Below, one piece after another: positions 1 through 36,381 of a stretch of 36,381 nt of DNA. Location: the NCBI GenBank assembly GCA_018058425.1, contig JAGOZX010000023.1, forward strand, positions 1-36,381. The letters are read 5' to 3'. Within the stretch, counting starts at the first letter, position 1. Every line of letters starts with the position of its first letter. This DNA comes from Sebaldella sp. (GTDB lineage: Bacteria > Fusobacteriota > Fusobacteriia > Fusobacteriales > Leptotrichiaceae). A model generated the notes under the pieces. The model had not been told where the DNA came from and did not search any database. It saw nothing but the letters and a program-made list of their open reading frames with translations. A program made the translations under genes and the position numbers.

Positions 1-84
1 AAGTCATTCTCTCATTTTTTAGTATTTATTTTTCAAATAAAAATATTTAGTTTAAGAAATATTATTTGATTTTTCCATATAATT

Positions 85-119
85 AAGAAAAGCTGACTCA
101 AAAATACTTTTGAGACAGC
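85..119 (-). terminator. Intrinsic terminator of impX
   Basis: Read on the minus strand, a hairpin with arms GCTGTCTCAAAA and TTTTGAGTCAGC (one T-T mismatch) is followed by TTTTCTT. It lies about 18 bp beyond the impX stop codon and ends that transcript. Confidence 0.85.
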
Positions 120-136
120 CCCTTTTTGAGTTATAA

Positions 137-1090
137 TTATTGATTTGTCTCAAACTTATCTATTTCCTCAATATCAGCTTTGGACATATTAAGATATAAA
201 ATTGCTGAAATTAGTATAACTGCAGCTATAATCTGAACAAAGCTTAAAACTCGATGTCTCAAAACTCCTTCTAATATAACAGATGTTAACGGGAACGCTA
301 ACTCACATAATGTCGCAGTAGAGGCAGTCGTTCCTTTTAGCCCGTAGTAATATGTGAAAACTGCTAAAAGTCCAAAGAATGCGATAAAGAGTGCTAAAGA
401 AAACATACTTTTATTAGATACAAAAGTACCAATTAAATGAGTTTCTCCCTTTATCAAAATAATAACAAACATAATAATACTTGTAAATGTAAATCTATAA
501 AATGTACTTGTAGAAAAATCATATTTATTTAAAACTTTTCTTCCAAAAACAGTACTACTACCAAATGAAAAAGCAGCAAGTAGAGAAAAAAGGCAGGCTT
601 TTATATTATTATTTTCTAAAAGTGAAGGGCTTTTTAACCCAAAAGCTAGTACATAACTTGATAAAATGGCAATTACAGCAACTATATAAAACTTTTTCGT
701 TGGTTTTTCTTTTAGTAAAATAGAGGCCAAAAAGATAGCAAAAATAGGTTGTAATTTTTGTAATAGAATAACCACGCTATACTGACTGAATTGACTTAAT
801 TGTAATGCCTTTACCATAGAAAGAGTTCCAATAACCCCTCCAAAAACAGCAATTAATAAAAAGTATGTAAAGTCACTGGCGGTAAAAACTTTTAAATATT
901 TATATTTTTTAAAAAGAAAAATATTTAAAACTAAAAATGGTATAAAATGGGCAATAAAAACTATGATATCTACATTATAAAAGTGAAATGTAGAAAAATA
1001 TGATGGAGTAAGTAAAACTCCGTCAATACCCCACATAGAAGCCGCAATGATAATCATAATATTACTGAATAATTTAAATTGTTTACTCAT
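137..1090 (-). CDS. impX: EamA/DMT-family transporter, probable riboflavin importer ImpX
   Basis: A 317-residue integral membrane protein with about ten hydrophobic segments, the size and layout of drug/metabolite (EamA) transporters. An FMN riboswitch sits directly in its leader. Established knowledge: an EamA-like gene called impX with an RFN element was described in Fusobacterium nucleatum and Desulfitobacterium and proposed to import riboflavin. The reading frame stays open further upstream, but that extension runs through the riboswitch and leader terminator. I therefore start at the ATG at 1090 (protein begins MSKQFKLFSN), which follows an AGGAGG Shine-Dalgarno sequence at about 1102-1107. 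The gene is monocistronic, divergent from rseP, and has its own terminator. Riboflavin as substrate is inferred from the riboswitch and from the recalled impX precedent; no transport motif proves it. Confidence 0.88.
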   Translation of the reverse strand: MSKQFKLFSNIMIIIAASMWGIDGVLLTPSYFSTFHFYNVDIIVFIAHFIPFLVLNIFLFKKYKYLKVFTASDFTYFLLIAVFGGVIGTLSMVKALQLSQFSQYSVVILLQKLQPIFAIFLASILLKEKPTKKFYIVAVIAILSSYVLAFGLKSPSLLENNNIKACLFSLLAAFSFGSSTVFGRKVLNKYDFSTSTFYRFTFTSIIMFVIILIKGETHLIGTFVSNKSMFSLALFIAFFGLLAVFTYYYGLKGTTASTATLCELAFPLTSVILEGVLRHRVLSFVQIIAAVILISAILYLNMSKADIEEIDKFETNQ

Positions 1091-1111
1091 AATGATGAAT
1101 TTCCTCCTAAA

Positions 1112-1143
1112 TAAAAAAACTCTTAACAAAGCAAATTTAAGAG
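1112..1143 (-). terminator. Leader terminator (expression platform) of the FMN riboswitch
   Basis: On the minus strand, CTCTTAA pairs with TTAAGAG seven bases apart in sequence order across an A/T-rich loop and is followed by seven T. It lies between the FMN aptamer and the impX Shine-Dalgarno sequence, so it is the likely switch: FMN-bound aptamer favours termination, unbound favours read-through. The alternative antiterminator pairing was not worked out. Confidence 0.8.
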
Positions 1144-1155
1144 AGCTAAAACCCA

Positions 1156-1270
1156 ATCTTCTCTTATCCAGACTATAGCTGTCGGTACTGGAATCTAACC
1201 AGTTCATGCCTTTTAAAAAAGCTTGCGGACTTTACCGCCGGTCGGGAATTTCACCCTGCCCTGAAGAATA
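1156..1270 (-). promoter_or_regulatory. FMN riboswitch (RFN element)
   Basis: On the minus strand the sequence carries the conserved RFN blocks in order: TCTTCAGGGCAGGGTGAAAT, then TCCCGACCGGCGGT, AGTCCGC, a variable hairpin around AAGCTTTTTTAAAAGG, CTGGTTAGATTCCAG, ACCGACAGCTATAGTCTGGA and finally AGAGAAGAT, which pairs with the opening TCTTC to close helix P1. This matches the known FMN aptamer core and its six-helix architecture. It is placed between a strong promoter and the impX leader terminator, so it controls impX by transcription attenuation in response to flavin level. Confidence 0.96.
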
Positions 1271-1277
1271 TAATTAA

Positions 1278-1306
1278 ATGATATAATTAATATGTGAAAA
1301 TGTCAA
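1278..1306 (-). promoter_or_regulatory. Promoter of impX riboswitch transcript
   Basis: Minus-strand TTGACA (1306-1301), a 17-bp spacer and TATCAT (1283-1278). Transcription would start about 8 bp further on, right at the first base of the FMN aptamer, which supports the assignment. Confidence 0.8.
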
Positions 1307-1364
1307 TAGTAATAATTTGAATTCTAGTATATAATATAAAGATAAATAATGACAAGGAGAAATT

Positions 1365-2396
1365 ATGAGTATAATAATAACAGTACTTCTATTAGGGATA
1401 ATAGTATTTATCCATGAATTTGGACATTTTATTACAGCGAAATTATTTCACATGCCTATTTTGGAATTTTCAATAGGAATAGGGCCAAAATTAATATCAA
1501 AGAAAATAAATACAACAGCTTATTCAATTAGAGCAATTCCGTTTGGGGGATTTGTAAGTATAGATGGAATGGAAGTAGAAACAGGAAAAGAAGTAGAGAA
1601 TGGTTTTAATTCTCAAAATCCAATAAAAAGATTAATTGTTTTATTTGCAGGTGTTGCAATGAATTTTTTATCTGCGATAATTGTATTATTTATGTTATTT
1701 ACAATAACTAAAACAGTTCCGCCAACTTCTGTAACCCCGAAAATAAAAACTATTTTAGAGAGTTCACATTCTAATAATATTTTAAAAGTGGGAGATATAA
1801 TTACAAGTATCGATGGAGTTAAGATAAATAACTGGAGAGAATTAACAGTAGAAATGAGTAAATTAAATAATGAAAAATATAATAATCAAGATATAGAGAT
1901 AAAAGTTAATAGGGAAAATAAGGAAGTTATTTTAAAAACTAAATTGACTTATAATGAAGAAAGTAAGACATATATTCTAGGAGTGGAACCTGAGATGCCT
2001 CATATTAATATATTGGAAAGAGCAAAGCTTTCAGTAGTTTCATTCTTTAGTATATTAAGTGAAATGTTAAAAGGAATAGCAAGTCTTTTTACAGGTAAAG
2101 TGGGTATGAATCAGTTAACAGGTCCTGTTGGACTGACAAAAGTAGTAGGAGAAGCTTATTCTAGCGGAGGTTTTATTATTTTGTTAAACTTTTTCGTTTT
2201 TTTATCTATTAATATTGGACTAGTAAATTTACTACCCTTTCCAGCGCTTGATGGTGGAAGAATCATATTTGTATTATTAGAGTTAGTTGGAATAAAAGTA
2301 AATAAAAAAATAGAAGAAAAATTTCATATTGTTGGCTTTGCCTTATTAATTGGATTAATGGCATTTATCGTATTCAATGATATTAGGAATTTTTGA
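1365..2396 (+). CDS. rseP: Site-2 intramembrane zinc metalloprotease RseP
   Basis: 343 residues, the usual size for a one-PDZ RseP/RasP. The zinc-binding HEFGH motif is at residues 17-21 in the first membrane segment. A second hydrophobic segment (about 90-115) precedes a single PDZ-like domain (about 120-205). The third metal ligand region, FPALDGGR, is at about 292-299, followed by a last membrane segment. The family cleaves anti-sigma factors and remnant signal peptides inside the inner membrane. The ATG follows AAGGAG by seven bases. A TATAAT box at 1330-1335 has no clear -35. An APC permease gene starts 25 bp downstream with no terminator between them, so the two are probably co-transcribed. 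The usual neighbours of rseP (dxr, cdsA, uppS) are not adjacent here. Confidence 0.95.
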   Translation: MSIIITVLLLGIIVFIHEFGHFITAKLFHMPILEFSIGIGPKLISKKINTTAYSIRAIPFGGFVSIDGMEVETGKEVENGFNSQNPIKRLIVLFAGVAMNFLSAIIVLFMLFTITKTVPPTSVTPKIKTILESSHSNNILKVGDIITSIDGVKINNWRELTVEMSKLNNEKYNNQDIEIKVNRENKEVILKTKLTYNEESKTYILGVEPEMPHINILERAKLSVVSFFSILSEMLKGIASLFTGKVGMNQLTGPVGLTKVVGEAYSSGGFIILLNFFVFLSINIGLVNLLPFPALDGGRIIFVLLELVGIKVNKKIEEKFHIVGFALLIGLMAFIVFNDIRNF

Positions 2397-2421
2397 TTTA
2401 TTAGGAAGGTAAAAATAAAAC

Positions 2422-3744
2422 GTGGAAAAACAACTACATAAAAAGTATGGTGCTTTTGTAGCACTATCAATGGTAATAGGAATAGTAATTGGTATAGGGA
2501 TATTTTTTAAATCAGGAACAATATTAAAAGCAGCAGGAGGCAATCCTAAAATTGCTTTGTTGGCTTGGTTGATTGGTGGAATAATTACTATTTTTTCAGG
2601 TTTAACTACAGCAGAGATAAGTGCTGCAATACCAGAAGCAGGGGGAATAGTCACGTATATTGAAAGAATTTACGGAAGATTATTTTCATATATTGTAGGA
2701 TGGACACTTTGTGTCCTTTATATGCCAGCTATAGAAGCAATAATTGTATATTATTTTTCAATATTTTTATTAAATTTTTTAGGCTTGGAATCAAGTCACC
2801 TGCTTATGATGTCAATCTCTTTTGGAACACTTACCTTTGTTAGCTTTATAAATATGTTTACTAAAAAGGCTGGAGGAGTTATTCAAGTTGTTTTTACAGC
2901 AGCTAAGCTAATTCCTATAGCATTATTAATCATATATGGATTTTTAAATGGGAATGTATTATCAAGTATAAAACCGTATGATTTGGTAAGTACTAATACT
3001 GGAAAGCCATTTATACTACTATTAGGTATGGCTTTAGTTCCTGTTATGTTTTCCTTTGATGGATGGATCTATGTGAGTTCTATTTCTGGAGAAATGAAAA
3101 ATTTAAAAAGAGATCTTCCAAGAGCTATAATATGGGGACTTGGTATAATAACAGGCGTTTATTTACTTTTTAATATAGCGTTATTATCAGCTTTTCCTGT
3201 AAATAGAATTATAAACGAGGGTGTCTTTGGAGTTGCCATAAAATTATTTGGAGCAAATGGAGCAAAATTTATATTTTTTGGTATTGTAATTTCAGCATTT
3301 GGGGGCTTAAATGGTTTTATAATAGCGAGTCCGAGAATTCCATATAATTTAGCAATTGAAGGAATGTTTCCTTTTAAAAATATAATAGGAAAGGTAAATG
3401 AAAAGCATGATCAACCTATAAATGCATCTATTTTAACTTATGTATTAGCATGTATATATTTAGGGCTTATATTTTTCACCAGAAATCCTGATGTTTTTGG
3501 AGATATACCTGTTGCAGTGTTTTGGATATATTACACATTTTTATTTATTGGTGTTATTATTCTTAGAAAAAAGCATCCTGATTTGGAGCGTCCATATAAA
3601 GTTCCTTTTTATCCAGTTATTCCAATTTTAGCAGCACTAAGTGGAGTAACAATTGCAATATATGCAGCTATTGCAAATCCTTTATATATGTTAATATCTA
3701 TAATAATAATATTAGCAGGGCTTCCATTTTATAAGAAAAAATAA
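2422..3744 (+). CDS. APC-superfamily amino acid permease
   Basis: 440 residues with about twelve hydrophobic segments. The N-terminal stretch VIGIVIGIGIFFKSGTILK carries the glycine-rich GIGIF signature of amino acid-polyamine-organocation (APC) transporters, and PEAGGIVTYIERIYG in segment 2-3 is also typical of this family. It imports or exchanges amino acids at the inner membrane. The closest recognisable subgroup is the LAT/SteT-like serine/threonine exchangers, but the substrate cannot be read from the sequence. It starts with GTG at 2422, preceded by AGGAAGG twelve bases upstream. It lies 25 bp after rseP, probably in the same transcript, and ends at a strong bidirectional terminator. 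Confidence 0.9.
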   Translation: MEKQLHKKYGAFVALSMVIGIVIGIGIFFKSGTILKAAGGNPKIALLAWLIGGIITIFSGLTTAEISAAIPEAGGIVTYIERIYGRLFSYIVGWTLCVLYMPAIEAIIVYYFSIFLLNFLGLESSHLLMMSISFGTLTFVSFINMFTKKAGGVIQVVFTAAKLIPIALLIIYGFLNGNVLSSIKPYDLVSTNTGKPFILLLGMALVPVMFSFDGWIYVSSISGEMKNLKRDLPRAIIWGLGIITGVYLLFNIALLSAFPVNRIINEGVFGVAIKLFGANGAKFIFFGIVISAFGGLNGFIIASPRIPYNLAIEGMFPFKNIIGKVNEKHDQPINASILTYVLACIYLGLIFFTRNPDVFGDIPVAVFWIYYTFLFIGVIILRKKHPDLERPYKVPFYPVIPILAALSGVTIAIYAAIANPLYMLISIIIILAGLPFYKKK

Positions 3745-3785
3745 TAAAAGGGTATTTCAAGATGTAGTTGAAATACCCTTTTTTA
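3745..3785. terminator. Bidirectional intrinsic terminator
   Basis: Perfect 11-bp stem GGGTATTTCAA/TTGAAATACCC (3750-3760 and 3768-3778) with a T run on the plus side and an A run on the other. It separates the convergent APC permease and xdh operons and can serve both. Confidence 0.92.
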
Positions 3786-3799
3786 TTTTAAAATATTTT

Positions 3800-4273
3800 T
3801 TATTTACTCTTTCTTTTTTCCACAGTATTTTCTACAGCTTCCACTATCTTTTGATATCCAGTACATCTGCATAAATTACCTGAAATACCTCTTTTTATTT
3901 CTGCTCTAGTTGGATTAGGATTTTGTTCTAATAAACTAGTAGAAGAAACAATTAATCCAGGAGTGCAAAATCCACATTGTACTGCTCCGGCTTCAATAAA
4001 ACTTTCTTGAACATCAGATAAAGCACCATTTTTAGCAACACCTTCAATTGTTTTAATAGTTTTACCATCAGCCCAAACAGCTAAATAAATACAAGAATCA
4101 ATAGTTGTACCATCAATAATAACAGCACAAGCACCACATTCACCAACACCGCACCCTTGTTTAGCACCAGTTAAATCTAGTCTATTTCTAAGCATTTCTA
4201 ACAATGACTCTTTGGCATCTACCTCAAGAGTATAGTCTTTACCATTTACATTACACGATATTTTTTTTATCAT
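3800..4273 (-). CDS. xdhC: Xanthine dehydrogenase-type 2Fe-2S subunit
   Basis: 157 residues, typical for the small electron-transfer subunit of three-subunit molybdenum hydroxylases. A plant-type 2Fe-2S ferredoxin domain at the N-terminus has ligands C41, C46, C49 and C61 (CGVGECGAC...C). The C-terminal helical 2Fe-2S domain has C100, C103, C135 and C137 (CGFC...CRC). Both clusters are intact. It passes electrons from the molybdenum centre in XdhA to FAD in XdhB. It is the last gene of the operon; its ATG overlaps the xdhB stop by one or a few bases, implying translational coupling. The name follows the E. coli xdhABC subunit scheme and is not the unrelated XdhC maturation factor. Substrate could be xanthine, hypoxanthine or another N-heterocycle. 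Confidence 0.93.
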   Translation of the reverse strand: MIKKISCNVNGKDYTLEVDAKESLLEMLRNRLDLTGAKQGCGVGECGACAVIIDGTTIDSCIYLAVWADGKTIKTIEGVAKNGALSDVQESFIEAGAVQCGFCTPGLIVSSTSLLEQNPNPTRAEIKRGISGNLCRCTGYQKIVEAVENTVEKRKSK

Positions 4274-5142
4274 TATTTCCCTCCTGATGATATCATAATA
4301 GCTTTTTTAGGTAATTCTTTTATTAATTGTTCTCTAAAAGCTTTTGAAGCTCTCCAAGAATCTCTTGCTCTAGAATTTTCTAAACACAGTTCACCAATTT
4401 TATCTAATACCTCAGGGCTAATAGTTTTTCCCTTAGCGTATTCTTCTGCATTATTTACTCTTATTGGTGTAGGTCCAGCAACTCCGAAAGCAATTCTTAA
4501 ATCTTCAATAACACCATTATTTTCTTTTATTAATACTGAACACCCTAAAGTTGCTATGTCCATAGCTTTTCTTGGACTAAATTTTATATAATGACCTTTA
4601 TAGCCATGATAATCTTCTTTTTTTATTTTTATTCCAACTAATACATCAGAATGTTCTAATGCAACTTTTCCAGGACCAAGGTAAAACTCACTTATAGGAA
4701 GTTCACGTTCACCATTGATTCCTTTGATTATTACTGATGCATTATAAGCAAATAATGTAGATGCACTATCAGCAGAAGTAGCACCATTACATATGTTACC
4801 TCCAATAGTTCCAGCATTTCTAGTCTGTGGCCCACCCACAGTACCCACAGCATATGATAAATTATTTAAGTTTTTAGCTATAATTTCATTTTTTTCTACA
4901 CCTGAGAAAGTAGTGGCTGGTCCTATTATAATACTTTCATCAGAATTCATTTTTACTCCCATTAATTCTGGAATTCTAGTTATACCAATTAAGTCTCTTC
5001 CAACATATCCGCTTTTTCTCTCACGAGCCTTAATAAGTACATCAGTTCCACCAGATATAATTAGAGCGTTATCATTGTTTTTTAGTAATTCTATAACTTC
5101 ATCTACAGTTTTAGCTTCTGTATACCCGCCAATATCATACAT
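4273..5142 (-). CDS. xdhB: Xanthine dehydrogenase-type FAD-binding subunit
   Basis: 289 residues, the normal size for the medium FAD subunit. The FAD-binding motif of the PCMH fold is visible as IISGGTDVLIKARE near residues 28-41, and the second pyrophosphate loop as NAGTIGGNICNGATSADSA near 108-126. The C-terminal CO-dehydrogenase flavoprotein domain follows from about 175. It accepts electrons from the iron-sulfur subunit and passes them to NAD+ or another acceptor. It lies 12 bp downstream of xdhA and overlaps xdhC. An open frame on the opposite strand inside it is a shadow. Confidence 0.93.
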   Translation of the reverse strand: MYDIGGYTEAKTVDEVIELLKNNDNALIISGGTDVLIKARERKSGYVGRDLIGITRIPELMGVKMNSDESIIIGPATTFSGVEKNEIIAKNLNNLSYAVGTVGGPQTRNAGTIGGNICNGATSADSASTLFAYNASVIIKGINGERELPISEFYLGPGKVALEHSDVLVGIKIKKEDYHGYKGHYIKFSPRKAMDIATLGCSVLIKENNGVIEDLRIAFGVAGPTPIRVNNAEEYAKGKTISPEVLDKIGELCLENSRARDSWRASKAFREQLIKELPKKAIMISSGGK

Positions 5143-5154
5143 TTATTTGACCTC

Positions 5155-7446
5155 CTAAATTATTCCTTTATTTTTTAATTTTTCAATTATTTTTTGTGGT
5201 TTTATAGGTAATTCATTAAACTCAATTCCTATAGCATCAAAAACAGCGTTTCTTATAGCTGCAGCAGGACTACAAATAGGAGGTTCTCCTAATGCTTTAT
5301 TTCCATATGGTCCAAAAGGATCATCAGATTCAATAAATAATACGTCTAAGTCAGGTAAATCCATAGATGTAGGCATTTTATAGTCTAATAAATTATTATT
5401 CAATGGTTTTCCAGTTTTTTCATCATAACGAAGTTCTTCGGCCATTCCATAAGCAATTCCCATACCCATTCCACCTTCTACTTGACCTGTGGCTAAAAGT
5501 GGATTTATTATTTTTCCTGAATCATGTGAATTTAGTACACTTAAAATTTCCAGCTGTCCTGTTTTTATATCTAATTCTACCTCTACAAAAGTAGCACCAT
5601 AAGCACTAGATGTGTTTTGAAAATTATTTGAAACTTCTGCAGTTATACACTCAGCCTTTTTCAAATCATAATATGTTTTTAGTGCTAAGTCACCTAAGCT
5701 TTCAATAATTTTATTATTATGTTTATAAACTATATTTCCATCTACAACATCTACATGAAGAGGATCAATATTATGGAATTTTTGTACAGCTTTTAGAATC
5801 TTGTCTTTTAGTTCCTCAGAAGCTTTTCTAACGGCCATACCAGAAACATAACTTTGTCTTGAAGCATAAGCACCAGTATCAAAAGGTGAGTAGTCTGTAT
5901 CAGTATTTTGGTCAGCATAAACATGATCATAAGGTATTCCTGTACTTTCAGAGACCATTTGTCTAAAAGCAGTATCTGATCCTTGACCTATTTCAGTGGC
6001 TCCGATCATCATCTTAACAGTTCCATCTTGATTTAGAGTAAGACGGCAGCCACCAATTTCAAGACTGTAAGGATATACACCAGTTGCATAAGCAAAAATT
6101 GCTATACCTACTCCTCTTCTACGATCTCCACTTTTATAATTTTTAGATTCTTCTTTTTTAGCGTCCCAGTTAAACTTCTCTTTACCTTTAACTATACATT
6201 CATCTAGTTTATTAGAGCAGAAAACAACGTGATTTACAGGGTTTTCTGTATTTTCTTCTACTAGATTTTTACGTCTTAGCTCAATTGGATCAATTCCCAA
6301 TTCGTGAGAAATTTTTTCCATTTGTGATTCCATAGCTAAAAGGACTTGAGGAATGCCATAACCACGCATTGCTCCAGCAGCCGCAGTATTTGTATAAACC
6401 GTTTTAGCTCTATATACCATATTTGGTATTTTATATAATAACTGCATTGAACTTGCACCTTTAGCAACTATTGAGTGACCATGTGAAGCATAAGCTCCAT
6501 TATTTGAAAGAGCATCCACTTCTAAACTTGTGATATGACCATCTTTAGTAACACCAATTTTTGTTTTATAAGATATAGCGTGTCTTACTCTTGTCCAAGC
6601 TAAGCTTTCTTCTCTTTGAAGATCTATCATTACTGGTTCTCCGCCAATAGCCATACTCATAGCAACAACTAATGGTTCGATAGTAATATCTTGTTTGTTT
6701 CCAAAACCGCCACCAATAAGTGGTTTTATAACTCTGAATTTACTCCAAGGCATGTTAAATGCCTGACCTAAAATACGACGACAAATATGCGGGATTTGTG
6801 TAGAAGAAACGCAAACCCATCTTTGATCAGAATCTTTGTAAGCGTAAGCTATTTGATTTTCCATGTGACAATGCTGTACTATTTGAGTTTTATATTCACC
6901 TTCAAAAATATGATCTGCTTTTTCAAATCCTTCTTGTATATCACCAACAGTTGCTACAGTGGATGCAATTAGATTTTTTGTATTTTCGTGAAGCTCAACA
7001 GCTCCTTCTGCAAGTGATTCTTCTGGTGTTAAGTAAAAAGGATACTCTTCATACTCAACCTTTATTTTACTCATTGCTATCTCAGCAGCTAATTCAGTTT
7101 CTGCTATAACCGCAGCTATTTCATCACCATACAGACGTATTCTTTTAGTTAAAATATTTCTATCAGCGATATCTGCTGTTTTAGGATTTAATGAGTAGGG
7201 ATGTCCTGCTGTTGGAAATGATTCTTTTGAAACATCATCAGGTGTTAATATCTTAATTACTCCTGAAACTTTTAATGCCTCACTGATATCCAAATTTTTA
7301 ACCAATCCGTGCGCTATAGTAGATCTAAAGATTTTTCCATAGTACATTTTTCTTTTTGGAAGATCAGCAGTATAATTTGCTTTTCCTTGTACTTTAGAAA
7401 TAGCGTCCCATCTTTCCTCGTTTTTACCGATTGCTTTATAGTCCAT
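5155..7446 (-). CDS. xdhA: Xanthine dehydrogenase-type molybdopterin catalytic subunit
   Basis: 763 residues, matching the separate large subunit of bacterial three-subunit xanthine dehydrogenases. The a/b hammerhead domain spans about 17-125. The molybdopterin-binding signature GGGFGNKQD is at 245-253, AMRGYG (the substrate-orienting arginine region) at 359-364, EIGQGSD at 485-491, and the general-base glutamate region GEPP at 720-723. Hydroxylation of a purine or related heterocycle at a molybdenum centre is the expected reaction. At the position of Glu802 of bovine xanthine oxidase the motif reads Gln (FGNKQ), which I recall as usual for E. coli XdhA-like enzymes. The ATG follows AAGGGG. 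No purine transporter, guanine deaminase or molybdenum cofactor maturation genes are nearby, so the substrate stays open. Confidence 0.92.
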   Translation of the reverse strand: MDYKAIGKNEERWDAISKVQGKANYTADLPKRKMYYGKIFRSTIAHGLVKNLDISEALKVSGVIKILTPDDVSKESFPTAGHPYSLNPKTADIADRNILTKRIRLYGDEIAAVIAETELAAEIAMSKIKVEYEEYPFYLTPEESLAEGAVELHENTKNLIASTVATVGDIQEGFEKADHIFEGEYKTQIVQHCHMENQIAYAYKDSDQRWVCVSSTQIPHICRRILGQAFNMPWSKFRVIKPLIGGGFGNKQDITIEPLVVAMSMAIGGEPVMIDLQREESLAWTRVRHAISYKTKIGVTKDGHITSLEVDALSNNGAYASHGHSIVAKGASSMQLLYKIPNMVYRAKTVYTNTAAAGAMRGYGIPQVLLAMESQMEKISHELGIDPIELRRKNLVEENTENPVNHVVFCSNKLDECIVKGKEKFNWDAKKEESKNYKSGDRRRGVGIAIFAYATGVYPYSLEIGGCRLTLNQDGTVKMMIGATEIGQGSDTAFRQMVSESTGIPYDHVYADQNTDTDYSPFDTGAYASRQSYVSGMAVRKASEELKDKILKAVQKFHNIDPLHVDVVDGNIVYKHNNKIIESLGDLALKTYYDLKKAECITAEVSNNFQNTSSAYGATFVEVELDIKTGQLEILSVLNSHDSGKIINPLLATGQVEGGMGMGIAYGMAEELRYDEKTGKPLNNNLLDYKMPTSMDLPDLDVLFIESDDPFGPYGNKALGEPPICSPAAAIRNAVFDAIGIEFNELPIKPQKIIEKLKNKGII

Positions 7447-7823
7447 TTATTTCCCCTTTCTAGATTTTTTAATATTTATGTTAGGAATTTTAAGTTATAC
7501 GATTTTTAGAATATTTTAGAATATGAATGTAATTTTATAATGTGAGTAGTATATTTTTTATTGTACTATATTTATTATAAAAATTCTATGTTTTTTTAAT
7601 TTTTTTTAAACAGCAAAAATATTTTTTTTGATAGAATTTTTATTATAAAATTTTAAAACTTATAAATGCTGATAATATTCGTTATTCTTTTATTATATAA
7701 CGATAAAATAGATGTGAAAATTAATGATGTTAATAAAAAAATAAAAGATTTACTTTATATTATATTTAATATTATAATAAATAAATTTAATTTCATTAAT
7801 CTATATTTAAATATTTTTTTGAG
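7447..7823. other. Gene-free AT-rich stretch upstream of xdhA
   Basis: No credible gene. It must hold the xdh promoter, but no convincing -35/-10 pair stands out among many A/T runs. The one structured element is a 13-bp inverted repeat, ATAAAAATTCTAT at 7577-7589 and its complement at 7631-7643, 41 bp apart. An open frame at 7666-7866 lacks a Shine-Dalgarno sequence and consists of Ile/Asn/Lys-rich translation of A/T runs, so I do not call it. Confidence 0.5.
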
Positions 7824-7853
7824 AAATAAAAAAACAGACAAAAAAGTCTGTTT
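7824..7853 (-). terminator. Intrinsic terminator of glcD-like gene
   Basis: On the minus strand AAACAGAC pairs with GTCTGTTT across six T and runs into TTTTTATTT, about 15 bp past the stop codon. Confidence 0.88.
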
Positions 7854-7867
7854 CATTTTTTTATAAA

Positions 7868-9280
7868 TTAATCTTTCAAAAATATTTTATCTGGATTGAT
7901 TATATTATTAGGATCAAATAAGTGTTTTATACTTTTCATAACATTAATAGTAGTTTTATCTATCATAACAGGTAAAAAATCTCTTTGAACAAAGCCTATG
8001 CCATGTTCTCCTGTGACAGAACCGTCTAGCGTATTACAAATATAATCAAAAAGCTCTGTTAAGTGAAGTTTTAATTTGTTATTCCATATATCATCAGAAA
8101 CACTAGATCTTAGAATATTTGCATGTATATTACCATCACCAGCATGTCCATAACAGGCAGCAGTATAGCCATATTTTTCACACCAATTATTTATGAAATT
8201 AACAGCTTTAGGAATATTTGATCTTGGTATAGAAATATCTTGTTCCTTATAAACATCTTTATCACCAACAGCTAGACCAGTATTTCTTCTCAATTGCCAT
8301 ATTTTTTCCTTTTCATCCTCAGAGTTGGCAGAAATAATAAATTCTGGGTTATTAACAGCGACAGCCTTAGTTATGATTTCTCTTTCCTGAAGTAATTTTT
8401 CATAATCATTTCCATCAAGTTCCACAATTAGATGCGCCTCAGTACTTTCATTAACAGGGGGATATTCTAAGTTTGCATATTCTTTTGAAATAATAAGGGC
8501 ATTTCTTTCCATAAATTCAAGAGAACTTGGAATTATACCAGTTTTAAGTATCGTATTAACAGATTTTCCAGCATCCTCAACTGTTGAAAAAGATATTAGC
8601 ATAAGAATATTTTCTTTTACTTCTGGAAGTAATTTTAAAGTAGCTTTTGTAATTATGCCTAGAGTCCCCTCGCTACCCACAAACAGTTGAGTAAGGTTAT
8701 ATCCAGCTACATCTTTTATAAGATTTCTTCCAGTATGAATAATATCCCCATTCGCTAAAACAACTTCAAGGCTAAGAACATAGTCTTTTGTAGTACCATA
8801 CTTTACAGCTTTTGGGCCACCAGAATTTTCAGCTATATTTCCTCCTATAGAGCAATTCTTATAGTTTGCAGGATCAGGGGGATAAAAAAGACCTTTTTCT
8901 TTAACTACTGTTTGTATATCATAATTAATGACAAATGGTTCTACTGTTATTTGAAAATTATCTGTATCAATGTTAATTATTTTATTGAATTTTTCCATTG
9001 AAAGTACAATCCCACCACAGACAGGAAGTGCACCGCCACTAAGTCCAGTACCAGTTCCTCGTACTGTAACTGGGATTATATGCTTGTTAGAAATTTGTAA
9101 TATTTTTGAAATTTCTTCTGTATTTTTAGGAATTAAAACTAATTCAGGTAGGTATACCAGATCCTCGGTTTCATCCTTTGAATATTGAAGTTTATTTTTT
9201 TCATCAGAAATTATTTGATCTTTATTTAGAAATTCTGAAAATTCTGAAATAATATTATTATTAATTTTTTTGTATTCCAT
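7868..9280 (-). CDS. glcD: FAD-linked oxidoreductase, GlcD / D-lactate dehydrogenase family
   Basis: 470 residues, the standard size of GlcD-type 2-hydroxyacid dehydrogenases. The N-terminal PCMH-type FAD domain (about 35-215) carries VRGTGTGLSGGALP and the phosphate loop CSIGGNIAENSGGPKAVKYG. The C-terminal FAD-oxidase domain has CYGHAGDGNIHAN and the histidine motif GSVTGEHGIG near the end, which position the hydroxyacid and metal. It oxidises D-lactate, glycolate or a similar 2-hydroxyacid, passing electrons to a membrane carrier or an electron-transfer flavoprotein. No etfAB, lactate permease or GlcE/F partner is beside it, so the acceptor is unknown. It starts at an ATG after AAGGAG, has its own extended -10 promoter and its own terminator. 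Confidence 0.87.
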   Translation of the reverse strand: MEYKKINNNIISEFSEFLNKDQIISDEKNKLQYSKDETEDLVYLPELVLIPKNTEEISKILQISNKHIIPVTVRGTGTGLSGGALPVCGGIVLSMEKFNKIINIDTDNFQITVEPFVINYDIQTVVKEKGLFYPPDPANYKNCSIGGNIAENSGGPKAVKYGTTKDYVLSLEVVLANGDIIHTGRNLIKDVAGYNLTQLFVGSEGTLGIITKATLKLLPEVKENILMLISFSTVEDAGKSVNTILKTGIIPSSLEFMERNALIISKEYANLEYPPVNESTEAHLIVELDGNDYEKLLQEREIITKAVAVNNPEFIISANSEDEKEKIWQLRRNTGLAVGDKDVYKEQDISIPRSNIPKAVNFINNWCEKYGYTAACYGHAGDGNIHANILRSSVSDDIWNNKLKLHLTELFDYICNTLDGSVTGEHGIGFVQRDFLPVMIDKTTINVMKSIKHLFDPNNIINPDKIFLKD

Positions 9281-9310
9281 TCTTTACTCCTTAGTTTTAA
9301 AATATGAGTT

Positions 9311-9339
9311 ATTATAACATTTTTCAATTAGAATCTAAA
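9311..9339 (-). promoter_or_regulatory. Promoter of glcD-like gene
   Basis: Minus-strand TTTAGA, 17-bp spacer, then TATAAT (9316-9311) preceded by TGT, giving the extended -10 TGTTATAAT. It lies 31 bp upstream of the start codon. Confidence 0.65.
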
Positions 9340-9412
9340 GTCAAATAATACTTAATTTATGGAAATTAGATAGGAAAGTTATCGGGAAAATTTAGAATTG
9401 ATTTGAAGTTTA

Positions 9413-9421
9413 TGGTATAAT
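9413..9421 (+). promoter_or_regulatory. Extended -10 promoter of hxlR-type gene
   Basis: TGGTATAAT is a perfect extended -10 element, 46 bp before the ATG. The matching -35 position (TAGAAT) is poor, as often allowed with an extended -10. Confidence 0.6.
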
Positions 9422-9467
9422 AATTATACAGAGGAAAAATTAAAACAAATAATGGAGGTGAAGAATT

Positions 9468-9800
9468 ATGGATCGAACATATAACTGTTCATCAGATCAA
9501 AATTATACTTGCCCAGTTGAACTAACACAAAAGATAATATCTAAAAAATGGTCAGCCATAATACTTTGGCGATTAAGATTAGGTAAACAAAGACTGAGAG
9601 ATTTTAAAAATGATATAAAGGGTTGTAATGAAAAGATGCTAATACAACATCTAAATTTACTTCTTAAAGAAGATTTTATAAAAAAAATTGAATATGATGT
9701 TTATCCTAAAAAAACGGAATATTCTTTGACAGAAAAGGGAAAAGAACTTTTACCAATATTAACTCTTATGCAGGAATATGGGAAAAAATATTTGGAATAA
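9468..9800 (+). CDS. HxlR-family winged-helix transcriptional regulator
   Basis: 110 residues, the usual size. The start CPVELTQKIISKKWSAIILWRL, the LRDFKNDIKGCNEKMLIQHLNLL recognition-helix region and KKTEYSLTEKGKELLPIL in the wing are characteristic of HxlR/DUF24 proteins. Cysteines at residues 7 and 15 flank the N-terminal position used as a redox or electrophile sensor in relatives such as HypR and QorR, so a thiol-sensing role is possible but unproven. Excellent Shine-Dalgarno (GGAGGTGA). It is monocistronic with its own promoter and terminator. The PEBP-family gene 103 bp downstream and the divergent GlcD-type gene are the natural candidate targets. Confidence 0.92.
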   Translation: MDRTYNCSSDQNYTCPVELTQKIISKKWSAIILWRLRLGKQRLRDFKNDIKGCNEKMLIQHLNLLLKEDFIKKIEYDVYPKKTEYSLTEKGKELLPILTLMQEYGKKYLE

Positions 9801-9830
9801 CTTACAAAATAGTAAGTTATTCTTTTTTTA
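9796..9830 (+). terminator. Intrinsic terminator of hxlR-type gene
   Basis: Perfect 10-bp stem AATAACTTAC/GTAAGTTATT (9796-9805 and 9812-9821), overlapping the stop codon, followed by CTTTTTTTA. Confidence 0.92.
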
Positions 9831-9856
9831 TTTCTTTTATGTTAGACTAAATTTAT

Positions 9857-9872
9857 ATTATTGTGCAATAAT
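9857..9872. promoter_or_regulatory. Palindromic site, candidate operator
   Basis: ATTATTGTGCAATAAT has 7-bp perfect arms around TG and lies 32 bp upstream of the PEBP-family start codon, where a repressor would overlap the promoter. HxlR proteins bind short palindromes as dimers; whether this is the neighbouring regulator's site is inference. Confidence 0.4.
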
Positions 9873-9903
9873 TACATATTAAGAAAAAAGGAGATTAATA
9901 ATA

Positions 9904-10461
9904 ATGAAATATTTAGCAATTTTAATCATGTTTAGTATTTGTAGTTTTACTGAAAATACTTTTAAAATAGAAAGTAAGGGAATAATAAATGGTGTTATAG
10001 AGAAACAATATGGTGGGAATGGTGGGAGTTTTATTAATAATGTTCCAAGTAAATCAATACCTTTGGAATGGAAAAATATCCCAAAAGGTACTAAAAGTTT
10101 TTTAATTGTTATGGAAGATTATGATGCTATACCAGTAGTAGGATTTTTATGGATTCACTGGAGTATTGGGGATATCCCAGTTTATAAAAAAACATTGATT
10201 GAAAATGAGAGTAGAGAAAATGTTGAAATTATACAAGGGGTTAACAGTTGGGCAAGTTCTTTAGGTGGATTAACTAAAGAAGAAGCTTCTTACTATGGAG
10301 GTCCATATCCTCCAGATAAAGATCATAATTATAAGATAACTATTTATGCACTAGATACAGAGTTGGGTTTAAAAAAGGGGTATTATCTAAATGAAGCTTA
10401 TAATAAAATGGAGGGTCATATTTTAGGCATAGCTTCTATAAGTGGTATCTATAAGAAATAG
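9904..10461 (+). CDS. PEBP / YbhB-YbcL (Raf-kinase-inhibitor-like) family protein
   Basis: 185 residues. The first 14 residues are hydrophobic (MKYLAILIMFSICSF) and look like a short signal peptide, so the protein is probably periplasmic. The rest fits the bacterial phosphatidylethanolamine-binding-protein fold: SIPLEWKNIPKGTKSFLIVMED (ligand-site strand), the GFLWIHWSIGDIP motif around 79-92 with the conserved H in HW, and YYGGPYPPDKDHNYKITIYAL near 132-152, the conserved GPxPP..HxY signature. The biochemical role of bacterial members is largely unknown; some bind anionic ligands. AAGGAG precedes the ATG. It is monocistronic, ended by a long hairpin terminator. Confidence 0.9.
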   Translation: MKYLAILIMFSICSFTENTFKIESKGIINGVIEKQYGGNGGSFINNVPSKSIPLEWKNIPKGTKSFLIVMEDYDAIPVVGFLWIHWSIGDIPVYKKTLIENESRENVEIIQGVNSWASSLGGLTKEEASYYGGPYPPDKDHNYKITIYALDTELGLKKGYYLNEAYNKMEGHILGIASISGIYKK

Positions 10462-10481
10462 TTAGGAAGAGGAAAATAAAG

Positions 10482-10540
10482 AAAAAATAGAGAGTTCTCA
10501 AAAATACATTTTGTGTATTGAGTTCTCTCTATTTTTTATA
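10482..10540. terminator. Long-stem intrinsic terminator
   Basis: AAAAAATAGAGAG pairs with CTCTCTATTTTTT; the stem continues after a TT/TT internal loop through CTCA/TGAG and AATACA/TGTATT. The flanking A and T runs allow function in both directions; it follows the PEBP-family gene. Confidence 0.9.
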
Positions 10541-11061
10541 TTTATAGTAAAGAAGAAAAGATAAATTTTGTCGTTTCATTCAAAACCTTTTATATTTTCT
10601 ATAAGTACATTTTTTGTCATATAATTTTAAAATGTAAAAAAAAAATTTTAAAATTCATTATTTTAATTAAAGATAAAAAGTAAAAAAAAATTCTTGATAT
10701 ATTTTTTATAAATTTGTTTCAAATTTAAGCTATTTATCTAGAGTTAGTTTATAAAAGAGTTTTGCATAGCAAAATTATTTTCTAGCAATAAAAAATAAAA
10801 ATTATTAAGTTTGTAACATTGTTGTAACATATAAATTAATTTTAAAATCTTATAAAATTAATTTATATTTAGGTTTATTGACGTGGATGTTTATAAAAGA
10901 GTATACTAGCTAAAAATTGACGTTTAATTATAACAGTGACAGCATAAAGATTTATTTATAAATTTAAAAATATTATATTTTTATATTTTTTAGGGTAAAT
11001 AAGTATTTTGAAAACATAGAATGTTTAGTAATTTAAGATTTTAGAATGAGGTGGATTTAGA
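10541..11061 (+). promoter_or_regulatory. Long upstream region of the autotransporter gene
   Basis: No gene is visible in this 521-bp stretch. The best promoter is TTGACG (10878-10883), an 18-bp spacer and TATACT (10902-10907), which leaves a ~150-nt untranslated leader before the ATG at 11062. A 14-bp direct repeat, GTTTATAAAAGAGT, occurs at 10747-10760 and again at 10889-10902 inside that promoter spacer. ATTGACGT occurs at 10877-10884 and 10916-10923, and a TTGTAACAT pair near 10810-10830. A short palindrome TTTTGCATAGCAAAA lies at 10760-10774. These repeats suggest regulator binding; the factor is unknown. Confidence 0.5.
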
Positions 11062-14000
11062 ATGAAAAAAAATAAAAAAGTGCTAATGTTTTTAACTATA
11101 AACCTATTAGCAGTATCATTTGCAGAACCTAATGGAGTGGGAAAAGTTAAGTATCAAGAATTATACAATAATATGATAAGAAATATAAATACAGAAAAAT
11201 CTAACAAAGATAATTATAAACTAATAGAGCAGATTCTAAATAAGAGAAACAAGGAAATAATAGATTTGTATTTACAAAGTAATTATATAGTAAAACCAGA
11301 ATATTTGGAATGGCAGATATTTTTCAATACTTTTTATAGTAATAGCAAGGGAAGTAATAATAGTAACAGTGATGGTGGTTTAGGATATGTGCCCACAGAA
11401 TCAAAAACTTTAGATTTAGGGTTTAACATTCCAATAAAGGAAATAGAAAGTATAGATATAAATACAAATACTGATTTTAATATATTAAAACCAGTTAGTC
11501 CGAATATTTCATTTAGTGGTTTTAATACTAAAGTGTTAAATATTCAAACACCTGAATTATTTACTTTTAATGCAGTTATACCAACAATTCCAGGGGTAAG
11601 TACTTCAGATGTAAATCCTTATGTTGCTAGTCTTGATTCTTATAATAACTTTTCAGGAACTGTGACAGTGCTGGGGACAGATGTAAATATTACAGGATCA
11701 CATAGTGTAGGTTCTAGAAATGTCATTGCAGCATATTTAGGAGGAAGTGGTACAGCATATAATGCTGATGCAGGAACAATATTAACAGTTGATAGAGACC
11801 GTCAGAGAGCTATAACAATTGATAGTTCTACTAATAAGACATTTACAAATAATGGGATAATTGAGTTAGTAAATGAAAATACAGCTGGTTTAGAAATTCA
11901 AAGTGGTAGTGGTGTAGGAACAGTTATTAATGAAGTAATAAATACAGGAACAATAAATGGTCAAGGAGATAAACAATCAGCTTTTATATTTACACCTGAG
12001 TCAGGGCAAGATTCTAAGGCTATTATTAAATTCACAAATGATGCTACTGGAAAAGTGCAGTTAGATGGAAATGATTCATCAGCTTTCATAGCAACTGGAA
12101 CTAGTGGATATGAATACATTATACAGGCTTTGAACCAAGGGGAGATTACATTAAACGGAACTGGAAGTTTCGGAATGGCCCTTGGTAAAAATGGTAATTT
12201 AGACTTGGGATCAGAGTTGCTAAATACAGGTACTATAAATATAAATGGTAGTAATTCCGGAGGAATATCAATTCAAAGCATACTTAATAGCAGTACTCTA
12301 AATACTGGGGAAATTAATATTGTAGGTACTGGAAGTAATACTTCTTTTGGAATCTATTCAGAAATAACAAATGAATTATTTAATGAAGGAAGTATTAATA
12401 TAAATGATTCAGAAAACTCTATTGGAATAAGAGCAGATGGTGGGAATTTAACTAATAATACACCAGGGAATATCATAATAAATGGTGGAAATAATAATGC
12501 TGGTATGATTGCTAAAAGTAGTGGGATTGTGACAAATCATGGAGATATAACTATTCAAGGTGGAACAAGTAACATAGGGGCTATAATAGAGGGAGCTACT
12601 GGAAATAATGATGGAACTATGTTAATAGAGGGGGATACCTCAACTGGAATAGTTGTAAAAGATAATGGAACTTTTACTAATACTGGTTTATTAACTATAA
12701 ACGGGAATAATTCTTATGGATTACTTTCAGATATAGGAACTATAAATGCAGGATCAGTTCAGATGGATCTAACTGGTTCAAACTCTGTAGGAGTTTATGC
12801 TGGAAATAACAGTACACAAACTACAGATTTAAGTATAATCAATGTAACAGGAGGAGATATTACATTAAAAGATGGTGGAGTAGATTTTCTAGCGGGAAAA
12901 AATGGAACTATAAATGTACAAAATTTAGATTTTGAAACAGGGCAGACTGGTTTAAGTTTTTATACACTAGATGGTGGGAAAATAAATATATCAAACTCAT
13001 CTGGAACTGTAAAAGGAGGACCAATATCATTAGATAGGGGAACAGCTTTTTTAATAGAAGGTAGCGGAGCAAGTACTACAATAGTAAATTCATCGTCAGA
13101 TTTAGAAAATTTACTTTTAAATTCAGGAATAACAATAACTAATTTAAATTTAATTATGGAACCAGGTTCAAGAGTATTTTCATTAGGGGAGGCTTCGGTA
13201 AATTTAAGTGTGGTAAACCAAATAGAAGCAGGTGGATTTTCTGATTTAACAATAACTGGAAATGACTATATGATGTTTATGTTATACAAAGGTTTGTTAA
13301 ACGTAGATAATGATTCAGATTTAGATGATCCTAATAATGACTATAAAAAAGTAGAGTTATCAAATAGCAGTATAACAAATCAAATGACAATAAAAGGAAC
13401 TGGAATTAATCAATTAGGAATAGCTCAGGAAAATGGAGAAGATGGATTAGGAAGTGATTATGCTAAATCAGTAGTAACATTAACTAATAATGGAAGCATT
13501 GAACTAGGTGGAGAATCATCTATTGGGATATATACAGATAATGGAATAATTCAAAATAATGGAATAATAAAAGTAACTGGATTAGATTCATATGGAATTT
13601 ATGGATTAAATGGAACAGAGACCACAACAAAAACAGGTTCATTAATTGAAGTAGGGGAACAAGCAGCAGGAATACTTGCAGTGAGTCATAAAACAGATCC
13701 AATAACAAATTTACTAATGAAAGAAATTTTTGGAGATGGAAGTTTTAAAATAGAGCATAATGGATTAATCACAGTAAATGGGAATAACTCATATGGAATT
13801 TATGCTGATAATAATGACGATATCTTAACTTCAATAATTGCAGATAAAATAGTAAATTTAAATTCAGGTTCAACAATAGATTTAAGCCAAACAACAGATG
13901 AGGGAACAGGAGTAGTTTTAAATAAAGCAACTTTAAATGACTCTGGGATTATCAAGGTTGGCTCAAAAGGAACAGGAATATATTCAAAAGATAGTAGTGT

Positions 14001-17000
14001 AAATTTAGATGGAAGTATAATAGATATATTAGGAGATAATTCATACGGAATAGTACTTGATGGAAATAGTACATTAACATCTACTGGAAGTATAAATACC
14101 GTAAATGTTAATGGAGATAATACAATAGTTTTTGTGGCTACTGCTAATCCTGGTGGAAGTTATACTGTTGGAAATATGTTGGTAAATGGGAATAATAGTT
14201 CTAATTTAACTTTGGCAGCTGTAAAAGATAACAGTTTTATCTATGATGGATATTTAACAGGAGTGGGGTCAAATTCAGTAATACTAGTAGGTGATAATTC
14301 TGATATAGGTTTTGGAATAAATTCAGTAATAGATTCTTCTTCAAATGGAGTAACAGGACTTTACTCAAAAGGAAAAAGTACTGAGAATAAAGGAAGTCTT
14401 ACACTTAATGGAGATAACTCGATAGGAAGTTATACAGAAAATGGAAATTCTTTAAATAATAATGAGATAATACTAGGTACATCAGGAATAGGAATATATA
14501 ATGCAAATGGAACCGCTAATAACTTAAACGGAAAAATTAGTGTTGGTGATACTGGAGCAGGTATCTACGGAGAAAAATCATTTTTAATAAAGAATAATGC
14601 TTTAATAGTAGGAAATGATTCATCAGTAGGTATATATTCGAAAGGAGATACAGTAGGAACAGCAATATTAAATGATGGTTCTATAACTTTAGGAAAAAAT
14701 GGAATAGGGATTTATGCAACAGGGAACATGCAAAAATCTATAAGAAATAATGGAAATATAACAATAGGAGACACCACAGGAGTATCAAACCAAGTATTTG
14801 GAATATATAGTGAAACTACAGGGAATGAAGTAGTGAATATTGGAAGCATAAAAACAGGAAATGAAACAGTTGGAATTTATGGAAAAGATAATAATATAAC
14901 TTCTGGTGGAAATATTGCAGTAGGAAATAGTAGTATAGGTATATATTCAAATGGAGGAACAGTAGATTTTACATCAAACTTAACAATTGGAGATAGCAAA
15001 AGTATAGGAGTATACGGAATAAATGGAGCAAATATAACAAATACTTCATCAAATATACAAATGGGAGAAAGCAGTTATGCATTTGTAATTAATTCAGGAT
15101 CAAATTTGGTGAATAAAGGTTCTATAACATTAGGAAATAATAATATATTTGTGTATAAAGAAGGAACTGGTCTTATAACAAGTAATTCAAATTCAGTAAT
15201 AAGCTCAACAGGATCAAATGATATAGCATTTTATTTATCGAATGGTGGAAGCTTGAATAATGAATCTAAAATAGATTTAAGTTCAGGAATAGGAAATATA
15301 GGAATCTATTCTGAAAATGGAAGTGTACAAAATGAAGGAGAAATAACAGTAGGAGACTCGTATGTAGTAAAAGTTGGAGGGATAGTAGATCCAGTAAATA
15401 GCATGTATTCAGTGGGAATATATACAGATAATACTACATTAGAAAACCATGGTAATATCAATGGAGGAGAAAAATCACTGGGAATATACTCAATAAACAG
15501 CCAAGTTATGGGGAAGAATTATGGAAATATAACAGGAAATTCATCAGGAATGGTAGGAATGTATACTGAAAATTCAGCTGGTTTTGAAAATTATGGTAAT
15601 ATAACTTTAACAGGCGATGAAGTAGTAGGCATGGCTGGTAAAGCTTCAAATAAAATAGTGAACTATGGTAACATCTCTGTGAGTGGAAATAGTGCAATAG
15701 GGATGTATGGAACATTAGATACTTTAGTAGATAATGAAGGAGTAATAGATGTTTCAGGGAAAGATTCAATAGGGATAATGGCTCAGTCAGGGGATATAAT
15801 AAATAACGGAACAATTAACATAAGTAATGGAGCTAAGATGTTTGCTTATTCTAATGATTATACAGTGCCGTCAATAATAAATGCTGGAGTAATTAAAGTG
15901 GATGAAAGATTTGATTTAGATGGCTTAAACTTAATAATTAAGGTAGATAAGTCGACTTTAACAGTACCAACAGTGGAAGTATTATCTATAGATAGTTATG
16001 CGCCAGAAGATATAGATGCTGGATTTTTAATATCTAGTGCTACGAATATAATAGCACCAAGTTTTAATTTCGGAGATGCACCTGTTGGAATAGATCCTTC
16101 GTTTACACAAGGTACAAATGTAAGAGTATACAAGTTTGAGAATGTATTTGACCCTACATCATCAGGAAGTAATTCAGGAGATTTAGCAGTAAAGAGTAAT
16201 TCTTTAACTTTTGAAGCCACACCATCAGTAAATGGTAATGGAAAAATAGATATTTGGATGGAAAAAATAAATTATAGTGAGTTTACACAAGGGAAATGGT
16301 ATGACGGCTTTGCTAAAAATATAGAAAGTGGTTATCAAGGAGCTACAGGAGAAGCATTAGAATTATACGATAAAATAGATTTAATAAATAATGTAGATGA
16401 CCTTGGGGATATGTTTAATCAACTATCAGGTAATACATATGCAAATATAAACAAAAGAGAAGAGGACATATCTAATGTGCTAAAAAATACATTAGAATTA
16501 TTACAAAGCTCAGAAAATAACACAAAAGAAAATGTGAAAATTGGAATAATTGGTGGAAAAGGAAAGAGAAATGAAGATACATATGGGGTATTGGATTACG
16601 ATTATGACACATATGGAGTACTAGCACTAAGGGAGATAGAGAGCACATATAGACATAAATTTGGATATTCATTAGGTTATACAAGAACAGATTTTCAAAT
16701 GGATGAAACAAATGATGAAGATCAGGCAGATACAATTCAATTAGGTTTACATAATAAGTATGATGCAAATGGATGGAGCATCAAAAATGACTTATTGGGG
16801 AGAGTAAGTTTTCATAATGTAGATAGAGACGTTATATGGTCAGATAATACAGCATCAAGCTTAAATTCGAATTATAATGTATATGGTGTAAGTTCATTAA
16901 ATGAGCTAGGAAAAGATTTAGTGATAAGTAAAAATGCAAAGGTGATACCGTATATAGGCTTAGAATTAGGATATATGATGCACCCGAGTTTTGAAGAAGA

Positions 17001-17373
17001 TGGAGGAGTAGAAAGCTTAAAAGTGGATAGTAACAATGCTTACAGTATAAAACCTAATTTAGGAATAAGATTTGAGGGAGAGAAAGCATTTGGAAAACAA
17101 TCAAGTTGGATGCTGAAAGGAAATATAGGAATAGGCTATGAATATGAGCTGGGTGATATGAATAATAAGGAAAAGGCGAGTTTACTATCAATAGAGGATG
17201 GTTATCATGAATTATCTAAAGTAGATGATGAAAAAGGAACAATAAAAACAAATGCTTATTTAGGAATAGAAGCATATAAAAGATATGGGATATATCTAAC
17301 AGGAGAGTATGGAATAGGGCAGGATGAACAAGATGATTATAAATTAGGAGTAATGTTAAAAGCTTCGTTTTAA
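11062..17373 (+). CDS. Giant classical autotransporter (type Va adhesin-like) with GIY-repeat passenger
   Basis: 2,103 residues. A signal peptide (MKKNKKVLMFLTINLLAVSFA) is followed by a helical, charged N-terminal region (about 22-100) with PEYLEWQIFFNTFY, then LDLGFNIPIKEI; both recall the autotransporter-associated N-terminal domain seen in fusobacterial adhesins. The passenger (about 160-1700) is a Gly/Asn/Ser/Thr-rich beta-helix of degenerate ~20-25-residue repeats around S-x-GIY-x-x-NG and NxGxIxVG; about twenty GIY-like cores are visible. A linker at 1740-1820 is followed by a C-terminal beta-barrel (about 1826-2103) with alternating aromatic strands and the terminal Phe required for outer-membrane insertion. 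Shine-Dalgarno GAGGTGG lies upstream. The frame is open throughout, with no frameshift. Function is probably adhesion or aggregation, as for RadD/Fap2-class proteins, but I cannot assign it to one of them. Confidence 0.93.
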   Translation: MKKNKKVLMFLTINLLAVSFAEPNGVGKVKYQELYNNMIRNINTEKSNKDNYKLIEQILNKRNKEIIDLYLQSNYIVKPEYLEWQIFFNTFYSNSKGSNNSNSDGGLGYVPTESKTLDLGFNIPIKEIESIDINTNTDFNILKPVSPNISFSGFNTKVLNIQTPELFTFNAVIPTIPGVSTSDVNPYVASLDSYNNFSGTVTVLGTDVNITGSHSVGSRNVIAAYLGGSGTAYNADAGTILTVDRDRQRAITIDSSTNKTFTNNGIIELVNENTAGLEIQSGSGVGTVINEVINTGTINGQGDKQSAFIFTPESGQDSKAIIKFTNDATGKVQLDGNDSSAFIATGTSGYEYIIQALNQGEITLNGTGSFGMALGKNGNLDLGSELLNTGTININGSNSGGISIQSILNSSTLNTGEINIVGTGSNTSFGIYSEITNELFNEGSININDSENSIGIRADGGNLTNNTPGNIIINGGNNNAGMIAKSSGIVTNHGDITIQGGTSNIGAIIEGATGNNDGTMLIEGDTSTGIVVKDNGTFTNTGLLTINGNNSYGLLSDIGTINAGSVQMDLTGSNSVGVYAGNNSTQTTDLSIINVTGGDITLKDGGVDFLAGKNGTINVQNLDFETGQTGLSFYTLDGGKINISNSSGTVKGGPISLDRGTAFLIEGSGASTTIVNSSSDLENLLLNSGITITNLNLIMEPGSRVFSLGEASVNLSVVNQIEAGGFSDLTITGNDYMMFMLYKGLLNVDNDSDLDDPNNDYKKVELSNSSITNQMTIKGTGINQLGIAQENGEDGLGSDYAKSVVTLTNNGSIELGGESSIGIYTDNGIIQNNGIIKVTGLDSYGIYGLNGTETTTKTGSLIEVGEQAAGILAVSHKTDPITNLLMKEIFGDGSFKIEHNGLITVNGNNSYGIYADNNDDILTSIIADKIVNLNSGSTIDLSQTTDEGTGVVLNKATLNDSGIIKVGSKGTGIYSKDSSVNLDGSIIDILGDNSYGIVLDGNSTLTSTGSINTVNVNGDNTIVFVATANPGGSYTVGNMLVNGNNSSNLTLAAVKDNSFIYDGYLTGVGSNSVILVGDNSDIGFGINSVIDSSSNGVTGLYSKGKSTENKGSLTLNGDNSIGSYTENGNSLNNNEIILGTSGIGIYNANGTANNLNGKISVGDTGAGIYGEKSFLIKNNALIVGNDSSVGIYSKGDTVGTAILNDGSITLGKNGIGIYATGNMQKSIRNNGNITIGDTTGVSNQVFGIYSETTGNEVVNIGSIKTGNETVGIYGKDNNITSGGNIAVGNSSIGIYSNGGTVDFTSNLTIGDSKSIGVYGINGANITNTSSNIQMGESSYAFVINSGSNLVNKGSITLGNNNIFVYKEGTGLITSNSNSVISSTGSNDIAFYLSNGGSLNNESKIDLSSGIGNIGIYSENGSVQNEGEITVGDSYVVKVGGIVDPVNSMYSVGIYTDNTTLENHGNINGGEKSLGIYSINSQVMGKNYGNITGNSSGMVGMYTENSAGFENYGNITLTGDEVVGMAGKASNKIVNYGNISVSGNSAIGMYGTLDTLVDNEGVIDVSGKDSIGIMAQSGDIINNGTINISNGAKMFAYSNDYTVPSIINAGVIKVDERFDLDGLNLIIKVDKSTLTVPTVEVLSIDSYAPEDIDAGFLISSATNIIAPSFNFGDAPVGIDPSFTQGTNVRVYKFENVFDPTSSGSNSGDLAVKSNSLTFEATPSVNGNGKIDIWMEKINYSEFTQGKWYDGFAKNIESGYQGATGEALELYDKIDLINNVDDLGDMFNQLSGNTYANINKREEDISNVLKNTLELLQSSENNTKENVKIGIIGGKGKRNEDTYGVLDYDYDTYGVLALREIESTYRHKFGYSLGYTRTDFQMDETNDEDQADTIQLGLHNKYDANGWSIKNDLLGRVSFHNVDRDVIWSDNTASSLNSNYNVYGVSSLNELGKDLVISKNAKVIPYIGLELGYMMHPSFEEDGGVESLKVDSNNAYSIKPNLGIRFEGEKAFGKQSSWMLKGNIGIGYEYELGDMNNKEKASLLSIEDGYHELSKVDDEKGTIKTNAYLGIEAYKRYGIYLTGEYGIGQDEQDDYKLGVMLKASF

Positions 17374-17767
17374 ATGAAGGAAAAGAGATAAAGGGGTGGT
17401 CTGATAAAGATGCACCCTTTGATTCTTTACGGAAGTGAAGAAAGAAATGTTATATCAAAAGAAATATCTTAAGAGAAGTATATTCTATGAATTTGTCATT
17501 CTGAGGAGTGAAACAACGTGAGAATCTATTTTCAAACATGGAAAACTAATGAAGTCATAAAATAGAACAATCAACACTAGGAGATCCTTACGTCGCAAGC
17601 TCCTCAGGATGACAGACTTAGAGGGCTTTCTTGTCATATAATTAAGTCAAAAATTTGTCTGAAGTAAATCTAAAAAAAATTAAAAAATATATTTAAAGAG
17701 TCAAAAAAAATAATTTTGAAATAAATATTGAGAAAAATAAAGAAATAATGTAAAAAGTTACTGTACT
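17374..17767. other. Gene-free interval between autotransporter and trpA
   Basis: Holds a weak possible terminator for the autotransporter (AAGGGGTG at 17391-17398 pairing with CACCCTTT at 17413-17420, no clean T run) and the inverted-repeat element listed separately. The 150 bp nearest trpA is A/T-rich; a very short AAAGT/ACTTT hairpin there could help end the trp transcript. No ORF with a Shine-Dalgarno sequence was seen. Confidence 0.5.
17494..17614. repeat. MITE/REP-like element with imperfect terminal inverted repeats
   Basis: The element is 121 bp. Its left end begins TGTCATTCTGAGGAG and its right end finishes CTCCTCAGGATGACA, the reverse complement with one change. The match continues inwards with interruptions through ACGTGAGAATCT on the left and AGGATCCTTACGT-type sequence on the right, about 35 bp per arm. 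It is far more GC-rich than its surroundings and non-coding. Ends of the TGTCATTCTGAG type are widely known from dispersed intergenic repeats in many bacteria. No second copy exists in this window and no target-site duplication is clear. Confidence 0.75.
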
Positions 17768-18520
17768 TTAAAATAATTCATTTAACCTCATAACCATTTC
17801 ATCAGGATTATTACTTTCTGTGAGTTTTACAATGGAAGTTCCAACAATGACACCATCAGAAATACCACGTAAATCAGTAATGTCTTGTTTACTTTTAATC
17901 CCAAATCCAATAGCTACTGGTAAGGATGTATGAGTTTTTATCTTTTGAATAAAGTTTGTTAATCTTTCATGTGAAACCTGCTTAGTTCCAGTAACTCCCA
18001 ATGAAGCCACAGCATAAATAAAACCACTTCCTTGACTAACCAACTTTTGAATTCTATTTTCTGATGTTACACTAATAAGTGGAATAAATGAAATGTTGTT
18101 ATTTTTTAGTTTTTCCACAAATTCATGTGCTTCTTCATAGGGTAAATCAGGTATTATTAAGCCAGAAATATTTGCCTCTGTAGATTTTTTTATAAAGTTA
18201 TCTAGACCATAAGCATAGATAAGATTGTAATAAACTAAAAAAACAAGAGGAGTTTTTATATTTTCTTTTTCAGATATTAAAAGATCAAATATGGTATCAG
18301 GAGTTACATTGTTTTGTGAAGCTTTAAATGAAGCCTCAGAAATGATTTTTCCATCAGCTATCGGATCAGAGTATGGAATTCCTATCTCCAAAATATCTAT
18401 AGGTGTTTTTTCTAAATTAACTAAGAAATTTCTGGTATATTCAATAGATGGATACCCCCCCACAATATAAGCAATATTTGAGCTTTTCTTATTTTTAAAT
18501 ACATTTTCTAATTTATTCAT
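17768..18520 (-). CDS. trpA: Tryptophan synthase alpha subunit
   Basis: 250 residues forming a TIM barrel. The catalytic acid-base pair is visible as E45 in [12 protein letters not shown] and D56 in PIADG, equivalent to Glu49 and Asp60 of the Salmonella enzyme. The phosphate-binding glycine-rich loops ([12 protein letters not shown] and [10 protein letters not shown]) lie near the C-terminus. It splits indole-3-glycerol phosphate to indole and glyceraldehyde 3-phosphate, and channels indole to TrpB. It is the last gene of the trp operon, overlapping the trpB end by 8 bp, so probably translationally coupled. It starts at the ATG at 18520 after a GGAGG inside the end of trpB. Confidence 0.97.
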
Positions 18521-19694
18521 ATATTTCTCCTCCTTTTAATATAGAAAATACTGTATGCATATCCTTATCTCCTCGTCCTGAGATATTAATTATAATATTC
18601 TTTTTTTCTTCTAAAATTGGGCATAATTTTTCTAAATATGCTAAAGCATGAGCACTTTCAATGGCGGGAATAATTCCTTCTTTTTGAGAGAGTAGAATTA
18701 ATGCATCTATTGATTCTTTATCTGTAATAGCATCATATTTTACTCTTTTAGAATCAAATAAATATGAATGTTCAGGTCCAACACCTGGATAATCAAGACC
18801 AGCGGAGATAGAGTATACAGGGTCTATCCGACCATACTTATCTTGTAAAACATATGTTTTCATTCCATGTAGAACACCAGGGCTTCCTTTTGTAAGAGTC
18901 GCTGCATGTTCATTAGTATCAAGTCCTTTTCCACCAGCCTCAATTCCATATAATGCAACACTATTATCGTCTAAAAATGCAGAAAAGATTCCCATGGCAT
19001 TACTTCCACCACCTACACAAGCAATTATACAATCTGGTTTTCCATATTTTTCCATTTGTTTTTTTGTTTCAGTACCGATAACAGATTGAAATTCTTTTAC
19101 AATTTTTGGATAAGGATGAGGTCCAACAACAGATCCTATAACATAAAAAACATTCTCTACTTCATTTATCCATGCTTGTATAGCAGCAGTAGTTGCTTCT
19201 TTTAAAGTTTTTAGACCTTCTTCTACAGATATAACCTTAGCTCCCAGCAATTCCATACGAAAAACATTTAATTTTTGTCTTTCTATATCCACAGCACCCA
19301 TATAAACCTCACATTCTAATCCCAGTAAAGCAGCAGCAGTAGCTGTGGCAACTCCATGTTGTCCAGCACCTGTTTCAGCAATAACTTTTTTCTTACCCAT
19401 TTTTTTAGCAAGCATTGTCTGTCCTAAAGCATTGTTTATTTTATGTGCACCAGTATGATTTAGATCCTCTCTTTTTAAGTAAATATTATGATTATAGTAT
19501 CTGCTTAAATTTTTAGCATGATATAGAGGAGTTTCTCTACCCACAAAATTAGTTAATAAATCTTTTAATTCATTTTGGAAATTCTCATCTTTTAAAGTTT
19601 TTTCATATTCAATTTCTAATTCAAATAATGCATTCATAATAGTTTCAGGGACGAACTGTCCTCCAAATTCACCGTAATATGTATTTTTATTCAT
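18513..19694 (-). CDS. trpB: Tryptophan synthase beta subunit
   Basis: 393 residues, the usual size of TrpB1. The PLP Schiff-base lysine is K85 in [13 protein letters not shown]; the catalytic glutamate lies in ETGAGQHG, and the PLP phosphate loop is [10 protein letters not shown]. It condenses indole with serine to form tryptophan as an alpha2-beta2 complex with TrpA. It lies 21 bp downstream of trpF in the operon, with AAGGA before the ATG. Confidence 0.98.
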
Positions 19695-19715
19695 ATAATC
19701 AATCCTTTCTTATTT

Positions 19716-20306
19716 TTATTTTATGATATTAATAATATCCATTATTAATTCTTTACTTTTCCTATTATTTATTTCTACCTTACTATTAATATCAAATATA
19801 GCAGGAGTGTATTTTTTAGCCTTTCTAATATTTTGGACTGATAAACCACCAGCTAAAATATAAGGGTAGTCAATTTTTTCTAAAATTTTCCAGTCAAATA
19901 TAATTCCATTTCCACCATAATCAGTGCCTTTAGTATCAAATAAAGGGTATTCAATGAAATCCAAATAAGCTGAGAAATCAGGGATATTATCGTAAACTCT
20001 AAAAACTTTCCAAATGTTTCCTCCTAATTCTTCACAAAATTCAGGACTTTCATCACCATGTAGCTGAATAATATCTAAATTACAGTTATTTCTAGCAGAA
20101 TTTATTTCATCTAATGTAGAATTTACAAAGACTCCGACAATTTTTTTATTGTTTAAATGTGCAATCTCACTTATTTGTTTGGCTAGATCTAAATCTACTT
20201 GTCTTGGACTTTTAGCAAATATACATCCGAAATAATCGATATTTAGCTTAGCTAGCTCCTTTATTTCTTCAAGTGATCTAATTCCACAGATTTTAATTTT
20301 ATTCAA
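19716..20306 (-). CDS. trpF: Phosphoribosylanthranilate isomerase
   Basis: 196 residues, a compact TIM barrel with KICGIRSLEE at the N-terminus (catalytic Cys in the KICG motif), IIQLHGDESPEFC in the middle and ILAGGLSVQNI at the phosphate site. The general acid Asp lies in LFDTKGTDYGGNG. It performs the Amadori rearrangement of phosphoribosylanthranilate. It is a free-standing enzyme, not fused to trpC, and starts 9 bp after trpC ends. Confidence 0.96.
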   Translation of the reverse strand: MNKIKICGIRSLEEIKELAKLNIDYFGCIFAKSPRQVDLDLAKQISEIAHLNNKKIVGVFVNSTLDEINSARNNCNLDIIQLHGDESPEFCEELGGNIWKVFRVYDNIPDFSAYLDFIEYPLFDTKGTDYGGNGIIFDWKILEKIDYPYILAGGLSVQNIRKAKKYTPAIFDINSKVEINNRKSKELIMDIINIIK

Positions 20307-20315
20307 GTTAACCTC

Positions 20316-21041
20316 CTATAATAAATAGCCTTTCATTAATGCTTCTCCAATTAGAACACCGCTTACACCTAAAGATTCTATAAATGATAATTCCTCTTTT
20401 GTATTAAATCCGCTTTCACTTATAATAGTGATATTTTCAGAATTTTTTATTTTTGACAGTAATTTTTCTGTTACTGATAAAGAAGTTTTAAATGTATTTA
20501 GGTCTCTATTGTTAATTCCTAATAATGCAAGATTGGGTATTTTCAATGCTCTATTTAGATCATCTTCATCATGGATTTCTACTAAAACCTCCAGCTCTAA
20601 ACTTAGAGCTAGATTATGAAGAGCTATAAGCTCTGTATCAGAGAGCATTTTTACAATTAATAAAACTGCGCTAGCTCCTAAAAACTTTGCATGAGCTATT
20701 TGAAATGGCTCAAATATAAAGTCTTTTCTTAAAATTGGTATATTAGGATAAAGGTTTTTGGCGAAAATTAAATCTTCTGAGCTACCTTTAAAGTAATGCT
20801 GTTCTGTTAATATTGAAAATGCAGAAACACTGTTTTTTACATAATAGCCTAGCTGTTTTTCCATATTAAAATTCTCGCTTATCATCTGCCCTTTGGAAGG
20901 AGAAGAACGCTTTATTTCTCCTATTATTTGCAGCCCTTTTTTATTTAGAGTTTTTATCAGAGAAACCTGTGAATTTTTTTCTTTTTCTACTTTCAATTGT
21001 TTTTTTCTTTCAAATAATATTTTATCTAAAATTGTCTCCAT
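20316..21041 (-). CDS. trpC: Indole-3-glycerol phosphate synthase
   Basis: 241 residues; somewhat short for TrpC. Motifs in order: IGEIKRSSPSKG (catalytic Glu/Lys and phosphate site), ILTEQHYFKGS, ILRKDFIFEPFQI (catalytic Lys), LEVLVEIHDEDDL, LGINNRDLNTF and IISESGF. It closes the indole ring with decarboxylation. Its start codon and the trpD stop share one base (TAATG), a sign of translational coupling. Confidence 0.97.
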   Translation of the reverse strand: METILDKILFERKKQLKVEKEKNSQVSLIKTLNKKGLQIIGEIKRSSPSKGQMISENFNMEKQLGYYVKNSVSAFSILTEQHYFKGSSEDLIFAKNLYPNIPILRKDFIFEPFQIAHAKFLGASAVLLIVKMLSDTELIALHNLALSLELEVLVEIHDEDDLNRALKIPNLALLGINNRDLNTFKTSLSVTEKLLSKIKNSENITIISESGFNTKEELSFIESLGVSGVLIGEALMKGYLL

Positions 21042-22060
21042 TAACTTGCCTCCCTTAGAAATTTTATATATCCTGTAAAATAATCATAAACATGTCCACT
21101 ATCTAGTGCGTTTTCAATAATACTCTTAGCTTTATCTGGTGAGTCTGTGTAATTAGCTGTATAAAGAGCAAACATTGCATTTAAAACTACAATATCTCTT
21201 TTAGCACCCTTTTCTTTTCCAGAAATAATATTTATTAATATATTTCCATTTTCCTTTGGATTACCTCCTTTTATTTCTTCATGTGATGATTTTTTAAAAC
21301 CATATTCTTCAGGCGTTATTGTAAATTCAGATATTTTCTTTTGAGTTACTTCGATGATTTTAGTACTTGTAGTGATGGAAATTTCATCTAAACCATCATC
21401 ACCTCTTATTATAAGAGCGTGGTCTCTGCCAAGTTTCTGAAGAGTTTGGGCATATAAATTTTGTACTGGTTTATGATATATTCCAACTAGTTGGTATTTT
21501 AATCCAAGATTAGGATGTAGTAATGGACCGAGTATATTAAAAACAGTTCGAACACCTAGTTTTTCTCTAATAGTTTTTACTTCCCCAACCAATCTATGAA
21601 AATATGGAGCGTGAAAAAATGATAAATTTTGATTATTTAATATAATTTCTTGTTTTTTTATGGAACTTTCCAGAGGAATATCTAAGATATCTAAAATATC
21701 ACTGCTTCCGCTACTGCTGGAAATAGCTCTATTTCCATGTTTAGCTACTGTAACTCCTAATGATGCGCAGATAAAAGCTACAGCAGTAGAGATATTAATA
21801 GTTTTTAATCCATCTCCTCCTGTTCCACAAACATCTATCATTGGCTGATTACTGGTAAATGTAGAACTATAATTTAAAATATTTTTTACAAAAGAAGTTA
21901 ATCCATCTGGAGTTAGACTGTCTTCAGAGATTAAAACTAGTAGTGCACTTAGTTGATTATCATCATATTTTTTATCAGCAATGACTTTTACTATTTCTGA
22001 AAAATCATTATTAGAAAGATTTTCTTTATCTTGTAGTTTCATAATATATTTTTTTAACAT
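21041..22060 (-). CDS. trpD: Anthranilate phosphoribosyltransferase
   Basis: 339 residues. The PRPP and magnesium site is visible as DVCGTGGDGLKTINIST, followed by VAKHGNRAISSSSGSSD, the anthranilate-binding stretch FFHAPYFHRL and the downstream RTVFNILGPLLHP. It transfers phosphoribosyl to anthranilate. It is not fused to TrpG, unlike in enterics. A 63-bp gap separates it from trpG, with GGAGGAAT before the ATG. Confidence 0.97.
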   Translation of the reverse strand: MLKKYIMKLQDKENLSNNDFSEIVKVIADKKYDDNQLSALLVLISEDSLTPDGLTSFVKNILNYSSTFTSNQPMIDVCGTGGDGLKTINISTAVAFICASLGVTVAKHGNRAISSSSGSSDILDILDIPLESSIKKQEIILNNQNLSFFHAPYFHRLVGEVKTIREKLGVRTVFNILGPLLHPNLGLKYQLVGIYHKPVQNLYAQTLQKLGRDHALIIRGDDGLDEISITTSTKIIEVTQKKISEFTITPEEYGFKKSSHEEIKGGNPKENGNILINIISGKEKGAKRDIVVLNAMFALYTANYTDSPDKAKSIIENALDSGHVYDYFTGYIKFLREAS

Positions 22061-22123
22061 TTTATTCCTCCAATTTTTTTGTATTTTATGATTTCATTTT
22101 TACTCTAATTTATTCTGAAGATA

Positions 22124-22696
22124 TTAAATTAATAAATTAATAAAATTTTTGATAATTGCCTTTCCATAATCAGTAAAGTATGATTCAGGATGAAATTGTA
22201 CTCCATAAATAGGCTTTGTCTTATGTCTTAAAGCCATAATGATATTATCATCAGTAACAGCAGTGACTTCGAGATCCTCTGGAAAGTTATCTTGGGAAAG
22301 ATAGAGAGAATGATACCTCATTACAGAAAAATTATCAGGTAGTCCATTAAATAAACCATCCTTTTCAATAATAGTAATATTTGATAATTTTCCATGTACT
22401 GGATCAGCTAGATATTCTATAATTCCAAAATGAGTATATCCAATAGCTTGGTGCCCTAAACAGATTCCCAAAATAGAAGTATCTAAATCAGCTCTTAGAA
22501 TATCAAGGCATATTTTACTATCTTTAGGATGTTTAGGACCAGGAGATAATATAATTTTTGAAGGAGCTAATATCTTTATATCTTCTAAATTTATTTTGTC
22601 ATTTCGTACTGTTAAGATTTCTTCATTAGTGATTTCCTCTATATATTGTTTAATATTGAAAACGAAGGAATCATAATTATCAATTAATAAGATCAT
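22124..22696 (-). CDS. trpG: Anthranilate synthase glutamine amidotransferase subunit
   Basis: 190 residues of class I glutamine amidotransferase. The nucleophile is C79 in GICLGHQAIG; the His-Glu pair is in VQFHPES near the C-terminus. It releases ammonia from glutamine for TrpE. It overlaps the end of trpE by 4 bp (ATGA). Related PabA proteins are very similar and a shared role in folate synthesis is possible, but its place directly after trpE in the operon supports TrpG. Confidence 0.94.
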   Translation of the reverse strand: MILLIDNYDSFVFNIKQYIEEITNEEILTVRNDKINLEDIKILAPSKIILSPGPKHPKDSKICLDILRADLDTSILGICLGHQAIGYTHFGIIEYLADPVHGKLSNITIIEKDGLFNGLPDNFSVMRYHSLYLSQDNFPEDLEVTAVTDDNIIMALRHKTKPIYGVQFHPESYFTDYGKAIIKNFINLLI

Positions 22697-23970
22697 ACTT
22701 TTTCCTCCTCACATTTTATATTAAAGACATTGATTAAGGACTTTCTTTTATGACAAATTTCTTGGTATTCTTTTTCTGGATTTGAGTCAAAAACTATTCC
22801 AGCTCCTGATTGTATGAAGTATTTTTCATTATTGTAAAAAGCAGTTCTTATAATAATAGCTATTTGGGAATCTCCATTATAATGAAGAAATCCTATTCCG
22901 CCACCATAAATATGTCTTTTATACTCTTCAAGCTCTGATATAATTTCCATGGCTCTTATTTTAGGTGAGCCGCTAAGTGTACCAGCTGGAAAAGCAGTAG
23001 TGAGAATATCTAAAACATCAAATTCTTCTTTTTTATTTCCATAAACTTCACTTACAATATGCATAACATGCTGGAAATATTCAATGTGCATAGGCCTTTC
23101 AACTGTAACACTTCCAGATTCACTAAATTTCCCTGCATCATTTCTAGCTAAATCTATAAGCATTCTATGTTCAGCGAGTTCTTTTTCATCATTTAGAAGG
23201 TCATGTGCCAAAAATAAATCTTCTGCTTCATCTTTTCCTCGAGGTCTTGTTCCAGCAATAGGAGCAATGAAAATCTTATTATTATTTACTTTTAATAGTA
23301 TTTCTGGACTTGAGCCAATAACATCACCATACTTTGTGGGGAAATAAAACATATATGGTGAAGGATTTTGTTTTGAAAGCTCCTCATAGAATTCCATTGG
23401 ATCTAGATTAGAGCTAATAAGCATTTGTGTGCTGAGAACTACTTGAAAAATATCACCTTCTTTTATAAATTTCTTAGCTTTTTTTACTATTTTTATAAAA
23501 TTATTTTTTTCTTTGATTTTATTAGTAAGTATAGAGTATTTATTATTTTTCTTTTTAAGTTGTTTAGAATTTTTTTCATATTCTTTGCATTTAGTGAGTA
23601 TGTCCTCATACTTACTTTTATCACCATGAAAAGTAAAACTTAAAGTTTTTTTATCAAAGTGAAGATAAGCATCAGCATCTGAAAAAATAAAGTTTGGAAA
23701 GTAATATTGTTCACTTTTTATTTCGTTTATTCTTTCAAAATAATGTATAGTTTCATAGGCGAATACACCAAATAGACCAGAAAAATCTGAAATTCCATTT
23801 TTATTTTTGATAAAATCTCGTATATCTTCATAAGAATACATTGTAGAATCTAAATAGCTACAATTTATACCAATAATTATCTGGGTTGTATCCTCTGCAA
23901 GATAGCTGTTCTCATATGTTTCTCTGATATATTTATAATAATTAATTGGATCTTTTTCTGTATATTTCAT
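22693..23970 (-). CDS. trpE: Anthranilate synthase component I
   Basis: 425 residues from the ATG at 23970, which is preceded by GGGAGGGG at about 23975-23983. The frame stays open upstream to 24072, but that part is the attenuator RNA. The chorismate-utilising domain carries KEGDIFQVVLS, NPSPYMFYF, IAPIAGTRPRG, AEHRMLIDLARND, FPAGTLSGSPK and AGIVFDSNPEKEYQE. PYMF and PIAGTRPRG favour TrpE over PabB. The N-terminal regulatory domain is short; the residues SYLAED near 17-22 sit where the Trp-binding LLES motif is expected. It makes anthranilate from chorismate with TrpG. First structural gene after the leader. Confidence 0.95.
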   Translation of the reverse strand: MKYTEKDPINYYKYIRETYENSYLAEDTTQIIIGINCSYLDSTMYSYEDIRDFIKNKNGISDFSGLFGVFAYETIHYFERINEIKSEQYYFPNFIFSDADAYLHFDKKTLSFTFHGDKSKYEDILTKCKEYEKNSKQLKKKNNKYSILTNKIKEKNNFIKIVKKAKKFIKEGDIFQVVLSTQMLISSNLDPMEFYEELSKQNPSPYMFYFPTKYGDVIGSSPEILLKVNNNKIFIAPIAGTRPRGKDEAEDLFLAHDLLNDEKELAEHRMLIDLARNDAGKFSESGSVTVERPMHIEYFQHVMHIVSEVYGNKKEEFDVLDILTTAFPAGTLSGSPKIRAMEIISELEEYKRHIYGGGIGFLHYNGDSQIAIIIRTAFYNNEKYFIQSGAGIVFDSNPEKEYQEICHKRKSLINVFNIKCEEEKV

Positions 23971-23992
23971 AGTAATCCCCTCCCAAAATTGA

Positions 23993-24030
23993 AAATAAAA
24001 AAAGAGCTCCCTATAGAACAAGAACTCTTT
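23993..24030 (-). terminator. Second terminator of the trp leader
   Basis: On the minus strand AAAGAGTTC pairs with GGAGCTCTTT (including a T-G wobble) and runs into TTTTATTTT, ending about 23 bases before the trpE start codon. Its 5' arm AAAGAG can alternatively pair with CTCTTT, the end of the preceding hairpin (24043-24038). Confidence 0.8.
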
Positions 24031-24069
24031 AAAAAGAAAAGAGATATTACCAGAATTGATAATATCTCT
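24031..24069 (-). terminator. First trp attenuator terminator (3:4 hairpin)
   Basis: On the minus strand the perfect 10-bp stem AGAGATATTA/TAATATCTCT (24069-24060 and 24049-24040) is followed by TTTCTTTTT. Its 5' arm AGAGATATT can instead pair with AATATTTTT at 24128-24120, within the leader reading frame, which would be the antiterminator. Confidence 0.82.
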
Positions 24070-24101
24070 CATATATTAAAACATCAAAGAATTATAAAAA
24101 A

Positions 24102-24173
24102 CTACTCGGTATAGGTGATAAAAATATTTAATTGTAAAATATCAAACCACCAGCTCCAAAGATTGTTTTTCAT
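24102..24173 (-). CDS. trpL: trp operon leader peptide
   Basis: A 23-codon ORF, MKNNLWSWWFDILQLNIFIT then YTE, preceded by AAAAGGAG at 8 bases from the ATG. Three of four consecutive codons are tryptophan (TGG AGC TGG TGG at 24158-24147), the hallmark of a ribosome-sensed trp attenuator. A hairpin can form between GGTG in the Trp codons (24151) and CACC (24114), with GATATTT/AAATATT inside. A ribosome stalled at the Trp codons breaks this hairpin and frees the second segment. The peptide itself has no expected function after synthesis. Too short for routine ORF calling, but promoter, Shine-Dalgarno, Trp codons and terminators all fall in the right order. Confidence 0.93.
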   Translation of the reverse strand: MKNNLWSWWFDILQLNIFITYTE

Positions 24174-24206
24174 AATTATTTCTCCTTTTATTTTTTATTT
24201 TAACTA

Positions 24207-24235
24207 ATTCTAATATTTTTCAATCATAAAGTCAA
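24207..24235 (-). promoter_or_regulatory. trp operon promoter
   Basis: Minus-strand TTGACT (24235-24230), 17-bp spacer, TAGAAT (24212-24207). The start point would be about 25 bases before the trpL start codon. No Trp-repressor-like palindrome was recognised over it. Confidence 0.8.
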
Positions 24236-24368
24236 ATATCCATTTTATATTTTAAGTATATATAATATATATGATTTTTTAGAGTTGTTTATTATTTAAG
24301 AATAGAAAGTGTAATAGGAAAAGTAAAATTATGATGGTAGGATAGAGATACTTAAATGAGGAGAATTA

Positions 24369-24377
24369 TGCTATAAT
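24369..24377 (+). promoter_or_regulatory. Extended -10 promoter of the lysozyme-like gene
   Basis: TGCTATAAT, a perfect extended -10, 54 bp before the start codon at 24432. No good -35 at 17 bp. Confidence 0.55.
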
Positions 24378-24431
24378 AAGGAAAAAGTACCCAAAAAATA
24401 AAATTATTTAAAAATAGAAAGGATTAAATAT

Positions 24432-25271
24432 ATGACAAAAAGAAATAAAATATTATTTATACTTGCTTTTTTTAGCACACAGTTGATATTTTCAGCATCA
24501 TCGAATTATTATTCTGCAAATACATCTGTAAACGAAGTGAAGATTAGTCAAATGCCGAAAATTGGGAGTGCTGATCTTAAAGAAATTGGAGAAAAAATAT
24601 TTAGAAATGAAGCTGCTGGTAAAAAAGAAAATTTAGTTTACTGGAATAGTGGTGAAAACTTTCCATCATTAGGAATAGGGCATTTTATTTGGTATAGAAA
24701 AAATCAAACAGAGATATTTGATGAGAGCTTTCCAAAACTTGTTGATTTTTATAAAGTAAATAATATAAAACTTCCTAAAATACTACAAGATAATAGATAT
24801 GCTCCATGGACATCAAGAGATGAATTTTTAAAAGATAAGAGTTCAGGGAAATTAGATGAGTTAAGAGATTTTTTATATGATACAAGAGATACTCAAGTAT
24901 TATTTATTTATAAAAGATTAGAAGCTTCTTTAGATAAAATGTTATTACAAACTTCTGATAAAGAAAATGTAAAATATCAATTTTATAGAGTATCAAATTC
25001 TCCAAATGGTTTGTATGCTTTAATTGATTATGTTAATTTTAAAGGAGAAGGAGTTAGTGAAACCGAAAGATATAATAATGAGGGTTGGGGATTATTACAG
25101 ATCTTGGAATATATGAAGGGTAGAGAGACTGGGAAATCAGCAATGGATGAGTTTAGTGCTGGAGCAAAGTTTGTATTGGAGAGAAGAGTAAAGAATTCTG
25201 ATCCTAAAAAGAATGAGAAACAATGGCTGAAAGGCTGGGAAAATAGAATTGAAACTTATAAGATAAAATGA
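24432..25271 (+). CDS. Secreted protein with T4-lysozyme-like Glu...GIGH motif, function unknown
   Basis: 279 residues with a signal peptide (hydrophobic 7-20, cleavage near IFSASS). I recognise it as a conserved family of secreted proteins of unknown function. A stretch at 58-88 reads RNEAAGK...SLGIGHFIWY: a glutamate (E60) followed 24 residues later by GIGH (81-84). In T4-type lysozymes the catalytic Glu is followed about 20 residues later by TIGIGH, so a lysozyme-like fold and peptidoglycan cleavage are a reasonable hypothesis, not shown. The C-terminal half has YNNEGWGLLQILEYM and ends in a conserved KNSDPKKNEKQWLKGWENR segment. AAAGGA precedes the ATG. A lipoprotein gene follows after 39 bp with no terminator, so co-transcription is likely. 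Confidence 0.7.
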   Translation: MTKRNKILFILAFFSTQLIFSASSNYYSANTSVNEVKISQMPKIGSADLKEIGEKIFRNEAAGKKENLVYWNSGENFPSLGIGHFIWYRKNQTEIFDESFPKLVDFYKVNNIKLPKILQDNRYAPWTSRDEFLKDKSSGKLDELRDFLYDTRDTQVLFIYKRLEASLDKMLLQTSDKENVKYQFYRVSNSPNGLYALIDYVNFKGEGVSETERYNNEGWGLLQILEYMKGRETGKSAMDEFSAGAKFVLERRVKNSDPKKNEKQWLKGWENRIETYKIK

Positions 25272-25310
25272 AACTAGAGTTATAGATAAACTAGATTTCA
25301 AGGAGGAATG

Positions 25311-25694
25311 ATGAAAAAGATAATTTTGATTTTAGCTGTATTTTTTTGTTTTTCTTGTGTAGGAAAAGATAATCCCAAGTTGAATTTGGAAGAAGTGGTT
25401 ACAATTACTGGAAAAATAGATGTTTCACTTTATGGATGTTGTGTAAGTGACGATTTGTGTACTACTTGTGAGGATTATTTGGTGGTATTAGATAAAGAGA
25501 TGATAATTAATGGTGAATCAATAGATAAATTAGTAATTTCAAATCCATATGAAGATAAAAATCATGATTCGTTTGGGGATATTGATTATGACTCTTTATA
25601 TGATAAAAATGTGGAAATAAAAGGCCATGTGAGTGGAGAGAAAAAAGATGGAATTACTAATGTGGAAGTTGTTGAAGTAAAATTGACTAAATAG
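25311..25694 (+). CDS. Small Cys-rich lipoprotein, function unknown
   Basis: 127 residues from the ATG at 25311. An in-frame ATG at 25308 is only one base from AGGAGG, so the second ATG is preferred. The signal peptide MKKIILILAVFFCFSC ends in a lipoprotein cysteine (C16), in the same F-x-F-S-C form as the sugar-binding lipoprotein at 29.0 kb. The mature part has a cysteine cluster CC...C..C (YGCCVSDDLCTTCEDY, about residues 42-57) that could bind metal or form disulfides. A C-terminal KGHVSGEKKDGITNVEVVEVK pattern resembles the end of an OB-fold-like beta barrel. It is not a family I can name. It is probably in one transcript with the lysozyme-like gene. Confidence 0.8.
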   Translation: MKKIILILAVFFCFSCVGKDNPKLNLEEVVTITGKIDVSLYGCCVSDDLCTTCEDYLVVLDKEMIINGESIDKLVISNPYEDKNHDSFGDIDYDSLYDKNVEIKGHVSGEKKDGITNVEVVEVKLTK

Positions 25695-25752
25695 CTTTTT
25701 CTGTAGGGATTTTTTAGATTTTTTTATAAATTAAGTGTAAGAAGCTAGGGAT

Positions 25753-25775
25753 AAATAAAAAAAGCCCAGAGGGCT
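25753..25775 (-). terminator. Terminator of the small toxin mRNA
   Basis: On the minus strand AGCCC-TCT-GGGCT followed by seven T and ATTT, seven to eight bases past the stop of the 19-codon ORF. Confidence 0.85.
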
Positions 25776-25782
25776 GAGGTAA

Positions 25783-25842
25783 TCACTTGGTAAGCCTATA
25801 CACAATGTACATTAGTACAATAGTAGTAATTAGAGTTTCCAT
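25783..25842 (-). CDS. Candidate type I toxin, 19-residue hydrophobic peptide
   Basis: The ORF encodes METLITTIVLMYIVYRLTK: a hydrophobic core (residues 4-15) with a basic C-terminal tail, the layout of small membrane-acting type I toxins (Ibs, Fst, TisB classes), though I see no direct match to a named family. GGAGG at 25854-25850 lies seven bases before the ATG. It has its own extended -10 promoter, a 5' hairpin (ATGACT-TTCGCG-AGTCAT, 25885-25868) and a terminator directly after the stop. A separate small RNA unit upstream on the same strand is complementary to its 5' untranslated region. Toxicity is inferred from size, hydrophobicity and architecture only. Below the length that ORF callers report. 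Confidence 0.72.
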   Translation of the reverse strand: METLITTIVLMYIVYRLTK

Positions 25843-25889
25843 TGGACTACCTCCAAATTTATAGTTTATGACTCGCGAAAGTCATGAAT

Positions 25890-25898
25890 ATTATAACA
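25890..25898 (-). promoter_or_regulatory. Promoter of the toxin mRNA
   Basis: Minus-strand TGTTATAAT, a perfect extended -10 immediately after the antitoxin-RNA terminator. The expected start point (about 25883-25885) coincides with the first base of the 5' hairpin. Confidence 0.65.
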
Positions 25899-25908
25899 AA
25901 ATCATAAT

Positions 25909-25966
25909 AAAAAAGCTAGGTATAAGCCTAGCTTTCTTCGCGATTTAAAACTATAAATTTGTTTTC
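25909..25966 (-). ncRNA. Candidate type I antitoxin small RNA
   Basis: A transcription unit of about 58 nt. It has a promoter just upstream and ends in the 9-bp terminator AAAGCTAGG/CCTAGCTTT followed by six T (stem 25935-25912). The 5' part contains CAAATTTATAGTTT (25961-25948), perfectly complementary to 14 nt of the toxin mRNA (25867-25854) that end at the Shine-Dalgarno sequence. It also contains TCGCGAA (25943-25937), complementary to TTCGCGA in the toxin mRNA 5' hairpin loop (25879-25873). The two blocks are in the correct order for one continuous duplex with a small internal loop. The RNA's own AAAAC/GTTTT pairing would display AAATTTATA in a loop. Confidence 0.7.
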
Positions 25967-25972
25967 ATAATT

Positions 25973-26000
25973 ATTATATCATATTAAAAAAAAAAAGCAA
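25973..26000 (-). promoter_or_regulatory. Promoter of the antitoxin small RNA
   Basis: Minus-strand TTGCTT (26000-25995), 16-bp spacer, and TATAAT (25978-25973) preceded by TGA as an extended -10. This is a stronger promoter than that of the toxin, as expected for an antitoxin RNA in excess. Confidence 0.68.
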
Positions 26001-26093
26001 ATTTTTGATATAAGAAAACTTGGCCAATATTTTAATATTCTAAAAAAGCTTTACCTACAAAATAATAAATAAATATCTTGAGGAGTGGAAAGT

Positions 26094-27458
26094 ATGTTTG
26101 AAAATAGAATAAAAAGTTTAAATGTTAAACCAATAAACAAAAAGGGAAGTAAAATAGTTTATTGGATGCAGAGGAGTATAAGAGGAGAGTATAATCATGC
26201 CTTAGAATACGCTATTCAAATGTCAAATGATCTAAAAAAGGATCTTTTAGTTGTTTTTGGATTAGACATAGCATACTCAGAAGCTAATGAGAGGAGTTTT
26301 TATTTTCTTTTAGAAAGTCTTAGAGATGTAAAAAGAATTTTAGAAGAGAAAAGAATAAAGTTTGTAGTTTTAGACTCAAGTCCTATTACTAAAAAGTTGA
26401 TAAACTTATCTGAGGATACAGCATGTATAATCACAGATAGGGGTTATCTAAAAGGTCTTATAAACATGAGAAATGAGCTAGCAGAAAAAATAGAAATAAG
26501 ATTAATACAGGTAGAATCAGATGTTGTGGTTCCAATAGAGATTGCTTCAAATAAAGAGGAGTATTCAGCTAGGACCATTAGAGGAAAAATTCATAAACTT
26601 TGGGATTACTATATTAACAAAAAATTTATGAATACAAATTATGAAGGAACTTTTTTAAAAGATGAAAAGTCTGATTTTAATTTAGAAAATATTGATAAAA
26701 TAATAGATGGCTTAGATATTGATAAAACAGTAAAGAAAACTAGTTTTTCTCAAGGTGGAGAAACTAAGGCAAATGAACTTTTAGATTTATTTATATCAAA
26801 AAAATTAGATGGTTATTATGAATATAAAAATTTTCCTGAATTAGATTATCAGTCTGACTTATCTCCTTATCTTCATTTTGGAAATATATCACCACTTCTT
26901 ATAATACAAAAAGTATTAAAATCAGGAAAGTCAACTGAGTCAATAGATGGTTTTATAGAAGAGTTAGTCATTAGGCGTGAATTGGCTATAAATTTTGTGT
27001 ACTATAATAAAGGATATGATAAATTTGAAAATATGACTTATTCATGGGCATACGATACAATGAAAGCTCATGAAAGCGATAAAAGAGAGTATGTTTATTC
27101 AATTGCTGAATTGGAACAGGCTAAAACACATGATATTTACTGGAATACAGCTCAAAATGAAATGACTATAACTGGGAAAATGCATGGATACATGAGAATG
27201 TACTGGGCTAAGAAAATAATAGAATGGTCTCTAGACTATAAAGAGGCTTATGAAACAATAAAATATTTAAATAATAAGTATTTTTTAGATGGTCGAGATG
27301 AAAATGGTTATGCTGGAATTGCATGGTGTTTCGGTAAACATGATAGAGCATGGTTTCAAAGAGAAATTTTTGGAAAACTAAGATATATGAATTCTAATGG
27401 TTTAAAATCAAAGTTTAATATAGAGGAATATGTGAGAAAAATAAAAGATTTAGAATGA
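26094..27458 (+). CDS. phr: Class II CPD deoxyribodipyrimidine photolyase
   Basis: 454 residues. The frame also opens at a GTG at 26085, but that overlaps the AGGAG Shine-Dalgarno; the ATG at 26094 lies eight bases after it. The N-terminal Rossmann-like domain contains VYWMQRSIRGEYNHALEYAI (class II signature near the start). The C-terminal FAD domain contains ELVIRRELAINFVYYNKGYD, WAYDTMKAHESDKREYVYS, and ITGKMHGYMRMYWAKKIIEW with DGRDENGYAGIAWCFGKHDRAW, all typical of class II enzymes, which bind reduced FAD. It splits cyclobutane pyrimidine dimers with light. It stands alone, with its own terminator. Confidence 0.95.
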   Translation: MFENRIKSLNVKPINKKGSKIVYWMQRSIRGEYNHALEYAIQMSNDLKKDLLVVFGLDIAYSEANERSFYFLLESLRDVKRILEEKRIKFVVLDSSPITKKLINLSEDTACIITDRGYLKGLINMRNELAEKIEIRLIQVESDVVVPIEIASNKEEYSARTIRGKIHKLWDYYINKKFMNTNYEGTFLKDEKSDFNLENIDKIIDGLDIDKTVKKTSFSQGGETKANELLDLFISKKLDGYYEYKNFPELDYQSDLSPYLHFGNISPLLIIQKVLKSGKSTESIDGFIEELVIRRELAINFVYYNKGYDKFENMTYSWAYDTMKAHESDKREYVYSIAELEQAKTHDIYWNTAQNEMTITGKMHGYMRMYWAKKIIEWSLDYKEAYETIKYLNNKYFLDGRDENGYAGIAWCFGKHDRAWFQREIFGKLRYMNSNGLKSKFNIEEYVRKIKDLE

Positions 27459-27547
27459 AATAAAGAAGAAAAATAAGAGTAGTTATATTTGAATATAGGA
27501 AAAAGAAAAATTCTAGGTATTCATAGGAAAAGATAGATGAAATACAT

Positions 27548-27580
27548 AAAAGAGTCCTCAAAAACGAGGGCTTTTCTTTT
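27548..27580 (+). terminator. Intrinsic terminator of the photolyase gene
   Basis: AAAGAGTCCTC pairs with GAGGGCTTTT (including G-T wobbles) across AAAAAC and leads into CTTTT. About 90 bp after the photolyase stop. Confidence 0.8.
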
Positions 27581-27800
27581 ATCTAATAATTTTCTTAATT
27601 TAATTTTTTTAATCAAATACATCTAATTAAAAATTAGATATTAATAGTTTAATTTAATCATTCAGAGGGAAAAACTATTAGTAGAAAATAGAATAGCTAG
27701 ATACCATGACTATCAGTCAATAAAGATACTCCACATAATTATAAAAACCATGAAAGTTCCACTCATTTCCAAAAATACAAAAAATAAAACTAAAAAAAAT
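27581..27800. other. Gene-free stretch upstream of the sugar-uptake operon
   Basis: No gene with a Shine-Dalgarno sequence. A perfect palindrome ATCTAATT-AAA-AATTAGAT lies at 27621-27639. A 34-codon frame beginning near 27749 has no Shine-Dalgarno and runs through the operon promoter. Confidence 0.45.
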
Positions 27801-27828
27801 TTGACTTTTAAAAAAAACGAGGTATATT
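27801..27828 (+). promoter_or_regulatory. Promoter of the LacI-regulated sugar operon
   Basis: TTGACT, 16-bp spacer, TATATT. The predicted start, near 27835, lies just before the first LacI-type operator. Confidence 0.68.
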
Positions 27829-27840
27829 TAAGTATAAAAA

Positions 27841-27854
27841 TTGAAACGTTTTAA
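27841..27854. promoter_or_regulatory. LacI-family operator O1
   Basis: TTGAAACGTTTTAA, a near-palindrome with the central CG typical of LacI/CcpA-type sites. It sits at or just after the transcription start. The 15 bases ATAAAAATTGAAACG are identical in O2. Confidence 0.72.
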
Positions 27855-27947
27855 AAATTTAGAAAAATTATTTGAAATAATCTTTTATTTATGTAGCTTT
27901 GAAAAAATTAGAACATAGTGAATTGATTTTTTATTTTGAAATAAAAA

Positions 27948-27961
27948 TTGAAACGATTCAA
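27948..27961. promoter_or_regulatory. LacI-family operator O2
   Basis: TTGAAACGATTCAA, a better palindrome than O1, centred 107 bp downstream of it and touching the Shine-Dalgarno of the regulator gene. Binding of both by one tetramer, or road-blocking at O2, would autoregulate the operon. Confidence 0.72.
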
Positions 27962-27973
27962 AAAGGAGAAGAT

Positions 27974-29005
27974 ATGGGAGGATCTACAATAAAAGAAGTT
28001 GCAAAAATGGCAGGAGTATCTGTAGGAACAGTATCAAGGTACATAAATGGATTTTCAGTAAAAGAAAAAAATAAAAAACATATTGAATCAGCTATAACAA
28101 AATTAGACTTTGAAACTAATTATTTAGCTCAAGGGCTAAGAAGTAAAAAAACAAATTCTATAGGTGTATTAGTACCAGATATTGGTGATATTTTTGTAAC
28201 TCAAGTAATAGAAGGCATAGAAACTATATTAAATGAACATAATTTCAGCACAATAATATGCAGCTCACAAAATCAATGGAACGTGGAAAGTGAAAAGTTA
28301 GATTTTTTGAGAAAAAAGCAAGTAGATGGAATAATCCTAATGCCGACTTCAAGCATATATAAACATATAAAAGATTTTGAAAAACATGGAATTCCTCTTA
28401 TTTTAATTGATAGAATATTTGACAGGGTCTCATTAAATGCTGTTGTTTGTAATAATATAACTGGCAGCTTTGAAGGTGTAAGTGAAATAATAAATAGAGG
28501 ACATAAAGATATTGCAATTATAACGGGGCCTAAAACAGTATATACCTCTAAACAAAGACTTCAAGGTTATAAAATGGCATTTGAAGAAAAAGATATGAAA
28601 TTAAATGTGGATTATATAAAATATACTGATTTTACAGAAGTAGAAAGCTACAGAGCTATGAAAGAGCTTATGAAATTACCCAAAAAGCCAAGTGCAGTTT
28701 TTGCTACAAACTATAAAACAACTCTAGGATGTCTAAGATATATGTATGATGAAGGCTTGGAAATAGGTGAAGATGTATCTATACTTGGCTATGATCAGAG
28801 TGACTTATTTAAAATGATAAAACCACAAATTTCTGTAATATATCAACCTACACAATTAATAGGGATAGAGGCAGCAAAAAGTGTGTTAGAAAAAACTAGT
28901 GGAGATAATAAAGAAAAAAGAAGTGTAAAAATGTTAGAAACAAAGTTATTGATAACAGACTCAATAAAAAGATTAAAATTGGTAAGTAAAAAAAATAATA
29001 TATAA
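27974..29005 (+). CDS. LacI-family transcriptional regulator of the sugar operon
   Basis: 343 residues from the ATG at 27974, preceded by AAGGAG. A TTG further upstream (27899) would add 25 residues before the helix-turn-helix and is unlikely. The LacI helix-turn-helix TIKEVAKMAGVSVGTVSRYING is at 4-25, the hinge helix YLAQGLRSKKT near 50-60, and the periplasmic-binding-protein-like effector domain from about 62 (SIGVLVPDIGDIFVTQVIEGIE). Its spacing of 14 bp to the downstream transporter gene makes it the first gene of the operon. Two matching operators upstream imply that it represses its own operon until the imported sugar or its phosphate binds. Confidence 0.93.
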   Translation: MGGSTIKEVAKMAGVSVGTVSRYINGFSVKEKNKKHIESAITKLDFETNYLAQGLRSKKTNSIGVLVPDIGDIFVTQVIEGIETILNEHNFSTIICSSQNQWNVESEKLDFLRKKQVDGIILMPTSSIYKHIKDFEKHGIPLILIDRIFDRVSLNAVVCNNITGSFEGVSEIINRGHKDIAIITGPKTVYTSKQRLQGYKMAFEEKDMKLNVDYIKYTDFTEVESYRAMKELMKLPKKPSAVFATNYKTTLGCLRYMYDEGLEIGEDVSILGYDQSDLFKMIKPQISVIYQPTQLIGIEAAKSVLEKTSGDNKEKRSVKMLETKLLITDSIKRLKLVSKKNNI

Positions 29006-29019
29006 AAAGGAGAAATATC

Positions 29020-29964
29020 ATGAAAAAGATTTTATTAGTAATAGTAGCAATGTTATTTGTTTTTTCTTGTGGTTCAAAAGGATCAAAAGAAGAAACAAAG
29101 CAAGAAGGAACAGCAAGTACAGGGGAAAAGAAGAAATACACAATAGGAGTTTCTTTATTAACACAACAGCATCCATTTTATTTAAGCTTAAAAGATGCCA
29201 TTGAAAAAGAAGGTACTGCACAAGATGTGAATATAAACATCTCAATTGCAAACCAAGACTTGAATAAGCAGATATCTGATATTGAAGATTTTATAACTAA
29301 AAAGGTAGATGCAATTATTATAAGTCCAGTGGATTCAAAAGGAATAATGGCAGCAGTAAAAAAAGCTGAAGCAGCAAATATACCAGTAATAACAGTAGAT
29401 GTACCAGCTATAGGCGTAGATGTAAAAGCTCACGTAGCTACAGATAACTATACTGGTGGAAAAATAGCTGGAGAAGAAATGGCAAGATTACTTAATAATA
29501 AAGGTGAAGTAGCAATAATTGAGTATCCTACAGTTCAATCAGTAGTAGAGAGAATAAATGGATTTAAAGAAGTAATAGCAAAATATCCTGATATTAAAAT
29601 AGTAGCAGTACAAGCAGGTATAACTAGACCAGAAGCTCTAACAGCAGCACAAAATATGATACAGGCAAATAAAAACTTAGCTGGAATATTTGGATTTGGA
29701 GATGACGCAGCATTAGCAGCAGTGGTGGCAGTAAAATCAGCAGGTAAAGAAGATCAAATAAAAGTAATTGGATTTGATGGAATGAAAGAAGCAAGAGATG
29801 CAGTAATGAAAGAAAAATCATTTGCAGCAGTTATTACACAATATCCAGAAGATATGGGTAAAATAGCAGTAGATACAACTATAAAAATCTTAAAAGGGGA
29901 AGCTGTAGAGAAAAATATACCTGTAAAACCTGGTATCTTTACAAAAGAGGGTGAAAAAAAATAA
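29020..29964 (+). CDS. Sugar ABC transporter substrate-binding lipoprotein (RbsB-like)
   Basis: 314 residues, exported as a lipoprotein with a cysteine at the end of MKKILLVIVAMLFVFSC, followed by a Lys/Glu/Thr-rich linker. The type I periplasmic binding fold starts at about 40 (YTIGVSLLTQQHPFYLSLKD). Compared with ribose-binding protein RbsB, positions for the sugar are only partly kept: NNPF is QHPF, the ITLDR motif is ITVDV, the QNDEMA loop is FGDDAA, while GFDG and the Gln in ITQYPEDMG are kept. The ligand is thus probably not ribose but another pentose, hexose or polyol. It presents the sugar to the permease downstream. Shine-Dalgarno AAGGAG. Confidence 0.9.
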   Translation: MKKILLVIVAMLFVFSCGSKGSKEETKQEGTASTGEKKKYTIGVSLLTQQHPFYLSLKDAIEKEGTAQDVNINISIANQDLNKQISDIEDFITKKVDAIIISPVDSKGIMAAVKKAEAANIPVITVDVPAIGVDVKAHVATDNYTGGKIAGEEMARLLNNKGEVAIIEYPTVQSVVERINGFKEVIAKYPDIKIVAVQAGITRPEALTAAQNMIQANKNLAGIFGFGDDAALAAVVAVKSAGKEDQIKVIGFDGMKEARDAVMKEKSFAAVITQYPEDMGKIAVDTTIKILKGEAVEKNIPVKPGIFTKEGEKK

Positions 29965-29986
29965 ATTCCAAAGGAGGCTGTCCTAA

Positions 29987-31480
29987 ATGAAATATATTTT
30001 AGAAATGAAGGGAATTACAAAAAGATTTAGTGGAGTAACTGCACTATCTAATGTAGATTTAAAATTAAAAAAAGGGGAAGTTCATACATTACTTGGGGAA
30101 AATGGTGCAGGAAAATCAACACTAATGAAAATACTATCAGGTGTATATCATCCTAATGATGGAGAAATTTTTCTAAAGGGAGAAAAAGTAGAAATAAAAA
30201 ATCCTAAAGAGTCTCAAAGTCTAGGAATTAGTATTATATACCAAGAATTAAGCTTATGTCCTAACATGAGTATATCAGAAAATATCTTTGCTAATAGGGA
30301 GCCAATGTCAAAATTTTTTGTTAACTATAAAGAAATGTCAAGAAGAAGTAAAGAGATACTCGAATATTTAGATGTAAAACTAAATCCTGCAACTATGGTT
30401 CAGGATCTTAGTATCTCTGAAAGACAAATGATTGAAATAGCAAAAGCCGTTGCTTTTAAGGCTGATATTATAATTATGGATGAACCAACATCATCTCTTA
30501 GTATGAAAGAATCAGATAAATTATTTGAAATTATAGAAAAGTTGAAAAAAGATGGGGTATCAATAATTTATATTTCTCATAGAATGGATGAATTGCTAAA
30601 AATATCGGATAATATAACTGTAATGAGAGATGGGCAATATATAGCCACAGTACCTAAAAATGAGGCTAGTGTAGATTCTCTAATAAAGTTAATGGTTGGG
30701 CGAGAAATGAAGGATGTTTATCCAAAAAGAGAATCTGAGATTGGAAATGAAAAAATATTAGAAGTAAAAGGCTTAGAAAAAGAAGGTTACTTTAAGGATA
30801 TAAATTTTAGTTTGAGAAAAGGTGAAATAATAGGCTTTTTTGGTTTAGTAGGATCTGGTAGAAGTGATGTAGCGAAATCAATATTTGGAGTTGCTTCATT
30901 AGATAAAGGGGAAATATATATAAGAGATAAGAAGGTAAATATAAAGTCACCAGAAGATGCTATAAAAAATAAAATTGCCTTTGTAACAGAAAATAGAAGA
31001 GAAGAGGGTGTAGTTTTAGACCACGAAGTAAGAGTTAATGTAACTATGGCAACTATAAAAAATGTAATTGGAAAAATAAAGCTGATAGATAATAAAAAAG
31101 AAGTTCAAATAACAAAGTCAGAAATAAAAATTTTGAATATAAAAACTTCAAGTACAGAGCAATTAGTAGGGAATCTTAGTGGAGGAAATCAGCAGAAAGT
31201 AATATTTGCCAAGTGGTTGGAGACAAAACCAGATATCTTAATTTTAGATGAGCCTACAAGAGGAATTGATGTAGGAGCAAAGTCTGAAATTTATGAAATT
31301 ATGAGAAAATTAGCAAGTGAAGGTGTAGGAATAATAATGATATCTTCAGAATTATCAGAGGTTTTATTTATGAGTGATAAACTTTTTATAATGAGAGAAA
31401 AGAGTATAGTTAAAGAGTTAAATCCTAAGCAAACAAATCAAGAAGAAGTAATGCTTTATTCAACTGGAGGTGTAAACTAA
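29987..31480 (+). CDS. Sugar ABC transporter ATP-binding protein, tandem (RbsA-like)
   Basis: 497 residues with two ABC domains. Domain 1 (about 1-235): Walker A GENGAGKST at 37-45, LSISERQ in place of the signature LSGGQ, Walker B IIIMDEPTSS. Domain 2 (about 255-490): degenerate Walker A GLVGSGRS (Lys replaced by Arg), signature LSGGNQQK, Walker B ILILDEPTRG. The degenerate second Walker A and the unusual first signature are normal for the RbsA/MglA/XylG class. It energises uptake of the sugar. It overlaps neither neighbour; its stop abuts the permease start codon. Confidence 0.93.
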   Translation: MKYILEMKGITKRFSGVTALSNVDLKLKKGEVHTLLGENGAGKSTLMKILSGVYHPNDGEIFLKGEKVEIKNPKESQSLGISIIYQELSLCPNMSISENIFANREPMSKFFVNYKEMSRRSKEILEYLDVKLNPATMVQDLSISERQMIEIAKAVAFKADIIIMDEPTSSLSMKESDKLFEIIEKLKKDGVSIIYISHRMDELLKISDNITVMRDGQYIATVPKNEASVDSLIKLMVGREMKDVYPKRESEIGNEKILEVKGLEKEGYFKDINFSLRKGEIIGFFGLVGSGRSDVAKSIFGVASLDKGEIYIRDKKVNIKSPEDAIKNKIAFVTENRREEGVVLDHEVRVNVTMATIKNVIGKIKLIDNKKEVQITKSEIKILNIKTSSTEQLVGNLSGGNQQKVIFAKWLETKPDILILDEPTRGIDVGAKSEIYEIMRKLASEGVGIIMISSELSEVLFMSDKLFIMREKSIVKELNPKQTNQEEVMLYSTGGVN

Positions 31481-32428
31481 ATGGAAATGATAAATTTTAA
31501 AAAAATATTCAAAATGTATGGTGGGATTTTAATAGGATTAATAGCTCTAATAGCAATATTTTCTTTTTTATCACCAAGTTTTAGAGAGTTTAACAATATA
31601 TTAAATATAATATTACAAGTTTCAATAATAGCAATAAGTGCATTTGGTATGACTTTTGCACTAATAATAGCAGGAATAGACCTTTCAATAGGTTCTACTA
31701 TAGCTTTATCTGGGACAATAGCTGCATTGCTTATGAGTTTAAATGTACCATTTACTTTAGCAGTGGGAATATGTCTATTAATAGGACTGTTTTTAGGATT
31801 TATAAACGGGTTCTTAGTCTCTAAGGCAGGAATACCTGCTTTTATAGTAACAGTGGCAACTATGGGAATATTTAGAGGTATAGCATATATATTAACAGGT
31901 GGAGGTCCAGTACAAATTTCAAATGCAAAATTTTTATACATTGGAAATGAAAAAATATTTGGAATTCCATTTCCTATAATACTTCTTATTGTAGTATTTA
32001 TAATTATGAATATTATATTGGGGAAAACAAAATTTGGAAGACAGGCATATATAATTGGAGGAAATGAAGAAGCTGCCCTTTATTCAGGTATAAATGTAAA
32101 AAGAATAAAAATTTATATTTATATGATTATTGGTTTTTTAGCATCTTTAAGTGGAATTATACTAGCTTCAAGACTTTATTCTGGGCAGCCAAATTCGGCT
32201 AATGGATATGAATTAGATGCTATAGCAGCAGCAGTATTAGGAGGAACAAGCTTAAGCGGAGGTTATGGGACAATAGTAGGAACACTTATTGGAGCAATAA
32301 TCATAGGGGTAATAAATAATGGTATGAATTTACTTAATATAACATATTTTTATCAGCTTATAGTAAAAGGTATAGTAATAATAATAGCAGTTTATTTCGA
32401 TGTTCAGAGTAAAAAGAAAAAGAAGTAG
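31481..32428 (+). CDS. Sugar ABC transporter permease (RbsC-like)
   Basis: 315 residues with about eight to ten hydrophobic segments. Typical features of the ribose/galactose permease class are GIDLSIGSTIALSGTIAALLM, GLFLGFINGFLVSKAGIPAFIVTVATMGIFRGIAYILTGG, the cytoplasmic loop with GRQAYIIGGNEEAALYSGINV (contact with the ATPase) and AAAVLGGTSLSGGYGTIVGTLIGA. The ATG follows the rbsA-like stop codon with no gap; GGAGG lies inside the end of the previous gene, indicating translational coupling. Confidence 0.93.
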   Translation: MEMINFKKIFKMYGGILIGLIALIAIFSFLSPSFREFNNILNIILQVSIIAISAFGMTFALIIAGIDLSIGSTIALSGTIAALLMSLNVPFTLAVGICLLIGLFLGFINGFLVSKAGIPAFIVTVATMGIFRGIAYILTGGGPVQISNAKFLYIGNEKIFGIPFPIILLIVVFIIMNIILGKTKFGRQAYIIGGNEEAALYSGINVKRIKIYIYMIIGFLASLSGIILASRLYSGQPNSANGYELDAIAAAVLGGTSLSGGYGTIVGTLIGAIIIGVINNGMNLLNITYFYQLIVKGIVIIIAVYFDVQSKKKKK

Positions 32429-32437
32429 GAGGGTGAA

Positions 32438-33370
32438 ATGCCTAAAATTATAACAGTTGGTGAAGTATTAGTAGAGATAATGGGCAAGAGTAAAAATCAG
32501 ACTTTTAGAGAAACTGGTGAGTTTACAGGACCATTTCCAAGTGGAGCACCAGCTATATTTATAGATCAAGCCGCTAAAATGGGTGGAGAAACAGGAATGA
32601 TTTCTGTAATTGGAAATGACGATTTTGGTCAAATAAATAAGTTAAGATTAGAAAAAGACGGGGTAGATACATCACAAATATTAATATCAAAAGATAAAAC
32701 TACAGCAATTGCATTTGTAGTGTATAAAGATAGTGGAGATAGAGATTTTATATTTACTATAAAAGATTCAGCTTTAATAGAATTAGATTATTCAAAAATA
32801 AATAAAGATTATTTTAAAAATTGCGAGTATTTCCATATTATGGGATGTTCTATTTTCAATGATAATATGATAGAAATTTTTAGTAATCTAATACCATTTT
32901 TAAAATCAAAAGGAATAAAAATAAGCTTTGATCCTAATTTTAGAAAAGAGTTTATGGAAAATCCTAAAATAAAAACTTTGATAATGAATATTTTAGAAAA
33001 TGCAGATATATTCTTACCTGGTGAACAGGAATTACTTGATTTAACAGGTTTAACATCTGAAGAAGATGCAATAAAAGATTTACAAAGTAAGGGTGTTGAG
33101 ATAATAGTAGTAAAAAGAGGAAGCAGAGGAGCAACACTGTATAATAATGGTCAAAGAAACGATATAGAAGCAGTTAAAGTAAGCGAAATAGATCCAACTG
33201 GAGCTGGAGACTGTTTTGGAGGAACTTTTGTATCTCTTGTTTCACAGGGAGTAGATTTAGAGAAGGCATTGACTTATGCAAACCTAGCAGGAGCTTATTC
33301 TGTGACTAAACAAGGGCCTATGGAAGGCAATCTTACAAAAGAAGAAATAGAACAATTTTATAAGTTATAA
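32438..33370 (+). CDS. PfkB-family carbohydrate kinase
   Basis: 310 residues, ribokinase-like fold. The N-terminal VGEVLVEI begins the fold, the lid with SGAPAIFIDQAAKMGG follows, and the ATP-binding, anion-hole motif DPTGAGDCFGG with the catalytic Asp is near 247-258. It is not a close match to bacterial ribokinase (which has GGKGANQA at the substrate site) and looks closer to the 2-keto-3-deoxygluconate kinase/fructokinase-like PfkB group. It probably phosphorylates the sugar brought in by the adjacent importer; the sugar is unidentified. AGGAGG Shine-Dalgarno. Last gene of the operon. Confidence 0.9.
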   Translation: MPKIITVGEVLVEIMGKSKNQTFRETGEFTGPFPSGAPAIFIDQAAKMGGETGMISVIGNDDFGQINKLRLEKDGVDTSQILISKDKTTAIAFVVYKDSGDRDFIFTIKDSALIELDYSKINKDYFKNCEYFHIMGCSIFNDNMIEIFSNLIPFLKSKGIKISFDPNFRKEFMENPKIKTLIMNILENADIFLPGEQELLDLTGLTSEEDAIKDLQSKGVEIIVVKRGSRGATLYNNGQRNDIEAVKVSEIDPTGAGDCFGGTFVSLVSQGVDLEKALTYANLAGAYSVTKQGPMEGNLTKEEIEQFYKL

Positions 33371-33456
33371 TTGAAAAAATTAGAAATAAATACTTTAAGG
33401 GTGTAAAAGTTAGTTTTTTATATCTAAATGATATTTTTTTATTTATAATAAATTGA

Positions 33457-33503
33457 AAAAAGAGAAACTAACTTCATTCTTGAAGCAGTTTCTCTTTTAA
33501 TTT
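33457..33503. terminator. Intrinsic terminator of the sugar operon
   Basis: AAAAGAGAAACT pairs with AGTTTCTCTTTT, with an inner CTTCA/TGAAG extension; T run on the plus strand and A run on the left. It also faces the convergent zinc-ribbon gene. Confidence 0.92.
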
Positions 33504-33560
33504 TTATATAAATAATATTTGAAAGAAATATATTTTGTTATTATTAGTACAGCTAAAAAA

Positions 33561-33824
33561 CTACTCTAACCATCGTTTTAGACCTGGAAATAAATCTTTC
33601 AGTGATTCCTTTTCTTCCTCTTTATCAAAGTCACTTCCTTCAATTTCTTCCATATAATCTAAAGTGATTTCAATCATTTCAGACATAGATACATCATGAA
33701 TAAATTCTCCATTAATGTAACAAAATGAACAATAAGAAGTATTTTTTGTGCCATCTTCATTAGTACCAAACTCACTATCCTCAATTATAGGCATACTACA
33801 ACTTTGACAAATGTTAAATATCAT
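33561..33824 (-). CDS. Small zinc-ribbon protein (Zn_ribbon_2 type)
   Basis: 87 residues. Four cysteines form two CxxC knuckles, C6/C9 (CQSC) and C32/C35 (CSFC), in the context CQSCSMP...EFGTNEDG...YCSFCY, which matches the recalled putative zinc-ribbon family PF12674. The C-terminal part is acidic and helical (MEEIEGSDFDKEEEKESLKD). Cytoplasmic; no function known for the family. AAAAGGAGA precedes the ATG. Monocistronic. Confidence 0.85.
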   Translation of the reverse strand: MIFNICQSCSMPIIEDSEFGTNEDGTKNTSYCSFCYINGEFIHDVSMSEMIEITLDYMEEIEGSDFDKEEEKESLKDLFPGLKRWLE

Positions 33825-34379
33825 ATTAACTCATCTCCTTTTATTATAAAAATATAATTATTAAAATTTATACAGATAATTTTTATAATGAACAGTTTTT
33901 ATGAAAGTTAAGTTCTATAGTTTTATTATATCCCCTTATTATTATGCAAGTCAATATATAATTTGGATTTTATAAATCTGCTATATTATATTTTTAATAG
34001 ACATAATATTTTTCAAATAGGAAGATCTTAAATAAAGTTAGCATGGTGGCTTTTATCTTAGTAAAGATTTTAAGGTTCTTAAATAAAATCCGAATAATTA
34101 TCTAAAGTCGCTGAAAATAAAGGGTTTTATAGAATTATAAATAAAGTTGACATTTTATCATACAAGTGATATAAGATAGTTACGAGAAAATTAAAAAAAG
34201 ATTCACCTTTAAAGCCTATAAAGACAAAAGTATTTAAATCAGGAATTACTATGCTTTGTTCTCATCCTGATAAAAAAGTGATTGAATAATTGAAACATGG
34301 TATGTTCATTTTTAATCATTAAGTAAAAGAAACCTTTATTTATTGATGAATTGAATTAAAAAATTAGGGAGTGATGCCA
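33825..34379. other. Gene-poor interval with a possible degenerate reading frame
   Basis: No intact gene. Between about 34042 and 34322 the plus strand gives protein-like stretches broken by stops and frame changes: HGGFYLSKDFKVLK, stop, NPNNYLKSLKIKGFIEL, then in another frame YKIVTRKLKKDSPLKPIKTK and GITMLCSHPDKKVIE, stop, LKHGMFIFNH. They may be the remnant of a lost gene; I cannot name the family. The rest is A/T-rich spacer. Confidence 0.35.
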
Positions 34380-34802
34380 ATGGCTGTATTTGTATTTGTA
34401 AATTTTAATGGAAACTGTCGTGAAGCAGTGGAATATTATGCAGAAATTTTTGAAACAAAAAAACCAGAATTTATGACTTATGGTGAATTTCCAGCTGATC
34501 CAAATTTTATAATTTCAGAAGAATCTAAAAAACTAATTATGTATACTTCACTTGATATTGATGGAAGTAATGTCATGTTTAGTGATACTTTACCAGGTAT
34601 GAAATTTTTAGAAGGGAATAATATAAATCTTACAGTTAGTAACAAAGATATAGATGAGATAAAAAAATTATTTAATAAATTAAAAGTAGAGGGAACTGTG
34701 GAAATGGAGCTTCAAGAAACATTTTGGAGTAAATGCTATGGTATGTTAATAGATAAATTTGGAATACCGTGGCAGTTTAATCACGATAGTGGAATGATGT
34801 AA
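34380..34802 (+). CDS. VOC-superfamily PhnB-like protein
   Basis: 140 residues from the ATG at 34380, eight bases after AGGGAG; in-frame GTG (34371) and ATG (34374) codons lie too close to it. The start FVFVNFNGNCREAVEYYAEIF and the C-terminal LIDKFGIPWQFNHD are typical of PhnB-like glyoxalase/bleomycin-resistance fold proteins (vicinal oxygen chelate). Members include dioxygenases, isomerases and binding proteins; the function of this branch is unknown. Probably a cytoplasmic dimer. Monocistronic with its own terminator. Confidence 0.88.
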   Translation: MAVFVFVNFNGNCREAVEYYAEIFETKKPEFMTYGEFPADPNFIISEESKKLIMYTSLDIDGSNVMFSDTLPGMKFLEGNNINLTVSNKDIDEIKKLFNKLKVEGTVEMELQETFWSKCYGMLIDKFGIPWQFNHDSGMM

Positions 34803-34829
34803 TAAATAAATTTTGAAAAAATATATAGA

Positions 34830-34868
34830 TATAGAATTTTTTTGACAAAGAGATTCTATATTTTTTTA
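34830..34868 (+). terminator. Intrinsic terminator of the VOC-family gene
   Basis: TATAGAAT pairs with ATTCTATA (34830-34837, 34853-34860), followed by TTTTTTTATT. Confidence 0.88.
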
Positions 34869-35026
34869 TTAACTTAGTAAATAAATTAGAAGTTCAAGAA
34901 AATTGACTTATAAAGATTTTCTTTGTATAATTTCATTATAGAAACTTTACAATAATAATATGAAGTTTTTAAATAAAAAAATAACTTTATAATTGACATG
35001 AAAAAGAATTTATAATAATGAAAAGA

Positions 35027-35055
35027 AAGGGGATTTTAGATAGATTTTATCTAAA
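35027..35055 (+). promoter_or_regulatory. Distant Shine-Dalgarno plus hairpin before fplA
   Basis: AAGGGG at 35027-35032 is followed by the perfect 8-bp hairpin TTTAGATA-GATTT-TATCTAAA (35035-35055), then 11 bases to the ATG. No other Shine-Dalgarno is close to the start. Folding the hairpin shortens the effective spacing to about 13 bases, so it may be required for translation. Confidence 0.45.
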
Positions 35056-35066
35056 AAAATTAAAGA

Positions 35067-36381
35067 ATGCGCAAAAAAATTATATTAATATTTTTTATTT
35101 TAGCTGTGAGTGTCTTTTCAGAAGATAAAAGAATAGGGTTAGTTTTAAGTGGAGGAACAGCCAAAGGACTAGCACATATAGGAGTTTTAAAAGTACTTGA
35201 GGAAGAAAAAGTACCAATAGAGTATGTAACTGGGACAAGTATGGGAAGTATAGTAGGAGGACTTTATGCTGTGGGATATACTCCAGAAGAAATAGAGAAA
35301 ATAGCAATAGAAATGGATTGGATGGAGGTATTTACAGATACTGTTCCTAGATCAGATAAAGGTGCTGTTAGAAATTATATTGAAGATAAGAATACTATAG
35401 CATTGCCAATAGATAAATTTAGTCTTAGCCTTCCAAATGGGGCTATAGGTGGAAAAAACATAAGTACAAAATTAGGGGATTTATTTTATGGTGTAGAGGG
35501 AGTAACTGATTTTAAAGATTTTCCTCAAAAATTTGCCCTAGTAGCCACAGATTTAGAAACAGGTCGTGGAGTGATGATTGATAGCGGATCTTTGACTACT
35601 GCTATTCGAGCTAGTATGTCAATCCCAACAGTTATTTCACCAGTAAGATATGAGGGGAAATTACTTGTAGACGGTGGAATTATTAGAAATTTACCAGTAC
35701 AAGATGCAAAGGTTTTAGGGGCAGATTATACTATTGGTGTAAATGTTGGTGAAGGTTTTGGAAAATTAGATGAAAATAAACTAAGCTTTATTGATATTAC
35801 TACAAATGTATTAACTTTAGCAGGTAAGGAAGAAGTAGAAAGACAAAAAAGAATGCTGGATTTATATATAGAACCAGAAATGAGTAATATTCAATCAATA
35901 GATTTTTTGAAGGTGAAAGAAATAATAGATCTTGGAGAAGCTGAGGCCCGTAAACATATTGATGAGATAAGAAAATTAAGTGATCCAAAGAAATTTGCTG
36001 AAATACAGGAAAAAAGAAAAGAATTTAGATTGACTTGGAAAAATACATATAAAGTAGATAAGATAAATGTAGAAGGAAATAAAAAATATAAGGATGAGTA
36101 TTTTTATAAGTATATTCCTAAAAATTTGACCAGTATGTCTAAAGAAGATATTGATAAAATAGTTCAATCTATTTATTCAAGTGGTGATTTTCTTACGGTA
36201 TATTATGAAATAAAAGATGATGAACTAACATTAGTGGTTCAGGAAAAAGCAAGCAGTTATCTGACTCTTGGTGGTAATGTTAATAAAGAAGACTTGGCAA
36301 CAGTAACTATTGGTTACCAGGGAAATAATGTAATAAATAATAAAAACCTGAGATACTCACTGACAGGGATAATAAATCAAG
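35067..36381 (+). CDS. fplA: Type Vd patatin-like phospholipase autotransporter (FplA-like), 3' end outside window
   Basis: The frame is open from the ATG at 35067 to the window end, giving 438 residues of an expected ~750. Signal peptide MRKKIILIFFILAVSVFS; patatin domain from about 22, with the oxyanion loop SGGTAKG (28-34), nucleophile S58 in GTSMGS and catalytic Asp202 in DGG. A POTRA domain starts near 327 (YKVDKINVEGNKKY) and the first barrel strands near 400 (SYLTLGGNVN). This order, patatin-POTRA-BamA-like barrel, is that of F. nucleatum FplA, a class A1 phospholipase in the outer membrane. All catalytic residues are present in this part. Start choice is slightly uncertain because the Shine-Dalgarno is distant. 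Confidence 0.93.
   Translation, partial: MRKKIILIFFILAVSVFSEDKRIGLVLSGGTAKGLAHIGVLKVLEEEKVPIEYVTGTSMGSIVGGLYAVGYTPEEIEKIAIEMDWMEVFTDTVPRSDKGAVRNYIEDKNTIALPIDKFSLSLPNGAIGGKNISTKLGDLFYGVEGVTDFKDFPQKFALVATDLETGRGVMIDSGSLTTAIRASMSIPTVISPVRYEGKLLVDGGIIRNLPVQDAKVLGADYTIGVNVGEGFGKLDENKLSFIDITTNVLTLAGKEEVERQKRMLDLYIEPEMSNIQSIDFLKVKEIIDLGEAEARKHIDEIRKLSDPKKFAEIQEKRKEFRLTWKNTYKVDKINVEGNKKYKDEYFYKYIPKNLTSMSKEDIDKIVQSIYSSGDFLTVYYEIKDDELTLVVQEKASSYLTLGGNVNKEDLATVTIGYQGNNVINNKNLRYSLTGIINQ

Follow-up and report, generated by a model that had tools for sequence, protein, structure and literature searches.

The textbook trp attenuator carries one terminator, and the his operon attenuator is organised as an alternating set of helices in which A:B, C:D and E:F stand against B:C and D:E. 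Two adjacent Rho-independent terminators have been reported for the erm(K) attenuator of Bacillus licheniformis, according to the passage of PMC4335068 that cites Kwak 1991; tandem attenuators with two separate short ORFs, sensing ATP and proline, are known from the Salmonella mgtCBR leader (PMC3641672), and a second terminator in tandem is found in the rimP leader of Gammaproteobacteria (PMC2965389). Our searches covered the open-licence literature and found there no paper on trp attenuation in Fusobacteriota and, when targeted at tandem terminators combined with a leader peptide, none on that subject either.

The window, i.e. the whole stretch of DNA that was analysed, comprises 36,381 nucleotides of a Sebaldella sp. 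genome (contig JAGOZX010000023.1) and carries a trp operon preceded by the following elements:

23970 to 17768, minus strand: trpEGDCFBA operon, genes named from translations and ORFs
22693 to 23970, minus strand: trpE, first gene of the operon, from translation, ORFs and homologues
24102 to 24173, minus strand: leader peptide MKNNLWSWWFDILQLNIFITYTE and stop codon, containing W S W W with three Trp codons, from translation
24114 to 24151, minus strand: hairpin 1:2, which includes the Trp codons, folding at -8.6 kcal/mol
24039 to 24070, minus strand: terminator T1 (3:4), -15.4 kcal/mol, tail TTCTTTTT, from hairpin search and kept in relatives
24001 to 24030, minus strand: terminator T2 (5:6), -11.4 kcal/mol, tail TTTTATTT, from hairpin search and kept in relatives
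24207 to 24235, minus strand: putative promoter-like site TTGACT-17-TAGAAT for the leader transcript, inferred from a consensus match

The peptide of 23 residues comes from a short ORF in which Trp codons are clustered and which has a ribosome-binding site (AGGAGA precedes it); it is encoded upstream of the trpE start at 23970 and of the other trp genes, and intrinsic terminators, two here, lie between it and the first gene. These features support its identification as part of a two-terminator leader for trp attenuation. Both terminator tails are U-rich, two terminator-like hairpins are present in the leader where 0.4 are expected from dinucleotide shuffles, and the whole leader folds far better than shuffled sequences (z -4.36). 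The consensus match of the promoter-like site does not rise above shuffle background, and in L002 and L003 a comparable TTGACT...TAGAAT stretch precedes the leader. The initial annotation, made from the DNA letters, had described a Trp leader with WSWW codons, a hairpin 1:2 at 24151-24114 and two terminators; the peptide is borne out by translation at 24173-24102, the hairpin by its predicted fold, and the letters and all coordinates quoted for segments 2, 3, 4 and 5 agree exactly with the DNA. The second terminator, too, was found in the window and in most of its relatives.

A search of Fusobacteriales for TrpE homologues placed them in 96 genomes, and the regions upstream of them were read, giving a set of 33 fusobacterial trp leaders from 12 genera, with several close relatives among them. 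Two or three clustered Trp codons occur in a peptide preceding the terminators in all 33, and T1 and T2 stand in tandem in 29 of the 33 (10 of the 12 genera), namely in 19/19 leaders of Leptotrichiaceae, representing six genera, and in 10 of Fusobacteriaceae (g19, g20, g24 and g25), while Fusobacteriaceae g18 and g21 possess a single clear terminator of the T1 kind. Since both hairpins are present in 29/33 leaders, the tandem arrangement is not due to chance, and the double terminator is the rule rather than an oddity of the window genome. A contig search of held-out relatives yielded no further Leptotrichiaceae leader. None of the Rfam covariance models applied (Trp_leader, T-box, riboswitches) matched the leader at gathering score, sub-threshold hits being spurious, and the fusobacterial trp leader looks like an unrecorded family distributed over 12 genera. 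Elsewhere in the window, an FMN riboswitch was found at 1152-1272 on the minus strand (Rfam RF00050, 109.9 bits).

Several relatives depart from the simple order of leader and trpE. In L004 (g5) the leader, at 218-269 and with both terminators, lies ~1.2 kb before trpE, and the intervening gene has a product that resembles the substrate-binding protein of an ABC transporter, possibly one for Trp. In L013 and L015 (Leptotrichia) a stretch of ~0.9 kb that looks non-coding and repeat-like separates the trp leader from trpE, so that close control of trpE by the leader may have been lost, and in L019/L020 (G012) a Leptotrichia trpE is broken by stops and a frame change, the leader being intact. The TrpE proteins of Leptotrichiaceae share 52-54% identity with their counterparts in Capnocytophaga and Campylobacter concisus but 41-47% with those of Fusobacteriaceae, which suggests, at the level of protein similarity, transfer of the trpE gene; no such leader was found in Capnocytophaga or Campylobacter, the closest TrpE sources found outside the phylum.

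Three further segments of the leader are predicted to take part in alternative helices:

24165 to 24178, minus strand: segment 0, the start-codon region of the leader peptide and partner of region R, 0:R at -14.4 kcal/mol
24083 to 24102, minus strand: region R (GTTTTTTATAATTCTTTGAT), which can pair alternatively with segment 0, segment 3 and partly segment 5, from predicted helices
24085 to 24119, minus strand: predicted shared antiterminator strand (segment 2b plus R, hereafter the post-Trp strand), whose partner is the T2 5' arm and loop, duplex at -12.4 kcal/mol

In most leaders segment 0 pairs with a region R located after segment 2 (compared with shuffles, p reaches 0.003 at the lowest), and in the window fold 0:R reaches P=0.89 and hairpin 1:2 P=0.84 without a ribosome. 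Specificity was assessed by own-versus-swap comparison, the logic being that segments which have coevolved should pair better with their own partner than with those of other genera; by this measure 0:R is species-specific (p<0.0001), and in the proposed model it looks like a default-off state. The step at T1 is less well founded. Segments 2 and 3 as paired in the initial annotation (AATATTTTT:AGAGATATT) reach only -3.2 kcal/mol in the window, whereas the R:3 hairpin, at -7.2 kcal/mol, is the better candidate. The own-versus-swap p for 2:3 varies from 0.04 to 0.21 with how segment 3 is cut, and in the window the statistics are not compelling for either helix; the T1 step is one of two weak points of the model, the other being the final competition at T2.

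In the window the predicted duplex between the post-Trp strand and T2 joins 24119-24085 to 24030-24008 and encloses T1, and this strand is the best partner upstream of T1 for the T2 5' arm and loop. The complementarity begins at leader nt 48-57 in each of the six Leptotrichiaceae genera that possess a trp leader, and its energy stays between -9.3 and -12.8 kcal/mol across the family despite T2 sequences that differ strongly by genus, as the following pairings illustrate:

Window: CCTATA:TATAGG and AATTCTTT:AAAGAGTT
Leptotrichia: TTTTGCC:GGTAAAA
L006: GCCATAAA:TTTGTGG
L005: AGAATTT:AAATTCT

In an exact own-versus-swap test that took a single sequence from each genus the true pairing was the best of 720 (p 0.0014), and p ranged from 0.0014 to 0.05 when two sets of representatives were combined with four ways of cutting T2; with 8-10 representatives it was <0.0001 if the cut lay 4 nt or more beyond the T2 loop and 0.003-0.008 for shorter cuts. 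Several segment cuts were tried and all are reported. The controls, i.e. the reversed strand, the T2 3' arm, the regions downstream of T2 and upstream of the peptide, and 4:5, gave nothing significant at 0.05. Tested separately, the arm part of T2 ranked 4/720 and the loop part 28/720; both contribute, and pairing with the strand is therefore incompatible with T2 itself. Within Sebaldella the own pairing ranked first of 6 permutations, and permutation of T2 in the window by itself gave p 0.037, rising to 0.42 or 0.47 when the 4 nt past the loop were omitted. Leptotrichia subgroup A, in which there is little sequence variation, added no own-versus-swap signal, and the signal in Fusobacteriaceae is marginal (p 0.04-0.23). 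The strongest single case is L039 (g25), where a post-stop strand at leader nt 53-73 matches T2 through GCUAUUAG:CUAAUGGC and GGAC:GUCU at -17.1 kcal/mol (p 0.002-0.017). The elements themselves, their conservation and the specific complementarity of strand and T2 are results of computation, and comparison of the sequences suggests that in Leptotrichiaceae the post-Trp strand and T2, which would pair directly, have coevolved, and segments 4 and 5 have not.

This coevolution speaks against an alternative, that T2 is a plain fail-safe terminator leaking at a fixed rate behind a T1 that alone is regulated. T2 folds by itself in every leader that has it, Fusobacteriaceae g18 and g21 manage without it, and an unregulated partial terminator would cut expression and leave the induction ratio unchanged. 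Such a T2 would account for everything but the coevolution of its 5' arm and loop with the post-Trp strand; given this, and the retention of T2 in all six Leptotrichiaceae genera that have the leader, we regard a fail-safe role alone as unlikely.

The initial annotation had proposed another route, in which 2:3 forms, the freed segment 4 pairs with segment 5 (CTCTTT:AAAGAG) and T2 can no longer form. These letters are present in the window, but the helix, at about -3.8 to -4.0 kcal/mol, is at chance level there: against a null in which T2 stems were permuted with 5:6 pairing kept, p was 0.23 as a hairpin and 0.32 as a duplex, and the three species of the window's genus gave 0.23 (window), 0.47 and 0.26. 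In Leptotrichia and most other Leptotrichiaceae 4:5 falls below the null (~0 versus about -2.2 kcal/mol). The computational checks put forward with the proposal were run, and they found no covariation of 4:5 across related leaders for the window's lineage, and P(4:5)=0.00 in the window when it was folded with a ribosome stalled on the Trp codons; nor did 4:5 give an own-versus-swap signal (p 0.43 and 0.83; 0.19-0.94 in one-per-genus sets, with one cut at 0.06). In Fusobacteriaceae g19, g20 and g25, L039 excepted, 4:5 has a high predicted stability (-8.6 to -13.1 kcal/mol) and in most cases exceeds the permutation null (p 0.002-0.077), and there the domino route may be possible. In g20 and g25, however, inspection of the sequences shows T2 to be visibly similar to T1, e.g. 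CCTGTTCACTATGAGCAGG and CCTATTCATAATGAGTGGG, and if T2 is a duplicate of T1 the 4:5 complementarity arises by descent alone. As an explanation of the leader the domino is quite improbable; the idea that one stall could open both terminators is supported, the passage through 4:5 is not supported in this lineage. A pairing of the T1 U-tract with the T2 loop, spotted by eye in Leptotrichia, amounted to just -1.4 kcal/mol or was absent. It is very improbable that the strand:T2 complementarity is merely a loop contact which aids T2 folding or pauses RNA polymerase, with no antiterminator involved, because although part of it engages the loop (28/720; CCUAUA:UAUAGG in the window), the 5' arm alone is specific too and its pairing excludes the T2 stem.

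The reading we prefer, and consider probable, is a ribosome-mediated trp attenuator in which two intrinsic terminators are placed in series under a single Trp-codon sensor. Folding by ribosome state was modelled at equilibrium at 37 C, the front of the ribosome being assumed to extend 14 nt. With the ribosome halted at the last Trp codon and the T2 3' arm not yet made, the strand is predicted to pair with segment 5 at P=0.81, T1 being nested within (-28.1 kcal/mol); with the ribosome at the stop codon P(strand:5) in the window is 0.21, and it is 0.00 if no ribosome is present. As soon as the T2 3' arm has emerged, T2 (5:6) becomes the favoured fold at equilibrium even in the stalled state, P(strand:5) dropping to 0.04, and blocking of T2 must therefore be kinetic, so that the order of synthesis must matter. 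In classical attenuators, too, the order of synthesis is accepted to matter.

In the following scheme the ribosome footprints, the order of events, actual termination and the response to Trp are inferred. Without a ribosome, the start-codon region would pair with R and 1:2 would form, locking the post-Trp strand, and T1 and T2 would therefore both fold. When Trp is plentiful, a ribosome at the stop codon would cover the post-Trp strand, with the same two terminators forming. When Trp is scarce, the ribosome would stall on the Trp codons and leave the strand free, allowing it first to bind segment 3 (in Sebaldella mainly as R:3, about -7 kcal/mol) so that RNA polymerase passes T1, and, as segment 5 emerges, to bind the T2 5' arm and loop (-12.4 kcal/mol) and thereby block T2; T1 may then refold harmlessly behind the polymerase, inside the long-range strand:T2 helix. 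That a single stall uses one strand twice in this manner, disabling T1, being handed over as T1 refolds and then disabling T2, is a tentative proposal to which we would give slightly less than an even chance. If it is true, the conserved leader of Leptotrichiaceae would show how two terminators in series under one sensor can tighten repression multiplicatively and still preserve induction, and how a single RNA strand can influence two decisions one after the other.

Compared with known systems, the leader shares with E. coli-type trp attenuators the peptide with clustered Trp codons, a hairpin 1:2 that includes them and a terminator before trpE, and differs in having two terminators, the second of which is complemented by the post-Trp strand across the first; unlike those leaders described by the Rfam Trp_leader model, it gives no match to that model. 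The his attenuator, an alternating-helix domino set by one stalled ribosome, comes near to what the initial annotation proposed, but has one terminator only, at the end of the chain. The rimP leader resembles the fusobacterial leader in its tandem terminators and a possible antiterminator (PMC2965389), and differs in its gene and sensor and in that no leader peptide is described. Alike in layout, as far as the account in PMC4335068 goes, is erm(K), with one leader peptide, two adjacent intrinsic terminators and control by ribosome stalling; there the stall is drug-induced, the gene confers resistance and the host belongs to another phylum, and the likeness, which is one of described layout, carries no claim of homology. 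The mgtCBR leader likewise accommodates two attenuation events, whereas the fusobacterial trp leader would subject both to one sensor.
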